From: Gluconobacter sphaericus NBRC 12467
GTDB taxonomy: Bacteria > Pseudomonadota > Alphaproteobacteria > Acetobacterales > Acetobacteraceae
Assembly: GCF_006539125.1 (NCBI RefSeq)
Contig: NZ_BJMK01000006.1
Location: forward strand, 62,001 to 126,000
Reading direction: 5' to 3'
Length of the DNA: 64,000 nucleotides
A program made the translations under genes and the position numbers. A model generated the notes under the pieces. That model was not told where the DNA came from. It worked only from the letters and a program-made list of their open reading frames with translations, and made no database searches. Below, piece by piece: positions 1-64,000 of this stretch; the stretch's first letter is position 1; every line of letters begins with the position of its first letter.

Positions 1-1
1 C

Positions 2-982
2 AGTGTCATGACGCTCGAAGCCCTGATCGCCCGTTTTCTGACGTCTCTGATGGATAAGGCCGGGCTGGAGCCGTCCGATGTAAGTGCCACGATCGGTCGC
101 CCGGTGCGATTTGCGGGCGAACTGGCAGATGATTCGCTCGGTGTCGCCCGACTGCGCGAGAGCTTTCTGAAAGCGGGCTTCCCCGAGCCTAATATCGTTC
201 TCGAACCAGAGGGCGCAGGCTGGCGCTTCATGCAGCGCCTCGACAAACCCGCCACCGTTCTCGTCGGCGATTTCGGCGGCGGTACCAGCGATTTCTCGAT
301 CATGCGTTTCGACCCGCAGGGCAGCCCGCGCGTCACCACGCTCGGCCATTCGGGTGTCGGCATTGCCGGCGACCAGTTCGACTACCGCATCATCAGCCAC
401 GCCGTCGCCCCGGCTCTGGGCCGGGATGCGACCTATCGCGTCATGGGCGGCCAGCCCCTGCCCGTCCCGGCGGAATGGTTCGCAAGCCTGGGCCGCTGGC
501 ATCGCCTGTCGCTGATGCGCACCCCCCAGACCCTACGGGACATCGCAGACGTCGCCAAAACATCATCCGAGCCTGAAAAACTGCGCAGTCTGCTGCGTCT
601 GATCGAGGATCAGGAAGGCCAGAACCTCTATCGCGCGGTCGGACAGGCCAAAAGTGACCTGTCGCGTCAGGACAGCACTGTCCTGCGCTTCATTCACCGC
701 GATCTGAAGATCGAAGAAACCATCACCCGCAAGGACTTCGAAAGCTGGATTGCGCCTGATCTGACACAACTGGACGCCGCAATCGAAGACGCCCTGATTC
801 AGGCCAGACTTGGGCCGGACGATATCGACCGGGTCTTCCTGACCGGGGGCACGTCCTTCGTGCCTGCTGTACGCAATCTGTTCGATCGCCGTTTCGGAGC
901 GGAGCGTGTGGATGGCGGATCGGAATTCGTCTCGGTCGCCGAAGGGCTGGCCCTGATCGAGCGCGAACGCCATCAGGCCTGA
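2..982 (+). CDS. Hsp70 family (YegD-like) chaperone, 5' end outside window
   Basis: This is the C-terminal part of an Hsp70/actin-fold ATPase. The reading frame is open at the left edge of the window, so the N-terminus, which should carry the first phosphate-binding loop, is not visible. The visible part has the second phosphate motif (DFGGGTSDFS, near base 275) and the adenosine motif (FLTGGTSFVPAV, near base 840). There is no long substrate-binding and lid domain after the nucleotide-binding fold, which fits the short YegD-type proteins rather than DnaK. In the family these act as cytoplasmic ATPases of poorly defined substrate range. The ATG at base 8 is only the first Met in view and is probably internal. 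The gene is followed by a decayed small ORF and faces the leftward Mla-like operon. Confidence 0.85.
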   Translation, partial: SVMTLEALIARFLTSLMDKAGLEPSDVSATIGRPVRFAGELADDSLGVARLRESFLKAGFPEPNIVLEPEGAGWRFMQRLDKPATVLVGDFGGGTSDFSIMRFDPQGSPRVTTLGHSGVGIAGDQFDYRIISHAVAPALGRDATYRVMGGQPLPVPAEWFASLGRWHRLSLMRTPQTLRDIADVAKTSSEPEKLRSLLRLIEDQEGQNLYRAVGQAKSDLSRQDSTVLRFIHRDLKIEETITRKDFESWIAPDLTQLDAAIEDALIQARLGPDDIDRVFLTGGTSFVPAVRNLFDRRFGAERVDGGSEFVSVAEGLALIERERHQA

Positions 983-993
983 ATAGGTCCTGA

Positions 994-1227
994 TCCAGTC
1001 GAGCGCCCCATAAATCCTACCAGACCGGTCTTCGAAAAGTTTGCCTAGCCATCCTGAAAATTGCAGCAGACCGCACGAACAGCGAGGCCTGCCATCGGGT
1101 CTGGGTCAATACCGCAACGCATGTCTATCATGTTCAGGGCAACTGCTGGCACAACGCCACGACACACAGGACGTATATGTGTAAAGCGGACGCCAAGCGT
1201 GCAGGCAATATCCGCAGCCACTCATGA
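994..1227 (+). pseudogene. Remnant of a small conserved cysteine-containing protein (no start codon)
   Basis: The frame ending at the TGA at 1225-1227 encodes a segment reading VWVNTATHVYHVQG, then TYMCKADAKRAG. This matches my recollection of a family of short alphaproteobacterial secreted proteins with the pattern WVN-YH-G-YMC-DA-AG. The frame is open back to a stop at 991-993 but contains no ATG, GTG or TTG, and I see no signal peptide. It therefore appears to have lost its 5' end. A start at a rare codon such as the CTG at 1054 cannot be excluded. Family assignment is from memory. Confidence 0.45.
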
Positions 1228-1239
1228 CAGACTTTACTA

Positions 1240-1280
1240 ACAGGCTTCAAACCTCATGAACTGTGAGTTCCGAAGCCTGT
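1240..1280 (-). terminator. Inverted repeat after the Mla-like operon, possible terminator
   Basis: ACAGGCTTC at 1272-1280 (read leftward) pairs with GAAGCCTGT at 1240-1248, a 9-bp stem. A smaller CTCA/TGAG repeat lies inside the long loop. It sits 6 bp beyond the lipoprotein stop codon. The T-tract beyond it on the minus strand is weak (TTAGT), so it is not a textbook rho-independent terminator. Confidence 0.4.
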
Positions 1281-1286
1281 GAGCGT

Positions 1287-2189
1287 TCAGTCAGATGCGC
1301 CGAGACCTGACTGGTCGACCGGGGTTCCATGAACCTGCACCGTAACCTTTCCAGGTTCTGCCTTTTCAGGGGCGGTCGCTTTAGGCGCGACGCTATCGTC
1401 TCCAGCCTGCTTTGCCGCCACCTGCTCGCTGATGTTTTCCTGCTGTCGAAGGGCCGCAGCCTGTGACTGATGCCCCGCCGCATCGGCCGCATCCGCCGCC
1501 AGAGTAAGTGCCCGGCGCATCCCGCGATAATCCAGCGCATCACGGCGACTTTTCACAACCGACAGGGACTCGCTACTGGCCAGTTCAGGCTGCCCGCGCA
1601 GCAGGTTCAGACGGGCTGTCAGTTCCTGCCGGTCAACCTGTGCGCTGGTTTCACGGAAGGTAGCCAAATCATTCACGCGCTGGGCCAGAACCGTGTCCTG
1701 CCTCAGATCCGCTGCGATCAGACCTGACAGGTAAAGCGCCCGTTCACGAATTCCCATATCCGGAGACTGAAGCGCGCGCGCCACAGCCTGCGAGGCGAAC
1801 ACCGTGTCATGAAGCCTGTACAAGGCAGCCGCGCGAATTACGGCCAGATCGGACGTATCCGAAACACCGCGCAGGCTGAGCGCGGCTTCGGTCTCTCCAA
1901 GACTTTGCAGGGCTTTCTGCGGCTCGTTTTCCGCCAGCAGGACTGCCGCCAGATTGAAACCGGCCTCGTGAATGGACGCCGCATCATCGCGCATCAGAGC
2001 ACGGTCCATCGCGGTGCGATACTGAGCCTCAGCCTGTGTGGCCTGTCCGATCCCATAGACGCTCTTGCCGGTATCCATGGCATCTTCATAAGGCTGATCG
2101 GGCTTTGGCCCCTTCGTCGCGATTGAAGACGAGCAGCCGCCCAGCGTCAGGACCATCAGGCCCGTGCAGGCCAAAAGAACACACTTCAT
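1287..2189 (-). CDS. Helical (TPR-like) outer-membrane-type lipoprotein of the Mla-like operon
   Basis: A 300-residue protein begins with a lipoprotein signal peptide ending in the lipobox LGGC at about residue 18. The residues after the cysteine are serines, not aspartate, so by the Lol rule it should go to the outer membrane. The body is rich in alanine, leucine and glutamine and reads as stacked helical pairs of TPR type (for example NLAAVLLAENEPQKALQSLGE). The last 50 residues look flexible. The frame is open 23 codons upstream, but the ATG at 2189 is chosen because it starts the signal peptide and overlaps the MCE gene stop in an ATGA. I infer that it is the outer-membrane partner of the upstream MCE/MlaE proteins, in the place of MlaA or an OM lipoprotein. 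No specific family is recognised. Confidence 0.75.
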   Translation of the reverse strand: MKCVLLACTGLMVLTLGGCSSSIATKGPKPDQPYEDAMDTGKSVYGIGQATQAEAQYRTAMDRALMRDDAASIHEAGFNLAAVLLAENEPQKALQSLGETEAALSLRGVSDTSDLAVIRAAALYRLHDTVFASQAVARALQSPDMGIRERALYLSGLIAADLRQDTVLAQRVNDLATFRETSAQVDRQELTARLNLLRGQPELASSESLSVVKSRRDALDYRGMRRALTLAADAADAAGHQSQAAALRQQENISEQVAAKQAGDDSVAPKATAPEKAEPGKVTVQVHGTPVDQSGLGASD

Positions 2190-3142
2190 GGCCGCACCGC
2201 CTGCGCCGGCAGACGACGCGAGGGCTCCTGCTTGCTGCCCCCGCCACCCAGCAACCACAATCCACGCAGCTGATCCGTCAGCTTGCGCAGGCTGCTCGCA
2301 CTGGCTTCCGCCTGAGCCAGAAGAGCCGGAAGCTGCGCCATGGCCGTATTGGCATGCGCCACGGTCTGCTGGACCTGCGGCATGCTCTGACGCAGGCTTG
2401 CCGTCGCGGCCCGTGCATTGGCCATCGTTCCATCCACCTTCGTCATGACGTCGCCTGCCTGCTTTTCAATGGGTCTGAGATCCGCGATGACAGCATCGAG
2501 ATGAGCCAGCGCAGCATTGGCCTTGTCGAGTACGTCATCCTTGACCAGCAGTCCGCCGATCGTGCCCTGCCCCTTGCGCATGTCTGTCAGCATGTCGTTG
2601 ACCTGCGTTGTAATGAGTTGGACGTTGTTCATGGCTGGTACGAGCTTGTTGCGCAGATCCACGACGGTCTGAGTAATCACATCCGCCGGATTGGCCTCAA
2701 CCGTCGCCTGAAGGACTGCGTAATCCCAGTCGAGCGGCTTGCCCTGACCCCGGCCCAGTTCAATGTAACTTGCGCCCGCCACGATCAGACGATGGCGAAT
2801 GATGGCCGTGCTGTCCTGACGGATAAAGTTGGCGAACTGCGGGTCCAAATCCCCTTCCGCATACATCCGCCCTGTCTCGTTGAGCTTCAGGCGCCGGATT
2901 TCACCCGCATGGACGCCCATGACCTCGATATCGTTACCAATCGCGAGCCCTGCCACGCCGCTCTCGGGTAGCACGAAATGGAGTTTCTTTTCCGGCGTCA
3001 GCCACTGTCGCAGGAAACCGGCCTCCACGACGGCGACCGAAAACATGACAATTGCGGCAAGGACAAGCAGCCCGACCCATTCATCCGCATAGCGGTTCTG
3101 AAAGAGCGGACGGGCGGTTTCGGTCTGGCGTACGCGAAACAT
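2186..3142 (-). CDS. MCE-domain protein (MlaD family)
   Basis: This 318-residue protein has one N-terminal membrane helix (about residues 22-45), then an MCE domain (about 50-130) with the family pattern SGVAGLAIGNDIEVMGVHAGEI. A long helical C-terminal region follows (about 150-300), containing VNDMLTDMRKGQGTIGGLLVKDD, a sequence pattern common after MCE domains. MCE proteins form hexameric rings in the periplasm that carry lipids between membranes. E. coli MlaD is much shorter, so the long helical tail suggests a needle-like or tunnel-forming version. The start overlaps the upstream ATPase-like gene by one base (TGATG), and the 3' end overlaps the lipoprotein by four, so translation is probably coupled. 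Confidence 0.9.
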   Translation of the reverse strand: MFRVRQTETARPLFQNRYADEWVGLLVLAAIVMFSVAVVEAGFLRQWLTPEKKLHFVLPESGVAGLAIGNDIEVMGVHAGEIRRLKLNETGRMYAEGDLDPQFANFIRQDSTAIIRHRLIVAGASYIELGRGQGKPLDWDYAVLQATVEANPADVITQTVVDLRNKLVPAMNNVQLITTQVNDMLTDMRKGQGTIGGLLVKDDVLDKANAALAHLDAVIADLRPIEKQAGDVMTKVDGTMANARAATASLRQSMPQVQQTVAHANTAMAQLPALLAQAEASASSLRKLTDQLRGLWLLGGGGSKQEPSRRLPAQAVRP

Positions 3143-3861
3143 CAGGAACCTCGCATCGAAAACAGTCCGTCATCATAAAGGCGCAGGCGGATGGTGGCGT
3201 CGGACGCATAATCCCCCCACCCGCTTTCATCCGGAGCCATCCACACAACCGCGCATCCCCGGTCCCGCAGATCGGTCACGAGAGACAGGAACGCATTCAT
3301 CAGACCGGCCGAGGCCCCTTCCATCGGATGCTCCAGCAGCAGCAGCGCCGGCTCGCCCATCATGGCCCGCACACAGGCCGCGCGCTGGCGGTCCATGGCC
3401 GACAGGCGGTTCGGCGGGATTACCGGAAGGCCAGGCAAACCAAGCCGGACGGCAAGATGCACAGCCTGGGACTGAAGCCTGTCGATCGGGATGCGTGTAT
3501 GGTGCAGTTGTGGCCACAGAATGTTCATATGCGTCCCGTACAGGTCCACCCATCCGCCCGTCATCACAACCCGTCCGATCCGACCCCGCAGCGCGTTGCT
3601 GCGCCGTTCATCGAGGTCGGCCCAGTCCAGCCCCATGCAACGGACATGGCCATCGCCCAGCGGAATGAGACCAACGCACATATCGGCAAACAGCGCCGCC
3701 TGGCCCATGTCCCGACACTCGATCAGGGCGCATTCTCCAGCATTGAGACGCAGGTTGTAACGGCTCGAAACCAGCCCGCTCTCATCGAACTGCGGCTTGG
3801 CATCCAGCAGTTCTAGCCGGGCGTCCAGCGTATTCGGTAAGACGTCGTCAATCTCAGCCAT
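3142..3861 (-). CDS. Degenerate MlaF-type ABC protein lacking ATPase motifs
   Basis: Its position between MlaE and MlaD genes and the overall pattern identify a 239-residue ABC ATPase homologue, but the catalytic motifs are gone. The Walker A slot reads IECRDMGQAAL, with no GxxGxGKS/T. The Q-loop Gln is replaced near VVMTGGWVDLY. The signature reads LSAMDRQR instead of LSGGxxQR. Walker B reads LLLLEHP instead of LLLLDEP. The switch His is missing (VVWMAPDE). The ATG at 3861 is chosen over a frame extending to 3999 because the extra residues are the shadow of the permease gene and MAEIDD gives a normal 8-bp overlap. It cannot be expected to hydrolyse ATP. The frame is intact and the spacing is operonic, which argues for a retained structural or regulatory role rather than decay. 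Confidence 0.8.
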   Translation of the reverse strand: MAEIDDVLPNTLDARLELLDAKPQFDESGLVSSRYNLRLNAGECALIECRDMGQAALFADMCVGLIPLGDGHVRCMGLDWADLDERRSNALRGRIGRVVMTGGWVDLYGTHMNILWPQLHHTRIPIDRLQSQAVHLAVRLGLPGLPVIPPNRLSAMDRQRAACVRAMMGEPALLLLEHPMEGASAGLMNAFLSLVTDLRDRGCAVVWMAPDESGWGDYASDATIRLRLYDDGLFSMRGS

Positions 3862-4678
3862 CGAAGCACACACTGAAAACGACGTTGATAACCATGATGG
3901 AGAGCATACCGCGCGCAAACCCGCGCGGCAGCATGCTCGACAGATCGTCCTCAGTGGTGACATCCATGCCGGACAGACACGAACACACCCCCACGGCATA
4001 GCCGCTGAAAATGAACTTGGCCGGAATCACGAAATAATCGATCGGCTTCACACTGCTGACGACCTGATCCAGAAACGCCCAGATCGGCATCGTGATTGCA
4101 TCCTCGACACGACAGACGGCATAGCCAACAAGAAGAGCTGTCATGCTGAAAATGATGCCAAGGGTGAAGCCACTGATCGTCATGGCGAGGCTGCGCGGCA
4201 GCAGGAACGAGATGAACGGATCAACCCCCATTCCGGTCATGGCGCGCATCTGTCCCCCCGTCGTGAGCGTGCCGAGTTCGGTGAGCATCAGCATACCCGA
4301 CCGCCCCAGCAGGATCACGCCAACCAACACCGGCGCAATCTCGCGCACCAGAACCGTAGAGAGGATGGAACCGGTCATCTGTGCCATACCCGCGAAACCG
4401 AGCCAGTAGACGGTCTGCGCCACAATGCCGAAACCCGTTAGTGCCGCCGTCACCAGCGTACTGAGAATACCACCACCGACTGCCTGATGCAGAGAAGCCC
4501 AGAACTCAATCCTCACCGTCCGCCGCCATGTCGTCAGCCGCGTCGCCTCGCGCATGATTCCCCAGCCGGCGCCGATCATCATGAGCGTAAAACGCATCTG
4601 CGTGCGGGAAAAATACCCCAAATGCACCAGCATGCTCCGGACCATCGTGATCCGGTCAAGATTGCGCAGCCCTTTCAT
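3854..4678 (-). CDS. MlaE-family ABC transporter permease
   Basis: This 274-residue integral membrane protein has five to six hydrophobic segments and the conserved MlaE core around VLVREIAPVLVGVILLGRSGM (about residues 130-150), followed by a GGQMRAMTGMGVDP loop. MlaE dimers sit in the inner membrane between an MlaF ATPase and an MlaD ring and move phospholipids. The start overlaps the upstream sensor gene stop in an ATGA, and the end overlaps the MlaF-like gene by 8 bp. Its usual ATPase partner here is the degenerate protein, so the energy source is unclear. Confidence 0.92.
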   Translation of the reverse strand: MKGLRNLDRITMVRSMLVHLGYFSRTQMRFTLMMIGAGWGIMREATRLTTWRRTVRIEFWASLHQAVGGGILSTLVTAALTGFGIVAQTVYWLGFAGMAQMTGSILSTVLVREIAPVLVGVILLGRSGMLMLTELGTLTTGGQMRAMTGMGVDPFISFLLPRSLAMTISGFTLGIIFSMTALLVGYAVCRVEDAITMPIWAFLDQVVSSVKPIDYFVIPAKFIFSGYAVGVCSCLSGMDVTTEDDLSSMLPRGFARGMLSIMVINVVFSVCFDG

Positions 4679-6993
4679 CGGCGCCCCGCCAGCACAAAGC
4701 TGCGGGTAATGCCGCTGTTAGGCAGATAGAACATACCCCGCGCCCGAAAGAGAAAATGCTCGCGCAGGATCATATAGGCCTGTTCGGACACCTGGATCGT
4801 TCCTGCGTCCGGCGCGCTGCCGGTCAGGAGTTCGGCACCATTGAGCGCATCGCCCCAGATGTTGAAGACCGAAGGCGATTCACCCAGCTCCGAAGCCATG
4901 ACCGAGCCGACATCCATGCCGATCCGGAAAACAGGATCCAGATCCGCCGCAGCCAGCGAGGACAGGCAGGCCTCACGGATCGAAACCGCAGCGTCTGCCA
5001 GCCTCACCGCAGCCGAGGGGTCCGGCGTCTGCGAGCAGCCGCCCACGAGGACGAGCCGGTTGCTCACGACCTGAACGGAGAACAACCCGCTGTCACGCGC
5101 GATTTTCTGGATTTCCAGACTAAGCGTACGGATGACATTCATGGCGCGCGCAATGCTGTCTCGGTCCGGCGCATAGGGGTCTACAAAGGAAATGACCATA
5201 ACCGGAACCTGCGGATACACACCCGCTGCAACCGGTTCACCAACCGTGGCCGACGGCTCCAGAAGAAAGCCTTCGTCAAACCGCGTGTCGTGTTTTTCGG
5301 TTGGTATCGCCAGGCCGGAGGAACCCTCGCCCGCCGCCGCATCGAACGGATTGGCAAAACGCAGGGCCACGATAGAACCTACGATGGCGATGATGTGCTC
5401 CATTGTCTCCGGCTGCCCCGGATCTTCCAGAACGATCGCGCCAACGGTCTTGTGCGCATTGCGAACCGGCTGGAACAGCAGCGTACTCGCCCCTACGGAC
5501 CGCATGATGACGCGTTGGAAGTGCTGGGTGCGCTCGTCCTGCGACGCATCCGCAATCGACAGGGTGTGCCCCTCGTCCAGAGCTTCGAACAGCTTACCAT
5601 TGTCTCGTCGTCCGATCTCGACACCCGTGCTATGCACGTCGCGCGACGGATCGAAAGCATCTTCGCAGAGCAAACGATCCCCGTCCGGCAGCAGGCGCCA
5701 CAGGCTGGCGCGTCGCGCGCTGGTCCGTGCCGTCAGGGCCTCCGTCAGGATCGGCACCTCGTTCGTAGGGTCGAACAGGTCCGGCGTGCTGGCAATTTCC
5801 AGCAGGGAAGCGTTTTCCGCCTTCACCTGCTCCCGTCCCCTCTGAAGCCGCTTTCTCAGACGTTCCACATGCCGCCCCTGCGCGACCAGCGCTAGCGCCA
5901 GCACCGAAGCCAGTCCGACGACCAGCAGCGAGAACCCGATATTCTGCCGCCGGGCCGTCTGGGCAAAATCGGCAAAATCACTTTCCGGCGCATTCAGCAG
6001 CAGCACCCAGTGCCGATGCACAAACGGCAGCTCGGTAGCGATAGTGACGTAATTCTTGCCCCGTGCCTGCACCACGCCCGTCCCAGGGCCCTTAATGCGA
6101 AAGCGGTTGAGCGCATGGGTGAAAACGGGCTGTGTCTTGGGATCAAGGAACACATTCCCTGGATCGAAGGTTTTCGGATCCTGCCCGGCTACGACATTGT
6201 GCCCGGCTATGATCTGGCCGTGCATGTCCACGATCACGGCCTGTCCGCTGCGCCCGACCTGAAGCTTGTTGAGAAAGGACGTCAGCTGGTTCAGGGAAAT
6301 ATTGATCGCAAAAACCGATTTGTGTCCGTCATGTCCGTCAAAGGCGATCGAGGCCGTGATGATGAACTGGCGCGTCGAAATATAAGCATAGGGATCAGTC
6401 CAATGGAGCTGCCGCTCCGGATCGTTCTGATGCTTTACAGCTTTGGCGAACCATGGGCGGGTGACGACATTATAGCCTTCCGCCGGATCTGCGCCTTCGC
6501 CCGTGATGTTACCGTCCTTGTCCGTGTAGACGTGATGATAGACCTGCTTGCCGTCATCAGTCTGGAAATGAGTCTGCTCGAACCCGTCCTGACCATGCCG
6601 CGTGATCATCCAGAACTGGCCCTGATCATTCGCGATATAGAAACTGTCTACCTGCGGCGTATGCGTCAGGATGGAGCGTCCGTAGAGCATGAACGTGTCA
6701 GGCGTAGTGTTGGTCAGCGTATCGCGCAACATGTCCTGCGCGATCAGGGCGCCAATAGAGGCCGGGGCCAGATAATCGCTAACCTCCTGCGTCACATAGC
6801 GTTGCTGGCTGCGCAGAAGATCGTTGGACAGTGAAATCGCGCCCTGGCGGGTCGTCTGGTAATTATGAAGGCTGATGCCTGTAATCGCAGCGATGACCAG
6901 AAGCACGCCCACGAAAGGCCCCAGGATCTGGAAGATCCGGCGCCGGTCACTGGCAGGATTCTGGGTGGGATTCACGATTTCTGCGGCTGACAA
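4675..6993 (-). CDS. Membrane sensor: Cache-type domain, GAF-like domain, degenerate class III cyclase domain
   Basis: A 772-residue protein if translation starts at the TTG at 6993, which has GGAG ten bases upstream; a GTG at 6975 is an alternative. The frame opens further to 7290, but that part overlaps ygfZ and looks non-coding. Layout: membrane helix at about 22-43, a large periplasmic Cache-like sensor to about 345, a second helix at 352-372, a coiled linker, a GAF-like domain at about 400-545, and a C-terminal nucleotidyl cyclase fold at about 595-770. The cyclase keeps FVD near 603, RIGMDVG near 690 and WGDALN near 712. The second metal Asp is replaced (VVSNRL near 643), and the transition-state Arg after the Asn is Leu (NGAELL). 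It is probably inactive or altered in chemistry. It heads the Mla-like operon and overlaps the permease in an ATGA. Confidence 0.8.
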   Translation of the reverse strand: MSAAEIVNPTQNPASDRRRIFQILGPFVGVLLVIAAITGISLHNYQTTRQGAISLSNDLLRSQQRYVTQEVSDYLAPASIGALIAQDMLRDTLTNTTPDTFMLYGRSILTHTPQVDSFYIANDQGQFWMITRHGQDGFEQTHFQTDDGKQVYHHVYTDKDGNITGEGADPAEGYNVVTRPWFAKAVKHQNDPERQLHWTDPYAYISTRQFIITASIAFDGHDGHKSVFAINISLNQLTSFLNKLQVGRSGQAVIVDMHGQIIAGHNVVAGQDPKTFDPGNVFLDPKTQPVFTHALNRFRIKGPGTGVVQARGKNYVTIATELPFVHRHWVLLLNAPESDFADFAQTARRQNIGFSLLVVGLASVLALALVAQGRHVERLRKRLQRGREQVKAENASLLEIASTPDLFDPTNEVPILTEALTARTSARRASLWRLLPDGDRLLCEDAFDPSRDVHSTGVEIGRRDNGKLFEALDEGHTLSIADASQDERTQHFQRVIMRSVGASTLLFQPVRNAHKTVGAIVLEDPGQPETMEHIIAIVGSIVALRFANPFDAAAGEGSSGLAIPTEKHDTRFDEGFLLEPSATVGEPVAAGVYPQVPVMVISFVDPYAPDRDSIARAMNVIRTLSLEIQKIARDSGLFSVQVVSNRLVLVGGCSQTPDPSAAVRLADAAVSIREACLSSLAAADLDPVFRIGMDVGSVMASELGESPSVFNIWGDALNGAELLTGSAPDAGTIQVSEQAYMILREHFLFRARGMFYLPNSGITRSFVLAGRR

Positions 6994-7269
6994 CGTTCTT
7001 TCACTCCGAACAGAGACGGGATCGCGGAACAGGGCCGTACTACCACGATAAGCCAATATCCTCCGACTATTACCAGACTGCAACCCACAGTCATGAACTG
7101 AAACACGTCTGCACGTCCAAAGTTTACTGTTCCCACATAATCCAGTCAGAGATCTTCCGCGCACTCCATCCCGACGCAAAGATGGCGGGTGAAGGATTTG
7201 CCCGCTATGGTCAGGCGCTTTTCCAGCGGGGTAGTTTTGCTGGAAGCCGTCGGAACAGCGGTGTCTCAC

Positions 7270-8082
7270 ATGCACGAATATCTTCTTCACCGCGCCGTCC
7301 TGTCTTTTACGGGAGCGGACCGCGCCAGCTTTCTTCAGGGACTCATCACCAATGACGTCCAGGACCTGACGGACACGACAGCCGTCTGGAGCGCGTTACT
7401 CACACCGCAGGGACGCTGGCTGAGCGAATTCTTCCTGTATGCCACGCCTGATCGCATCCTGATGGACTGCCCGGCCGATCACACGGAGATGCTCACCAAG
7501 CGCCTCTCCCGCTTCCGTCTGCGCGCGGACGTGCAGATCGAGAGCACACCCTTTCAGGTCGTCACAGGCGCGGAAGGCTGCCAAATTCCGCAAAATATCC
7601 TCACAAGCGCCCCGGACCCGCGCTGCGACGGTGCAGGATGGCGAGCCATCGTGACCGAACCTGACCAAAGCGGCGAAACGGCTGCCGATTTTCTGGAACG
7701 TCGCCTGACGCTCGGCCTGCCAGACGTCATGGACTTCGAAAGCGAGCAGACACTGGCGCTCGAAGCCGACATGGACCTGCTACACGGCGTGTCTTGGAAA
7801 AAGGGCTGCTATATGGGGCAGGAGCTCACCGCGCGCACCCATTACCGCGGCCTCGTCAAACGCCGCCTTCTGCCCGTTACGCTGTCAGACGGTAAATTCC
7901 CGGACGAAGGCGGCGTCATCGTTTCCGGAGAGCGTGAAGTCGGTGACATCCGCTCCCGCAACGGCGATCGGGCGCTCGCGATGCTGCGACGTGACGCTTG
8001 GTCCGCATCGGATCTGACATGCAACGGGCAGCCGCTTTCTGTAGTCTGGCCCATTTGGTTTCCTGAGGAGATGCGTGCGTGA
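7270..8082 (+). CDS. ygfZ: Folate-binding YgfZ/GcvT-like protein, iron-sulfur cluster repair
   Basis: This 270-residue protein carries the YgfZ signature K-G-C-Y-x-G-Q-E (about residues 177-185) followed by THYRG. The N-terminus reads FTGADRASFLQGLITNDV, as in this family and the aminomethyltransferase GcvT. YgfZ binds tetrahydrofolate and supports assembly or repair of certain Fe-S enzymes, including MiaB, which is encoded later in this window. The ATG at 7270 is used because homologous sequence begins at MHEYLL; the frame is open 27 codons further up. The stop overlaps the GTG start of hisI. Confidence 0.88.
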   Translation: MHEYLLHRAVLSFTGADRASFLQGLITNDVQDLTDTTAVWSALLTPQGRWLSEFFLYATPDRILMDCPADHTEMLTKRLSRFRLRADVQIESTPFQVVTGAEGCQIPQNILTSAPDPRCDGAGWRAIVTEPDQSGETAADFLERRLTLGLPDVMDFESEQTLALEADMDLLHGVSWKKGCYMGQELTARTHYRGLVKRRLLPVTLSDGKFPDEGGVIVSGEREVGDIRSRNGDRALAMLRRDAWSASDLTCNGQPLSVVWPIWFPEEMRA

Positions 8083-8489
8083 GCTATGTTCCCCCCACCC
8101 CGTCCATTATCGATGACATCATCGCGCAGGTGAAGTTCGATGCGAACGGCCTGATTTCCGCGATTGCGCAGGCACCGGATGGCGTGGTGCTGATGCTGGC
8201 CTGGATGAACGCAGACGCCCTGCGCGAGACGCTTCTGACGGGCCGAGTCTGCTACTGGTCGCGCAGTCGCCAAAAATTGTGGCGCAAGGGCGAGACCTCG
8301 GGCCAGCAGCAGAAACTCATCGAAGCGCGGCTGGACTGTGACATGGACGCCGTTCTCATGGTCGTCGACCAGACCGGCGTGGCCTGCCACACCGGGCGCC
8401 GGAGCTGTTTCTATCACGGAGTGACACCGGAGGGGCTGCGCGATACCGCACAGCCCGAAATCAGTGCCGAAGAACTTTACGGCCGCTGA
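8079..8489 (+). CDS. hisI: Phosphoribosyl-AMP cyclohydrolase
   Basis: This 136-residue HisI catalyses the third step of histidine synthesis, opening the purine ring of PR-AMP. It contains the family core CYWSRSRQKLWRKGETSG and the metal-binding cysteines in LDCDMD, GVACHTGRRSCFYH. It starts with GTG at 8079, overlapping the ygfZ stop (GTGA), with a clear GAGGAG eight bases upstream. It is a stand-alone HisI without the HisE domain. The 3' end overlaps the convergent RNase T2 gene by 13 bp. Confidence 0.95.
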   Translation: MSYVPPTPSIIDDIIAQVKFDANGLISAIAQAPDGVVLMLAWMNADALRETLLTGRVCYWSRSRQKLWRKGETSGQQQKLIEARLDCDMDAVLMVVDQTGVACHTGRRSCFYHGVTPEGLRDTAQPEISAEELYGR

Positions 8490-9241
8490 TCAGCCACAAA
8501 CGGTGCAGTCCAGCCCGGCACGAGGAACGTAGCCGGGCAGCCGTTCTGGTCGTTGGGTGAGGACAGATAGGCGCCTTCATAGGGGAAACGCGACAGCTTC
8601 TTCGGATCCAGCGTGAACCAAAGCTGCGTCAGAACCATCTGCCCGTTATGGGCAGGTTCGCAACGGACCTGAAGAGCGCGGGTGTCCCCGACATTCATCA
8701 AACGCGCGAAAGTCGCCAGCATGTCATCACGCTTGACCTGAAATCCGGCCTGCTGCGACAGCCATAGCCCGAACGCCGAGGCTGCGAACCGATCCCGCAT
8801 TTCCATGGATGTGACGAAAAAGCGGTCTGCATCATAGCCGAAGCAGCGGGCATGCTTGGTATATTCATGCATGTAAAGCGGCTTTTTCAGGTGCGGCACA
8901 ACACCACGCAGCGCCTCGACGGTTGTCGGCAGGAGCTTCGGCGGCGTATCATTGTGATCATAGAGATCACAGCCTTTGGACCACCATTCCTGCACTGGCA
9001 CGCCCTGTGCTTCCAGACTATGCGGCTCGGACGCCCAAAGTCCGTGCAGACCGATCGAGATACGATGCGTCTGGTCCCATTCACATCCTCCGCCCGTGGC
9101 ACAGAAACCCGGCTGCCAGGTCAGGGCCAGCGTGTCATGCCGGAAATCGGTATGAGCCGTGGGCGTGATCGAAGGACCGGTCGGAGCCTGCGAGGCACAT
9201 CCTCCCAGCAGGAAAAGAGCGGCAAGAACAGAACGCTTCAC
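8477..9241 (-). CDS. Ribonuclease T2 family lipoprotein
   Basis: This 254-residue protein begins with a lipoprotein signal peptide (lipobox LGGC, cysteine at residue 15). It has both RNase T2 active-site motifs: GLHGLW with the catalytic His at about 66, and HEYTKHARC at 125-133. Enzymes of this family cleave RNA without base specificity through a 2',3'-cyclic phosphate and are usually periplasmic or secreted; here the protein should be lipid-anchored. It starts with GTG, overlapping the fghA stop by four bases, so it is probably the last gene of the adhC-fghA unit. Its link to formaldehyde metabolism is not obvious and may be only positional. Confidence 0.88.
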   Translation of the reverse strand: MKRSVLAALFLLGGCASQAPTGPSITPTAHTDFRHDTLALTWQPGFCATGGGCEWDQTHRISIGLHGLWASEPHSLEAQGVPVQEWWSKGCDLYDHNDTPPKLLPTTVEALRGVVPHLKKPLYMHEYTKHARCFGYDADRFFVTSMEMRDRFAASAFGLWLSQQAGFQVKRDDMLATFARLMNVGDTRALQVRCEPAHNGQMVLTQLWFTLDPKKLSRFPYEGAYLSSPNDQNGCPATFLVPGWTAPFVADQRP

Positions 9242-10086
9242 GCAGAAAGCCCTTTGGCATGGTGCGTCAGATGGTCCGCAATGAAACTCTGTATGAACCA
9301 GTAGGAATGGTCATACGCGGCATGTCGGCGCAGTTCGAGGGACTGTCCGCCTTCCTTTGCCGCGGCTTCGAGCGCATCGGGGCAGAGATCCGCCAGATAC
9401 TGGTCCATCAGCCCCTGATCCACGAGAATGGTGGACGGATGGGTATGCTTCGAGCGCAGCAACAGCGTCGGGTCGCAACGCTGCCATTTCATCGGATCGC
9501 CGCCGAAATACGCATCAAACGCCTTCTGCCCCCAGGGCACGGTGCTGGGATGGCAGATTGGTGCGAAAGCCGAAACGGTTTTCCAGCGATCGGGATATTT
9601 CAGTGCCTGAAGCAGTGCCCCCATACCGCCCATGGAATGTCCCATGATGCCGCGACGACTGCCATCCAGCGGATAGAGTCGTTCTGTCAGCGAGGGTAGC
9701 TCCTCGCCGACATAGGTCTCCATCCGGTAGTGGTGGCTCCAGGGTTCGGACGTGGCGTCGATATAGAACCCGGCACCTGACCCCAGATCATAACTGTCAT
9801 CCTCCCCCTTGATGCCTGTATGGCGCGGTGAGGTGTCCGGGGCGACGAGCGCGATGCCATGTTCGGCAGCAAAGCGGATCGCGTTAGCCTTGATAAGGAA
9901 CGTCTCCTGCGTCGCGGTCAGCCCGGCCAGCAGATGAATAACCGGAACCTTTTGACCCGACAGGGCCTCTTTCGGCAGGAAGACCCCAAACGTTGCGGGA
10001 ACACCGAGCGCCTGCGAGTTGTGCCGGACAAAACGCAGAGAGCCATCAAAACAGGCGTGATGCGCCAGAACCTCGATGTCGGACAC
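9238..10086 (-). CDS. fghA: S-formylglutathione hydrolase
   Basis: This 282-residue esterase-D-type alpha/beta hydrolase has the nucleophile elbow GHSMGG (Ser at about 151), LVDQG for the acid, and AYDHSYWF for the His. It hydrolyses S-formylglutathione to formate and glutathione, the step after AdhC. It starts with GTG at 10086, three bases after the adhC stop, with GGAG inside the end of adhC. The pair forms the glutathione-dependent formaldehyde oxidation pathway in the cytoplasm. Confidence 0.94.
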   Translation of the reverse strand: MSDIEVLAHHACFDGSLRFVRHNSQALGVPATFGVFLPKEALSGQKVPVIHLLAGLTATQETFLIKANAIRFAAEHGIALVAPDTSPRHTGIKGEDDSYDLGSGAGFYIDATSEPWSHHYRMETYVGEELPSLTERLYPLDGSRRGIMGHSMGGMGALLQALKYPDRWKTVSAFAPICHPSTVPWGQKAFDAYFGGDPMKWQRCDPTLLLRSKHTHPSTILVDQGLMDQYLADLCPDALEAAAKEGGQSLELRRHAAYDHSYWFIQSFIADHLTHHAKGLSA

Positions 10087-10088
10087 GC

Positions 10089-11204
10089 TCAGTACTCCAC
10101 GACGGTACGAATGCTCTCACCCCGGCTCATCATGTCGAAACCCAGATTGATGTCAGCGAGCTTGAGCTTGTGGGTAATGAGATCGTCGATGTCGATCCGG
10201 CCTTCCATGTACCAGTCCACGATCTGCGGCACATCGGTTCGCCCGCGCGCGCCACCAAATGCCGAGCCGATCCAGCGGCGTCCCGTCACAAGCTGGAACG
10301 GTCGCGTGCTGATTTCCTGCCCTGCCCCGGCCACACCGATAACGCAGGATACGCCCCAGCCACGATGCGCACTCTCCAGCGCCTGACGCATCAGGGTCGG
10401 ATTGCCGACACACTCAAACGTGTAGTCCAGACCACCACCGGTCATCTCGATCAGATGCCCTACAAGGTCGCCATCCGGCCCCAGATCCTTCGGATTCACG
10501 AAATCCGTCATGCCGAACTTTCGGGCAATCGCCTCGCGCTCCGGATTGATGTCGATGCCGATAATCCGGTTGGCGCCGACCATCTTTGCACCCTGAATAA
10601 CGTTGAGGCCAATGCCCCCGAGCCCGAAGACTCCAACCGTCGAGCCAGGCTCCACCTTGGCCGTGAACAGCACGGCGCCAATGCCGGTCGTCACGCCACA
10701 ACCGATATAGCAGACCTTGTCGAACGGCGCGTCGGAGCGGATCTTGGCAAGTGCGATTTCCGGCAGCACTGTGAAATTCGCGAAGGTCGAACAGCCCATA
10801 TAGTGATGGATCGGCTGACCTTTATAAGAGAATCGGGATGTGCCGTCTGGCATCAGGCCCTTGCCCTGAGTGCTGCGGATGGCCGTGCACAGATTGGTCT
10901 TGCGCGACAGGCAAGACGGACATTCCCGGCACTCCGGCGTATAGAGCGGAATGACATGATCACCGGGCTTAAGATGCTTTACCCCGGCCCCGACTTCTCG
11001 AACGATGCCCGCACCCTCATGCCCGAGAATGGCCGGAAACAGTCCCTCAGGGTCCTGTCCGGAGAGCGTGTACTTGTCGGTATGGCACAGACCGGTCGCC
11101 ATGATCTCGACCAGTACTTCCCCGTCGCGGGGGCCTTCAAGCTGAACCGTGTCGATTTCCAGCGGTTTGCCGGCTTCGAACGCAATGGCGGCGATCACAT
11201 CCAT
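10089..11204 (-). CDS. adhC: S-(hydroxymethyl)glutathione dehydrogenase, class III alcohol dehydrogenase
   Basis: This 371-residue zinc-dependent dehydrogenase carries catalytic zinc ligands in GLCHTDKY and GHEGAG, the structural zinc motif [15 protein letters not shown], and the NAD-binding [12 protein letters not shown]. It oxidises the glutathione adduct of formaldehyde and can also act as S-nitrosoglutathione reductase in this family. The frame stays open far upstream (to 12203), but those codons are antisense to the bestrophin-like gene. The ATG at 11204 follows an AGGAG and gives the standard N-terminus. No FrmR-type repressor gene is adjacent. Confidence 0.95.
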
Positions 11205-11384
11205 AACATCACTCTCCTCTGAAACAGTGCGGACAAGGTGTCGTATTAAACGGCATGGCGGCAAGAATGCACTGCAAAAGAAAGTAAAGTGACAGACACC
11301 CTTTGGTGTTGGCCAAAAACTGACTTCGCCGCTACGCTTCCACACGACTTCCCTGCACATCCCGTCATCCAAGGAGACAGCCAT

Positions 11385-12260
11385 TTGATCGTCAATCGCC
11401 CACATGGACTGGCCATTCTTTTCCGGGAAGCCCTGCCCCCCCTGATCATCCTGACCCTGTGGGACTTCGTCGTGGTGGTACTGTTCCAGATCTTTCATCA
11501 GGACTGGATGGAACAACCGGCTCTTCCGATTTCCCTCATGGGCTCGGCGCTCGCGATCTTCCTGAGCATGCGCAACAACGCGGCCTATAACCGCTGGTGG
11601 GAAGGCCGGACCCTGTGGGGAGCGATCACCAACAACTGCCGTTCCTTCGGCCGCGAAGCCGCGACACTTCTGGGCGGGCGTCCGGATCTGGCCCGCGCCA
11701 TGGCCGCCTATCCACATGTCCTGCGCGCGGCACTGAGGGGTGACGCACCCAACGAGGATACCAAAAGGCTCCTGACGCCTGAAATGTACGAGAAAGTTTT
11801 TTCCTGCTCGAACACGGCCAACATGCTGCTCTACCAGATCGGTCTGGGAGTGCGCGACGAAGTCGAACTCAAAGGAATCGACGGGGCAGTACACGGCACG
11901 GTGGACCGCATCCTGTCCGACATCGCCAACGCGCAGGGCGGGCTGGAGCGTATCAAAAACACTCCGCTTCCCGCGCAGTATTCCCTGCTGCCCGAAATCA
12001 CAACGCATCTGTTCTGTATCATCCTGCCGCTTTCGGCCGTGCAGACGCTCGGCTGGATCACGCCGCTGGGCTCCAGCATCATCGGCATGCTGTTCCAGAT
12101 GCTCGATCGCAGCGGACGCGATCTTCAGGAACCATTCACAAATAGTGTCCACGCCCTTCCCATGCTGACCATGGCCCGCACGATCGAGCGCGATCTTCTG
12201 CAACCGATCGGGGATCTCCCGCCCGCCCCCATACAGGCCATCCGCGGTGTTCAGCCCTGA
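11385..12260 (+). CDS. Bestrophin-like (UPF0187) membrane channel family protein
   Basis: This 291-residue protein has two N-terminal membrane segments ([21 protein letters not shown] and [14 protein letters not shown]) and the family motif [16 protein letters not shown] at about residues 62-77. A further hydrophobic hairpin near [29 protein letters not shown] lies at about 205-232. Bacterial bestrophin homologues form pentameric ion channels. The start is taken as the TTG at 11385 because AAGGAG lies eight bases before it and the family N-terminus ([11 protein letters not shown]) begins there. The frame is open to an ATG at 11289, but that part does not look like protein. Substrate is unknown. 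Confidence 0.8.
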
Positions 12261-12336
12261 CAGATACAGAAGCCCACGCTTTTCCCCTTGCGATCAGACA
12301 AGACAGCAGGGGGTTTTTCTGCTATAAGCTGGGGCT

Positions 12337-12924
12337 ATGAACACGTTCAAAAGCCCCCAGAAGGGCGGCATGACCGATGAAATGGCTCGTGTCGCAGCCA
12401 ACAACACTGCCCGTCAGACTGATCCGGAACACAACGCGGACCCGTTCCGCGAAGGTGACTCCATTGTCTACGCCGCGCATGGCGTCGGACGCGTGGACAA
12501 GATCGGCATGGTCGAAGTCGCCGATACTGTCATCGAGATGATCCAGATCTCGTTCCCCGGCAACCAGATGACGCTGCGCATTCCGCTGGCCAAGGCCCGC
12601 AAAGCTGGCCTGCGCAAGATCGTCACGCGCGATATCGTCGATAAGGCGATGACCGTCATCAAGGGCAAGCCACATGTCAGCAAGGGCATGTGGGCCCGCC
12701 GCGCCGTGGCTTACCAGGAAAAGATCAACTCCGGTGACCTGATCCAGATTGCCGAAGTGCTGCGTGACCTGCGTCGCAACGTCGACAGCCTCGATGGCAG
12801 CTTCTCCGAACGCAAGCTGTTCGAAGCTGCGCAGGAGCGTTTCGTGGCCGAGGTCGCCGTTCTCGAAAATGCCGATCCCACACAGGTTCTCGAAAACCTG
12901 ACCAAAACCATGAAGGCCGCCTGA
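12337..12924 (+). CDS. CarD family transcriptional regulator
   Basis: This 195-residue CarD/CdnL-type protein has an N-terminal Tudor-like RNA polymerase-interacting domain (FREGDSIVYAAHGVGRVDKI, about residues 37-56) and a helical C-terminal DNA-binding domain. Proteins of this family bind the RNAP beta subunit and stabilise open complexes, often at rRNA and growth-linked promoters. Two starts are possible: the ATG at 12337, with a TATAAG only nine bases upstream and no good ribosome site, or the ATG at 12370, with AGAAGGG just before it. A hairpin (GGGGCT at 12331-12336 with AGCCCC at 12352-12357) brackets the first ATG. A terminator follows the gene. Confidence 0.88.
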   Translation: MNTFKSPQKGGMTDEMARVAANNTARQTDPEHNADPFREGDSIVYAAHGVGRVDKIGMVEVADTVIEMIQISFPGNQMTLRIPLAKARKAGLRKIVTRDIVDKAMTVIKGKPHVSKGMWARRAVAYQEKINSGDLIQIAEVLRDLRRNVDSLDGSFSERKLFEAAQERFVAEVAVLENADPTQVLENLTKTMKAA

Positions 12925-13005
12925 ATCGCGGTCAGGAGCGCAGTTTGAAAAAGCTGCACTTCTCTAATATGGATCAGGGTGTGGTTTTTTTCGCATCCCG
13001 GGCAG

Positions 13006-13038
13006 GGTCTTTCGCGTTGGCGACACGAAAGACCTTTT
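13006..13038 (+). terminator. Rho-independent terminator after carD
   Basis: GGTCTTTCG (13006-13014) and CGAAAGACC (13026-13034) form a perfect 9-bp stem with an 11-base loop, followed directly by TTTT. It lies 80 bp after the CarD stop and 60 bp before the SDR start. Confidence 0.85.
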
Positions 13039-13097
13039 CCGTGACGCGTTTTCAGTCACCGTTTCAAACCTGCATTCCAGAGGAGAGGTGAGGCCAC

Positions 13098-13898
13098 ATG
13101 CCTGCCCCTTACAAAGACCGTTTCGCCGGCAAAAAAGTCCTCGTCACCGGGGCATCCCAGGGAATTGGCGAGGCCACTGCGCTTCGTTTTGCCGAAGAAG
13201 GCGCGCAGGTCGCCCTCAACGGCCGCAAAGAAGACAAGCTGATCGCCGTACGCGAAAAGCTGCCCAAAGTTTCTGGCGGAGAACACCCGATCGCCACGGG
13301 TGACATTTCCAAGGAAGACGACGTCAAACGTCTGGTCGCCGACAGCATCAAGGCCATGGGCGGTCTGGACGTTCTGGTCTGCAACGCAGGCTATCAGATC
13401 CCGTCCCCTTCCGAAGACATCAAGCTCGAAGATTTTGAAGGTGTAATGGCTGTCAACGTCACGGGCGTGATGCTGCCGTGCCGCGAAGTCATCCGCTACT
13501 GGCTGGAGAATGGCATCAAGGGCACGATCATCGTGAACTCCTCTGTTCACCAGATCATCCCCAAGCCGCATTATCTGGGCTATTCTGCCTCCAAAGGTGC
13601 GGTCGGCAACATCGTCCGGACACTGGCGCTGGAATATGCCGGTCGTGGTATCCGGGTGAATGCCGTGGCACCAGGCGCCATCGTAACGCCGATCAACATG
13701 TCGTGGATCAACGATCCAGAGCAATACAAGGCCGTTTCAAGCCATATCCCGATGAAGCGTCCTGGTGAAAGCCGCGAAATCGCGGACGCCATCACCTTCC
13801 TTGCCGCCGAAGACAGCACCTACATCACGGGCCAGACCCTGTATGTCGACGGTGGCCTGACCCTCTACGGCGACTTCGAAAAGAACTGGTCCTCGTAA
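13098..13898 (+). CDS. Short-chain dehydrogenase/reductase, glucose 1-dehydrogenase-like
   Basis: This 266-residue classical SDR has the dinucleotide loop TGASQGIG (residues 17-24), NAG at 96-98, catalytic Ser at about 148, and YSASK (Tyr162, Lys166). The arginine in NGRKED (about residue 43) after the second beta strand favours NADP(H). Length and motifs resemble bacterial glucose 1-dehydrogenases and the cytosolic NADP-dependent glucose/gluconate SDRs known from Gluconobacter; substrate is inferred, not proven. Several purine-rich SD-like stretches (GAGGAG, GGTGAGG) precede the ATG. A receiver-domain gene starts six bases after the stop. Confidence 0.82.
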   Translation: MPAPYKDRFAGKKVLVTGASQGIGEATALRFAEEGAQVALNGRKEDKLIAVREKLPKVSGGEHPIATGDISKEDDVKRLVADSIKAMGGLDVLVCNAGYQIPSPSEDIKLEDFEGVMAVNVTGVMLPCREVIRYWLENGIKGTIIVNSSVHQIIPKPHYLGYSASKGAVGNIVRTLALEYAGRGIRVNAVAPGAIVTPINMSWINDPEQYKAVSSHIPMKRPGESREIADAITFLAAEDSTYITGQTLYVDGGLTLYGDFEKNWSS

Positions 13899-13904
13899 AC
13901 TTAT

Positions 13905-14285
13905 ATGGCCCCTTCCCTTACCGTTCTGCTGATCGAGGACGATTTCCTCATCCGGACCTGCCTGGCAGAGTTCCTGCTCGACAGCGGCCTGACGGTCAGG
14001 GAAGCGGACAACTGTGCCGAAGCCCGCGCCATCATAGGCGCGGAGCCGACGCTTGATGCCCTCGTGGCGGATATGTCTCTCCCGGACGGAGATGGCATGA
14101 CCCTCGTCCAACCGGCCCGTGACCGCTGGCCCGATCTTCCAGTCATCTATATCAGCGGTCATGGCGACCTGCGGCGTGACGAGACCTCCGGCGATCCCGC
14201 ACGGGACCGTTTCATCTCCAAGCCTTATACGCTAGCAAGCATTCTGGAGGTCCTTCTGGAAATGACATCAGCGGCCTCGGACTAG
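13905..14285 (+). CDS. Single-domain response regulator (receiver only)
   Basis: This 126-residue protein is a complete CheY-like receiver with no output domain. It has acidic pocket E11-D12-D13, phosphoacceptor D56 in VADMSLPDGDGM, switch Ser at 84 (YISGHG) and conserved K106 (ISKPY). It probably acts through protein contacts or as a phosphate sink. No histidine kinase lies nearby. It follows the SDR by six bases and precedes the TPR glycosyltransferase by nine, so the three may be co-transcribed. The AGGAG for the next gene lies at its own end. Confidence 0.9.
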   Translation: MAPSLTVLLIEDDFLIRTCLAEFLLDSGLTVREADNCAEARAIIGAEPTLDALVADMSLPDGDGMTLVQPARDRWPDLPVIYISGHGDLRRDETSGDPARDRFISKPYTLASILEVLLEMTSAASD

Positions 14286-14294
14286 GAGATCCGT

Positions 14295-15923
14295 ATGTCT
14301 GCCAGTCTGGACAGACCAGCCCCTGATGATCCGGCTCTACCCCACGAAGAAGAGCAACTTACATCAGACAGCCGTCTGGCCCGGGCACAGAATGCTCTCG
14401 TCCGCCGCAACCCCGAAGAAGCGCTGACCATCGCAGACGCCTTCGCGCACGATACGACTGAAATCCCGGCTCTGCATTACGTCAGGGCCCGCGCCTTGTT
14501 TCACCTTCACCGCTACGCCGAATGTGCAGAAGAGCTCGAAAAAGCCAGCGCCAATGTCGGCCCGCATGCCATTGTGCTGCTGCTGGACGAAGCCGTCTCC
14601 GTACGCCGGCGGGACGACCTGCTGCCGCTGCTGGAAATCTGCCGTAGGCGCAAACCCGATGATGCCCGGCTGATGGATGCCGAGGCGACGGTGCTGATCC
14701 AGCTCGCACGCTTCGACGAGGCAGAACTCCTGCTGCGCCAGAGTTTGCACCGCCGCCCCGGTAACCGCAACACGCTCAACCTGCTCGCCCTTCTCCTGAC
14801 GGAAACAGGCCGTTTCGAGGGTGCGCTCGCGATCATGAATGACCTGCGCGTGAGCGATCCGCAGGACTGGGAACCGATCTGCAACATGGCCTGCATCCTC
14901 AGCAGCCTAGGGCGGATGGAAGAAGCGGCCAATCTGTACCGGCAGGCGGTCCCGATGGCGCCGAGAGACCCGCGTCTGCGTCTGAACCACTCCATTACCA
15001 TGCTCAAAAGCGGACGCATGGCACAGGGCTGGGCAGAACATGAATGGCGTTTCGGGCTGCCGGGGCATACCAGCATGCCGCTGGATCGGCTCCTGCCAAA
15101 CATTTCCCCATCGCTGGATCTCAGGGGAAAACGCGTTCTCATCACGCAGGAGGAGGGTCTCGGCGATACGCTGATGTATCTGCGCTACATCCCGCCCCTC
15201 GCCCGTACGGGCGCCATCGTCCATATCTGGGGCACCGAGACACTGGCGGCAATCTGCGAACGTGTCGTCGGGGTGGCGGAAGTTCAGTTTGGCGGTGAAA
15301 CACCGGAATATGACTATCACTGCCCGTTTATCAGCCTGCCCCGCGCCTTTTCCGGAACGTCGGACGCAATGGGCGCGCCCGTTCCCTATCTCAGCGCGGA
15401 CCGCCGGAAGGCGGAGATGTGGCGTCAGCGTCTGCAGGATGATCATAAGCTACGTGTAGGTCTGGTCTGGGCTGGCGCAGCACGGCCTGAGGATACGGCG
15501 GCGCTCATGGTGGACCGCCAACGTTCCATGCCGCTTTCCACCCTTACCCCTTTGGCCAACATTGAGGGCGCGAGCTTCTATTCCCTGCAGAAAGACCGCC
15601 CGGCAGAACAGATTCCCGATTTTCCGGGCAAACTGATCAATTTCATGCCTGAATGTCACACAATGGACGACACCGCAGCGCTGATGGTGAACCTGGACAT
15701 CATCGTCTCGGTGGATACGTCAGCCGTTCATCTTGCGGGGGGGCTGGGCAAGCCAGTCATCATGATGGACCGAGTCAATAACTGCTGGCGCTGGCTGCAT
15801 GGTCGTGAGGACACCCCTTGGTATCCTCAGATGACGATCATCCGTCAGACCCATTTTGCGGACTGGTCGGACGTCGTAGAACGCGTAAAACGGCGCCTCG
15901 AAGACGCCGTTGCAGCACATTAA
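14295..15923 (+). CDS. TPR protein with glycosyltransferase 9-like C-terminus
   Basis: This 542-residue protein has an N-terminal array of tetratricopeptide repeats (about residues 25-245; for example RRPGNRNTLNLLALLLTETG and DPRLRLNHSITMLKSGRMAQ). The C-terminal glycosyltransferase-like domain (about 280-535) contains LITQEEGLGDTLMYLRYIP, VGLVWAGAA and DIIVSVDTSAVHLAGGLGKP. The last is typical of heptosyltransferase-type (GT9/GT-B) nucleotide-sugar sites. TPR-GT proteins like this are often linked to exopolysaccharide, flagellin or surface glycan modification. No signal peptide is seen, so it is probably cytoplasmic. An AGGAG precedes the ATG. It ends three bases from the convergent tamB stop. 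Confidence 0.8.
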   Translation: MSASLDRPAPDDPALPHEEEQLTSDSRLARAQNALVRRNPEEALTIADAFAHDTTEIPALHYVRARALFHLHRYAECAEELEKASANVGPHAIVLLLDEAVSVRRRDDLLPLLEICRRRKPDDARLMDAEATVLIQLARFDEAELLLRQSLHRRPGNRNTLNLLALLLTETGRFEGALAIMNDLRVSDPQDWEPICNMACILSSLGRMEEAANLYRQAVPMAPRDPRLRLNHSITMLKSGRMAQGWAEHEWRFGLPGHTSMPLDRLLPNISPSLDLRGKRVLITQEEGLGDTLMYLRYIPPLARTGAIVHIWGTETLAAICERVVGVAEVQFGGETPEYDYHCPFISLPRAFSGTSDAMGAPVPYLSADRRKAEMWRQRLQDDHKLRVGLVWAGAARPEDTAALMVDRQRSMPLSTLTPLANIEGASFYSLQKDRPAEQIPDFPGKLINFMPECHTMDDTAALMVNLDIIVSVDTSAVHLAGGLGKPVIMMDRVNNCWRWLHGREDTPWYPQMTIIRQTHFADWSDVVERVKRRLEDAVAAH

Positions 15924-15926
15924 AGC

Positions 15927-18900
15927 TCAGTAACTGTAGCCGTAGGACAGACCAATACTCGATCCCGGATCATTTTCCGGCGTGGTGAAGCCCGTGACCT
16001 GACCGCCGGTGCCGACCGTAGTGTTGAGCTTCAGCCGTTTCGTCAGATCGATTTGCACCTGCGCCTGCGTTCCGGAGCCGGATGTCGCCTGCTTGGCGCC
16101 GACATAGACACCTTTCATCACGTATTTTCCGGCCTCGACACTGGTGCCGCCATTGTCCACACCGCTGCCACCACCCACGGCCAGACGATCCAGCCCCAAG
16201 AGATTACGGACCTTGCTCAACGGATCAAAGGACGAGCCGCCCGCAAGCTGGACAACGGCCGCGCCTAACTCAGCGAGCTGCGTCGTGGAGAGCGAATGGC
16301 TGTCGGTGCCGAACAACAGGATAGACAGGACCTGATCACGCGGCAGGCTTGGCGTAGAAACAAAGTCTATCTTCGGTTCGCTGGCATAACCCGTCACCAG
16401 AAGGCTCGCGAGCGTGCCGCTGGCGTTGCGGTCGGCGCGGAAATCCAGCGTCGGATCAAGCTTGTGGTTCACGCCAGATCCATTGAACGCCACGCGTCCA
16501 TTGGTGAAGTTGAGGTTGATCGCACCCAGGTTGAAATTACCTCGCTTGAGATCAAAGCCACCACTGACCGCAGGTTCCGCGCTCGTACCCCGAACGCGTA
16601 GACGGCCCTGCATTTCCGCGAAGATGCCATGACCGCGTACAAAGAATTCACCTGGCGAAATCACATCCACGCCCAGCCCGATAATCAGGCTCGAGCTAGA
16701 ACTGGACGGCGGCTTCTGCCCCGGACGAATGACATCGAGTTGCGGGACAGAGGCCGGCATGGAGTCCGGAATATTGATCGCGGCATTGGGAATATTGACT
16801 TTCCCGTCCACATCCAGCCGCGTCGTGGCCTGCCCGTGGATATGCAGATCGGTGTTGACCGTCGCGGTCAACAAGTCACTTGAAACCGGCCGCGCCTTTT
16901 CGGACGTGATGTGCAGATCGACCGGAAGATCAGGCCGGAAGGCTCCGACTGTTCCTTCCAGCACAATCGTTCCCGGGCCTGCATGGGCAACGATATGATT
17001 GACGGCAATGCTGTCCCCGGAAGCGACAAGTGCGCCATCGATGTGATTAAGATGCACGCCCTGAGCGTAGTGATCGAAGGAAGCGTTTTCCAGCGTCACC
17101 TGCCCCGTCGCCCGTGGCTGCGCGGCCGTTCCGGCGACATTGAGGTTGATGCCGACCTTGCCGGCCACTCCCATGCCACTGGCCCCGAGGACGGCATTGC
17201 CCACGGACAGATCAACATGTCCCGTGGTCGCAAGCGCCATTGCTCCCGTGCTGGAAAGCGGCGCAGTGCCGCGCACGGCCAGGGCGACGGACGGACCGGC
17301 GCCCAGAGTTGCATCAATCTTCGCGGAGCTGCCGGCGAGACCCACATTGGCCAAAATCTGCGCAGCCGGAAGGGACGCCGCAGGGCCGGTCCGCATCCGC
17401 AGATCACGCCCGGTCAGCGAGACTGTGCCTGTCGGCGCGGCCAGCGTTCCGCCGAGTTTGGCATTCAGCGAGATTGCGCCCGTCGCTGACAGATCCGGCG
17501 CAAAAGGTTTGGCGATCGCAGGTGTAATGTGATCCAGACGCGCCGTAAGCGCGAGAGCCGGTTTCAGCGTTCCCGCCACATCGATCGTAGCAGGCGCGAC
17601 ACCCTGCGGGGCCACCGTTGCCAGAAGATGATCCACCCCCATCGTCTTGCCGAAAGAGACCACGGCCGGACGGCTCAGACGCAGGCTCTCGCCCTTTGCC
17701 AGAGCTGTCAGTTGTCCGAGGCGGACCGTCTTTTCGGGCACGTTCAGCACAAGGGCTGTCTCAATATTTGCCGGGGCGTCCATCACGTTCTGGAAAGCCG
17801 CGTTCAGCGCAATGGCCATCGCGGTTTGCGGCCCCTTAATCGTGGCATGCGCCTTGCCGGTCATAGCCTGATAGCGCATTCCGACCAGATCAAGGACCAG
17901 CGCGGGTTCGGGCGCATCGATCGGATTAGTGATGGTGCCGTTGACCTTCAGGGACTGGACAGCGGCCTGCGCCATCGACAGCATTCCGTCCAATCCAAGC
18001 TTCACGACAGGCGGTGCATTTTCAGCTTCCGTCGTGTGCAGACCCAGCGTCAGGTGACCTGAAATCGCCTGCCCGATCAGGCGCTGGAAATCGCCCAGAT
18101 TGCGGATCGAGACGTCCAGATCTCCGAGCGGAACTTTTGCCCCTTTGGGCAGGCGCAACTTGCCCTTCCCGGTCAGGCTGTTCCAGTCCAGCGTGTTGAG
18201 ATCCAGATGATACGCGCCCGCATCATCCTGCTGAAATGCCGTATCAAGCACGAGTGGCGCGTGATCCAGGGTGCCTTTGGCCGTCAGCGTCCCATCCGGA
18301 TGAGAAGGCAGATGCTGGAAGTCCGCATGCAGCTCCACAGGCCCTTTCGCGACTTCTTTCGTGCCGAAATCACCGTTCAGCTCGACCTTGACCGCCAGAT
18401 CATCCGTCGGGCCATCGGCCGTGGCCGTCAACGTCGTATTGCCGAGAATGGCAGGGCTGGCTTTGGCAAGATCGGGCAGTTGGACGGTAGCCTTCGTCTG
18501 CATCCGGTTGCCATGCGCCATATCGATCACGGATGATACCAGCACATGCAGAGCCGCGCCATCCAGTCCGAAGCTTTTCAACGTCAGGACATTGGCAGTG
18601 GATTTCGTCAGATCGAGCGAGAACGTGCCGCCCTTGCCGATCAGGTTCACGGCCTGGGCCTGACCGCCCGTGATCGCAAGCGTCCCCGTGCTTTTCAGCG
18701 TCAGATCGTCCTGTTTCGTGACCGGCATGGCAAAATCGGCATGCAATCCGGCGCTGCCTTTGATGTCCGTGCTGCCTATCGCCGCCAGCGGATGCAGATC
18801 CGGCAGGTCGAGATCCAGATGACCTTTCGCAGCAGGTTTCAGGTCCGCCGTGCCCGAAGCATGGAGCAATGGATGATCCAGCTTTGCCACGATTGGCACA

Positions 18901-20072
18901 GACGGCGCCAGCGGGTGCGCCAGAACATCCAGCGTCAGAGGAGCGGCGGCCAGAAGCGTGGGCTGGGAGCCCGGGATTCTCAGCCCGTCCAGAGAAGCGG
19001 TAAGATGGCCTGTCGCATTATCAGGCTGATCGCTCTCGATGCCCTCGAACTGTGCATGCAAATGCCCGATTCCGGCACCCGCCGCGCTCAGGGAGTCGAT
19101 ATCCAGAGCGCCCTGCCCGTTCGGCGCCATCAGCGGCCCATGCAGATCCGTGTCCAGCGCGATGGCATTCCATGCAATGCCGGGGCGTAACGTCATGGAA
19201 GGCGCGTTGGCCTTCAGATGCAGGTTCCCGACACGCGTCAACAGATTCATCGTACCAGTGGCTGAGGCCTTGATGGGGCCTGCGTCCAGTCCGAAATCCA
19301 GCACGGACGCCGTGCGCGGCCCGTTGAGGTTCAGGTGCAAATCCAGCGGGTCGAGCTGCGGCATCTGACCCAACGTCGTGGCAAAGCCGTTGGCACCTTC
19401 CTGAAACCGAATCCCGACTGCAATGCGTTTCTTCGGCGTCTGGACGTTCAGTGTCAGGCTGCCCGGTTGATCGAGCCGCTTCAACGCCAATGCCGCATCC
19501 ATGACCGGCAACGTCTTCACCGTCACGCCATCCAGAAACGGTGCGATGCTGTAGATATGGGCGTGACCGTCCAGCGAGAAAGCCGTCGGCGTGACGGTAT
19601 AGTCCGGCCCGACCTCCAGCCGCCCGACATGCAGGGACGCCAGATCGACGCGCAGATGCAGCTTAGACGGTGCCGTGCTGGTCGTCGTGGACTTTACAGG
19701 CGTCGTATCCGGAGCGGCGACCATTTTGCGCAAAACGGCGATCCGCGAGGCGCTCAGATTGGTGATCTTCGCATCCAGATGCAGCAGCGACAGCGGCGAC
19801 CATTTCAGATCGGCATTATCCAGTTCGATCCAGGGGCCTTTCGTATCCTTGATAAGTAGTTTCGTCACCGCCAGATGATGCGGCAGGAAGCCCGAAAGGC
19901 CGGAAATTTCGACCATGCCTCCCGTCAGCGGGCCGATCTTGCGCTCAATCAGACGCTGTCCCGGCGAGATGTTGATCCCGACCAGAACTCCCGTAACAGC
20001 CACAGCCACAAGCCCCACAGGCACGATGACCAGACCGGCCGCGACACGGAGAAGAATCCTGCGAACACGCAT
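15927..20072 (-). CDS. tamB: Translocation and assembly module protein TamB
   Basis: This very long protein (1381 residues) has one N-terminal membrane anchor (about residues 5-33). A repetitive beta-rich body of AsmA/TamB type follows (many GTL-, VDLxLxxL- and P-V-KLDHPLL-type strands), then a C-terminal DUF490 region ending with DQVLSILLFGTD (about residue 1270) and a beta-barrel-like tail. TamB spans the periplasm and, with TamA, supports outer-membrane protein assembly; the wider family also moves phospholipids through a hydrophobic groove. The ATG at 20072 shares a base with the tamA stop. Upstream codons in the same frame are tamA shadow. Confidence 0.93.
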   Translation of the reverse strand: MRVRRILLRVAAGLVIVPVGLVAVAVTGVLVGINISPGQRLIERKIGPLTGGMVEISGLSGFLPHHLAVTKLLIKDTKGPWIELDNADLKWSPLSLLHLDAKITNLSASRIAVLRKMVAAPDTTPVKSTTTSTAPSKLHLRVDLASLHVGRLEVGPDYTVTPTAFSLDGHAHIYSIAPFLDGVTVKTLPVMDAALALKRLDQPGSLTLNVQTPKKRIAVGIRFQEGANGFATTLGQMPQLDPLDLHLNLNGPRTASVLDFGLDAGPIKASATGTMNLLTRVGNLHLKANAPSMTLRPGIAWNAIALDTDLHGPLMAPNGQGALDIDSLSAAGAGIGHLHAQFEGIESDQPDNATGHLTASLDGLRIPGSQPTLLAAAPLTLDVLAHPLAPSVPIVAKLDHPLLHASGTADLKPAAKGHLDLDLPDLHPLAAIGSTDIKGSAGLHADFAMPVTKQDDLTLKSTGTLAITGGQAQAVNLIGKGGTFSLDLTKSTANVLTLKSFGLDGAALHVLVSSVIDMAHGNRMQTKATVQLPDLAKASPAILGNTTLTATADGPTDDLAVKVELNGDFGTKEVAKGPVELHADFQHLPSHPDGTLTAKGTLDHAPLVLDTAFQQDDAGAYHLDLNTLDWNSLTGKGKLRLPKGAKVPLGDLDVSIRNLGDFQRLIGQAISGHLTLGLHTTEAENAPPVVKLGLDGMLSMAQAAVQSLKVNGTITNPIDAPEPALVLDLVGMRYQAMTGKAHATIKGPQTAMAIALNAAFQNVMDAPANIETALVLNVPEKTVRLGQLTALAKGESLRLSRPAVVSFGKTMGVDHLLATVAPQGVAPATIDVAGTLKPALALTARLDHITPAIAKPFAPDLSATGAISLNAKLGGTLAAPTGTVSLTGRDLRMRTGPAASLPAAQILANVGLAGSSAKIDATLGAGPSVALAVRGTAPLSSTGAMALATTGHVDLSVGNAVLGASGMGVAGKVGINLNVAGTAAQPRATGQVTLENASFDHYAQGVHLNHIDGALVASGDSIAVNHIVAHAGPGTIVLEGTVGAFRPDLPVDLHITSEKARPVSSDLLTATVNTDLHIHGQATTRLDVDGKVNIPNAAINIPDSMPASVPQLDVIRPGQKPPSSSSSSLIIGLGVDVISPGEFFVRGHGIFAEMQGRLRVRGTSAEPAVSGGFDLKRGNFNLGAINLNFTNGRVAFNGSGVNHKLDPTLDFRADRNASGTLASLLVTGYASEPKIDFVSTPSLPRDQVLSILLFGTDSHSLSTTQLAELGAAVVQLAGGSSFDPLSKVRNLLGLDRLAVGGGSGVDNGGTSVEAGKYVMKGVYVGAKQATSGSGTQAQVQIDLTKRLKLNTTVGTGGQVTGFTTPENDPGSSIGLSYGYSY

Positions 20073-22294
20073 CAGAATGTCTCCCCGAGGCCGAAATACA
20101 GTTCCCATTTATCGCCGTAAGCCGGGCGGTTCATCGGTAGCGCCACATCCACGCGGATTGGCCCGATCGGCGTGAAATAGCGCACGCCTCCGCCATAGCC
20201 GACACGCAGCGTGCCCTGCCCCGGTCGCGATCCCGTACCAACCTGACCGGCATCCACGAACCCGGCAAAACCTAGATTCATCGGCAGGCGCTGGCGGAAT
20301 TCGACACTGCCTGCATCCATGGACGTGCCGCCGATACCGTATTTCGTCTTGCCATATTGAGGCCCCACACCCTGATAACGGAATCCGCGCACGGTCGCGG
20401 GGCCACCGGCATACAGACGCTGGTCAGGCGGGATCTGATAGGTGGACGCGCCCTGCACCGAGCCTACGATGCCACGCACGGCAATCACGCTGCGTCCGGG
20501 ACGCGAAATACCAAGATGCTTCAGATCGAAATAGGTCGAGACCTGAGCCGAAAGCAGCGTGAAGAACGACGATCCGTTTTCAAGAGATTCCGATGGCGTC
20601 ACCGAAAGCGAGGCGCGGACGCCATGCGTCGCCGGGTCGATCGGGTTGGAGAGCTGGGTGTTGTCGAACGTGGCGTTCAAGGGGGCGGCGATAATGAAGT
20701 AGCTCCGCGTATCGCCGAACTGCTTAATCTGTTCCTGTTCGCCCATCACGCCACCCGAGACGTTCCAGTATTTTCCGACATGGCGGTTCAGTCCGGCACG
20801 GCCGATAATGGCGGTCTGATGATAGGAATAAAGAAGCTGGCGGATACCTTCGAGACGCACGCTCAGGTTCTGCCCCTTCGAGAGGAAATCCGGCTTCATG
20901 AAATCCGCATAGACGTCATAACCCAGTCCCTGCTGGGCGGAGCCGCCAAGCCCCGTGACCAAAGCTGTCAGGCGCAGTTGTTCGGCATTACCAAGCAGGT
21001 TGTGATGCGTCCAGCTCACACCCACACGCCCACCGAGATCGGTTGAGTACCCGACCTGCGCCGAGAGTGTACGCCGCTTGGCCTCCTTGAACCCGAATTC
21101 GATCGGCATGGCCTGAAGGATTCCGGGCATGAGGGTGCGCGAGGGCGGCAATGTGATGATCGGCGGAGTATTGCGGACCTGAACAGACGCGAAAACACCC
21201 GTGCTGGCCAGATCCTGGCGCGCAGCCTCGATCCGGGAGGGGCGGTAAAGCTCACCTTCCCTCAATTCCAGCCGGTTCATGAGGTAGCGCTGTTTGGTAT
21301 GCACCAGCCCGGTCATGCTGATAGGACCGATCACGACCTTTGGCCCACGGCTCACCCGGAACACAATATCCAGCGTATGCGTCTGGGGCTTCAAATAGGC
21401 CAGAGGGGGCGAGACACTCGCCGTAGCGTATCCTTCTTCCTGAAGCTGGTTGAGCAGGCTGTTCTGTGCGGCCAGGACGTCCGCCGCCACGGCAGGTTGC
21501 CCCGAAGACAGGCCGAATGCCTTGCGCTCTTCGGGCGAAAGGCTGATCGGCTGGGCCTGGGCGATCGCCTGCTCCGAGGTCGCCGCTCCCGCTGCAGCGG
21601 GCGGTGGGGTCGGGACGGATTTTCCGTCAGAAGGCCTTCTCCCCAAGGGGGTTTGGGCGGATGTCTTCGCAACAGGTGTCTTAGCAGCCGAATCCTTCAC
21701 GGCGGGCGCCGTCGCCGTCGGTGCTGGAACGGCTGCGGTGGGGGCTTGCTGTGGCGGCGTGGTCAGCACTACGTTTCCCAGACTGAACCTCGGCCCGAGC
21801 GTGGCCGAAATCGTGATCGCGACCTTCTGGTTCTTGCCAAGCGCCTTGAGAATATCCGGCAGGGACGGATCCTTACCATCCACGGTCCGGGCGCCCGCCT
21901 TGACGCTGATTTTCACCGATCCCGCATAATATCCCTGCGATTCAAGGGCGCTGTTGACGCGATCATAATCACTGCGTATCCGCCCGGCGAGCGCATAGGC
22001 TCCGACGGTGTGGGATGTCTGAAGGGATTTGAGCTGCGAGGATGCAGCGATCGCTGCGTCCAGATCCGCCTGTTTCGTCGGTGTCAGCGTCACGTCATAG
22101 GGGATGGCAGGATCGGACGTGCCATCCGTCACCGGCTTTGCATTTGCAGCCGCTTTTGACGCCTTCGCCTCTGCCGGTAGAGGCACGCAGAACACCGTCA
22201 CGATGCCCAGGATACAGGACATCGAAACAACTGAAAAAGAAACGAGGCTGCGGCCTGACTTCACCGTGCGTCCTGAAATCTGTCTTGAGGGCAT
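20072..22294 (-). CDS. tamA: BamA/TamA family outer membrane protein TamA
   Basis: The gene gives 740 residues from the ATG at 22294; the frame also has a TTG at 22339 and an ATG at 22222. It has a signal peptide ending near CVPLPAEA, POTRA-like domains, and a C-terminal Omp85 barrel (about 410-740) with YAGGPATVRGF and GPIRVDVALPM, ending in a terminal phenylalanine (GLGETF). An unusual Ala/Pro/Thr-rich stretch of about 70 residues (about 179-248) separates the first POTRA region from the next. TamA inserts or assembles outer-membrane proteins together with TamB, encoded immediately downstream with a one-base overlap. Confidence 0.92.
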   Translation of the reverse strand: MPSRQISGRTVKSGRSLVSFSVVSMSCILGIVTVFCVPLPAEAKASKAAANAKPVTDGTSDPAIPYDVTLTPTKQADLDAAIAASSQLKSLQTSHTVGAYALAGRIRSDYDRVNSALESQGYYAGSVKISVKAGARTVDGKDPSLPDILKALGKNQKVAITISATLGPRFSLGNVVLTTPPQQAPTAAVPAPTATAPAVKDSAAKTPVAKTSAQTPLGRRPSDGKSVPTPPPAAAGAATSEQAIAQAQPISLSPEERKAFGLSSGQPAVAADVLAAQNSLLNQLQEEGYATASVSPPLAYLKPQTHTLDIVFRVSRGPKVVIGPISMTGLVHTKQRYLMNRLELREGELYRPSRIEAARQDLASTGVFASVQVRNTPPIITLPPSRTLMPGILQAMPIEFGFKEAKRRTLSAQVGYSTDLGGRVGVSWTHHNLLGNAEQLRLTALVTGLGGSAQQGLGYDVYADFMKPDFLSKGQNLSVRLEGIRQLLYSYHQTAIIGRAGLNRHVGKYWNVSGGVMGEQEQIKQFGDTRSYFIIAAPLNATFDNTQLSNPIDPATHGVRASLSVTPSESLENGSSFFTLLSAQVSTYFDLKHLGISRPGRSVIAVRGIVGSVQGASTYQIPPDQRLYAGGPATVRGFRYQGVGPQYGKTKYGIGGTSMDAGSVEFRQRLPMNLGFAGFVDAGQVGTGSRPGQGTLRVGYGGGVRYFTPIGPIRVDVALPMNRPAYGDKWELYFGLGETF

Positions 22295-22510
22295 TTCCGG
22301 CCTTGTAAAAACCGGAACACGAGAGCGCAGACCGAACAAGGCGACTGCTACCTATCCGAGGAACCTTGCACGGCGCTCTCTGTCAAGTCCTGCCGGACAG
22401 GAACGGTCCGGAAAACTGTCCTGCACCGGCGACGCCCGGCAGGCAACCCGACAAGCAAGCCAACAAACAAGATTGTGTCCCCCCCGCGAAAACCGTATCA
22501 CTCAGCACCC

Positions 22511-23467
22511 ATGCCCCATCGTGATGCCAAGACACCGAAGAGCCGACGCGGTCACAACCGTCCCGTCGTGGATGAAAATGCCGCCTTCCCGGCTTTTCAG
22601 CCGACAACATCCACATCCTTCTACAGCCGTCTGCGCTGTGCGCTGCGCCTGTCCCTCGTCCTGATCTGGACGTTCTGGACGTGCAGCCTTCAGGCCATTC
22701 TGGTGCGTCTGCCCGGGCGGTTAAAAATCATGATGCCGCGCATTTACTGGAGAGGCGTGTGCCGGATTCTGGGCATCAAGACAAAAGTCATCGGCAGCAG
22801 CGCGGGTGGCGTGCGGACGGCAAGGGACGTCCGAAACGGCAAACGCCCGGTTGTGTTCGTCGCAAATCACTGTTCCTGGCTGGACATCGCCATTATCGGC
22901 AGCGAGCTGCCTGTCGTTTTTGTCGCTAAGGGTGAGGTCGGAAAATGGCCCCTCATCGGCACGGCGTCCCGTTTGGGGCGCAGCATTTTCGTCAGCCGAA
23001 ACCGTCAGGATACCGGCCGTGAACTTCAGGAAATGGCCGCACATCTGTGGGACGGTGACGACATTGTCCTGTTCCCCGAAGGCACGTCTTCTGACGGCTC
23101 GCGCGTTTTGCCTTTCCTGTCGTCGTTTTTCGCCGTTGCCAAACCCGGGCGTCTGGAGAAAGTCGGCCTACCCAAGGCCCCCCCCGTCCTAATCCAGCCC
23201 GTTTCCGTCGTTTATGACAGTCTTGAAGGCTTGCCGGTCGGGCGAAGCCGCCGGAATGTCTTTTCATGGTACGGCGACATGGACCTTGCGCCACATCTCT
23301 GGTCCTTCGGCCAGTGGCGGACCATGGGGGCATCTCTGATGCTACACGAACCGATCACGCCGGATGCATTTCTCTCCCGTAAGGACCTGTCCCGTGCTAC
23401 CTTTGAAGCCGTCAACAACGGTGCCGCAGAGCTGCGTCGCGGTCAGCCGAAAGTGACAGAGTCCTGA
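22511..23467 (+). CDS. 1-acyl-sn-glycerol-3-phosphate acyltransferase (PlsC family)
   Basis: This protein of about 318 residues has one hydrophobic segment (LVLIWTFWTCSLQAILV, about 50-68). It carries the acyltransferase motifs NHCSWLD (about 119-125, catalytic His and Asp), VGKWPLIGTASRLGRSIFVSR, and FPEGTSSDGSRVLPF (about 189-203). It makes phosphatidic acid from lysophosphatidate at the inner membrane. The start is uncertain: ATG at 22511 or GTG at 22475, neither with a strong ribosome site. The N-terminal 35 residues are basic and poorly conserved-looking. It is transcribed divergently from tamA; a CCGGAC/GTCCGG hairpin sits between them at 22393-22411. Confidence 0.87.
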   Translation: MPHRDAKTPKSRRGHNRPVVDENAAFPAFQPTTSTSFYSRLRCALRLSLVLIWTFWTCSLQAILVRLPGRLKIMMPRIYWRGVCRILGIKTKVIGSSAGGVRTARDVRNGKRPVVFVANHCSWLDIAIIGSELPVVFVAKGEVGKWPLIGTASRLGRSIFVSRNRQDTGRELQEMAAHLWDGDDIVLFPEGTSSDGSRVLPFLSSFFAVAKPGRLEKVGLPKAPPVLIQPVSVVYDSLEGLPVGRSRRNVFSWYGDMDLAPHLWSFGQWRTMGASLMLHEPITPDAFLSRKDLSRATFEAVNNGAAELRRGQPKVTES

Positions 23468-23713
23468 AAATCTGTGCCAAAACCAGGCTGACAATCAGGT
23501 TTATCTTGACTTGAAGCCTGCCCCCGCGTCACCTTCAGAACACGACACGGCAGCAATCCGGTTTTCGTGTCCGGAGGTGGTATTACCCATTCAGGCCCGT
23601 CTGATCATCCGTCGGTCCATCGTGTTCGGGACACTGTTCCCCGGAACAGACTTGACCGCGCGGATTCCTGCCCCGATGTGTGTGCCTGATTCTGCCATTC
23701 CCGGACCGAGACC

Positions 23714-25138
23714 TTGACTGCCCCCACTTCCCCAGCCGTGCCTGCCTCTTCCGACACCGCGCCCATTGGACATGCTCCACGCGGCCTCCATGTCATTACA
23801 TGGGGCTGTCAGATGAATGTCTATGACAGCGCACGCATGGCCGATGTCCTGCGCCCGCTGGGCTATGGACCGGTTGAGCGCCCTGAAGACGCGGACATGG
23901 TCATCCTCAACACCTGCCATATCCGCGAACGGGCGACTGAAAAGGTCTTTTCCGAGCTTGGACGTCTGCGCAAGATCCGTGACGAACGGATGAGCAATGG
24001 GGCTGACCGGACCATCATCGCGGTTGCGGGATGCGTCGCGCAGGCCGAGGGGGAGGTCATCCTCTCCCGCGCACCCTATGTCGATCTGGTTCTCGGTCCG
24101 CAGACCTACCACAAGCTGCCCGAAATGGTCGCCCGCGCTGCACGTGCCGGCGGTGCCGTGATCGAGACGGACTTCCCGGTCGAGCAGAAATTCGATTTCC
24201 TGCCCACGGAGGCCGCTCCCCAGACGCAGGGTAACCTCACGGCGTTCCTCACCATTCAGGAAGGCTGTGACAAGTTCTGTTCGTTCTGCGTCGTGCCTTA
24301 CACCCGTGGCGCGGAAACAAGCCGTCCAGTGGCCTCAGTCCTGGCGGAAGCGCGACGGATGGCGGAAAGCGGCGTGCGCGAGATCACACTGCTCGGGCAG
24401 AACGTCAACGCCTATCATGGCGATGATGGCAAGGGCGGAAGTGCGACGTTGGCCGGACTGGTCGAACAGCTTGCGCAGATCCCCGGTCTGGGCCGCATCC
24501 GCTACATGACGTCCCACCCCCGCGACGTGGACCAGAGCCTGATCGACGCGCATCGGGACAATCCCGCTCTCATGCCGTTCCTGCATCTTCCAGTCCAAAG
24601 CGGCTCGGACCAGATCCTCAAGGCCATGAACCGTGGTCATACGGCAGACGAATACCGCGAAAGCGTCCGTAAGCTGCGTGAAGCCCGCCCAGATCTGGCC
24701 CTGTCTTCCGATTTCATCGTCGGTCATCCCGGCGAGACGGAAGAGGATTTCGAAGCGACCATGCAGCTCGTGCGCGATATCGGTTTCGCCATGGCCTACA
24801 GCTTCAAATATTCCCCCCGTCCCGGCACGCCGGCTGCTGGGCAGCCGATGCAGGTACCCGAGGACGTGAAGGATCGCCGTCTGGCCGAGTTGCAGGCGCT
24901 TCTGCGCGAACAGCAGGACGCCTTCAACGCCGACATGGTCGGGACGGTGCAGGAAATCCTGGTGACGAACCGGGGCCGCAAGCCCGGGCAGATCGCCGGG
25001 CGTTCGCCTTACCTCCAGCCTGTTCACTTCGACGGCCCCGATCATCTGATCGGCTCCACCGTCAAGGTCGCCATTACCACACGCCGCACCAATTCCCTAG
25101 GCGGCACCCTGATCCGGGAGACAGCCTCCGCTTGCTGA
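23714..25138 (+). CDS. miaB: tRNA-2-methylthio-N6-isopentenyladenosine synthase
   Basis: This 474-residue radical-SAM methylthiotransferase has an N-terminal MTTase domain with three cluster cysteines (C32 in TWGCQMN, C68 in LNTCHIRE, C107 in VAGCVAQ). The radical SAM triad lies in [10 protein letters not shown], and a C-terminal TRAM domain ends the protein. It adds a methylthio group to isopentenyladenosine at position 37 of tRNAs. The start at TTG 23714 is tentative; no ATG occurs before residue 34, which is inside the conserved domain. The 3' end overlaps phoH by 7 bp. The order miaB-phoH-ybeY-corC is a classic proteobacterial cluster. Confidence 0.94.
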
Positions 25139-26316
25139 CAACGCACCCGACCCGTCCCGTCGCCACCAGCAGTGGCTCCGAAGGCAACCGCACCGTTGCC
25201 TTGCGTTTCAACGACAACATCCTCCTCCAGCGCCTGCTGGGAGACCATGACCGGCATCTCGTCCGGCTGGAGGAAGGGTTCAACGTCAAGCTGTCCTGTC
25301 GTGGCAACAAGATTGCCATTTCCGGCGAAACGGACACGGTCGGACGGGCGCAGGCGGCCATCATCGCGCTGTACAACCAGCTCGAACAGGGCGGCACGAT
25401 CGATGCCTCGCAGGTCGATGGCGTCATTCGCCTCACCGCCCTACCGAGCCGTCCCGAACGGCCGAGTGATACACGACAAGCCCGTCCGACGGCTTCGCAG
25501 GAACCTCCTCCACGCGGCAATAGCCAGCGCCGCCCGGAAAAAACTAACGGCAAGCAGCAGCCCCTGCCCGCCAGCCCGTTCGGAGATCTGCCTGCCATCC
25601 GGACCAAGCGTGGCGTCATTGCGCCCCGCTCGCATGGTCAGGCGGGCTATATGGAAATGCTGGCTAATACCGATATGGTGTTCGGCATCGGCCCAGCTGG
25701 CACGGGCAAGACCTACCTGGCTGTAGCGCAGGCCGTGGGCATGTTGCTCGCAGGACAGGTGGACCGGATTATTCTCTCGCGACCAGCTGTTGAGGCCGGT
25801 GAGCGCCTCGGCTTTCTGCCCGGCGACATGCGCGAAAAAATCGACCCCTATCTGCGCCCGCTCTATGACGCCCTGCATGACATGATGCCGGGTGATCAGG
25901 TGGTGCGCCGCATGGGGACGGGTGAGATAGAGGTGGCTCCGCTTGCTTTCATGCGCGGACGCACTTTGGCTCATTCCTACGTCATTCTGGACGAAGCCCA
26001 GAATACGACCGCAGCCCAGATGAAGATGTTCCTCACCCGTATGGGCGAAGGCACACGCATGGCCATTACGGGCGATCTGAGTCAGATCGACCTGCCGAAT
26101 GGTGTATCATCCGGTCTGCGCGAAGCCGTCGAGACCCTTGAAGGGATCAAGGGAATCGGCATTACGCGCTTTTCTTCCGAAGATGTGGTGCGCCATCCGC
26201 TGGTTGCCCGTATCGTCGATGCCTATGAACAGAAAGCGCCAGCCCCCCGGGACGTGTTCCGGAACAGGCTGCGCCGGGAAAACAATGGAACCTCCAAGTC
26301 GACACGCCGGTACTGA
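25132..26316 (+). CDS. PhoH-like ATPase (YbeZ)
   Basis: This 394-residue protein has an N-terminal KH-like region (residues 20-85), a variable polar linker, and the PhoH P-loop ATPase domain. Walker A is [11 protein letters not shown] (about 186-196), followed by [16 protein letters not shown]. Walker B is VILDEAQN (about 284-291), and [10 protein letters not shown] follows. PhoH/YbeZ is thought to work with YbeY in RNA handling. It begins with a TTG at 25132 that overlaps the end of miaB, and its own end overlaps ybeY by 32 bp, so translation is probably coupled. Confidence 0.92.
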
Positions 26317-26791
26317 CATCATCATCGAGGACGCGCGCTGGCGCGCCTCGGTTCCGGGGACGGAGCGTGCAATCCGGCGCGCCCTCGTCGCGGTTGCCCG
26401 CCAGGGTGGACCCGACTTCACGCAGTCTCCGGCTCCTTCGATCCTTCTGGCGACAGACCGGATCGTCAAGCGCCTCAATGCGCGTTTCCGGGACAAGAAC
26501 AAACCCACGAACGTCCTGACGTTCGAGCCGCTCTCCCCCATGCATGGTGGGGACATCGTACTGGGTTACGAGACGGTACGCCGCGAAGCCGCGGCGGCCC
26601 GGCGCTCGCTGCGGGCGCATCTGTCGCATCTTGTGGTGCACGGCGCGCTGCATCTTGCCGGTTACGATCATCATCATCCTGGCGAGGCCCGGGAAATGGA
26701 AGGAATTGAGACCCGTACCCTGCGGTCCCTCGGTTTTGGGGATCCTTGGCGGCAGGGAAACTGGCGGCAGGCTGGGAGTGTCCGGATATGA
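26285..26791 (+). CDS. ybeY: Endoribonuclease YbeY, 16S rRNA maturation factor
   Basis: This 168-residue UPF0054 protein has the zinc-binding motif HGALHLAGYDHHHP at about residues 121-134. NKPTNVLTFEPL upstream of it matches the family pattern NVLSFP. YbeY takes part in 16S rRNA 3' processing and ribosome quality control. The ATG at 26285 gives the expected length. The frame is open to 26099, but that part is the out-of-frame shadow of phoH. The stop overlaps the corC start in an ATGA. Confidence 0.93.
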   Translation: MEPPSRHAGTDIIIEDARWRASVPGTERAIRRALVAVARQGGPDFTQSPAPSILLATDRIVKRLNARFRDKNKPTNVLTFEPLSPMHGGDIVLGYETVRREAAAARRSLRAHLSHLVVHGALHLAGYDHHHPGEAREMEGIETRTLRSLGFGDPWRQGNWRQAGSVRI

Positions 26792-27735
26792 GCGACGACT
26801 CACACGACCGCCCGACCGAAGAATCGGGCAAGAGCCGCCCTTCCCGCGGCCTTTTCGGACTTTTCAACCGCCGCGGGCGTGATCAGGGTCTGCGCGAGTC
26901 CATCGCCACCCTCGTTCAGGAAGCCGGACAGCCAACCGAGGATGCGGGCGACGAGCCCGAACTCGACCGGCAGGAACGCGCCCTCATCATGAATGTGCTG
27001 CGTCTGCGGGGCATCACGGCGGATGATGTCATGATCCCGCGCGCGGACATCGTCGCCATGCCCGAGGCCCTGCCCTTCAACGAGGCGCTGGACCTAATGC
27101 GCCGGGAAAACCATTCCCGTCTTCCGGTCTATCGCGACCAGCTCGATGACATCGCGGGCATGATCCATGTGAAGGACCTGATTGCCTATGTCGGCGATCC
27201 GGAAGCCTTCGACATCCGCCCCCTCCTGCGTCAGCCACTGATGATCGCGCCGACCATCCCGGTACTGGACCTGCTGCTGCAGATGCGTCAGCGCCGGATG
27301 CACATGGCCCTCGTGATCGACGAATATGGCAGCATCGACGGGCTCGTGACGATCGAGGATCTGATCGAAACCATCGTGGGCGATATTTCCGACGAGCATG
27401 ACGATCCGGTCACAACTATGTGGGTGGAACGGGCGGATGGCTCGTTTGATATCGATGCCCGTCTCCCTGTCCGACAGCTTGAGGAGCGGCTTGGTGCCGT
27501 GCTGACGGATTCTGAACGCGAGGCCGAGATCGAGACGGTCGGCGGTCTGGTTTTCCGTCTGGCGGAGCACGTCCCGGCCAAGGACGAGGTACTGACCCAT
27601 GAAAGCGGCCTGGAATTCCGGGTTCTGGATGCAGATGCCCGGCATATCCGTTCCCTGCGTATGCGGGTTCCGGAAAGCTGGGAAAACAAGCCTCTTCCCG
27701 CCCTCAAAACGCAGGAAGATGACCGGGGCTCTTGA
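26788..27735 (+). CDS. CorC/hemolysin-type CBS domain protein
   Basis: This 315-residue cytoplasmic protein has a charged N-terminus and two CBS domains (about 60-185) with the family motifs DVMIPRADIVAM and HSRLPVYRDQLDDIAGMIHVKDL. VIDEYGSIDGLVTIEDLIETIVGD follows, then a CorC_HlyC domain (about 215-300, VGGLVFRLAEHVP). It has no membrane helices, unlike the longer DUF21 versions, so it is the CorC form associated with magnesium and cobalt efflux. The ATG at 26788 overlaps the ybeY stop. In E. coli lnt follows corC; here two DsbA-type genes follow instead. Confidence 0.9.
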   Translation: MSDDSHDRPTEESGKSRPSRGLFGLFNRRGRDQGLRESIATLVQEAGQPTEDAGDEPELDRQERALIMNVLRLRGITADDVMIPRADIVAMPEALPFNEALDLMRRENHSRLPVYRDQLDDIAGMIHVKDLIAYVGDPEAFDIRPLLRQPLMIAPTIPVLDLLLQMRQRRMHMALVIDEYGSIDGLVTIEDLIETIVGDISDEHDDPVTTMWVERADGSFDIDARLPVRQLEERLGAVLTDSEREAEIETVGGLVFRLAEHVPAKDEVLTHESGLEFRVLDADARHIRSLRMRVPESWENKPLPALKTQEDDRGS

Positions 27736-27790
27736 CGGAGGCCTCGGTTCATCGTTCGAGTATCACATCGTTTCCAGCGGAGCCCCGCCC

Positions 27791-28426
27791 ATGTCTGCCG
27801 ACCAGCCTCTCGGCCGCCGTACCCTTCTCGCTTCCGGAATGGCCCTTGTGGCCTGTGCGGCCGTACCGTTCGCACAGGCCGATGACCTACCCGCCAGCGA
27901 TCCGCGCATGGGGCCCCGCGTCATCGGCTCACCGGATGCAAAGGTGATCGTGGACGAATGGCTCTCACTAACCTGCTCGCACTGCGCCCACTTCGCGCAG
28001 GAGATCTTTCCCCAGATCCGCAAGAACCTGATCGATACAGGAAAAATCCGCTACCGCTTCCATGACTTCCCGCTCGATCAGGTCGCCCTGCTGGCGTCCA
28101 TGGTCTCACGCTCTCTGCCCACCGAACGCTACGAACCCTTCGTGACGGATCTGCTCGACCATCAGGACGAATGGGCCTTCGCTCAAAACATCGACCCCGT
28201 GGCTGAGCTGAAGAAGCGCGCAGCGCTGTTCGGCGTAAGTGCTGCCGAATTCGACAAGATCAATGCCGATAATGCTCTGCGTGAGTCCATTATCAACAGG
28301 CAGGACCGTGACGGCGCTTTCCTCCAGATCCAGGGCACGCCATATTTCCGCATCAATGATGTTCCCGCACCCACCGTGGTCGGGAGCTATGATGATTTCG
28401 CCAAAGCAGTTGCAAAGGCTTCCTGA
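27791..28426 (+). CDS. Tat-exported DsbA-family thiol oxidoreductase (first of tandem pair)
   Basis: This 211-residue thioredoxin-fold protein has a twin-arginine-like signal (GRRTLLASGMALVACAAVPF) and mature start near ADDLPAS. Its active-site dithiol is TCSHC (Cys62 and Cys65), and the cis-proline loop is GTPYFRI. Similar proteins in alphaproteobacteria act as periplasmic disulfide oxidases or isomerases. The ATG at 27791 is chosen over upstream in-frame codons because it starts the signal. The next gene begins directly after the stop and is clearly homologous, with both cysteines at the same positions. Confidence 0.88.
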   Translation: MSADQPLGRRTLLASGMALVACAAVPFAQADDLPASDPRMGPRVIGSPDAKVIVDEWLSLTCSHCAHFAQEIFPQIRKNLIDTGKIRYRFHDFPLDQVALLASMVSRSLPTERYEPFVTDLLDHQDEWAFAQNIDPVAELKKRAALFGVSAAEFDKINADNALRESIINRQDRDGAFLQIQGTPYFRINDVPAPTVVGSYDDFAKAVAKAS

Positions 28427-29062
28427 ATGACCCGTCTTTCCCTTTCCCGCCGCTTTTTCGTTTCTGCGGCGCCAGCCCTCGCCGTGGCCGGAACTGCCGC
28501 TGGCACGGCCCGCGCCGCCGCTACCGGTTCGAGCGATGCCCGGCTGAGTCCGCGTATCATCGGCAACCCGAATGCCAAGATTCTTGTTCAGGAATGGTTC
28601 TCCCTGACCTGTACGCATTGCGCGCATTTTGCGACGGAAGAGTTCCCCAAGGTCAAGGAACAGCTCATCGATACCGGCAAGATCCGCTATCAGTTCCATG
28701 ATTTCTGCGGCGATCGCGTCGGCCTGACGGCGGCCATGGTGGCCCGCTCTCTGCCGGAAGAGCGCTACGTCCCCTTCCTCGAAGCCCTCTTCTCCAGCCA
28801 GATGCAGTGGGCCTTTGCATCAGGTGGTGACCCGATGCAGCGCCTGCAGCAGATGTCTGCCCTCGCCGGCGTTTCGGCTGCTCAGTTCGACGCCATCAGC
28901 AAGGACAACGTGTTCGCCGAAGCCCTGTTCAATCAGGTCAAGAAGGATGCGGACACCTACAATATCCAAGGCACGCCGTATTTCCGCTTCAACAACACGC
29001 ACTACGATCAGGATCCGGAAACCTACGAAAAGTTCGCCGATCTCGTCGCCAAGGCCTCCTGA
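28427..29062 (+). CDS. Tat-exported DsbA-family thiol oxidoreductase (second of tandem pair)
   Basis: This 211-residue paralogue of the preceding gene has identical length and Cys62/Cys65 at the same positions, in TCTHC. The signal is twin-arginine-like (SRRFFVSAAPALAVAG), and the cis-proline loop is GTPYFRF. It starts on the base after the upstream stop, so the pair is a tandem duplication translated together. Against the first copy it has an additional cysteine (HDFCGDR) where the other has HDFPLDQ, and the CxxC inner residues differ, so redox potential or substrates may differ. smc follows 34 bp later. Confidence 0.88.
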   Translation: MTRLSLSRRFFVSAAPALAVAGTAAGTARAAATGSSDARLSPRIIGNPNAKILVQEWFSLTCTHCAHFATEEFPKVKEQLIDTGKIRYQFHDFCGDRVGLTAAMVARSLPEERYVPFLEALFSSQMQWAFASGGDPMQRLQQMSALAGVSAAQFDAISKDNVFAEALFNQVKKDADTYNIQGTPYFRFNNTHYDQDPETYEKFADLVAKAS

Positions 29063-29096
29063 TCCAGAACCGTAGGACCAGTATCTCCATACCCTG

Positions 29097-32000
29097 ATGT
29101 CGAGCCGCACCACGACGATCGACCGCCTGAGCATTGGCGGTTTCAAGAGTTTCGCCGATGAGGTGCATCTCGATATCCTCCCGGGTCTGACGGGGATCAT
29201 CGGGCCAAACGGCTGCGGCAAGTCCAATGTCGTGGAAGGCCTGCGATGGGCGATGGGCGAGACCTCCGCCCGCGCCCTGCGGGGCGGGGAACTCGATGAC
29301 CTGATCTTCGCGGGCACGGGCGCACGCTCGGCCCGTAACATTGCTCAGGTCACGCTGCATCTGAGCAACGCCAGCGGACTGGCCCCGTCCCCGTTTCAGG
29401 ACGCGGACGAGTTGGAAATCAGCCGTCGAGCAGAGCGCGGATCGGGTAGCGAATACCGCATCAACGGACGCGTCATGCGCGCCCGCGACGTCCAAACGCT
29501 ATTTGCTGATCTGGCATCTGGTGCACGTAGTTCCGCCATCATCAGCCAAAACCGCGTTGGCCAGCTGATCGCGGCCAAACCCGAGGAACGGCGCCTTCTT
29601 CTGGAGGAAGCCGCAGGCATCACCGGCCTGCATGCCCGCCGCCATGACGCCGAACTCAAACTGCGCCAGACCGAGACGAACCTTTCCCGCGCTGAAGACT
29701 TGCGTCTTCAGCTCGAGGAACGGCTGGAAAGCCTTGAAGGCCAGACGGTTCAGGCCCGAAAATACCGTGAGATTTCAGAGAAAATCCGCCAGACAGAAAC
29801 CGAGCTTCACGTCCTGCTTCATGCCCGCGCCAACCTGGCCGTCCAGCGCAGCCGGGACGATCTGGCAAAAGCACGCGAAGACCTGAAAAAGGCCGAGCAA
29901 GCCGCAGAAGCCGCCGCCACAGCCGAGTTCGAGGCCCGCAAGGCCGCCCCGCAGGCACGCGAAGAAACAGATCGTCTTCGCAGCGCTCTGGAGCGGCTGA
30001 AAGTCCAGTCTGAAATCCTGAAACAGGATCTCGACCGTGCCCGACAGACCGAATCCGAAACCCGCCTTCGCCTTGAACAGGCCGAAGGAGATCTGAGCCG
30101 CAGCGAAGCCAGTCTGACGACGGACCGGGAAGCCTGGCAGAATGCCGCGGAAGAATGTGCAGCTCTTGAAGTTGAGATGATCGCACTACCCGGCCTGCGA
30201 TCATCCTGCACAGCAGAGTATGAACGTCTCGATGCGCTCGAAAAAGAACAGGCTCTCGCTCTGGAAAAGGCAATCCGCCTGCGTGATGCTGAAGCCATCC
30301 GCAGAGACAGCGTAATGGAAGGGCTGGATGCCCTGACCCTTCGTCTGGATGCGGAAATTGGCGCACTGAACGCTCTTGAAGCGGAAATCGCGGCATTGGA
30401 TCATGCGACACCTGATAACGACACACTGGAGACACTGCGTCAGAAGACCGCGTCGATGCAGGAACAGTCGCAGCTCGCCAGCCGTCAGGAACAGGACTAC
30501 ACGACCGCCTTGCAGGAGGCCCGTCTCAAGGCCGAGTTGGACGGACGGGCTCTGGCTGAAGGCAGAAGCCGCCTCGAAGCGCTTAAGGCCACCGAAGTCG
30601 ATCTGGCCAGACGCCTTCAGACGACCCAGACCCAGATCACGCAGGACCGTACCACACGCAATGCCGCTCAGGCCGAACTGCTGACCAGAGAAGGAAGAGC
30701 AGAGCTTGAGGCAGCCCGCGACAGCACGGCACAGGCGTTGACCGAAGCCCGCGACCGCGAGGACCACGCCCGACAGGAACAGGAGCGACTTGGCGCTCTC
30801 TGGCTGGAAGCACGCGCTGCGGCAGAAGAAGGCACACAGCGCCGCAAGACGCTTTTCCGAACAGTTGAACAGGCTCGGCAAGCCCTCGATCAGACGCGAC
30901 AGAAAGCTCAGTTGGCGGCCACGGCAGAAACAACGGCCCGGGTCGCCCTCGTGCCCGAACAGGCTGTTCAGGATGTCCGTAATACCGTCACGCAGACGGA
31001 AGAACGCCTGACGGGTCTGCAAAAAGCCCTCACCGAAGCGGAAGCCACGCTGGCAGAGACGCGTGAACAGGAAGCACAGGCCCGGCAGGCCCTGTCCGCG
31101 CTGGAAACGCTCATCCTACGCACAAAAGGCGAATGCGAGGGGCTGGAGCAGAGCCTCAACGCCGTTGCCGCCCAGCCCGATCCGCTGGAAGACACGCTGG
31201 ACCTCCCGGCAGACATGGCCCGCGCCGTCGCGGCAGTGCTGGCAGACGGGCTGGACGCTTCCCTGGCTCCGGACAGTATTCCCGCTGACAGACGTTGGCG
31301 GTCTCTTGATCGTCTTGGAAGTGCGCAACTGGCGGGCTGTCGTCCGCTCTCAGACCTTGTTCAGGCCCCTGCGGCGCTTGGACGCTGTCTGGACGCCGCA
31401 TTCCTTCTTGAGGACCCCAGTGCTGGAGCGAACCTGCAGAAAACCCTCCAGCCGGGACAGGTTCTGGTCTGCCGTAGCGGCGCGCTCTGGCGCTGGGATG
31501 GATTTACCCGTTCCGCCGATGCGCCGGATGCCGGAGCCGCCCGGCTGGAGCAGCGACGCCGTCTGACGGAAACCTATGCTCTGCTTCAGTCCCATCAGGC
31601 CGATCAGCCCCGCCTGAGCAAGGCCTGCACCACAGCCATCGAGGCACGCGAACGCGCCGAAACGACCCTTACGGCCCTGCGTCGCGACCGCACAGCGCTG
31701 GAGCCTCAGCTTGCCGAAGCCAGGACCGTGGCATCGCGGATCGAGCAGAAAGCGGCTCTGGCCCGCACCCAGTGGGAACAGGCCGTAGATCGCCTGAAGG
31801 ACGCCGAGGCTGCACTGGACACCGCCCAGTGTGCGACCACGCAGGCCGAAGCCGAACTGGAAGCCCATCCTGCTCCCGACGACCTGTTACTGAAAGCACA
31901 GACCAGCGCTCAGGACTCTGAAAACGCCCGCAATGCACTGCGAGACGCCAGCAGCAGGCTCCAGACTGCGCGGAGTGCCGCAGATACTACAGCACGCGCC

Positions 32001-33632
32001 CTGGATCAGGCCCTTCTGCGGCACGACAGTACGCTCACCCGCCTGCGGGATCTGGACGAAGGACTGAGGCGGCTTGAGCAGGAACACGAGCGTCTGACGG
32101 CCCAATGTGTCGCACTCCAGCAGCAGGACAGCCGGCCCGATATCCCCGCACTGGAAGCCTCTGCCCAGGCCTCACAGCAGGTTTTCGATCAGGCACGTTC
32201 CTCTGCCGAGGCGGCATCGCAGGCAGCACGGGAAAGCCGCAACAATGCTGCCCACCTGACGCGAGAGCTTCAGGCGCTCGACCAGTCCGCCGCAACGGCC
32301 CTCGCCCGACGCTCGGCGTTGGAGCCACGTCAGCAGGAGCTGCAGGAGCTGGTCACCCGCTTGCGCGAAGATCATACCAGACGAACAGCCGAACTGACCG
32401 AGAGGCCGGATCCTGCGATTCTGGAACAGGCAGTTGTGGACGCCACGGCGCCCCTTCACGAAACCCGCCATCTCCTGGAAGCCGCCCGGACCGAAAGCGC
32501 CCGCCTGTCTCTTGAAGACGTCCGTCTGACCGGCGCGCTGGTTGCGGTCCGCGCCCAGCTTGAAGCACTCAGCACCCGGATCGCGGGGGAAGAAGCCAGT
32601 CTTGCACATCTCCGCAACCGGCGGGACGAGTTGCGGGACGGCTTTCAGACACACAGCGCAATGCCTGCCGAGCTGGAACGGAAACTCTCCGGTCACGATC
32701 AGACCCTGACGGACGCCCAAAACACCTATGACGCGGCACGCGCCCGAGACGAAGCGGCGGGTGCCGCAGGGCTGGAAGCGCAGGAGCAGCGCCGCAACGC
32801 CGACCTGGCACTGGCGGCGGGACGGGAAGCCATCGCACGCCTGACCGAGCGTGCCGAACAGGCCATGGCCGCCCGCGAGCGACTGCTGGCCGACAGCGAG
32901 CCTCCCGAAGGTGGCGCACAGGGCGCTTCCTATCCGTCCGACCTTTCCGAACAGGCCGAAACCTCAACCCGTCGTCGCCTTTCCCGCCTGACCCGCGAGC
33001 GCGAAGACCTGGGCGCGGTCAACCTACGGGCCGAAGCCGAATTCGAGGAAGCACGCGAAACGGCCGATACCATCGCTCGCGAGCACGCCGAACTGACGGC
33101 AGCCATCAACAGGCTGCGCGGGGGGATTGGGACGATCAACCGCGAAGGACGCGAACGCCTGCTGGCGGTCTTCTCGGAAGTGGACCGACATTTCCAGTCC
33201 CTGTTCGCACGCATGTTTGGCGGCGGACGCGCACATCTGGGCATGGTGGGCAGCGATGATCCACTGGAAGCCGGGCTTGAGATTTTCGCCCAGCCGCCAG
33301 GCAAGAAGCTCTCGACGTTGTCCCTGCTCTCGGGTGGCGAACAGGCCCTGACTGCGCTTTCACTGATTTTCGCGACCTTCCGCTGTAACCCAGCCCCCAT
33401 CTGCGTACTTGATGAAGTCGATGCGCCGCTGGATGACGCGAATGTCGAGCGTTTCTGCTCCCTGCTGTCTGACATGACGAAAGAAGCCGGCACACGCTTC
33501 CTGGTCGTGACGCATCATCAGCTGACAATGGCGCACATGGATCGTCTTTATGGTGTCACGATGCAGGAGCGTGGTGTAAGCCGGGTTCTGTCAGTCGATC
33601 TGGGGCGTGCCGCAGCACTTGTGGACGGATGA
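29097..33632 (+). CDS. smc: Chromosome segregation protein SMC, long-armed
   Basis: This 1511-residue SMC ATPase has an N-terminal head with Walker A GPNGCGKSN (36-44), a long coiled coil to about 690, and a hinge at about 695-815 (PADMARAVAAVLADGLDA to CRSGALWRWDG). A second coiled coil runs to about 1340. The C-terminal head has signature LSGGEQALTALSLI (about 1412) and Walker B CVLDEVDAPLDD (about 1436). SMC dimers extrude DNA loops and organise the chromosome with ScpAB. Typical bacterial SMCs are about 1150-1200 residues; the extra 300 or so are spread over the two arms, which are rich in Ala, Glu, Gln and Arg. DsbA-type gene next to smc is a common alphaproteobacterial arrangement. Confidence 0.94.
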   Translation: MSSRTTTIDRLSIGGFKSFADEVHLDILPGLTGIIGPNGCGKSNVVEGLRWAMGETSARALRGGELDDLIFAGTGARSARNIAQVTLHLSNASGLAPSPFQDADELEISRRAERGSGSEYRINGRVMRARDVQTLFADLASGARSSAIISQNRVGQLIAAKPEERRLLLEEAAGITGLHARRHDAELKLRQTETNLSRAEDLRLQLEERLESLEGQTVQARKYREISEKIRQTETELHVLLHARANLAVQRSRDDLAKAREDLKKAEQAAEAAATAEFEARKAAPQAREETDRLRSALERLKVQSEILKQDLDRARQTESETRLRLEQAEGDLSRSEASLTTDREAWQNAAEECAALEVEMIALPGLRSSCTAEYERLDALEKEQALALEKAIRLRDAEAIRRDSVMEGLDALTLRLDAEIGALNALEAEIAALDHATPDNDTLETLRQKTASMQEQSQLASRQEQDYTTALQEARLKAELDGRALAEGRSRLEALKATEVDLARRLQTTQTQITQDRTTRNAAQAELLTREGRAELEAARDSTAQALTEARDREDHARQEQERLGALWLEARAAAEEGTQRRKTLFRTVEQARQALDQTRQKAQLAATAETTARVALVPEQAVQDVRNTVTQTEERLTGLQKALTEAEATLAETREQEAQARQALSALETLILRTKGECEGLEQSLNAVAAQPDPLEDTLDLPADMARAVAAVLADGLDASLAPDSIPADRRWRSLDRLGSAQLAGCRPLSDLVQAPAALGRCLDAAFLLEDPSAGANLQKTLQPGQVLVCRSGALWRWDGFTRSADAPDAGAARLEQRRRLTETYALLQSHQADQPRLSKACTTAIEARERAETTLTALRRDRTALEPQLAEARTVASRIEQKAALARTQWEQAVDRLKDAEAALDTAQCATTQAEAELEAHPAPDDLLLKAQTSAQDSENARNALRDASSRLQTARSAADTTARALDQALLRHDSTLTRLRDLDEGLRRLEQEHERLTAQCVALQQQDSRPDIPALEASAQASQQVFDQARSSAEAASQAARESRNNAAHLTRELQALDQSAATALARRSALEPRQQELQELVTRLREDHTRRTAELTERPDPAILEQAVVDATAPLHETRHLLEAARTESARLSLEDVRLTGALVAVRAQLEALSTRIAGEEASLAHLRNRRDELRDGFQTHSAMPAELERKLSGHDQTLTDAQNTYDAARARDEAAGAAGLEAQEQRRNADLALAAGREAIARLTERAEQAMAARERLLADSEPPEGGAQGASYPSDLSEQAETSTRRRLSRLTREREDLGAVNLRAEAEFEEARETADTIAREHAELTAAINRLRGGIGTINREGRERLLAVFSEVDRHFQSLFARMFGGGRAHLGMVGSDDPLEAGLEIFAQPPGKKLSTLSLLSGGEQALTALSLIFATFRCNPAPICVLDEVDAPLDDANVERFCSLLSDMTKEAGTRFLVVTHHQLTMAHMDRLYGVTMQERGVSRVLSVDLGRAAALVDG

Positions 33633-33744
33633 GGTCAATTTTCTCAAACAGATAAATTGACGTTGGACCGTTCTGGCCCTTTGATAGAAGGAAAACCAGA
33701 AAGCACGCGCCATCTTCGTTGATCCACCCCTTCCCGCCCCCATC

Positions 33745-34431
33745 ATGATGCGAATCCGTGAACACGGCATCCGCGTGGTTGGAGACGTGCATGGTGATTT
33801 CAACGCTTTCCGTCATGCCACCGCAACCGAGCGTTTTGTCATCCAGCTCGGAGACCTCGTTGATCACGGTCCCGACAGCGCCGGCGTGATGGAGCTGATG
33901 CTCGAACTTCTGGAGCAGCAGCGTGGGCTGTTCATTCTCGGCAACCACGACCGCAAGCTCGGCCGCGCCCTCGAAGGCAGGCGCTTGAGGCGCGATCCAC
34001 CGCTTGAGGAAACGCTGCGCCAGATTTCGCTTCCAGAATACGAAGGGCTTCCCGAGCGCATATACATGGCCATCGATCAGGCGCCGACATGGCTGCGGAT
34101 CGGCCGCTCCCTATTCGTGCATGGCGGATTTCATACGGCCATGCTTTCCCATTCCCCGGTGCCGGGTTTGGGCGAGATGTCTGCGCCTCTGTCCCGCGCC
34201 CTTTTTGGTGAAACCACCGGCCGGATGCAGCCGGATGGCTATCCCGAACGCCGCCTGACCTGGATCAACCGCATCCCCGAAGGGATGACGGTTTATGTCG
34301 GCCATGACCGCCGCTCGACCGACGGACGCCCCTGGCGCCGGACGGGACGCCTGGGGGGTACGGCCGTCTTCACCGATCTCGGTGCCGGAAAAGGCGGCCA
34401 TCTTGCATGGATTGATCTGAATGAGCCCTGA
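33745..34431 (+). CDS. Metallophosphoesterase, PP2A-like serine/threonine phosphatase type
   Basis: This 228-residue protein has the calcineurin-like motifs in order: GDVHGD (13-18), GDLVDHGPDS (about 36-45), GNHDRK (about 66-71) and VHGGF (about 128). These bind two metal ions for phosphoester cleavage. Bacterial homologues include protein phosphatases and diadenosine tetraphosphatases; substrate cannot be told. The last 11 bases overlap the chorismate mutase gene, so the two are probably co-translated. Confidence 0.87.
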   Translation: MMRIREHGIRVVGDVHGDFNAFRHATATERFVIQLGDLVDHGPDSAGVMELMLELLEQQRGLFILGNHDRKLGRALEGRRLRRDPPLEETLRQISLPEYEGLPERIYMAIDQAPTWLRIGRSLFVHGGFHTAMLSHSPVPGLGEMSAPLSRALFGETTGRMQPDGYPERRLTWINRIPEGMTVYVGHDRRSTDGRPWRRTGRLGGTAVFTDLGAGKGGHLAWIDLNEP

Positions 34432-34777
34432 CCCCTCCAATACACCTCACACATCCAAGTCGGCCGCCTCCGATCCTGCCCTGGCCGAACTCGAACGCCT
34501 GCGCGCGAGTATAGACAACATCGACGCCGCCCTGATTCACATGCTGGCAGAACGCTTCCGCTGCACGCAGGAAGTTGGCAAGCTCAAAGCCCGCGCCCAT
34601 CTCCCGCCGGCTGACCCGTCCCGGGAGACGCGCCAGATCGAACGCCTGCGCCAGCTTGCCCGCGATGCCCATCTGGATCCGGATTTCGCCGAGAAGTTCC
34701 TGGCCTTCGTCATCCGTGAGGTCATCCGCCATCACGAAGCAATCGCTGCAGACGCCCGTCGGACATCGAAAGGCTGA
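34421..34777 (+). CDS. Chorismate mutase, AroQ class
   Basis: This 118-residue all-helical AroQ domain has LERLRASIDNIDAALIHMLAERFRCTQEVGKLKA and a C-terminal FLAFVIREVIRHHE. The active-site Arg and Lys residues of helix 1 and 2 (Arg28 region, Lys of VGKLK) are in place. It converts chorismate to prephenate for phenylalanine and tyrosine. There is no signal peptide and no fused dehydratase or dehydrogenase. It overlaps its upstream neighbour by 11 bp and shares one base with sixA downstream. Confidence 0.9.
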   Translation: MSPDPSNTPHTSKSAASDPALAELERLRASIDNIDAALIHMLAERFRCTQEVGKLKARAHLPPADPSRETRQIERLRQLARDAHLDPDFAEKFLAFVIREVIRHHEAIAADARRTSKG

Positions 34778-35286
34778 TGCGCTGCCTCCTGCTTCTGCGC
34801 CACGCCGAAGCAGTTTCCCATCTCCTGACGGCGAAGAGCGACAGTGCCCGTGCGCTTACACCGAAGGGGCAAGAGCAGGCTGCCAGCATTGGCAGACAGC
34901 TTTCCACACTGGATCTACCTTCCCCCATCCGGATCCTGTGCAGCCCTGCCATCCGCACCCGGCAGACCACGCAAGGCGTTCTTGCCGCTTCTGGCACGGC
35001 CGCATCACTCGAAATCGAAGAGAGCCTGTATTCCGCAACGGCTGACGATCTTTACAGCCTCATTTATGCCACGCCAGAAACCGCCGAGACCCTGCTGATC
35101 GTCGGCCATAACCCAACCATCGGCGAGTTCGCCTGCGATCTTCTCGGGCCAGCCCTTCAGAGCGCCCGGTTTTCCGCGCTCTATCGATCTTATCCGCTGG
35201 CTGGCCTGACGGTTCTGGGCGTTCAGGGGCAGTGGCTGGATGTTCGTCCGTCCACGATCCAGCCCATTACGCTTATCCAACCCTGA
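34777..35286 (+). CDS. SixA-like histidine phosphatase
   Basis: This 169-residue member of the histidine phosphatase superfamily has the catalytic RHAEA at residues 8-12, TPKGQEQA, the second conserved Arg in SPAIRTRQT, and VGHNPTI carrying the second catalytic His. In E. coli SixA dephosphorylates a phosphohistidine on PtsN-type phosphotransfer proteins; here the target is unknown. The ATG shares a base with the upstream stop (TGATG). Confidence 0.88.
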   Translation: MRCLLLLRHAEAVSHLLTAKSDSARALTPKGQEQAASIGRQLSTLDLPSPIRILCSPAIRTRQTTQGVLAASGTAASLEIEESLYSATADDLYSLIYATPETAETLLIVGHNPTIGEFACDLLGPALQSARFSALYRSYPLAGLTVLGVQGQWLDVRPSTIQPITLIQP

Positions 35287-35292
35287 AAGAGC

Positions 35293-35313
35293 GTCCAGAG
35301 GGCTTCTCTGGAC
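35293..35313 (+). terminator. Perfect 8-bp hairpin between sixA and gltA
   Basis: GTCCAGAG (35293-35300) pairs with CTCTGGAC (35306-35313) around a 5-base loop. It is followed on the plus strand by ATAAAAAAC, not by a T-tract. It may still terminate or pause the upstream unit, or belong to the gltA leader, whose ATG is 64 bases further on. Confidence 0.4.
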
Positions 35314-35377
35314 ATAAAAAACCTTTCGGAGATAAAACAGCACAACATCCTTACATTTCAGGCGGGTTATCAACTAC

Positions 35378-36673
35378 ATGTCCGAAAATCGTTCCGTAAC
35401 CTTTGGTCTCGATGGCCTCAGCCGTCAGTTTCCAGTTCTGGAAGGAACGATCGGTCCGGATGTCGTGGACATGCGCGCTCTGTCCCAGAAAACGGGCGTC
35501 TTCTCCTTCGATCCTGGGCTGGGCAGTACCGCGACCTGCACCAGCGCCATCAGCTATATCGATGGTGACAAAGGCGTCCTGCTGCATCGTGGCTATCCGA
35601 TCAAAGACCTGGCCCTCAACGCCAGCTTTACCGAGACGGCCTATCTGCTGCTTTATGGTGAGCTTCCGACCGCCGCGCAGTATCAGGCGTTCCGTACGGA
35701 TATGAACACCCACCGGCTACTGAACGAGCAGATCCGGAATTTCTTCAATGGCTTCCGCCGAGATGCGCATCCCATGGCGATCCTGTGCGGAACAGTCGGC
35801 GCGCTTTCGGCCTTCTATCATGACGGGCTGGACATTTCAGAACCCAAAGCCCGGGACCTCTCGGCCCGTCGCCTGATCGCCAAGGTCCCGACCATCGCAG
35901 CCTGGGCCTATAAATATTCCATCGGCGAGCCCTTCATCTATCCCGATGAAGAAATGTCGTTCTCCGAGAACTTCCTGCACATGCTGTTTGCCCGCCCCGG
36001 AAACCATTACCGGGTCAATCCCGTACTGGCCCGCGCGATGGACCGCATCCTTCTCCTACATGCCGATCACGAGCAGAATGCCTCCACGACGACCGTCCGC
36101 CTCGTGGGCTCGACCGGTGCGAACCCCTATGCCTGTATCGCAGCTGGCATTGCCGCCCTGTGGGGGCCTGCGCATGGCGGCGCCAACGAGGCCGCACTCA
36201 GCATGCTGGAAACCATCGGTACCCGCGACGGTATTCCGGCCTTCCTCAGCGAGGTCAAAAACCGCAATTCCGGCGTGCGCCTGATGGGCTTTGGCCATCG
36301 TGTCTACAAAAACTTCGATCCACGCGCGAAGATCCTTCAGGCAACCTGCCACGAAGTCATCGAGGAACTCGGCCTTAAGCGCGATCCACTACTGGATCTG
36401 GCGATGGAACTGGAGCGCGTGGCCATGGAGGACGACTATTTCGTCAGCCGCCGTCTTTATCCAAATGTGGATTTCTATTCCGGACTGATCCTCAAGGCCC
36501 TCGGAATTCCCAAGAGTATGTTCACCGTTCTGTTCGCGGTCGCTCGGACAGTCGGCTGGATCAGTCAGTGGAAGGAAATGATCGAGGAACCGTCCGTGCG
36601 CATCAGCCGCCCGAGACAGCTCTATATCGGTGCAGCGGAACGGAGTTTCGTCCCCATGAGCGAGAGGCGCTGA
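35378..36673 (+). CDS. gltA: Citrate synthase (type II)
   Basis: This 431-residue citrate synthase has the catalytic motifs [10 protein letters not shown] (His near 229), [12 protein letters not shown] (His near 306) and the Asp in MEDDYF (about 350). It condenses oxaloacetate and acetyl-CoA. Length and N-terminal beta-rich region are of the large Gram-negative hexameric, NADH-sensitive type. It stands alone, without other TCA genes. The ATG follows an AT-rich leader of about 90 bp. The stop is 16 bp from the end of a convergent small gene. Confidence 0.96.
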
Positions 36674-36689
36674 AGCGCCTCCGCAACAT

Positions 36690-36926
36690 TCAGCAGTCGC
36701 AGCCCGGAGTCTCGCCACGAGCCTGACGAACGACATGATGGTCGATCCATTCGGCCACGAGGCGACGTGCTTCCTTCACAGAAGCTTCGGGATGGTGGAT
36801 GCGATACAGCGTTGTGCAGGCCGCAAAGGCCTGCATGTCCGGCTGCCCGACTTCACGCAGTTCCTGATAGGCCGTTACAACAGCGCGTTCGCATTTCCGG
36901 CCGATCCGACTGGTCTCTATGCTCAC
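36690..36926 (-). CDS. Small cysteine-containing protein of unknown function, possibly iron-regulated
   Basis: This 78-residue protein starts at GTG 36926, with AGGA six bases upstream. The frame extends to 36995, but those residues cover the possible Fur box and look non-coding. It has four cysteines: one in RKCERAV, one in AFAACTT, and two in the terminal CDC. The rest is helical (ARRLVAEWIDHHVVRQAR). No known family is recognised. A Fur-box-like sequence lies 20 bp upstream, suggesting expression under iron limitation; that link is an inference. Confidence 0.6.
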   Translation of the reverse strand: MSIETSRIGRKCERAVVTAYQELREVGQPDMQAFAACTTLYRIHHPEASVKEARRLVAEWIDHHVVRQARGETPGCDC

Positions 36927-36945
36927 TTCTGTTCCTGCCGTAAAT

Positions 36946-36964
36946 GAGAATGAATATCGATATC
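36946..36964 (-). promoter_or_regulatory. Possible Fur box
   Basis: The 19-mer GAGAATGAATATCGATATC matches the classical Fur consensus GATAATGATAATCATTATC at 14 of 19 positions and contains the palindrome ATATCGATAT. It lies 20 bp upstream of the GTG start of the small gene at 36690-36926, where a repressor would block transcription. It is about 170 bp from pyrE, too far to be an obvious pyrE operator. Confidence 0.5.
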
Positions 36965-37052
36965 TCTCCCTAGAACTCCGGACGCTCCCATGCAAGCACG
37001 AAGATCGATGGGACCGGTGACACTGACAGGCAGCAGATAAAATTCACACACC

Positions 37053-37086
37053 CCGGAAGGGGAACATATTGCCCCTACCCTTCCCG
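37053..37086 (+). promoter_or_regulatory. Strong leader hairpin upstream of pyrE
   Basis: CCGGAAGGG (37053-37061) can pair with CCCTTCCCGG (37077-37086 region) with one bulge. A competing GGGG/CCCC pairing (37059-37062 with 37072-37075) is also possible. It lies about 48 bp before the pyrE ATG and lacks a following T-tract. It could be a leader structure or the end of an upstream transcript. Confidence 0.35.
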
Positions 37087-37133
37087 GCAACAGCCCGGTA
37101 AACCACGAGAAAACGACGTCAGCGGAGACAAGC

Positions 37134-37880
37134 ATGACCCAGTTCGCCGAAAGCCCGATGGCGGGCCGCACCCAGTGGGACCGTGACGCGGCCCTCACCA
37201 CGGCCCGTATCCTGCTTGAGATCAAGGCCATAAACTTCCGCCCGGAAGACCCCTACACCCTGACGTCCGGCTGGAAGTCCCCGGTCTATATCGACTGCCG
37301 CAAGATCATTTTCTTCCCACGCGCCCGCACCAAAATCATGGAACTGGCTGTTGAGAAGATCGGCCGTCACATCGGCTATGAAAGCATTGACGCCGTCGTG
37401 GGTGGCGAGACCGCCGGTATCCCGTTCGCCGCCTGGATTGCGGACCGGATGATGACCCCAATGGCCTATGTCCGCAAAAAGCCGAAGGGCTTCGGCCGCA
37501 ATGCGCAGATCGAAGGCGACGTGCCCGAAGGCATGCGCACCCTGCTGGTCGAGGACCTGACGACGGACGGCGCATCCAAGATCCGATTCGCCAATGCCCT
37601 GCGCGATGCAGGCGCCATCGTGAACCACACCTTCGTTGTATTCTTTTATGGCGTCTTCCCGGGCGCCCATAAGACACTGGCAGACATGGACATCTCGCTC
37701 CATTCGCTCTGCACCTGGTGGGACGTTCTGGAAGCCTGTGCAGGCGGCGACTACTTCTCCGAAAAGGACAGCGCCGAAGTCCGCCGCTTCCTGGAAGATC
37801 CCTGCGGCTGGTCCAAAAAGCATGGCGGCGTGAGCAGCGCGGAAGAAGCGCTGGCTCTCAAGGCCAAAGCCGAAGCCTGA
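37134..37880 (+). CDS. pyrE: Orotate phosphoribosyltransferase
   Basis: This 248-residue PRTase has the PRPP-binding motif TLLVEDLTTDGASK (about residues 137-150), KPKGFGRNAQIEG, and VVGGETAGIPFA. It makes orotidine monophosphate in UMP synthesis. It is somewhat longer than the 210-residue E. coli enzyme and matches the long alphaproteobacterial form. GGAGA lies six bases before the ATG. The stop shares a base with murI (TGATG). Confidence 0.95.
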   Translation: MTQFAESPMAGRTQWDRDAALTTARILLEIKAINFRPEDPYTLTSGWKSPVYIDCRKIIFFPRARTKIMELAVEKIGRHIGYESIDAVVGGETAGIPFAAWIADRMMTPMAYVRKKPKGFGRNAQIEGDVPEGMRTLLVEDLTTDGASKIRFANALRDAGAIVNHTFVVFFYGVFPGAHKTLADMDISLHSLCTWWDVLEACAGGDYFSEKDSAEVRRFLEDPCGWSKKHGGVSSAEEALALKAKAEA

Positions 37881-38725
37881 TGGACACTGGCGCATCCGTG
37901 CCAGCCGGCCGGAGTCTGGTTTTTGACTCCGGCATTGGCGGGATGGGTGTCGTGCAGGCCCTGCGCGACCTCCTCCCCGCCCTGCATATCGATTATCTCG
38001 CCGACACGGCTCTCTTCCCGTATGGCGAACAGCCTGACGATCTGCTGACCTCCCGGATCGTCAGCCTTCTGGTTGCCGCCTGCGAGCGCCTACAACCCGA
38101 CATTCTGGTTATTGCCTGCAACACCGCCAGCACAATTGCCCTGCCTGCCTTGCGGCAGCGCCTGAACATTCCCGTAGTCGGCTGCGTGCCACCGATCCGC
38201 TGGGCCGGCCGCGTCTCGACAAGCCGGGTCATCGGTCTGTTATCGACATCAGCCACGGCGCGACGCCCTTACATCCTCCGGCTTCATCAGGATTTTGCTC
38301 CCGACTGCCGCCTGATCACTCATGGTGCACGCCAACTGGCGGATCTGGCAGAGCGCGCCTTTCTGGGTGAGGCCATCGCGGATTCAGACGTACAATACGA
38401 ACTGACCTGCCTCTTCAGTCAGCCCCATGGCGGCGAGATCGACACTGTAGGCCTGGGCTGCACGCATTACACATTTTTGATGGACGCTTTCGAGCGCCTG
38501 TCTCCCCCCGGCATCACCTGGCTGGACCCGGCCCCGGCCGTCGCACGGCAGGTCCGAACAATCCTTCAGGAGGCATCCTGCTCCTCAGCAACATCCCGCC
38601 CCGGCAGACTTCTGATGACCCGCGCACCACAGAACGCCGCAAGACTGGAAGGGGCAGCGCAAAAACTTGGTTTTTCGCAATGGGATGTGTTTTCGGTTCC
38701 CGCACCAGGCATGGCGGAAGCCTGA
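37880..38725 (+). CDS. murI: Glutamate racemase
   Basis: This 281-residue racemase has FDSGIGGMGV at the N-terminus (Asp16-Ser17), the first catalytic Cys in IACNTAS (Cys80) and the second in GLGCTHYTF (about Cys194). It supplies D-glutamate for peptidoglycan. The ATG at 37880 overlaps the pyrE stop; the frame is open upstream only as pyrE shadow. A bidirectional terminator follows. Confidence 0.93.
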   Translation: MDTGASVPAGRSLVFDSGIGGMGVVQALRDLLPALHIDYLADTALFPYGEQPDDLLTSRIVSLLVAACERLQPDILVIACNTASTIALPALRQRLNIPVVGCVPPIRWAGRVSTSRVIGLLSTSATARRPYILRLHQDFAPDCRLITHGARQLADLAERAFLGEAIADSDVQYELTCLFSQPHGGEIDTVGLGCTHYTFLMDAFERLSPPGITWLDPAPAVARQVRTILQEASCSSATSRPGRLLMTRAPQNAARLEGAAQKLGFSQWDVFSVPAPGMAEA

Positions 38726-38727
38726 AA

Positions 38728-38759
38728 AAACGCCCTGTCCACTCAGGAGCAGGGCGTTT
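38728..38759. terminator. Bidirectional rho-independent terminator between murI and polyprenyl synthase
   Basis: AAACGCCCTG (38728-38737) and CAGGGCGTTT (38750-38759) form a 10-bp stem with a 12-base loop. A-rich sequence on the left and T-rich sequence on the right allow termination in both directions. It lies 2 bp after murI and 9 bp from the convergent gene end. Confidence 0.88.
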
Positions 38760-38768
38760 CAAAGTGTA

Positions 38769-39824
38769 TCAGCGTGCGCGATCGACGGTGTACTGGACCG
38801 TCTCCGTCATAAGGCGCCGCAGTTCACTATCGGGAAAAATCGACAACGCATCCACAGCCTCTGCGGCATAAGCCTGCGCACGGGCGATCGTCGTTGCAAT
38901 GGCACCCGTCTTCTCTATCAGGGCCAGGGCATGCGGCAGATCGGCTTCCGTCTGCTCGCCCTTTTCAATGACTCGTTCCCAAAAAGCGCGATCTTCGGGA
39001 GAGCCGGATTCATAGGCAGCTAGAACCGGCAGCGTGATCTTGCCTTCACGCATGTCGTCGCCAATCGTCTTGCCCAGAACCTGCTGGTCGGCGGCATAAT
39101 CCAGCGCATCGTCAACAAGCTGGAACGCCATGCCCAGATTAGTGCCGAAACGGTCCAACGCCACTTCTTCCGCTTCCGGACGATCCGCGACAACCGCGCC
39201 AACCCGACAAGCCGCCGCGAACAGGGCAGCCGTCTTGCCGTGGATGACTTCAAGATAACGATCGACCGGTGTGGACAGGTCGTTCTGCGTCACCATCTGC
39301 AGAACTTCACCTTCGGCAATGGTTGCCGACGCGTCGGACAGAATTGCCATAACCTTGAGCGACCCGTCCGCTGTCATCAGCTGGAACGACCGCGCAAACA
39401 GAAAGTCCCCTACCAGAACGGAGGCCTTGTTGCCGAAGACGGCATTGGCCGACGCCAGACCACGACGCAGATTGCTCTCATCGACCACGTCATCGTGAAG
39501 CAGCGTTGCTGTATGGATGAACTCCACGCAGGCCGCCAGCCCGACATGACGCTGATTTTCGGGAGTCGACTGATAACCACACAAGCGGGAGGCAGCGAGC
39601 GTCAGCAATGGCCGCAGACGCTTGCCACCAGCCGCGACAAGATGGGCGCCAAGCTGTGGAATGAGCGGAACCGGGCTCTCCATCCGCGCAATGATCGCAC
39701 GGTTGCAGGCCTGCATGTCCTGTTCCAGGTAGGCGGACAGAGCGGAAAGGGCGCTCTCGCCCCCTGCATCCCTGACCACAGCTTTCTCAACGGTCGCAGA
39801 AACGTCCGGTGCGGCAGAATCCAA
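38769..39824 (-). CDS. ispB: Long-chain polyprenyl diphosphate synthase (octaprenyl/decaprenyl type)
   Basis: This 351-residue trans-prenyltransferase has both aspartate-rich motifs: LLHDDVVDESNLRRG (about residue 110) and FQLVDDALDY (about 237). GGKRLRPLL precedes the first. The residue five positions before the first motif is small (THTAT context), as in enzymes making long chains. It makes the ubiquinone side chain, supplying UbiA, which is encoded later in this window. It starts at TTG 39824 with GGAG nine bases upstream; no ATG occurs until residue 37. Chain length is inferred. Confidence 0.9.
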   Translation of the reverse strand: MDSAAPDVSATVEKAVVRDAGGESALSALSAYLEQDMQACNRAIIARMESPVPLIPQLGAHLVAAGGKRLRPLLTLAASRLCGYQSTPENQRHVGLAACVEFIHTATLLHDDVVDESNLRRGLASANAVFGNKASVLVGDFLFARSFQLMTADGSLKVMAILSDASATIAEGEVLQMVTQNDLSTPVDRYLEVIHGKTAALFAAACRVGAVVADRPEAEEVALDRFGTNLGMAFQLVDDALDYAADQQVLGKTIGDDMREGKITLPVLAAYESGSPEDRAFWERVIEKGEQTEADLPHALALIEKTGAIATTIARAQAYAAEAVDALSIFPDSELRRLMTETVQYTVDRAR

Positions 39825-39974
39825 GGGTCATTACTCCAGTTCCCGCAGCGGACCCGGAGACTGGCCCAGGACCGCACGGGCACGATATGATGTGGCGTGG
39901 CCCCGTTCTTTCTCTCCCATCGCAGGAAGAACGAACGGACCATGTAACGCCGGACGACAGGTTGGGAAGATCAT

Positions 39975-40829
39975 ATGAGCGGCAGCAGGAAGACGGTCAA
40001 CCCATTGCCCCGCCCGAAGTCCCTTACCGCTCCCCTATCTGCCCCTCCTACCCCCGCCAGGGAAGAGGGTTTCCTACTGGGCGGGCGTGTGCGCTACGAT
40101 CAGTTCACCAAAGGCTACAGGACCGGGCTTGAGCCTGTCCTCATGGCGGCCTCGATCCCCGCAAAACCTGGCGAAACGGTACTGGAAGGAGGATGCGGCG
40201 CAGGGGCTGCCCTGCTTTGCCTCTCGGCGCGCATTCCGGGGGTGCATGGAGTCGGCCTGGAGTCCGATCCCGAGACACAGGCGCTGGCCGAACAGAATAT
40301 CCGCAATAACCAGCTTTTGGAGAATACCCCGAAACTCCGGATACTTCAGGCCCATCTGCCGGCTATCCCCCGGAGCCTGCGTGCTCTCACCCCCACAGCG
40401 AACGGCCGCTTCCATCACGTCATGGCCAACCCACCATGGCACAGCCCTTCCGGGCCCCCCTCGCCTGACAACCGACGCCGTCTGGCACTGAGCGCGGAAA
40501 CGACCACGCCGGAAGACTGGATCTGCGCTATGACGAAATGGGTGCTTCCGGGCGGGACACTGACATTTATTCTCTCCGCTGCCGTTGCGGACCGGGCGTG
40601 TCAGACATTGCTGGAAAATGGATGTGGTTCGATCCAGCTCTATCCCTTCTGGCCCCGTCATGGACGTGAAGCAAAGCTGGTTCTGGTCCGCGCGGTGCAT
40701 GGAGGCCGCGGGATTTTCCGGTTGCGAGCCGGGCTGGTCCTGCATGAGGCAGATGGCCGCTTCACTGCCGCGGCCGAGCGCGTCCTGCGTGACGGAGAAG
40801 CCCTGCCCGAAAGCGAAGCTTCTCCTTGA
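39975..40829 (+). CDS. TrmN6-like SAM-dependent methyltransferase
   Basis: This 284-residue class I methyltransferase has SAM motif I VLEGGCGAGAALLCL (about residues 72-86), VGLESDPE and the catalytic NPPWHSP (about 152-158). That last motif is typical of N6-adenine methylases such as TrmN6, which modifies A37 of tRNA-Val. The N-terminal GGRVRYDQFTKGYRTGLEPVLMAA is the family signature. The first 30 residues are proline-rich and variable. The gene is divergent from the polyprenyl synthase gene across 150 bp. Confidence 0.85.
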   Translation: MSGSRKTVNPLPRPKSLTAPLSAPPTPAREEGFLLGGRVRYDQFTKGYRTGLEPVLMAASIPAKPGETVLEGGCGAGAALLCLSARIPGVHGVGLESDPETQALAEQNIRNNQLLENTPKLRILQAHLPAIPRSLRALTPTANGRFHHVMANPPWHSPSGPPSPDNRRRLALSAETTTPEDWICAMTKWVLPGGTLTFILSAAVADRACQTLLENGCGSIQLYPFWPRHGREAKLVLVRAVHGGRGIFRLRAGLVLHEADGRFTAAAERVLRDGEALPESEASP

Positions 40830-40836
40830 GCAGGTC

Positions 40837-41856
40837 TTAGCTGAAGACGTTGCCTTCGAACGCTTCTTCCCATGTCCCGGACGTAGACGCACGGGAGTAT
40901 TCGGTCGAGCGGTTCTCGAAGAAATTTGCGTGCTCGACGGCATTCAGCATGTCGTCGATCCACGGCAGCGGGTTGCTTTCCTGCCCATAAACCGGGTCCA
41001 GGCCCAGCTGCGTCAGACGACGGTCAGCAATGAAGCGGATGTACTTCTTCACGTCGTCAGAGGACATGCCTTCAACCGGCCCCATCTCGAAGCACAGATC
41101 AATAAACGCATCTTCATGCTCGACCGTGGTGCGGCAGATCTGCGTCAGTTCCTCGCGGAAATCCGGAGTCCAAATTTCGCTGTTTTCGCGGACGAAGGTA
41201 CGGAACAGGCGGATCATGGACAGGCAGTGCAGCGTCTCGTCACGCACCGACCAGGACACGATCTGCCCCATGCCCTTGAGCTTGTTGAAGCGTGGGAAAT
41301 TCAGCAGGATCGCGAAGGACGCAAAAAGCTGAAGCCCTTCCATGAACGCCCCGAAGGCCGCCATGGTCTTGGCGATTTCACGCTTGTTGTCGATGTTAAA
41401 CGACTGCATGAAATCGTATTTGTCCTTCATCTCCTTGTATTTCAGGAAGGCCGAATACTCGGTCTCGGGCATTCCGATGGTGTCAAGGAGATGGGAATAC
41501 GCGGCGATGTGAATCGTCTCGATATTCGAGAACGCGGACAGCATCATCAGCACTTCGGTCGGTTTAAAGACCTGACTGTAATACTTCATGTACGCGGAGT
41601 TCACCTCCACGTCCGACTGCGTGAAGAAGCGGAAGATCTGCGTCACGAGATGACGCTCGGCTTCCGTCAGCGTCCGGTGCCAGTCCTTCACATCATCTGC
41701 CAGCGGCACTTCCTCAGGCAGCCAGTGAACGCGCTGCTGGGTCAGCCAGGCATCATAGGCCCAAGGATAGCGGAACGGCTTGTAGACCGGATTGGCGGTC
41801 ATCAGGTCGAAATGCTGTTCGTCCGGCATGCCGGAGATCGGGGTGGTGTCGCTCAT
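40837..41856 (-). CDS. nrdB: Class Ia ribonucleotide reductase beta subunit
   Basis: This 339-residue ferritin-fold subunit carries iron ligands in FFTQSDVEVN, SNIETIHIAAYSHL, FMEGLQLFASFAI and RDETLHCLSM. The tyrosine in IAAYSHL aligns with the radical Tyr of E. coli NrdB (SRSYTHI), so it is a tyrosyl-radical enzyme rather than a class Ic phenylalanine form. It supplies the radical for deoxynucleotide synthesis by NrdA. AAGGA lies eight bases before the ATG. It is 25 bp downstream of nrdA in the same operon. Confidence 0.94.
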   Translation of the reverse strand: MSDTTPISGMPDEQHFDLMTANPVYKPFRYPWAYDAWLTQQRVHWLPEEVPLADDVKDWHRTLTEAERHLVTQIFRFFTQSDVEVNSAYMKYYSQVFKPTEVLMMLSAFSNIETIHIAAYSHLLDTIGMPETEYSAFLKYKEMKDKYDFMQSFNIDNKREIAKTMAAFGAFMEGLQLFASFAILLNFPRFNKLKGMGQIVSWSVRDETLHCLSMIRLFRTFVRENSEIWTPDFREELTQICRTTVEHEDAFIDLCFEMGPVEGMSSDDVKKYIRFIADRRLTQLGLDPVYGQESNPLPWIDDMLNAVEHANFFENRSTEYSRASTSGTWEEAFEGNVFS

Positions 41857-41881
41857 GATCGCGTCCTTTCAAATCCCGCCA

Positions 41882-43858
41882 TTACTGGCAGGACAGGCAC
41901 TCTTCGTAATCGCCGCTGCTCATTTCGCCGCGCGGGGCGGCCTGAGCCGTGGCTTCGTATTTTTCGTCTTCCAGAATGTCGCTCTTTACCGCCAGCGTGG
42001 ACACCGCATCGGCGCGCTGCACGGACAGGGAGCGGCAGTAATAGAGAGACTTCAGGCCCTTCTTCCAGGCCTGAAAATGGATCTGATGCAGGTCACGCTT
42101 GTGCACGTCAGCGGGCAGGAACAGATTGACCGACTGCGCCTGACAGATGAACGGCGCACGATCGGCGGCATGCTCCACAACCCAGCGCTGGTCGAGCTCG
42201 AACGCCGTCTTGAACACGTCCTTCTCATCCTGCGTCAGGAAATCGAGATTCTGCACCGAGCCCTTGTTCAGCGTAATCGCCGACCAGACTTCGTCCGTGT
42301 CCTGCCCACGCTCTTCCAGAATTTTCTTCAGGTGGCGGTTGCGCACCGAGAACGAGCCCGACAACGTTTTCTGCAGGAACACGTTCGCACTGATCGGCTC
42401 AATGCCCGGGCTGGCATTGCCCGTGATGATGGAGATCGAGGCCGTCGGCGCAATGGCAAGCTTGTGCGAGAAGCGCTCCATAAAGCCGTATTCGGCGGCA
42501 TCCGGGCACGGCCCGCGCAATTCTGCCAGATGCTTCGATGCAGCATCGGCCTGCTTGCGGATATGTTCAAAAATCTTCCGGTTCCAGACCTTCGCCATCA
42601 CAGACTCGAACGGGATCATCCGGGCCTGCAGAAAGGAATGGAACCCCATCACGCCCAGACCGACCGAACGCTCGCGGGCAGCCGCGTATTTAGCACGCGC
42701 CATATCATCCGGTGCGCGGTCGATGAAGTCCTGCAGCACATTGTCGAGGAACAGCATGACGTCCTCGATGAACTGCGGGTCATCCTTCCACTCGTCCCAG
42801 GTCTCAAGATTGAGCGAGGACAGGCAGCACACGGCTGTCCGGTTCTTGCCATGATGGTCAATACCGGTCGGCAGCGTAATCTCGGCGCAGAGATTGGAGG
42901 TCTTCACTTCCAGCCCAGCCAGCTTGTGATGCTCCGGACGGGCGCGGTTCACATGATCGGAATAGATGATGTAGGGCTCGCCCTGCTCCATCCGCGCCGT
43001 CAGGATCCGAATCCACAGACCCCGCGCCGACACCTTGCGGATCGTGCTGTGATCCTTCGGAGAGAGCAGCGCCCATTCTTCGTCCGCCTCGACCGCACGC
43101 ATGAACGCATCCGTCACGAGCACACCGTGATGGAGGTTCAGCGCCTTGCGGTTCGGATCACCGCCCGTCGGACGGCGCATCTCGACGAATTCTTCCACTT
43201 CCGGATGCCAGACCGGCAGATACACGGCTGCCGAGCCACGACGGAGCGAGCCCTGCGAAATCGCAAGCGTCAGGCTGTCCATAACGCGGATGAAGGGAAT
43301 GACACCGGACGTCTTGCCGTTACGGCCAATATTTTCGCCGATGGAGCGCAGATTGCCCCAGTACGACCCGATGCCGCCGCCCTTGGACGCCAGCCAGACA
43401 TTCTCGTTCCACAGCCCCACGATTCCCGAAAGGCTGTCTTCAGCCTCGTTCAGGAAGCAGGAAATTGGAAGACCGCGCTCAGTGCCTCCATTGGACAGAA
43501 CGGGTGTGGCGGGCATGAACCAGTGGCGGGAAATATAGTCGTAAATCCGCTGCGCATGACCCGCATCCGCGCCGTAATAAGACGCCACACGCGCGAAAAG
43601 CGACTGATAGTCCTCGCCCGGCAGCAGATAACGATTGTTCAGCGTAGCCTTACCGAAATCCGTCAGCAAAGAATCGCGCGAACGATCCACACGCACGGCG
43701 TGATGACCCGGAAGCTGCACAACATCATCGAACATGTCCGCGGAATCGGCATCACCCGGAAGCGGTGCTTCACCGATGGGATGGTTGAGCGGCGAATGCA
43801 CGTCATGCGGTCGGTCGGACTGATCGGGCACGTCCATCGTCACGTCATGAAGGGTCAT
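41882..43858 (-). CDS. nrdA: Class Ia ribonucleotide reductase alpha subunit
   Basis: This 658-residue catalytic subunit starts at ATG 43858, six bases after GGAGA; an upstream GTG at 43900 is open but less likely. It has the active-site region PISCFLNEAEDSLSGIV, NLCAEITLP, the thiyl-site region TAVCCLSSLNLE, and PTASISIITGNASPGIEP. The C-terminal redox shuttle cysteines are in EECLSCQ. It seems to lack an N-terminal ATP-cone, since only about 60 polar residues precede the core, so dATP control may be absent or carried elsewhere. Two NrdR-like boxes lie upstream. Confidence 0.94.
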   Translation of the reverse strand: MTLHDVTMDVPDQSDRPHDVHSPLNHPIGEAPLPGDADSADMFDDVVQLPGHHAVRVDRSRDSLLTDFGKATLNNRYLLPGEDYQSLFARVASYYGADAGHAQRIYDYISRHWFMPATPVLSNGGTERGLPISCFLNEAEDSLSGIVGLWNENVWLASKGGGIGSYWGNLRSIGENIGRNGKTSGVIPFIRVMDSLTLAISQGSLRRGSAAVYLPVWHPEVEEFVEMRRPTGGDPNRKALNLHHGVLVTDAFMRAVEADEEWALLSPKDHSTIRKVSARGLWIRILTARMEQGEPYIIYSDHVNRARPEHHKLAGLEVKTSNLCAEITLPTGIDHHGKNRTAVCCLSSLNLETWDEWKDDPQFIEDVMLFLDNVLQDFIDRAPDDMARAKYAAARERSVGLGVMGFHSFLQARMIPFESVMAKVWNRKIFEHIRKQADAASKHLAELRGPCPDAAEYGFMERFSHKLAIAPTASISIITGNASPGIEPISANVFLQKTLSGSFSVRNRHLKKILEERGQDTDEVWSAITLNKGSVQNLDFLTQDEKDVFKTAFELDQRWVVEHAADRAPFICQAQSVNLFLPADVHKRDLHQIHFQAWKKGLKSLYYCRSLSVQRADAVSTLAVKSDILEDEKYEATAQAAPRGEMSSGDYEECLSCQ

Positions 43859-43926
43859 TCGCTCTCTCCGCAGGGCATCTATTTTCGAAATCTTGAGCAC
43901 TCATTTCCATCACTCCGAACCCGACC

Positions 43927-43947
43927 GCAAGCACGAAGTTCGCTTGC
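43927..43947 (-). repeat. Hairpin in the nrdA leader
   Basis: GCAAGC (43927-43932) and GCTTGC (43942-43947) form a 6-bp stem. The loop holds a further GAA/TTC pairing. It lies in the transcribed leader about 70 bp before the nrdA ATG, between the NrdR boxes and the gene. Function is unknown. Confidence 0.35.
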
Positions 43948-43976
43948 AAAATCGGCAGAGCTGTGAATTGGACCTA

Positions 43977-44021
43977 TCCCATATCTAGGGAGAGAATTCG
44001 TTAATGCCCCTAGATATAGTA
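43977..44021 (-). promoter_or_regulatory. Tandem NrdR-like boxes upstream of nrdAB
   Basis: CCCATATCTAGGG (43978-43990) and, on the opposite strand, ACTATATCTAGGGG (44007-44020) share the core ATATCTAGGG. Their centres are 31 bp apart, the spacing typical of paired 16-bp NrdR sites (three helical turns). They lie about 120-160 bp before the nrdA start. The remaining intergenic region (43859-44196) holds the leader hairpin and the osmC promoter region; no gene is seen. Confidence 0.7.
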
Positions 44022-44196
44022 GCAACCGCAGAAAACCGCCCCTAAGCATTGTTATCCCAAGAGTTTTCCCCCGGAGCATTTTCCCGGTGTGTGATACCGG
44101 TCACAGGATTGGGAAATTTCGTGAACATCACGTCGAGCAACGATCCACGCAACACCACGTTTGGGGATCCAAGCCCACAAAACGAAAGAGCCCATT

Positions 44197-44628
44197 ATGA
44201 CCATCAAAAAAACAGCCTCAGCCCACTGGACCGGCGGCCTCAAAGACGGCAAAGGCACGATTTCCACCCAGAGCGGCGCTCTGCACGATCAGCCTTACGG
44301 CTTCAATACCCGCTTCGAAGACAAGCCCGGCACGAACCCCGAGGAACTGCTTGGTGCGGCCCATGCCGGGTGTTTCACGATGGCGCTGTCCATGATGCTG
44401 GAACAGGCTGGCTTCAAGGCCGAATCACTGGAAACGAAAGCGACCATCTCACTGGACAAGTCCGGCGAAGGCTTTGCCATCACCCAGTCTCACCTCACCG
44501 TGCGTGGCAAGGTTCCGGGCGCGTCTGAAACGCAGTTTCTCGACATTGCGAACAAAGCCAAAGCGGGGTGCCCGCTGTCGCAGGTCATCAAGGCAAACAT
44601 TACGCTGGATGCCACCCTCGAACACTGA
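44197..44628 (+). CDS. OsmC-family peroxiredoxin
   Basis: This 143-residue protein has the two redox cysteines of the OsmC/Ohr fold: AHAGCFTMALS (about Cys56) and KAGCPLSQV (about Cys124), plus the N-terminal pattern FEDKPGTNPEELLGAAHAGC. It reduces organic or lipid hydroperoxides, with thiols supplied from elsewhere. The pattern fits the OsmC branch more than Ohr. The start at 44197 follows AAAGAG; the frame is open 12 codons further up. Confidence 0.9.
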   Translation: MTIKKTASAHWTGGLKDGKGTISTQSGALHDQPYGFNTRFEDKPGTNPEELLGAAHAGCFTMALSMMLEQAGFKAESLETKATISLDKSGEGFAITQSHLTVRGKVPGASETQFLDIANKAKAGCPLSQVIKANITLDATLEH

Positions 44629-44643
44629 AACGTCGCTTGTACT

Positions 44644-44666
44644 GGCGGGGCCTAACGGCCCCAGCC
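44644..44666. terminator. GC-rich hairpin between convergent osmC and aroC
   Basis: GGCGGGGCC (44644-44652) pairs with GGCCCC plus GCC (44657-44666) with one bulged A and a 4-base loop. It spans the aroC stop codon and starts 15 bp after the osmC stop. It has no T-tract on either side, so its role as terminator is inferred from position and stability. Confidence 0.45.
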
Positions 44667-45734
44667 ACATTGCGCGTGATCACGCAGAAGATGATCGGCC
44701 AGCACACAGGCCATCATCGCTTCGGCCACGGGAACAGCCCGGATGCCGATGCACGGATCATGCCGCCCCTTGGTCATCACTTCAACAGACTCACCCTCGC
44801 GCGTGATGCTGGGAACGGGTGTGAGAATCGAACTGGTCGGCTTGATCGCAAAACGCGCCACGATGGGCTGTCCTGTGGAAATACCACCCAGAATGCCGCC
44901 GGCATGGTTTGATGCGAATTGCGGCCCAGGCGAAATCGGATCGGCGTTCTGTTCGCCGCGAAGGGCGGCCACGGCAAAACCGTCCCCAATCTCGACACCC
45001 TTGACCCCATTGATACCCATCATGGCACCGGCGAGATCAGCATCAAGCTTGCCATAGACCGGCGCACCGAGTCCGGCAGGTAGACCTTCCGCCACAACTT
45101 CGACAGTTGCCCCGATCGACGATCCATCTTTGCGGATGGAGTCGAGAAGAGCTTCCCATGGCCCCACGGATTCCGCATCCGGGCACCACAGTGGGTTGCG
45201 CTCGACCTCATTCCAGTCCCAGCGGGCAGGATTGATGGTCTGGCCACCGATTCCCGTCAGGGCGGCACGGATCTTCACGCCCTCCCCTACCAGCGTTTTG
45301 AGCAGTACGCGCGCCACGGCCCCTGCTGCAACCCGCATGGCCGTCTCACGCGCTGAAGAACGTCCACCCCCACGATAATCGCGGATGCCGTATTTCATGT
45401 CATAGGCGATGTCAGCATGACCGGGACGATAGCGGGTTGCGATATCACCGTAATCCTTCGACCGCTGATCGGTATTCTCGATCATCAGCGAAATGGGTGT
45501 TCCGGTCGTCTGCCCTTCAAACACGCCTGAGAGGATCCGGACCTGATCCGGCTCCCGGCGCTGCGTGGTAAAGCGGGACTGCCCCGGCCGACGGCGGTCG
45601 AGCCAGGGCTGGATGTCCTGCTCGGACAGCTTCAGGCGGGGTGGAGAGCCATCAATGACGCAGCCGATCGCCGGTCCGTGACTTTCCCCCCAGGTAGTAA
45701 CGCGAAAAAGATTCCCGAAGCTGTTGTCCGACAT
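44652..45734 (-). CDS. aroC: Chorismate synthase
   Basis: This 360-residue enzyme of the shikimate pathway converts EPSP to chorismate using reduced FMN. The family motifs are visible: [17 protein letters not shown] near the N-terminus, [30 protein letters not shown] (about 100-130), and [18 protein letters not shown] near the C-terminus. It follows fabI with a one-base gap, so the two are co-transcribed. Its product feeds the chorismate mutase encoded at 34.4 kb. Confidence 0.96.
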
Positions 45735-45735
45735 G

Positions 45736-46587
45736 TCAGGTCCCGGAGCCGACCGCTGCGATGTCCGGAGCGTCCGGGTTCTTCATGCCGACCGTGTGGT
45801 AGCCGCAGTCAACATGATGAATCTCTCCCGTCACGCCGCTGGACAGGTCGGAGAGCAGGTACATGCCCGAACCGCCGACATCCTTGAGGGTCACGTTACG
45901 CTCCATCGGAGCATTGAGCTGGTTCCAGCGCAGGATATAGCGGAAATCGCTGATCCCGTTGGCGGCCAGCGTCATGATCGGACCGGCGGAGATGCCGTTC
46001 ACGCGGATATCGTCACGGCCCAGATCGGCAGCCATGTAGCGCACGGAGGCCTCCAGAGCTGCCTTGGCCACACCCATCACATTATAGTGCGGCATGACGC
46101 GCTCGGCGCCGAGATAGGTCATGCTCAGAAACGATCCGCCCGGATTCATCATCGCAGATGCACGACGAGCAACGCTCACGAAGGAATAGCAGGAGATGTC
46201 CATGGCCTGCAGGAAGGCATCGCGCGGCGTGTCGATATAGCGGCCGCGAAGATACTGTTTGTCTGCAAAAGCGATGGCATGGAGCACAAAGTCGATCTTG
46301 CCCCAGACCTTCTCGATTTCGTCGAACGTGCTGTTGATGGCGTCGTCATCGCTGACGTCACAGGAGAGGACGAGTTCGGACCCGACACTCTCGGCCAACG
46401 GACGGACGCGCTTGCCCAGCGCCTCGCCCTGATAGGTAAAGGCAAGCTCCGCCCCCTGTGCCGCACAGGCACTGGCAATAGCCCAGGCAATAGAGTGTTT
46501 GTTGGCAACACCCATGATCACACCGCGCTTGCCCTTCATAAGGGTTCCGCTCACTGGAGCCGGGATGTTGTCTTCCGTTTCAGACAT
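45736..46587 (-). CDS. fabI: Enoyl-ACP reductase (NADH)
   Basis: This 283-residue SDR-fold FabI has [13 protein letters not shown] near the N-terminus (nucleotide loop) and the catalytic Tyr-x6-Lys as YNVMGVAK (about residues 172-179). [13 protein letters not shown] follows in the substrate loop. It catalyses the last step of fatty acid elongation and is the triclosan-type target enzyme. The ATG at 46587 has AGGAAATC just upstream; the frame is open 16 codons more. aroC follows one base after the stop. Confidence 0.95.
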
Positions 46588-46732
46588 GGTGATTTCCTGA
46601 ATCGCGTTGGCGTATTGAGGGCCGTGGTTGCACAAGCGCCCGTTACAAACAAGACTTTGCGACGATTGCGCCGTTTTTTGCCCTCTGACAGGACATTAAG
46701 GCATCACTCCGGCGCTTAAGGAATTTTTACCC

Positions 46733-47275
46733 ATGTGTTCGAAATCCGCCTGCGCCACCATGGACCCATTCGATTTTTCCGAACGACACTCCATCCTGAT
46801 CCGCGCCCGGCCCGAGAGCATTCTGAACTCCGTACGCCGCTACCGTCTGGGGGATGATCCGCTTCTCCGCCCCGCCCTTTACCTGCGTGGACTGCCTGCC
46901 CGTCTGCTGCACACCCCGCCTCCACCGCCTCTGGAGCTTCAGGACTTCACGCTTCTTTCACAGACCGATCGCAGTCTGATCTACGGGCTGAAAGGCTCTT
47001 TCTGGCGGACGAATTACGGTCTGCGCCGTTTTGACACACCTATGGAATTTCTCGGTGACAGGGATGCGTCCAGTGCAACCCTGGTCCTGTCCTTTATGAC
47101 AATGCCAGCCGGGCGGGAACGGACGCGCCTGGTTACGCAGACACATATCCTTTGCCCCACTTCCTATGTCCGGCGGCGCTTTCTCCCCTACTGGCTCATC
47201 ATACGCCCTGTCAGTGGCCTGCTGCGACGACGCATGCTGTCCCAGATCAAGGTGCGATGTGAGCAGAGCGCCTAA
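46733..47275 (+). CDS. SRPBCC-like protein of unknown function
   Basis: This 180-residue protein has the pattern DRSLIYGLKGSFWR, then TLVLSFMTMPAGRERTRLVTQTHILCPTSYVRRRFLPYWLIIRPVSGLLRRRML. I associate this layout (GxxGxFW, GRTRL-T-T, RRRFxxYWxxIxPxSGxxRR) with START/SRPBCC-type lipid- or ligand-binding folds, but this is from memory. There is no signal peptide. AGGA lies nine bases before the ATG; an internal ATG at 46760 is also possible. It is divergent from fabI. Confidence 0.65.
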   Translation: MCSKSACATMDPFDFSERHSILIRARPESILNSVRRYRLGDDPLLRPALYLRGLPARLLHTPPPPPLELQDFTLLSQTDRSLIYGLKGSFWRTNYGLRRFDTPMEFLGDRDASSATLVLSFMTMPAGRERTRLVTQTHILCPTSYVRRRFLPYWLIIRPVSGLLRRRMLSQIKVRCEQSA

Positions 47276-47404
47276 ACTGTTTTCATAGCGGGCCGGATGA
47301 CTGAAACATGCCATCCGCGTTATGATCTTCACACTGACGAGCCGGTCTGCACCGCTCCTGCCGCGCCACGCCTGTTCCGCCAATCCAGTTCCAAGGAGAT
47401 TCTC

Positions 47405-48007
47405 ATGTCCGACATCCCCCTGATTGACCTGAAGGCCGATCCCTTCGCTCTGTTTGCGGCCTGGATGTCGGATGCCGAGACATCCGAGCCGAACGATCCC
47501 AACGCCATGGCCGTGGCAACCGCCACGTCCGACGGGCGACCTTCCGTCCGGATGCTCCTGCTCAAGGGTGTGGATGAGCGTGGCTTCGTTTTCTACACCA
47601 ATCTGGAAAGCCGCAAGGGGCGCGAACTGCTATCCAACCCGCATGTCGCCCTGCTTTTCCACTGGAAATCCCTCCGCCGCCAGATCCGGATCGAAGGCCC
47701 GGTCGAGGCCGTCAGCAGTACTGAAGCTGATGCGTATTTCGCAAGCCGCTCGCGCATGTCCCGCCTTGGCGCCGTCGCTTCCGAGCAGTCACGTCCGCTG
47801 GACAGCCGCAGCACCTTCGAGGAACGCCTGAAAGCCGCGGACGAGAAATATGGCGAGGGTCCGATCCCCCGCCCTGCCAACTGGTCAGGCTTCCGCGTTC
47901 TGCCCGAAGCCATCGAATTCTGGCAGGATCGCCCCTACCGCCTGCATGACAGGGCCGTGTGGACCCGTGACGGAAACAGATGGAACGTCACACGACTTTA
48001 TCCGTAA
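47405..48007 (+). CDS. pdxH: Pyridoxamine 5'-phosphate oxidase
   Basis: This 200-residue FMN-dependent oxidase has RPSVRMLLLKGVDERGFVFYTNLESRKG (FMN and substrate contacts), LFHWKSLRRQIRIEG, and the C-terminal PLP-site region FWQDRPYRLHDR followed by WNVTRLYP. It makes pyridoxal phosphate. An ideal AAGGAG precedes the ATG at 47405; upstream in-frame codons to 47297 are unlikely to be used. Confidence 0.96.
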   Translation: MSDIPLIDLKADPFALFAAWMSDAETSEPNDPNAMAVATATSDGRPSVRMLLLKGVDERGFVFYTNLESRKGRELLSNPHVALLFHWKSLRRQIRIEGPVEAVSSTEADAYFASRSRMSRLGAVASEQSRPLDSRSTFEERLKAADEKYGEGPIPRPANWSGFRVLPEAIEFWQDRPYRLHDRAVWTRDGNRWNVTRLYP

Positions 48008-48055
48008 ATACATCATAACAACGTTCTGCAGATTTTGACCGGGGAGCCCTGACCC

Positions 48056-48940
48056 ATGCTTATCGACATCAAGAATATCCTCCTCCCCCTGAACGGCTCC
48101 GGTGACCTCGAAGCCGTCATGTCGGTCGCGCTGGATTTCGCGCACCGCTTCGATGCCCATCTGTCCGCTGTCGTGGTCGGCTCGGACCCGTCCGAAGTCG
48201 CAACGCTGGCTGGCGAAGGCATCTCGGCTGGCATGGTCAATGAAATGATCGACACGGCCACGACCGAGGCCCAGCGCCGTGCGATCGCGATCCGCAAGGC
48301 CTTCGACGCTTTCATTCACGCGCATGGCATCCGACGCGTCGAGCCCTCGAAAATCGGCTCGTCTGCGGGCGATGGCGTCAGTGCCAGCCTGGATGTCCTC
48401 AACGGGACGGAGCACGATTCCCTGACATGGCGTTCGCGCCTTGCCGACATGACTCTGGTCCCGAACCTCGCCCAGGACGGCGACCCACGCGCCTCTGAAA
48501 CGCTGCATGCCATACTGTTCGACAGCGGGCGCCCGCTCGTGATCGCTCCGCCCGCCCCGCCGAAGACAGTGGGCAAGCGCATCGCCATCGCCTGGAACGG
48601 CACGCCCGAAGCCTCATTGGCCCTGCGCTGCATCCTGCCCTGGGCCCATAAGGCCGAAGCCGTGCAGGTCCTGACCTGTCAGGACTACCAGCGTCGTGGA
48701 CCGGGCGCGGACGAGATCGTGACCTATCTGCGGATGCACGGCATTTCCGCCACGGCCCGCGAGTTCGAGGCCGTCAACCGTGACATCGGTGCGGGGCTCC
48801 TGAAGGCGGCCACGGAGTTCAATGCCGACATGCTTGGCATGGGCGCCTATTCCCACTCCCGTCTGCGCCAGATGATTCTGGGCGGTGTCACCCGTCACAT
48901 TCTGGAACAGGCGCAGCTCACCGTTCTCATGAGCCGCTGA
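48056..48940 (+). CDS. Universal stress protein with two Usp domains
   Basis: This 294-residue protein has two Usp domains: residues 1-145, starting IKNILLPLNGSGDLEAVMSVALDFA, and 155-294, starting KRIAIAWNGTPEASLALRC. Only the second ends with the ATP-binding pattern G-2x-G-9x-G-(S/T), seen in GMGAYSHSRLRQMILGGVTRHIL. The first copy has a degenerate end, so one ATP site is likely. GGGGAG lies nine bases before the ATG. Such tandem Usps are common in alphaproteobacteria and respond to oxygen, nutrient or other stress. Confidence 0.9.
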   Translation: MLIDIKNILLPLNGSGDLEAVMSVALDFAHRFDAHLSAVVVGSDPSEVATLAGEGISAGMVNEMIDTATTEAQRRAIAIRKAFDAFIHAHGIRRVEPSKIGSSAGDGVSASLDVLNGTEHDSLTWRSRLADMTLVPNLAQDGDPRASETLHAILFDSGRPLVIAPPAPPKTVGKRIAIAWNGTPEASLALRCILPWAHKAEAVQVLTCQDYQRRGPGADEIVTYLRMHGISATAREFEAVNRDIGAGLLKAATEFNADMLGMGAYSHSRLRQMILGGVTRHILEQAQLTVLMSR

Positions 48941-48978
48941 ACCCGCTCTCCCTGCCTGCCGACCTGGAAGGAACCTTC

Positions 48979-49707
48979 ATGTCCCTGTCCCGCATCTTCT
49001 GCTCAACCTGCCTGACCCTCGCATTGTCAGGTACCGCGCTGCTTCCTGCATCGGCCATGGACACACGCTCTCTGCCACAAGCAGGCAGCTTCACCCTTCA
49101 GGAGCCACAGGCACGACTGAAACTGCACCTTGTTCCGGGAAGCAGGCTGGCAACTGGCTATCACAGCCCGTTCTATCAGCAGAGCCCCACAACAAGTGCC
49201 ATCACCCTGCGGACGGATGGGCTTCAGCCCTCCATCCGGGGACAGACAGCCCCCGCAACTGTCCTGCGTGAAGGCACGGCCTGGTATTTCCAGCAGACAC
49301 CTGCCGACATGACCGCCAACCTGCATATTGACACCTGGCCCAGCAACCAGCGTGTCATTATCGGCCGTATCCAGAGTGCGCGCGGAGCAGTCGTGGAACT
49401 GGTAGCTGATGGCAAACACTCGCAGGTCACGGTGACAATCCATGACGGCAACACGAGCCGGAGCGTCGTCGCCGGGACGATCTACCCGGACCGCAACATC
49501 AACTACACCCTCTCCTCGCGCCCGAACGGAACACTTGTTGTTGTCGTCAACGGAAGCCGCAGCGTGCTCGCCATGCCGACGTCCGCGACGGCACCCGTCA
49601 TGTGGTTCGAGGCCGTCTCCGGCCAGACAGGATGGCACATGCCCTGCCATGGCGATGTGGCTCAGGTGACCTTCACGTCCCTTGAAGTCCGCCATCCTGC
49701 ACCCTGA
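48979..49707 (+). CDS. Secreted protein resembling the PL7 alginate lyase fold, catalytic residues lost
   Basis: This 242-residue protein has a clear Sec signal peptide (cleavage near ASA-MD at 26). The mature part is beta-rich and seems to follow the polysaccharide lyase 7 order: TVLREG (93-99; compare RSELRE), VIIGRIQS (126-133; compare VIGQIH), INYTLSSRPNGTLVVVVNG (174-192; compare SYEI-NG-VTVNG) and MWFEAVSGQ (208-216; compare YFKAGVYNQ). If the alignment is right, the catalytic Gln and His of QIH are Arg and Gln, and the catalytic Tyr is Ser, so it would bind rather than cut. AAGGAA precedes the ATG. It is upstream of the lipid A operon on the same strand. Family call is tentative. Confidence 0.5.
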   Translation: MSLSRIFCSTCLTLALSGTALLPASAMDTRSLPQAGSFTLQEPQARLKLHLVPGSRLATGYHSPFYQQSPTTSAITLRTDGLQPSIRGQTAPATVLREGTAWYFQQTPADMTANLHIDTWPSNQRVIIGRIQSARGAVVELVADGKHSQVTVTIHDGNTSRSVVAGTIYPDRNINYTLSSRPNGTLVVVVNGSRSVLAMPTSATAPVMWFEAVSGQTGWHMPCHGDVAQVTFTSLEVRHPAP

Positions 49708-49777
49708 GGAGGTAAGGCGGCCAAGGATACATGCCCAGCCTTTGCCGCCCGTAACGCCGCGTGCTACGCGACACGGA

Positions 49778-51658
49778 ATGACCCTGTCTTCACGCCTTCT
49801 TCGCCTGTGGTTGGGGGTCTGTCTGCGTTCCACACGCTGGCAGATCAGCGGCTCTCCCCGTGCGGTCGAAACGCTGCTGACGCCCGGTCAGGGAAGTGTG
49901 GTCGCCTTCTGGCACCGCTCCCTGGCACTCAGCCCGGCCCTGTGGTTCTGGGCGCGCCCGCAGGAGCCGCGTCTGGCCCTCCGCTTTCTGGTCTCCCGCA
50001 ATCCCGACGGTGTGCTGATCGCAAATATTGTCCGGCCATGGGGCATCATCGGCATCCATGGCTCCTCCAGCAAAAAGGGCAAAGACAAGGGCGGGGCCGC
50101 GGCCCTCCGTACAGCACTGAAAGAAATTCAGAGCGGCTCGATTGTCGGGATCACCCCGGACGGTCCCCGCGGACCGGCTGAACAGGTCCAGCCCGGTGCC
50201 ATCGTCCTGTCCCGCCTGGCTCAATGCCCGGTAGTGCCCCTCGGCATGGCCTGCACAAGTCTGCGCCTGCCCTCATGGGACAGACTGGTTTTCCCCCTTC
50301 CGTTCGGACGCGGCGCCCTCATCATGGGCGAGCCCCTGTTTCAGCCCGATGCCACGATCCTCCAGAACGCCCTGAACGACGTCTCGCTGCGCGCCGAGAG
50401 CGTGGTGCGGCACCAGCAGTCCAATCTGGCGGACCATCTATGGCGTGCAGCCGGAACCCTCATGGCCCCGGCCCTGACGGTCATGCTGCGCATCCGCCTG
50501 CATCGCGGACGCGAGCTACCCGGCCGCCTTCGCGAGCGCATGGGACTGGAGCGCACGGGACCACGCCGGGGCCACCGCCCCCCGGGGCAGCTTCTGTGGA
50601 TCCATGCCGCCAGCGTCGGCGAGACCCTCTGCGCCCTGCCGCTTGCCGATGCCCTGCTCAAGGCCCGGCCCGACATGCGCATCCTTTTTACGACCGCAAC
50701 CGTCACCGGCAGCGAGATCGTGGCTCGGCATCCACTCTACGAGCAGCGGATCATACACCGCTTCATCCCCCACGACGTACCACGCTGGCTTAGGCGCTTC
50801 CTGAACATTTGGCAGCCGGAAGGCGTCATATTCGTGGAAAGCGAACTCTGGCCAGGCATCATTGCAGCCTGTTCGCACCGCGACATCCCGGTCATACTCG
50901 TCAACGGGCGCCTGTCGGATCGTTCGGCCCGTCTGTGGATCCGTCTGGGAGAGCCGGCACGCCACATGATGAAACGCCTGTCTTGGGTGGCAGCCCGTGG
51001 CCCCGAAGACGCTGCGCGCTTCCGGGCATTGGGGGCTCTCCCGATCTATGAAGACGGCGACCTCAAACAGGACGCTCCGCCTCTTGTCTATGACGAGACG
51101 GAATATGCTCGGCTAAAAACCTTGATCGGCGTCCGCCCCGTCTTCGTCGCCGCATCTACCCACCCCGGCGAAGAAGAGCTTGTCCTTCAGGCCGCGGAAA
51201 AAGCCCGAAAGCTCCAGCCCGATCTGCTGACCATCATCGTCCCACGACACCCCGCCCGTGGCGCAGAACTGGCAGCACGCTTTGACCTGCCCCGCCGGAC
51301 GGCAGGACAGGACCCAACACCCCAGACACAGACCTGGCTGGCCGATACGCTGGGCGAACTGGGTCTGTTCTACCGTCTGGCGGACCGCTGTTTTCTGGGC
51401 AATTCCCTTGTCGGAAAGGGTGGCGGCCACAACCCGTTCGAGCCGCTGCGTCTGGGCATTCCTACGGCGACTGGGCCGAAAATGGAGAACTGGCGGGAGG
51501 CAATGGCCACTGTTTCTGATACAATCTATGTCGTGACCGATGTGGAGTGTCTGACACGATGGCTCGAATCCCCTCTCCCGCCCGTCAGGACAACGGGATT
51601 GCAGCGCTCCGTGGTGAGCGTCCTGCGAGACCGCATCCTGAAAACGGTTGAACGATGA
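49778..51658 (+). CDS. waaA: DUF374 acyltransferase-like domain fused to Kdo transferase WaaA
   Basis: One open frame encodes two normally separate proteins. The first about 210 residues are a DUF374 lysophospholipid-acyltransferase-like domain (AFWHRSLALSP, then SSSKKGKDKGGAAALR and GITPDGPRGPAEQVQPGA). From about residue 225 a full 3-deoxy-D-manno-octulosonic acid transferase follows (LLWIHAASVGETLCALPLADA, FVESELWPGII, VFVAASTHPGEEE, GKGGGHNPFEPLR). WaaA transfers Kdo to lipid IVA. The fusion takes the place of WaaA's N-terminal membrane helix. The ATG at 49778 is tentative; a TTG at 49682 overlapping the previous gene is also open. The stop overlaps lpxK in an ATGA. Confidence 0.88.
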   Translation: MTLSSRLLRLWLGVCLRSTRWQISGSPRAVETLLTPGQGSVVAFWHRSLALSPALWFWARPQEPRLALRFLVSRNPDGVLIANIVRPWGIIGIHGSSSKKGKDKGGAAALRTALKEIQSGSIVGITPDGPRGPAEQVQPGAIVLSRLAQCPVVPLGMACTSLRLPSWDRLVFPLPFGRGALIMGEPLFQPDATILQNALNDVSLRAESVVRHQQSNLADHLWRAAGTLMAPALTVMLRIRLHRGRELPGRLRERMGLERTGPRRGHRPPGQLLWIHAASVGETLCALPLADALLKARPDMRILFTTATVTGSEIVARHPLYEQRIIHRFIPHDVPRWLRRFLNIWQPEGVIFVESELWPGIIAACSHRDIPVILVNGRLSDRSARLWIRLGEPARHMMKRLSWVAARGPEDAARFRALGALPIYEDGDLKQDAPPLVYDETEYARLKTLIGVRPVFVAASTHPGEEELVLQAAEKARKLQPDLLTIIVPRHPARGAELAARFDLPRRTAGQDPTPQTQTWLADTLGELGLFYRLADRCFLGNSLVGKGGGHNPFEPLRLGIPTATGPKMENWREAMATVSDTIYVVTDVECLTRWLESPLPPVRTTGLQRSVVSVLRDRILKTVER

Positions 51659-52638
51659 CGCGTCGTCCACCCCGCTTCTGGCTGCGTCCCACCCGCAGCA
51701 CCGCCGCCCGTCTCCTGCGGCCGTTCTCCTTTATCGCCACAACCCTTACCCGCCGCCGCCTCAGACAACCGACCTTCCATGCTTCCGTTCCAGTCCTGTG
51801 CTGCGGCAACATCACCACAGGCGGCACCGGTAAAACCCCTCTCACCCTTGATCTCGTCCAGCGCCTCAGGGACCTGGGCCATCACCCCCATATCCTGAGC
51901 CGAGGGCATGGCGGCCGCGAGCGTGGCCCGATCGACGTCAATCCAAGCCGCAGCACGCCCCGCGACGTGGGCGACGAACCGCTTCTCCTTGCACAAAGCG
52001 CGCCGACCTGGATCGGGGCCGACCGTTCTGAAACTGCCCGCCTCGCCATTTCCCAAGGTGCGGACTGCCTCATCATGGATGATGGTTTCCAGAACCCGAC
52101 ACTGCATCAGGATGTCTCAGTTCTTGTCGTGGATGGCGTCACTGGCTTCGGTAATGGGTGCGTTCTGCCCGCCGGCCCCCTGCGCGAGCCGGTGCCCGAT
52201 GCCCTTGCTCGTGCCAAGGCGGTCGTCATCATGGGGGATGACCGGCATAACCTGCTCCCGACGTTTCCGCCCCATCTCCTGACCGCGCAGGCCAGACTGG
52301 TGCCAGGCCCCGAAATCCGGACCCTTCTGGGACGACGTATTGTAGCGTTTGCAGGCATTGGCCGCCCGGAAAAATTCTTCGACATGCTCCGGGACGCAGG
52401 CGTGGCTCCCATCCGTTCGCTCCCTTTTCCCGACCACCATTTTTATACGCCTCGTGACATCCAGCGCCTCGAAGCCCTCAGTCGGGAATCGGAAACCACG
52501 CTGGTCACTACCGCCAAGGACGCCGTGAAACTCCCATTCCCATTCCGTACACAGGTGAAGGTCATTGGCGTAGAGCTGCTCTGGGCCGATCCTAAATCCC
52601 CCGAACGCCTCCTCAATCTGCTGTTTTCCAACACGTGA
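51655..52638 (+). CDS. lpxK: Tetraacyldisaccharide 4'-kinase
   Basis: This 327-residue P-loop kinase has Walker A in GNITTGGTGKTPLT (about residues 51-64), ILSRGHGGRERGP, GDEPLLLA, and CLIMDDGFQNPTLHQD (metal/catalytic Asp pair). It phosphorylates the 4' position of lipid A disaccharide at the inner membrane, where an N-terminal amphipathic/hydrophobic stretch anchors it. It overlaps waaA upstream (ATGA) and the LpxL-type gene downstream (GTGA). Confidence 0.94.
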   Translation: MTRRPPRFWLRPTRSTAARLLRPFSFIATTLTRRRLRQPTFHASVPVLCCGNITTGGTGKTPLTLDLVQRLRDLGHHPHILSRGHGGRERGPIDVNPSRSTPRDVGDEPLLLAQSAPTWIGADRSETARLAISQGADCLIMDDGFQNPTLHQDVSVLVVDGVTGFGNGCVLPAGPLREPVPDALARAKAVVIMGDDRHNLLPTFPPHLLTAQARLVPGPEIRTLLGRRIVAFAGIGRPEKFFDMLRDAGVAPIRSLPFPDHHFYTPRDIQRLEALSRESETTLVTTAKDAVKLPFPFRTQVKVIGVELLWADPKSPERLLNLLFSNT

Positions 52639-53543
52639 CGGCTTTCCTGTACCGCGCGGAAACCCTTCTGGTCCGTGCTCTTTTGGCCGCGATCCGCACC
52701 CTCCCGCCCGCAGCCTCTTCCAGTCTGGGTGGATTTGTAGCGCGTACGGTCGGACCGCTGCTGCCCGTCTCGAAAGTCGCAGACCGGAACCTTCAACTCG
52801 CCCTGCCAGACTATGACGCTTCCGCGCGCCGCCGCATCGTCCGCGACTGCTGGGAAAATTTGGGCCGCACAATAGGCGAGTTCCCCCATCTCAGCCGCCT
52901 GAAACAGAACACGCCCTTCGGCGCAGGATGGAGCGTCGAAGGCGCAGAACATCTTGCAACTGCCAAAGCCTCGGGCCGGCCCGTCATCTTTTTTTCGGGC
53001 CATATCGGCAACTGGGAACTCATGCCGCCCGTGGTGGCGCGCTATGGCATGCCGTTTGCGTCCTTCTACCGCGCGGCCAGCAATCCCGGCGTTGACCGCC
53101 TGATCCACAGGCTCCGGCAGGACGCGATGGGACAGGATGTGCCCATGTTCCCCAAAGGCTCGAAAGGCGCACGCGCAGCCCTGAAATATCTGTCCAAAGG
53201 CGGAAATCTGGGCGTTCTGGGCGATCAGAAAATGAATGACGGAATCGAGGCCAGACTCTTCGGTCATCCCGCCATGACGGCCTCTGCCGCAGCCGTGTTC
53301 GCTCTGAGGCACGACGCCCTGATCGTGACCGGACATGTCCGTCGTGATGGTCCGGCCAGACTCGTTCTGGTCGTGGATGCGCCCTTCATGCCGACGAAAA
53401 CGGACGATCGTGCCAGAGACATTCTCGTCCTGACGCAGCTGTTCAATGACCGTCTCGAGGAATGGATCCGCGACATTCCGGGTTCCTGGCTCTGGCTACA
53501 CCGCCGCTGGAACAAATCCCTGTACCGGAATATGACAACATAG
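52635..53543 (+). CDS. Lipid A biosynthesis acyltransferase, LpxL/LpxM family
   Basis: This 302-residue membrane-associated acyltransferase has the catalytic H-x4-E motif in FFSGHIGNWELMP (about residue 118) and GVLGDQKMNDG downstream; the end reads WLWLHRRWNK as in this family. It adds a secondary acyl chain to Kdo-lipid IVA. Whether it is LpxL or LpxM by specificity cannot be told. It starts with GTG inside the lpxK stop and closes the waaA-lpxK operon. Confidence 0.9.
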   Translation: MTAFLYRAETLLVRALLAAIRTLPPAASSSLGGFVARTVGPLLPVSKVADRNLQLALPDYDASARRRIVRDCWENLGRTIGEFPHLSRLKQNTPFGAGWSVEGAEHLATAKASGRPVIFFSGHIGNWELMPPVVARYGMPFASFYRAASNPGVDRLIHRLRQDAMGQDVPMFPKGSKGARAALKYLSKGGNLGVLGDQKMNDGIEARLFGHPAMTASAAAVFALRHDALIVTGHVRRDGPARLVLVVDAPFMPTKTDDRARDILVLTQLFNDRLEEWIRDIPGSWLWLHRRWNKSLYRNMTT

Positions 53544-53676
53544 TGTCAAGCTATGCACTGAGAGCATGGCAGATTTGTCACAGTAGGGATAGTTTATGTC
53601 GCAAAACAGTCTCCAGAGGTTATTAAAGATTGTGAAACGTGCCTTTCGGATCTTAGCCTGAACTCATCACCACGAC

Positions 53677-53692
53677 CCGGGTCCTTGCCCGG
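53677..53692 (+). repeat. Short hairpin upstream of the DUF gene at 53714
   Basis: CCGGG (53677-53681) pairs with CCCGG (53688-53692) around a 6-base loop, 10 bp before the ribosome site (GAGGA) of the next gene. It could end the lipid A operon transcript or control the following gene. No T-tract beyond three T residues follows. Confidence 0.3.
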
Positions 53693-53713
53693 CTTTATGA
53701 TGAGGACTTCCTG

Positions 53714-54097
53714 ATGGCGCAGGTCGCTCACCTTCACGACCTCTCTCATGGCCGCAACGCGAGCAACATTGTACCTCTGCGTCAGGGCCTTCTCCCCCGT
53801 CATCGCGAGTACCTGCTGCGCTGGCTGGAAGCCGGACAGCGCATGGGTGTCTTCGATGCGGAAATTACCCCGGCCGCCCATGATGCCGTCAATGTGGATG
53901 GCACGGCCCCCGTCGATCATGTTCTGGTATGGGTCCGTGAAAACCCCGATCCGGCCTATATGCTGCGGCCGCAGGGAATGCGTTGGGTCCTGATCGACCA
54001 GATCCGTGACCACGAACTCGGAAGCTATGCCAGCTTCGAGCTCGCCTTGCATGTCATCCGCCCAGTCCTGCCGCTCGCCGAGACCTACGCCGCCTGA
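53714..54097 (+). CDS. Conserved-looking protein of unknown function
   Basis: This 127-residue acidic protein has no signal peptide or membrane segment. It reads as one compact domain: HREYLLRWLEAGQRMGVFDAEIT, then DHVLVWVRENPDPAYMLRPQGMRWVLID and a final helix. I do not recognise the family. GAGGA lies nine bases before the ATG. The gene stands alone between the lipid A operon and a bidirectional terminator; base composition is like its neighbours. Confidence 0.65.
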   Translation: MAQVAHLHDLSHGRNASNIVPLRQGLLPRHREYLLRWLEAGQRMGVFDAEITPAAHDAVNVDGTAPVDHVLVWVRENPDPAYMLRPQGMRWVLIDQIRDHELGSYASFELALHVIRPVLPLAETYAA

Positions 54098-54133
54098 TCC
54101 TGCGCCCGGGTTTCCTCGACCAGACATAAAAAA

Positions 54134-54163
54134 AAGCGCGCCGTTCAAAAAACGGACGCGCTT
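54134..54163. terminator. Bidirectional terminator between two convergent genes
   Basis: AAGCGCGCCGTT (54134-54145) and AACGGACGCGCTT (54151-54163) form a long stem with one bulged A and a 5-base loop. It is flanked by A-rich sequence on the left and CTCTTTT on the right, so it can stop transcription from both sides. Confidence 0.88.
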
Positions 54164-54184
54164 CTCTTTTGAAAAAAGACCGTA

Positions 54185-55549
54185 TCAGCTCGGGCGGATC
54201 GCCACATCCCGCGAAGCCGGCACAACAATGCGGGCACCACCGCCACGCTGGATCTGATAAATCGCCAGTGCCCGTGTGACATGCCCGTCCGGCCGCAGGC
54301 GGAATAGCCCGTCTACACCCATATAACCGTCCGGCCGCGTCAGAGCCTGCGTCGTCACGCCCCCCTGACGGATCAGGCTTCCGGCCAGAGCCGCCGCGTC
54401 ATAGGCGAAATCCGTGACGGGTGACGGGGACTGCTTGTACAGAGCCCGATACTGCGCGACATAACCCATGCGGTCATGCGCATCCGAAGCTGCATACCAG
54501 GCCCCGTGCAGGGCACCGAGCTTGCCATCAAACGCTTTCCACAGCGCCGGCCCCATAATCTGGACCTGCGACGAATCGATATGATCTGCCTGGAGCGCCG
54601 TAATGACACGTCCCAGTTCCAGCCCTGTATCAGCCAGCACCAGCGCATCGAATGGCGGCGGCGGTACCGGTAGTACACCCTGAGGAGCCGGGGGTGTCGC
54701 TGACGTAGCACCCGTTTCTGTCGACCCTGTCGGGTTGGCCGTCGTCTCTCCCGTCGGATCGATCGCAGAAGGACCAGCCGGGACATCTGTCGGCGCAAGC
54801 GCCGGAGCGGCGGGCTGGCGCGTCTCAATGGCGGAGAGCGTCTTCAAACCATCATCGATATTCTGCGCGTCCATCGTGTGGAACACGATCTGCGGATCCT
54901 TCAGCCCCGCATCGCGGCATGCCCGGGCCAGCCCGTCCCCCATAGCATGTCCAAAAGCATTGTCCGGCAGGAAAGCCGCAAAAGTTTTCCGCCCCGTCGC
55001 CCGCGCGGCGTCGACCATCCGACGGACCTGCTGCTCTGGCGTCAGTCCCATGACCCAGATGCCCGGACGGGCCTGCCTGGAGTCGCTGGTGAAGGCAAGC
55101 TCCGGCTTGCCCGCATTGATCGCAAGTGGTGCTGCAGCTGCAGTTTCGGTAGCAGTCAGAGGCCCCAAAAGAATGGCATCACCACGCGCAAGAGCATCGC
55201 GCACAGCCTGCTCTGTCCCGCCCGGAGCATTGGTGTCATGTACGTCCAGCGCAGGCGACCCCTTGGCTGAAAGGGCCAGTTTCGCCGCATCGCGCATCCG
55301 CAAACCATAAGCGGCATTGCGCCCCGTCAACGGCAGAATCAGTCCGACATCATGCGCGCCCGGACCTTCAGAAACACCCGGAACGCCGCCCACACCCGGC
55401 ACAGAAGACGATCCGCCACCCGAGCAGGCGGCAAGGGTCAGGAAGGTTCCCGCAGCAAGGCCGGTGCTTACACCCTTGCGCAGACGGCTCAAGGGGCGAC
55501 AATACGTCCCTGAGTTTGTCACCGAGGATGCAGATGTCCGAAAAGTCAT
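54185..55549 (-). CDS. LpoA-like penicillin-binding protein activator lipoprotein
   Basis: The protein has 454 residues from ATG 55549 and a lipoprotein signal ending in LAAC (cysteine about 42). The rest is a periplasmic-binding-protein type I fold like LpoA or LivJ: VGLILPLTGRNAAYGLRMRDAAKLAL, then AILLGPLTATETAAAAPLA, FAAFLPDNAFGHAMGDGLARAC and DFAYDAAALAGSLIRQGG. A Pro/Thr/Gly-rich insert (about 245-290) interrupts the fold. LpoA activates PBP1A from the outer membrane. A TTG at 55492 would give a more typical short signal peptide, so the start is uncertain. The ATG form overlaps the divergent rsmI start by 16 bp. Adjacency to rsmI is also seen in E. coli (yraL-lpoA). Confidence 0.85.
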   Translation of the reverse strand: MTFRTSASSVTNSGTYCRPLSRLRKGVSTGLAAGTFLTLAACSGGGSSSVPGVGGVPGVSEGPGAHDVGLILPLTGRNAAYGLRMRDAAKLALSAKGSPALDVHDTNAPGGTEQAVRDALARGDAILLGPLTATETAAAAPLAINAGKPELAFTSDSRQARPGIWVMGLTPEQQVRRMVDAARATGRKTFAAFLPDNAFGHAMGDGLARACRDAGLKDPQIVFHTMDAQNIDDGLKTLSAIETRQPAAPALAPTDVPAGPSAIDPTGETTANPTGSTETGATSATPPAPQGVLPVPPPPFDALVLADTGLELGRVITALQADHIDSSQVQIMGPALWKAFDGKLGALHGAWYAASDAHDRMGYVAQYRALYKQSPSPVTDFAYDAAALAGSLIRQGGVTTQALTRPDGYMGVDGLFRLRPDGHVTRALAIYQIQRGGGARIVVPASRDVAIRPS

Positions 55550-56475
55550 GTTCCGCTGAAACTCCCTTGAGCGATGCGGCTGAAACGTTACCGGCCGCCC
55601 CCCTGCCCGCGCAGAGCCAGGCCGAAGGTGGATGTCTGATATTGGTTGCAACGCCAATCGGCAACCTGGCCGATATTAGCGAACGCGCGATCGAAACACT
55701 GAACACCGTGGACGCAATCCTCTGCGAGGACACACGCGTCACGGCAAAGCTCCTGCTTTCGCGCAATATTGCCACACCAACCCGCACACTGCACGATCAT
55801 AACGAACAGGACCGCACTCCGTTCCTGATCGAAAAACTACAAGAAGGTGCCCGCTATGCCGTCGTCTCTGACGCTGGCACACCTCTGGTGTCCGATCCCG
55901 GCTACCGGCTGGTCCGCGCCGCCATCGCGGCCGGAATACACGTCACGGCCATCCCCGGCCCGAACGCCGTCATCACGGCCCTGACGCTTTCGGGCCTGCC
56001 GCCCCTGCCCTTCATGTTTCTGGGCTTTCCGGCTCCCCGCAGCGAAGCCCGCAAGACCGGATTTTCCGCTCTGCGCGCCGCAGAACAGGCGGGACTGCAT
56101 TCCACATTGATCTGGTATGAAGCGCCGCACCGACTGGTCGAGAGCCTCGAAGATCTGATCGACGTTTTCGGCCCCGAGCGCGAAGCAGCGGTCGGACGCG
56201 AACTCACCAAACGATTTGAAGAAATGGTCCGCGGCACGCTTACCGAAGTTCTCGAACATTTCCGCGTCACAGCACCACGCGGTGAAATTACGCTCCTGAT
56301 CGGCCCCTCTGCCGAAGATGACAGCGGTGCCGCCGATCTGGACACGCATCTGCGCGAGGCCCTGACAACCCATTCGGTCAAGGATGCCGCTGCTCTCGTG
56401 GCTGGGATCGTAAAGCTGCCCAAACGCACGGTCTATGCACGCGCGCTGGAGCTTTCACGCGAACTGAAGGACTGA
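55534..56475 (+). CDS. rsmI: 16S rRNA 2'-O-ribose C1402 methyltransferase
   Basis: This 313-residue tetrapyrrole-methylase-fold enzyme has the family motifs ATPIGNLADISERAIETL, CEDTRVTAKLL, SDAGTPLVSDPGYRLV and IPGPNAVITAL. RFEEMVRGTL and RGEITLLI follow near the end. It methylates the ribose of C1402 in 16S rRNA. The ATG at 55534 has GAGG six bases upstream; an ATG at 55528 and a TTG at 55516 are alternatives. It is convergent with lolA, four bases apart. Confidence 0.94.
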   Translation: MSEKSCSAETPLSDAAETLPAAPLPAQSQAEGGCLILVATPIGNLADISERAIETLNTVDAILCEDTRVTAKLLLSRNIATPTRTLHDHNEQDRTPFLIEKLQEGARYAVVSDAGTPLVSDPGYRLVRAAIAAGIHVTAIPGPNAVITALTLSGLPPLPFMFLGFPAPRSEARKTGFSALRAAEQAGLHSTLIWYEAPHRLVESLEDLIDVFGPEREAAVGRELTKRFEEMVRGTLTEVLEHFRVTAPRGEITLLIGPSAEDDSGAADLDTHLREALTTHSVKDAAALVAGIVKLPKRTVYARALELSRELKD

Positions 56476-56479
56476 AGCC

Positions 56480-57106
56480 TCAATCAGCCTTGGGAAGTAC
56501 GAACAGGGACTGAGACACAGTCCCGCCCAGATGCACATCGGACAGGGCGATCCTGGTCGTGCGCCCCTGCGCATCCACGACCGTCCACCCCAGAAGACCA
56601 AGCGGCGCATCGGACAGGAGGAGCGTCAGGGTGCCTTCCCCCGCACTCTGCGTCCGCACCACCTGCACCCGAATCTGCCCGTTGCTGTGCTCAAATCCCG
56701 TCACCGTCACATCGCCCGACAGCTTGAGTTCGGGACGCAGCAAAAGCCCGAGCGGCGTGCGGTCCAGCGGAATAGTCGTCACCTGATCAACGCTACGATC
56801 CTGAAACACAACGCGCCCATCATTGGCGACCAGCAGCAGCGGACTCGGCTTGTCGTAATCGAAACGCATGCGACCCGGCCGGTCGAGCGTCGCTGTTCCG
56901 ACCTTCGTGCTACCATCTGCCGCCGTCTGCCTGAAACGCGCCTGAAGGGTCGTGATCTTCCCCAGCGTGTCCTCAATCCGTGAAATCCAGCCCTGATCCG
57001 CAGGACGAAGCTGAGCGGGGGTCGCCTGCGCAAATGCCATGGATGGCAGGGTAACGGGCAACAGCGCCACCAGAGCGGCAGCGCGGAAAAAAGAACGGTT
57101 CATCAT
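56480..57106 (-). CDS. lolA: Outer membrane lipoprotein carrier LolA
   Basis: This 208-residue periplasmic protein has a Sec signal peptide (cleavage near AFAQA, about residue 27). The LolA pattern follows: LQARFRQTAADGSTKVGTATLDRPGRMRFDYDKPSP, then LVANDGRVVFQDRSVDQVTTIPLDRTPLGLLL. LolA carries lipoproteins across the periplasm. Its substrates could include the lipoproteins encoded in this window. It begins three bases after the mbfA stop; ATG 57106 and 57103 are adjacent choices. Confidence 0.9.
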   Translation of the reverse strand: MMNRSFFRAAALVALLPVTLPSMAFAQATPAQLRPADQGWISRIEDTLGKITTLQARFRQTAADGSTKVGTATLDRPGRMRFDYDKPSPLLLVANDGRVVFQDRSVDQVTTIPLDRTPLGLLLRPELKLSGDVTVTGFEHSNGQIRVQVVRTQSAGEGTLTLLLSDAPLGLLGWTVVDAQGRTTRIALSDVHLGGTVSQSLFVLPKAD

Positions 57107-57109
57107 GTC

Positions 57110-58066
57110 TCAGGAACTGCCAATCAGCACGCCGGTTGCAAAAACAAGAGCCCCACCAAGGAAGACCTGCACCATGGCCGATCCGAACGGCGTGTCCTGA
57201 TACCGCCAGCGCACCCAGGAAATCAGCAGAAGCTCGATCGCCACCGCAATGAGCGCCACGCCAAAGGCCAGACGGAAATCCGGCACCAGAAACGGCAACG
57301 TATGCCCGATACCACCGCCAAACGTCATGGCACCACAAATCAGCCCACGCAAAAGGGGAGCGCCACGTCCGGACAGCTTACCGTCGTCGGCGAGCCCTTC
57401 CGCCAGTCCCATGGAAATCCCGGCTCCCAGCGACGCGGCAAGCCCGACCAGAAAAGCCGCATGTGGACTATGTGTTGCAAACGCCGCCGCAAAAACGGGC
57501 GCAAGCGTCGAGACGGAGCCATCCATAAGTCCGACCAAACCCGGCTGGACGATCCGCAGTACGAAATCGCGGCGGCTATGTTCGTCTTCGCGGTCACGGG
57601 AATTGTCACTCAGATGCGCGTCTTCAAGCCGCCGCGCTTCGCGCTGGTGCCGGTCTTCCTCGGTCGCCAGATCACCCAGCAGCTTGCGGATTTCGGCATC
57701 ATGGGTCTGCCCGGCGGCCTGACGGTAAAATCGTGCCGCCTGCCGCTCCATATCGGCAGCCTGCGCCCGGATGGCCTCGATCCCACGATTCTGCATCTGC
57801 CAGGCAGATTTACGGGACGGAAAGCCCTGCACATCCTGCCGCCGGACCAGCGGAATATGATTACCAAAACGCCGGACAAACAGGTCGATCAACGCCCGGC
57901 GATGATGATTTTCCTCTTCCGCCATATCCTGGAAAATGGCGGCGCTGTCGGGATAATTTTCCGCCAGCATCTGGCCGAAATCCGCGTAAATATGACCATC
58001 CTCTTCCTCGCTGGCGATAGCCAGCGCAAGGATTTCGCGTTCGGTCAGCTCGGAAAGTTTCGTCAC
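57110..58066 (-). CDS. mbfA: Membrane-bound ferritin MbfA, iron exporter
   Basis: This 318-residue fusion has an N-terminal ferritin-like domain (residues 1-150) with diiron ligands in [15 protein letters not shown] and [10 protein letters not shown]-terminal VIT1/CCC1-type transporter with five membrane segments (165-318; [22 protein letters not shown], then [12 protein letters not shown]) follows. In Bradyrhizobium and Agrobacterium MbfA exports iron and protects against iron and peroxide stress under Irr control. No clear Irr or Fur site lies in the 27 bp between gshA and mbfA, so expression probably comes from gshA or rsmE. Confidence 0.93.
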
Positions 58067-58093
58067 GTAGGCAGCAGGTCCCGTCTTATAAAA

Positions 58094-59470
58094 TCAGATA
58101 GCGGCTTCGGTAAAGAGCGGCTTCACGCTCTGCCCCCAGGCACCATTATACAGATCCAGCCAGTACTGGGCCTGATTCGGACCACCATCAGCAATCAGAT
58201 GCAACGGATCGAGATAGCCGGCTTCGTTACGCACACGGGCCCGCAGTCCCTGCTCGGCAAGCTGGAGCACACGCTTGGCCAGCGGTTTCAGCCCGCCCGG
58301 GAATGCGGCATCCAGCCCCAAACTCGGCACTTCGGCCCGAAGCTGCTGATAAGCGCTCCAGGGCTGCTCTCGCACCAGTTTTTCTGCGGCTTCGAGCGTT
58401 GCTGGATCGTACAGCAAGCCAACCCACAGAGCCGACTGCGCCACCATCATTTCCAACTTCCCGGCATCCGCGCCACGCATTTCAAGGAACTGCTTGAGAC
58501 GCACATCCGGGAAAACCGTCGTCAGATGGTCTTCAAAGTCTCCAACCGTCGGCGTCAGACCCTTCAAGGGCTCCTGAATGTCTCCAGCGAGCCAGCGACG
58601 GAACGAGCAGCCTGCCACGTCGATGTTCTTCCCCTCACGCGAGACGAAATACATCGGCACATCGAGCGCCCAGTCCACATATTGTTCAAAACCGAACCCG
58701 TCCTCGAAGAACACCGAAGGCTGTCCCGAACGCTGGTTGTCCGTATCGGTCCAGATCCGCGCACGGTTGGACAGCAGGCCATTCGCCTTGCCCTCGACGA
58801 ACGGAGAATTCGCGAACAGCGCCGTTGCTACTGGCTGAAGGGCCAGAGAGACGCGCATCTTGCGCGCCATATCGGCTTCGTCGCTGAAATCGAGATTGAC
58901 CTGAACCGTGCAGGTCCGCGTCATCATGTCGAGGCCAAGCGTGCCGACCTTCGGCATGTAATTGCGCATGATCGCATAGCGGCTCTTAGGCATCCAGGGC
59001 ATCTCATCGCGCGACCAGAGCGGCTGAAAACCGAACGGCAGGAAGCCAAGACCTAGTTCTGCAGCCGGGCCACGGACCTGATCGTAATGCTCCTGCATCT
59101 CCGCTTCCGTTTCCTGAAGCGACACAACCGGTGCGCCCGAAAGCTCGAATTGTCCGGCCGGTTCAAGAGAAATCGCCCGCCCAGCCTGTACGTTCTGCCC
59201 TTTCAGCCCGATCAGGTTTTCGCCGTCCATGATCGGCGACCAATCCGGCCCCTGAAGCTTTTCCAGCAATGCCCCGATTCCACGCGGCGCGTAAGGCGGC
59301 GGCGACAGAGGAGCGCGTCCGTCAGCATCGTGCGGAAGAATAAAGCCGAATTTTTCGTGCTCGGTCCCGATCTTCCATTCAGATTGCGGTTTGCAACCCC
59401 GTGAGATCGCCTCGACGAGCTGCGCCCGGCTTTCGATCGACGCAGTATTGGACGTGCCGGGATTGGACAT
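58094..59470 (-). CDS. gshA: Glutamate-cysteine ligase, class II (plant/alphaproteobacterial type)
   Basis: This 458-residue ligase has WKIGTEHEKFGF (N-terminal ATP/Mg motif), IMDGENLIGLKGQ, SLEPAGQFELSGAPV, and MMTRTCTVQVNLDFSDEADM. It makes gamma-glutamylcysteine, the first step of glutathione synthesis. Glutathione is needed by the AdhC-FghA pathway at 9-11 kb. The ATG at 59470 follows GAGG nine bases upstream; the frame is open to 59638 without good reason to start there. mbfA follows by 27 bp. Confidence 0.93.
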   Translation of the reverse strand: MSNPGTSNTASIESRAQLVEAISRGCKPQSEWKIGTEHEKFGFILPHDADGRAPLSPPPYAPRGIGALLEKLQGPDWSPIMDGENLIGLKGQNVQAGRAISLEPAGQFELSGAPVVSLQETEAEMQEHYDQVRGPAAELGLGFLPFGFQPLWSRDEMPWMPKSRYAIMRNYMPKVGTLGLDMMTRTCTVQVNLDFSDEADMARKMRVSLALQPVATALFANSPFVEGKANGLLSNRARIWTDTDNQRSGQPSVFFEDGFGFEQYVDWALDVPMYFVSREGKNIDVAGCSFRRWLAGDIQEPLKGLTPTVGDFEDHLTTVFPDVRLKQFLEMRGADAGKLEMMVAQSALWVGLLYDPATLEAAEKLVREQPWSAYQQLRAEVPSLGLDAAFPGGLKPLAKRVLQLAEQGLRARVRNEAGYLDPLHLIADGGPNQAQYWLDLYNGAWGQSVKPLFTEAAI

Positions 59471-59543
59471 GACGTTTGGCCTCGGTCTGAATTCGTTGTT
59501 CGATAATGATTGAACTGTAGCAGGTCCGACGGTTCTGTCACCC

Positions 59544-60263
59544 TCAGGCAGCGCCCTCGGCTCCCTCTGCAAGACGGGCCAGCCCCGCGCACACGGCCGT
59601 TTCCGCCCGCAGTACCAGCGGCCCGAGACTGAGTGCATGAACGGCAGGATGCCGCCGCAGAAGCTCCACTTCCGCCTCGGAGAAGCCGCCCTCCGGCCCG
59701 ATCAGCAGAGCTACCGCCTGCACAGTCGCATCCTCACCCGGACGACGTTCCAGAGCAGCAAAAAGCGGACGATCGTCCGGCCAGTCCGCCAGCACCGCCC
59801 GCAGCGACTCAGGCGGCAGAATCTCTGGAACATCAAGCCGCTCGCACTGCTCGGCTGCTTCGATTGCAATCACCGACAGTCGCTCCAGATTGAGGCGGTG
59901 CGTATTGGTCCGCTCCGTCACAACTGGCCGAAAGCGCGTCACGCCCAATTCGGTTCCCATCCGTATGACAAGTTCCGTCGCATCCCGCTTGAGCGGCGCG
60001 AACAGCAGTTCCACACCTCGCGTCGAAGCCGGAGTCCGCTCGCGGCGATGCAGCAGGACAGTTCCCTTATCTTTTTTCAGGGCCGCAATTTCTGCCACCC
60101 ACTCGCCGTCACGCTCATTGAACACACGGACAGCACTGCCCACGCCCTGCCGCATGACGTTGCCCAGATAATGTGCCTGTCCCGGTGGAAGCGGGACAGT
60201 CTGGCCTTCCGCGAAGGCTGTTTCAGACACAGGGACGTAAAGACGGGGGTCGGATCGGCTCAT
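59544..60263 (-). CDS. rsmE: 16S rRNA (uracil1498-N3)-methyltransferase
   Basis: This 239-residue SPOUT methyltransferase has an N-terminal PUA-like domain (RLYVPVSETAFAEGQTVPLPPGQAHYLGNVMR) and the C-terminal knot motifs LIGPEGGFSEAEVELL and SLGPLVLRAETAV. It methylates U1498 of 16S rRNA. The ATG at 60263 has GGAAAAGG just before it; upstream Met codons at 60302 and 60290 are less likely. gshA starts 73 bp downstream. Confidence 0.94.
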   Translation of the reverse strand: MSRSDPRLYVPVSETAFAEGQTVPLPPGQAHYLGNVMRQGVGSAVRVFNERDGEWVAEIAALKKDKGTVLLHRRERTPASTRGVELLFAPLKRDATELVIRMGTELGVTRFRPVVTERTNTHRLNLERLSVIAIEAAEQCERLDVPEILPPESLRAVLADWPDDRPLFAALERRPGEDATVQAVALLIGPEGGFSEAEVELLRRHPAVHALSLGPLVLRAETAVCAGLARLAEGAEGAA

Positions 60264-60325
60264 CCTTTTCCGATAGCGCGCCTCGCCCATTGACGGAAGC
60301 ATGTCCGCACAGCATCACATCTCCC

Positions 60326-61243
60326 ATGAGCCAGACCCGCGCCCATACCGATATTCAGCTGACCGGCCGCATTGCGCGCCTGCCCGAGCCATGGCGCTCC
60401 TACGCCCTGCTCGCCCGTCTCGACCGTCCGGTCGGAACATGGCTCCTGTTCCTGCCTGGCGTATGGGGTTTGTTCCTTGCGCCTCACGCATCGCTTCAGA
60501 CGCGCCTGATCGACACGGCGCTGTTCGCATTCGGCTCGCTCGTCATGCGCTCGGCCGGATGCGTCGTGAATGACATCTGGGACCGCGACATCGACGCAAA
60601 GGTCGCCCGCACCGCAGGTCGCCCCCTAGCCAGCGGGGCACTATCCCTGAAACAGGGTCTGCTCCTGCTGGTCGCCCTTTTGCTGATCGGGCTGGGCGTG
60701 CTCGTCTGCCTGCCGCCCGTTTGCTGGGCCCTTGCCCCGCTCGCGCTCCTGCTCGTCGCCCTGTATCCGGCAGCCAAGCGCGTCACCTGGTGGCCGCAGC
60801 TGGTCATGGGTTTTACCTTCGGATTCGGCGCCCCGATGGGATACGCAGCCTCAGCGGGAACGCTCGATGATAACGGCCTGCTGCTCTACGGTGCCGTCAT
60901 TCTCTGGCAACTCGGATTCGACACAATCTATGGCTTTCAGGATATGGATGATGACGCCCGCATCGGCGTTCGCTCCACCTCCCGCCTGATGGAAAAAAGT
61001 GCCCGCCCGTTCATCGCCAGCTGCTACAGCCTCATGCTTCTGGCGTTGGCACTCGTCGCCATCCACGCGCATTTACACTGGACCTTCTGGCCCTTCCTCG
61101 CCGTTGCGACCGCAATGCTGCTCCAGCAGGTCCGCGTACTGAACCCTTACGATGCCCCTGCTTGCCTCATCGAATTTCGTCGCAACGTGCCCATCGGATT
61201 TGTGCTCGCTGCCGGATTCGTTGCCGCAAGATTTTTCGGATGA
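60326..61243 (+). CDS. ubiA: 4-hydroxybenzoate polyprenyltransferase
   Basis: This 305-residue integral membrane prenyltransferase has the two Asp-rich motifs of UbiA: NDIWDRDIDAKVARTAGRPL (about residues 90-109) and DTIYGFQDMDDDARIG (about 207-222), among about eight membrane segments. It attaches the polyprenyl tail in ubiquinone synthesis and uses the product of the synthase encoded at 38.8-39.8 kb. The ATG at 60326 starts the conserved protein; the frame is open upstream as rsmE shadow. The stop overlaps the next gene in an ATGA. Confidence 0.94.
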   Translation: MSQTRAHTDIQLTGRIARLPEPWRSYALLARLDRPVGTWLLFLPGVWGLFLAPHASLQTRLIDTALFAFGSLVMRSAGCVVNDIWDRDIDAKVARTAGRPLASGALSLKQGLLLLVALLLIGLGVLVCLPPVCWALAPLALLLVALYPAAKRVTWWPQLVMGFTFGFGAPMGYAASAGTLDDNGLLLYGAVILWQLGFDTIYGFQDMDDDARIGVRSTSRLMEKSARPFIASCYSLMLLALALVAIHAHLHWTFWPFLAVATAMLLQQVRVLNPYDAPACLIEFRRNVPIGFVLAAGFVAARFFG

Positions 61244-61908
61244 GCATAGCCCTGAGCAATCCCACCGGTTTCATCCGCGACAACACTGCCATCGCACAGG
61301 CCATGATCGTACCGGAGATTTCCCTTCACCTGGCGACCGAAATCACACCCATCTGGCAGGCCAGCGAAGTCTATCTCGAACAGATCGGCATTGAGCCGCC
61401 TTTTTGGGCCTTCGCATGGCCCGGCAGCCAGCTCATCGCACGCTTTATTCTCGACAACCCTGGGTATGTCCGGGAGCGCCGCGTTCTTGATGTAGCCTGC
61501 GGATGCGGCCTTGCCGCCATTGCCGCTGCCCTAGCGGGTGCGTCCGAAGTTCAGGCCAACGATATCGACCCCATCGCCCTGGAAGCCACAGCTCTGAATG
61601 CACGCCTCAACAACGTGACCATCACTTCCGCCCCCGGAGACCTGATCGGAACAATCGCCGACTGCGACCTGCTGCTCATCGGAGATGTCTGTTACAACGA
61701 GGCCATGGCCGCGCGGATCGTGCCCTGGTTGCTGGAGTGTTCGAAAACCTGCGAAGTCTGGCTCTGTGATCCGGGTCGGCACTACGCGCCGTCAATGCCA
61801 CTCGAAGTGCTGACCCGACAAACAGTTCCGGTCACGCAGGAGCTGGAGAGCGCGGATCAGCGCGCCACCACGCTCTTCAGGCTGCGAGATATTTCCGCCC
61901 CAGGCTGA
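61240..61908 (+). CDS. ETFB lysine methyltransferase-like SAM methyltransferase
   Basis: This 222-residue class I methyltransferase has PPFWAFAWPGSQLIARFILDNP (about residues 47-68), motif I VLDVACGCGLAAIAAALAGA, and NDIDPIALEATALNARLNN. This order closely resembles ETFBKMT (METTL20), which methylates lysines on the beta subunit of electron transfer flavoprotein, and bacterial relatives of PrmA. Target is inferred. It overlaps ubiA by four bases and overlaps the convergent MFS gene by 32 bp. Confidence 0.85.
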   Translation: MSIALSNPTGFIRDNTAIAQAMIVPEISLHLATEITPIWQASEVYLEQIGIEPPFWAFAWPGSQLIARFILDNPGYVRERRVLDVACGCGLAAIAAALAGASEVQANDIDPIALEATALNARLNNVTITSAPGDLIGTIADCDLLLIGDVCYNEAMAARIVPWLLECSKTCEVWLCDPGRHYAPSMPLEVLTRQTVPVTQELESADQRATTLFRLRDISAPG

Positions 61909-63265
61909 GTGTGGCTCCCGTAAACGCCACCATCATCGCGGTCCCCAGACAGATGAAAGCCGGATGAGGAAAGACCGTAAACAGTCCGGCCACGAGCAAT
62001 GCCCCCGTTGTCTGACCGCCCAGCCGCGCAACTGAGAGCATGCCGCTCGCTCCACCCTCACGGCCCGGAGGCGCGCTCACCATGATCGCACGGTTATTGG
62101 GGGGCTGGAACAGTCCAAACCCGCATCCGGCAAACAGCGTCCGCCAGGCGATGGCCCAGTTGCCAGCATCCGTCGGCAGAAACCACAACAGACAGAACCC
62201 ACTCGCCGTAATGAGCAGACCAATTGAGGAGAGTACCGACGCCGGAAAACGATCCGCCAGACGACTGACCGCAAAGGACATCGTCGCCACTCCGACAGCC
62301 CAAGGCGCAATCAAAAGCCCGATTGTCCCGGGTCCACGGTGGAAAACGGTCGCCAGCGTGAACGGCATCGCCACGATATAAAGATTGGAGGCCACAAACC
62401 CCAGAAACCCAACCAGACAGGCCAGCAGGAATGGCCTGCGCGCCAGCAGATCAACCGGCACAATCGGCTCCAGCCTCTCGCGCTGGTAATGCAGCAGCAT
62501 CGCCCAGCAGAGCCCTCCCGCGAACGTCACGACGCCGCCCGACAGGAAATCGGCATGCATCAACCCGTCCAGACCAACACCGGTCAGCGCAAACGAAGCC
62601 ATAGTCAAAAGCGAGCCGACCATATCAGTGGGGATATCGCTCCGCGGGGTCTGGGGAAGCGCGGAATGAGCCAGCACCAGAGCCACCAGAGCCAGAGGAA
62701 GATTGATCCAGAAAATCCAAGGCCAGCTCGCAACAGACAGGATCAGCGATCCCAGGGACGGACCAAGCGCCACGCCGATTCCCACGAACAACCCGTTCAG
62801 CGCAATCCCGCGCCCCAACTCCTTATGCGGGTAAATAAAACGGATGAGAGCAAAGTTCACGCTCATGATGCAGGCGCCGCCCATACCCTGGAGCGCCCGC
62901 GCGAGCGTCAGCTCCAACAGATTTTGTGACAGGGCACAGGCAACGGACGCAATAAGGAACAGGAAGATCCCAAACTGACTCAGTCGCGCGAACCCGACAC
63001 GCGCCCCCAGCGACGCCAGCGGCAGAAGGCAGGACAGATTGGCGAGCTGATAAGCATTAACGACCCAGATGGCCCGCGAAGACGACGCATGCAGATCCTC
63101 AGCAATCAGCGGCAGAGCCACATTCGCGATCGCATAGTCCAGAACCGACAGAAGGAGCGCCAGAAGCACGGCCGACATTGCCTTGAAGCGCTGGGCTCCA
63201 TACAGCCCGGCATGGCGTTTAGCATCGTACTCTTCTTGAGGACCGTCTTCCGTCGTCGCCGTCAT
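61877..63265 (-). CDS. MFS transporter, drug:H+ antiporter-2 type
   Basis: This 462-residue protein has 12 to 14 membrane segments. The MFS motifs of DHA2 are visible: LDYAIANVALPLIAEDLHASSSRAIWVVNAYQLA near the first helices, LGARVGFARLSQFG for motif A, and GLFVGIGVALGPSLGSLIL for the antiporter motif C. It is probably a proton-driven multidrug or metabolite exporter. ATG 63265 is chosen because it begins the cytoplasmic N-tail; it lies 4 bp after the sugar porter stop, so the two are likely co-transcribed. Confidence 0.88.
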   Translation of the reverse strand: MTATTEDGPQEEYDAKRHAGLYGAQRFKAMSAVLLALLLSVLDYAIANVALPLIAEDLHASSSRAIWVVNAYQLANLSCLLPLASLGARVGFARLSQFGIFLFLIASVACALSQNLLELTLARALQGMGGACIMSVNFALIRFIYPHKELGRGIALNGLFVGIGVALGPSLGSLILSVASWPWIFWINLPLALVALVLAHSALPQTPRSDIPTDMVGSLLTMASFALTGVGLDGLMHADFLSGGVVTFAGGLCWAMLLHYQRERLEPIVPVDLLARRPFLLACLVGFLGFVASNLYIVAMPFTLATVFHRGPGTIGLLIAPWAVGVATMSFAVSRLADRFPASVLSSIGLLITASGFCLLWFLPTDAGNWAIAWRTLFAGCGFGLFQPPNNRAIMVSAPPGREGGASGMLSVARLGGQTTGALLVAGLFTVFPHPAFICLGTAMMVAFTGATLSLGRKYLAA

Positions 63266-63269
63266 TCTT

Positions 63270-64000
63270 TTACCGCCCCAAATCACGCAGGCGCCTGCCT
63301 GCAAAAAGATTGGCTTCCAGTCTCTCGAGCGAGACGCCTTTCGTTTCGGGAACGAACAATACGGTCACAAGAATAAAAAGACCATTGAAGACGGCAAACA
63401 GCAGGAACGTAGAGGACGCTCCCATCATCGCCATGCCCAGCGGGAACATGTTGGAAATGGCCCAGTTCGCGGCCCAGTTGGTCACTGTGGAGCAACCGAT
63501 CCCGAAATCCCGACCACGCGTCGGCTGAACTTCCGAGCACAGCGTCCAGACCAGGGGGCCCTCGCCAATGGCAAAACCCGCGACGAACAGAAGAACGAAT
63601 CCGCACAGCAGAAGCTGCAGCCCGAAGCTCTGCGCCCCTATGGCCAGCAATGTCCCGACCCCTACCAACGAAAATGCAGCAATACCGCAACTGAGGATCA
63701 GCAAAGGACGCCGTCCCCAGCGGTCGACGCACGCAATCGCCACTCCGGTCAGCGCCATGTTCGTCAGGCCCACAAGAGTGGTAGCCCAGATGGACGCGTT
63801 CGTCCCGAAATGAGCCGCCTGAAAGACGCGCGGGGCGTAATACAAAAGCGCGTTGATCCCCGAGAGCTGCTGCATGATCTGGAGCAGCATGCCCAGGAAG
63901 ACGGTGCGGCGGAAATTAGGATTGCTCCTGAAAAGCCCCAAACCCGCATCGCTGCTTTTCTGCAGGCGTGACTGGATGTCGACCAGTTCCGCTTCGGCCA
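63270..64000 (-). CDS. Sugar porter family MFS transporter, 5' end outside window
   Basis: This is the C-terminal 243 residues of a GalP/XylE-type sugar symporter; the frame is open through the right edge. It shows the family motifs GMLLQIMQQLSGINALLYYAPRVF (QQxxGxN), DRWGRRPLLI and the C-terminal PETKGVSLERLE. The visible part covers the last six membrane helices. The TTG near 63941 is internal. Substrate cannot be told; glucose or a related hexose or pentose with proton symport is typical. It lies 4 bp upstream of the second MFS gene. Confidence 0.9.
   Translation of the reverse strand, partial: AEAELVDIQSRLQKSSDAGLGLFRSNPNFRRTVFLGMLLQIMQQLSGINALLYYAPRVFQAAHFGTNASIWATTLVGLTNMALTGVAIACVDRWGRRPLLILSCGIAAFSLVGVGTLLAIGAQSFGLQLLLCGFVLLFVAGFAIGEGPLVWTLCSEVQPTRGRDFGIGCSTVTNWAANWAISNMFPLGMAMMGASSTFLLFAVFNGLFILVTVLFVPETKGVSLERLEANLFAGRRLRDLGR

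Follow-up and report, generated by a model that had tools for sequence, protein, structure and literature searches.

Gluconobacter sphaericus NBRC 12467 carries a conserved five-gene operon in which an MlaE-type lipid permease is linked to a predicted pseudo-ATPase in place of MlaF, and to a membrane sensor that ends in a degenerate cyclase domain. At somewhat below even confidence, the operon is read here as a lipid conduit of ABC-transporter origin that is gated by a ligand: the pseudo-ATPase would fill the ATPase slot, and contact with the pseudo-cyclase sensor would open the conduit.

Gene organization

The window, the whole stretch of DNA analysed, is 64,000 nt long and contains five overlapping ORFs, all on the minus strand, which run from 6993 to 1287 in the order sensor, mlaE-like permease, MlaF-like gene, MCE gene and lipoprotein gene. 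ORF and Pfam analysis confirmed this order and placement as given in the initial annotation. Start codons were picked among in-frame candidates. The sensor gene (4675..6993, minus strand, 772 aa) starts with TTG at 6993, and its stop at 4675 shares the sequence ATGA with the start of the mlaE-like gene (3854..4678, minus strand, 274 aa), the four-base overlap described before. The pseudo-ATPase (MlaF-like) gene (3142..3861, minus strand, 239 aa) starts with ATG at 3861 and overlaps mlaE by 8 bases; the MCE (MlaD-like) gene (2186..3142, minus strand, 318 aa) overlaps the pseudo-ATPase gene by 1 base (TGATG), and the lipoprotein gene (1287..2189, minus strand, 300 aa), with ATG at 2189, overlaps the MCE gene by 4 bases. 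Among the 131 distinct loci with five genes the stop is ATGA, GTGA or TTGA for the sensor gene in 123 and for the MCE gene in 129. A bare NTGA overlap is cheap evidence, because A, G or T ahead of TGA each creates a start codon; the linkage of the five genes despite deep divergence and differing surroundings is stronger evidence than the overlaps. No Sigma-70 promoters were found between 900 and 7400 of the window, and the two terminator-like sites in that interval are both within genes and both below shuffles. No RNA elements were detected in the window with Rfam at gathering scores.

Permease, MCE protein and lipoprotein

The permease belongs to the MlaE permease family (Pfam MlaE, 1.3e-37), is one of three MlaE proteins encoded in the genome, and gave no STAS match at E <= 1 over its 274 aa. 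The MCE protein matches Pfam MlaD (3.5e-9) with a single MCE match at aa 63-129, and TIGR00996 over aa 23-281, below that model's cut-off; it has one transmembrane helix (single hydropathy peak) and a C-terminal extension of ~190 residues. The last gene product, initially annotated as an outer membrane-type lipoprotein, has the lipobox LGGC-SSS, the cysteine of which is invariant in 27 chosen aligned lipoproteins. Its family was found in neither Pfam nor NCBIfam, and its fold can now be refined to a predicted TPR solenoid of 12 helices (AlphaFold2, pLDDT 87.6), which matches TPR proteins in Foldseek (best E 7.7e-5).

Pseudo-ATPase

The relationship of the third protein to MlaF is upheld by a phmmer match to MlaF 6xbd (E = 1.3e-8), and its AlphaFold2 model (pLDDT 91.8) has the fold of an ABC nucleotide-binding domain; Foldseek gave 1202 matches at E <= 0.001, and the 50 listed are ABC ATPases, including MlaF 6xgz. 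Pfam returned only ABC_tran at E = 0.26, a match so weak because the ATP-binding motifs are gone. The Walker A (P-loop) site (3694..3717, minus strand) reads CRDMGQAA where MlaF has GxxGxGKS, in an alignment with the genome's two MlaF proteins, and at the site of the Walker B Asp and the catalytic Glu (3328..3345, minus strand; LLLLEH) E and H replace D and E of MlaF. Across 137 distinct orthologous genes the Walker A Lys is never kept (0/137) and is replaced by Ala in 108; two P-loop glycines are kept in 0/137 and the third in 1/137, the Walker B Asp in 3, the H-loop His in 2, the catalytic Glu in 11 and the two signature glycines in 13 and 5. The Q-loop Gln survives in 28/137 and the signature Ser in 107/137, and stretches atypical of MlaF (FADLC-G, GLDW, RGRIGR) are strongly conserved. 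The motifs for ATP binding and hydrolysis of an active ABC ATPase are thus missing: by sequence this MlaF relative is a pseudo-ATPase and not an ATPase, and an active MlaF is ruled out by the motif loss. The median dN/dS of 0.117 (18 species pairs, many with dS > 1) indicates that the gene is maintained and not decaying. A frameshift or sequencing artefact is ruled out, since across many species the reading frame is intact and purifying selection acts on it. The protein has only 239 aa, compared with 269 aa in E. coli MlaF, the C-terminal extension of which is needed for assembly according to passages of PMC7367683; binding to MlaE is therefore not assured.

Sensor

The sensor matches dCache_1 (5e-16), GAF (5.5e-6) and Guanylate_cyc (2e-11) in Pfam. 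Hydropathy peaks begin at aa 20 and aa 352 and delimit TM1 (~aa 20-38) and TM2 (~aa 352-370); the dCache domain (aa 84-316) lies between these helices, as in dCache sensors, and is by this topology probably periplasmic. GAF (aa 415-538) and a degenerate class III cyclase domain (aa 617-768; 4690..5145, minus strand; Pfam E = 2.3e-11) follow. In the G. sphaericus cyclase domain the second metal Asp is replaced by Asn, the transition-state Arg by Leu, and the substrate-specifying Lys and Asp by Gln and Asn, respectively; we take these to be the roles of the catalytic positions. Residues were counted against 5o5k_A as reference in 128 sensors, with exclusion of five short sensors (L067, L086, L099, L160, L207) and of loci without a sensor. 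No sensor keeps more than two of the four catalytic residues of an active class III nucleotide cyclase (two metal Asp, transition-state Asn and Arg); the second metal Asp is kept in 3/128 and the transition-state Arg in 5/128. The first metal position is Asp in 97/128 in the mafft alignment, which is gap-dependent here, the HMMER alignment placing Ser at this position in the G. sphaericus sensor. The cyclase-like output of the initial annotation holds as a domain match; judged from these residues the domain is degenerate and dead, which makes a cyclic-nucleotide signal unlikely. Searches at E <= 1e-20 yielded no further sensor of this type in the same genome, nor an extra one in 23 other genomes of the family, so that the operon copy is the sole match in the 24 genomes.

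Distribution and conservation

The pseudo-ATPase was found in 76 of 249 sampled genomes of the Acetobacteraceae and in 2 other genomes of the class, outside the family; the class-level sample comprised 190 genomes. The 163 pooled loci (76 + 87), which overlap because named GTDB contigs duplicate some genomes, were collapsed to 137 distinct loci by identical pseudo-ATPase DNA, and near-identical strains therefore count separately. The order of sensor and transporter, on the conservation of which in relatives the initial annotation had made its reading depend, is maintained: all five genes are present at 131 of the 137 loci. They stay together down to identities of 31% (pseudo-ATPase), 26% (sensor) and 27% (permease), with surroundings that differ between loci (the neighbouring gene ygfZ was found beside or near the operon at only 51/137), and the pairing of sensor and transporter spans the family and two genomes of other families. 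The sensor is absent at L079 and L217, two genomes of one genus (g95) which keep the four transport genes, and hence is not indispensable everywhere. A sensor match is also missing at L137 (contig end) and at L177, where unrelated upstream DNA stands in the expected place of mlaE and sensor. Operon decay is ruled out as a general rule, the exceptions being a decayed operon in genome G126 (L086) and split or short genes at L048, L099, L160 and L207.

Pairwise protein distances correlate among sensor, permease, pseudo-ATPase and MCE protein (r = 0.94-0.95) and between the lipoprotein and these four (r = 0.80-0.87) over 126 loci, without the five short-sensor loci and loci with a missing gene; such correlations are also explicable by shared vertical descent. 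An MlaE profile at E <= 1e-40 detected this type of permease in 4 of the 190 class genomes, all four of which carry the pseudo-ATPase; no ancestor combining an intact ATPase with the same MlaE type was found beyond the pseudo-ATPase carriers.

Comparison with known systems

Known Mla operons had been described in the initial annotation as mlaFEDCB, which is too narrow, since passages of PMC12436622 describe Brucella mpcEFDA in the order permease-ATPase-MCE-lipoprotein, and an Mpc-like operon is present in the same genome (L088 7488-11004) with an MlaE bearing a weak STAS_2 match (5.7e-4), an intact ATPase, MlaD and an ABC_trans_aux lipoprotein. The present operon shares with Brucella Mpc this order, with the pseudo-ATPase in the ATPase position, a single MCE domain with a long C-terminal extension, and the lack of MlaC and MlaA in the operon. 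Mpc, as portrayed in the same passages, has a permease with a STAS domain, a well-conserved MlaF homologue (MpcF) and a PqiC-like lipoprotein, and its four genes include no sensor; here the permease is without a STAS match, the ATPase appears dead, the lipoprotein has a predicted TPR fold and no family match, and a sensor gene is added. The most striking feature of the operon, not noted in the initial annotation, is that its MlaF-like protein is a pseudo-ATPase.

E. coli MlaFEDB likewise combines an MlaE permease, an MlaF-type subunit and an MCE protein. It differs in its short MlaD, in an MlaF with Walker A, Walker B and H-loop, in the presence of MlaB, MlaC and MlaA, and in having no sensor; no STAS or MlaC match was obtained among the five operon proteins with Pfam and NCBIfam, and the cytoplasmic regulator MlaB is conceptually replaced by the sensor. 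ATP hydrolysis is essential in E. coli Mla, where MlaF K47A (Walker A Lys to Ala, the replacement present in 108 of the 137 pseudo-ATPase genes) fails to complement and E170Q also fails (passages of PMC7367683). This ATP requirement in E. coli is a point against the ATP-independent reading proposed below. PqiABC and LetAB are MCE bridges with an inner-membrane protein and no ATPase (passages of PMC12436622); that protein is PqiA or LetA and not MlaE, and they have several MCE domains per protein as against the one MCE match found here. In heterodimeric ABC exporters too (TM287/288 and others; passages of PMC7756269), a nucleotide-binding domain has consistently lost catalytic residues; these exporters keep one active site, whereas the sole nucleotide-binding subunit of this operon lacks Walker A altogether. 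No description of a system of sensor, MlaE and pseudo-ATPase was recognised in full-text searches of open-access papers.

Proposed mechanism and alternatives

We hold at close to even confidence that the operon encodes an Mpc- or Mla-like trans-envelope lipid bridge with an ATP-incompetent MlaF relative as a structural or regulatory subunit and a gate set by sensor contact. An MlaE-type permease dimer would sit in the inner membrane, the C-terminal extensions of an MCE hexamer would span the periplasm, and the TPR lipoprotein would dock the bridge at the outer membrane. The MlaF relative would most likely clamp the permease at the coupling helix; with this slot held by an ATP-incompetent protein, transfer would not be powered by ATP hydrolysis at that subunit, and lipids would move passively or by drive from elsewhere. 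The co-translated sensor most likely contacts the pseudo-ATPase or the permease directly, as a regulator of the kind that the STAS protein MlaB is proposed to be in Mla, and opens or closes the bridge on a periplasmic ligand. That MlaB pulls down Walker-mutant MlaF (passages of PMC7367683) indicates that loss of ATP function in MlaF need not prevent docking of a regulator. The analysis shows the gene structure, the domain matches and predicted folds, the missing ATP and cyclase motifs, and a conserved operon under purifying selection; complex formation and stoichiometry, the cargo, direction and passive nature of its movement, the ligand, and the signal-dependent lipid gating suggested initially are inferred.

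ATP hydrolysis could instead be borrowed, the canonical MlaF of another operon binding the operon MlaE, alone or paired with the pseudo-ATPase, and powering transport; the pseudo-ATPase would then regulate as an asymmetric partner, in the manner of heterodimeric ABC exporters. Two intact MlaF genes in the same genome, at least one further MlaE gene in all 36 operon-carrying genomes chosen for this test, and the precedent of the trans-acting MCE ATPases of mycobacteria speak for this; against it, the operon MlaE is just 19% identical to each of the two other genomic MlaE proteins, and the pseudo-ATPase gene shares both its operon and its distribution with this MlaE. A mixed pair would moreover damage both composite sites (site composition as given in passages of PMC7756269), because one lacks Walker A and B and the other faces the eroded signature glycines; the same passages report degenerate-site exporters with signature changes that still work, so that this argument is not decisive. 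On balance we consider a borrowed ATPase unlikely.

An energy-charge sensor, in which the pseudo-ATPase binds nucleotide non-canonically without hydrolysis and locks the permease, would suit the conserved fold, the conserved atypical stretches and the surviving Q-loop Gln and signature Ser, but the losses in P-loop, Walker B and H-loop leave no recognisable phosphate site, and this reading is improbable. A comparably low probability is given to coupling for stoichiometric expression only, with separate jobs for sensor and transporter. Gene overlaps are common in compact genomes and the two g95 genomes retain the transporter without the sensor; against this, sensor and transporter remain paired across the family and beyond it in differing surroundings, and the sensor has no other match in the 24 genomes. 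That the sensor makes a cyclic nucleotide, with the transporter merely co-expressed or regulated by the second messenger, accords with the clear Guanylate_cyc match and with the Asp at the first metal position, and conflicts with the near-complete loss of the second metal Asp and transition-state Arg and with the gap-dependence of that first Asp; it appears very improbable.

Significance

The need for ATP and the direction of lipid movement through MCE bridges are debated, and a widespread natural MlaE system that lacks a functional ATPase of its own, in cells that also possess canonical ATP-driven systems, would offer a direct test. If the lipid-bridge reading is true, the operon would be an unusual ABC transporter, in that its only encoded nucleotide-binding subunit lost the ATP site but remained subject to selection. 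It would also be an unusual example of direct coupling between an extracytoplasmic sensor and a lipid transporter. For many of the host bacteria the habitat contains acetic acid and ethanol, against which the outer membrane forms the first barrier.

Operon organization

The initial annotation had described an operon of five overlapping genes at 1287-6993, and this was borne out. On the minus strand of the window lie, in order, genes for a sensor (6993-4675), an MlaE permease (4678-3854), an MlaF-like protein (3861-3142), an MCE protein (3142-2186) and a lipoprotein (2189-1287), with overlaps of 4, 8, 1 and 4 bases between successive genes. Nearby (8477-9241, minus strand) is a gene of the RNase T2 family whose product has a lipoprotein-like N-terminus; phmmer detected it close to the operon in 20 of the 137 loci.

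The MlaF-like protein

By its motif residues the MlaF-like protein is a predicted pseudo-ATPase. Pfam ABC_tran is barely matched (E = 0.26), but relatedness to MlaF is clear from the sequence (6xbd, 1.3e-8); the top PDB sequence match is PhnL (5.8e-10). The predicted model (pLDDT 91.8, pTM 0.89, built from 31 relatives) matched ABC ATPases in Foldseek, E. coli MlaF (6xgz) ranking third. For motif counts, 137 distinct orthologous genes were aligned with both MlaF proteins of the same genome, which have every one of the residues scored. None of the 137 has the Walker A lysine (108 have Ala instead) or the D-loop Asp, and the three Walker A glycines are found in 0, 1 and 0. Walker B has its Asp in 3 genes and Glu in 132, and the catalytic Glu survives in 11. 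The Q-loop Gln is present in 28, the H-loop His in 2, the signature Ser in 107, and the two signature glycines in 13 and 5. In E. coli, neither the K47A nor the E170Q variant of MlaF is reported to complement (PMC7367683).

The median dN/dS of the pseudo-ATPase gene was 0.117 (18 species pairs), and those of the other operon genes were 0.067 (mlaE), 0.074 (MCE, 17 pairs), 0.141 (sensor) and 0.218 (lipoprotein), all of them rough ratios because many dS values exceed 1. Despite this roughness, the gene is maintained. The copy of Gluconobacter oxydans NBRC 14819 is identical to that of the window over 219 residues.

Conservation and distribution

The gene order is conserved in relatives, as a neighbourhood search confirmed. 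Profiles matched the sensor in 75 of the first 76 loci (window included), mlaE, the pseudo-ATPase and the MCE protein in 76 each, and the lipoprotein in 75; one locus (L079) has no sensor and another (L070) stops short of the lipoprotein. The order is identical and on one strand throughout this set, with one locus (L086) fragmented and two (L072, L107) appearing reordered solely through the sorting of stop-to-stop frames by outer end. The full order was also found in 83 of the 87 loci of a second set, the exceptions being two loci cut by a contig end (L137, L199), one without the sensor (L217), and L177 of Komagataeibacter europaeus LMG 18890, where unrelated DNA (L177:1-1300), either a rearrangement or an assembly join, lies right upstream of the pseudo-ATPase gene in the expected place of mlaE. 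The fragmented operon (L086, 5853-10333, genome G126 of 2.0 Mb) is decayed, with several broken frames; frames for all five genes are unbroken in a congener (G046, locus L071).

L079 and L217, both from one genus (g95), carry the four transport genes, and no sensor was found elsewhere in their genomes (G231, G319) at E <= 1e-20; the pseudo-ATPase transporter can therefore persist alone. Among the 131 distinct loci that hold all five genes, the bases at the sensor stop are ATGA in 97, GTGA in 19 and TTGA in 7, and ATGA also stands at the MCE stop in 116. A phmmer search with the YgfZ protein of the window, which may overlook distant copies, detected the divergent neighbour ygfZ at 51 of the 137 loci, adjoining the sensor gene in 47. 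The five-gene block is thus kept together in differing surroundings.

Of 249 sampled Acetobacteraceae genomes, 76 have the pseudo-ATPase (E <= 1e-21) and the remainder give general ABC matches alone (E >= 1e-12). It is also present in 153 of 299 of the Acetobacterales sample (rows at E <= 1.1e-46), where every genome listed belongs to the same family. Outside the family it was found in two genomes (G425, G740) among 385 sampled of the Alphaproteobacteria, and in no further genome among 349 of the Pseudomonadota sample; the loci of the two genomes outside the family (L214, L215) hold all five genes, in order and without Walker A. Hosts named among the best 80 matches listed include Gluconobacter, Neokomagataea, Acidomonas, Tanticharoenia, Asaia, Swaminathania, Komagataeibacter, Novacetimonas, Gluconacetobacter, Acetobacter, Lichenicoccus and Plastoroseomonas.

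The sensor

The sensor has two TM helices flanking a dCache domain, followed by a GAF domain and then one of the class III cyclase type, and like the MlaF-like protein it is degenerate. The catalytic positions of the cyclase domain were scored in 128 sensors against the reference 5o5k_A. Asp persists at the second metal position in 3 sensors, and the transition-state residues are found in 5 (Arg) and 21 (Asn); none has more than two of the four catalytic residues. The first metal position is Asp in 97 of 128, a count decided by gaps; the HMMER alignment puts Ser there in the window protein. At one dCache position, where amine-binding dCache domains typically have Asp, 101 of 126 sensors have Asn, 17 have Asp and 8 have Ser; the Asn weakly hints at another ligand class, without an amino group.

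Comparison with other MlaE operons

Taken together, the five proteins correspond to the components of a trans-envelope MCE bridge. In the Brucella Mpc system (mpcEFDA; PMC12436622) the genes stand in the same order and encode an MlaF homologue, a permease fused to a STAS domain and a lipoprotein resembling PqiC. Like MpcD, the MCE protein of the window has a long C-terminal extension, together with a single TM helix and a single MCE match. The lipobox Cys of the lipoprotein is invariant in 27 of 27 chosen sequences; its predicted fold is a 12-helix TPR solenoid (pLDDT 87.6), with only four Foldseek matches at E <= 0.001, the top one being the TPR protein 4r7s (7.7e-5). No STAS match was found in the permease with Pfam.

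A second MlaE operon of the same genome (L088 7488-11004, contig C27) is of the Mpc type. Its MlaE permease (387 aa) matches STAS_2 weakly, at 5.7e-4, which falls short of the Pfam cut-off; the P-loop of its ATPase is intact, and MlaD (the MCE protein) and an ABC_trans_aux lipoprotein (2e-35) complete the set. Relative to this operon, the ATP site and the STAS domain have been lost from the five-gene operon, which carries a sensor and a different lipoprotein. On contig C2, MlaE of the canonical type is accompanied by an intact MlaF (C2:18248; loci L001, L004, L005 and L087 cover C2, C16 and C4). This contig yielded no MlaD match, and two short MlaD-like genes lie at C16:38979 and C4:90695; the canonical Mla genes thus seem split. 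The part types of the five-gene operon are all known and their combination is new, no description of it having been recognised in open-access full text.

Proposed mechanism

The proposed role of the retained pseudo-ATPase is to clamp the permease or to serve on it as a regulatory adapter. The main rival explanation is that an ATPase is borrowed from elsewhere in the genome, and the distribution is compatible with it, another MlaE gene being present in all 36 operon-carrying genomes chosen for the test. However, in a mixed dimer the shared site would be spoiled by the degenerate signature that the pseudo-ATPase contributes, given the site composition described in PMC7756269, and the operon permease is divergent from the other MlaE proteins of its genome (19% identity to each of the two).

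With the pseudo-ATPase as clamp or adapter, the sensor, lacking an active output enzyme, would set the gate by contact, as proposed for E. coli MlaB and MlaF. MlaF with Walker mutations is still pulled down by MlaB, according to PMC7367683, and such docking therefore does not need ATP. The cargo would be lipid, and its transport would be passive and gated.
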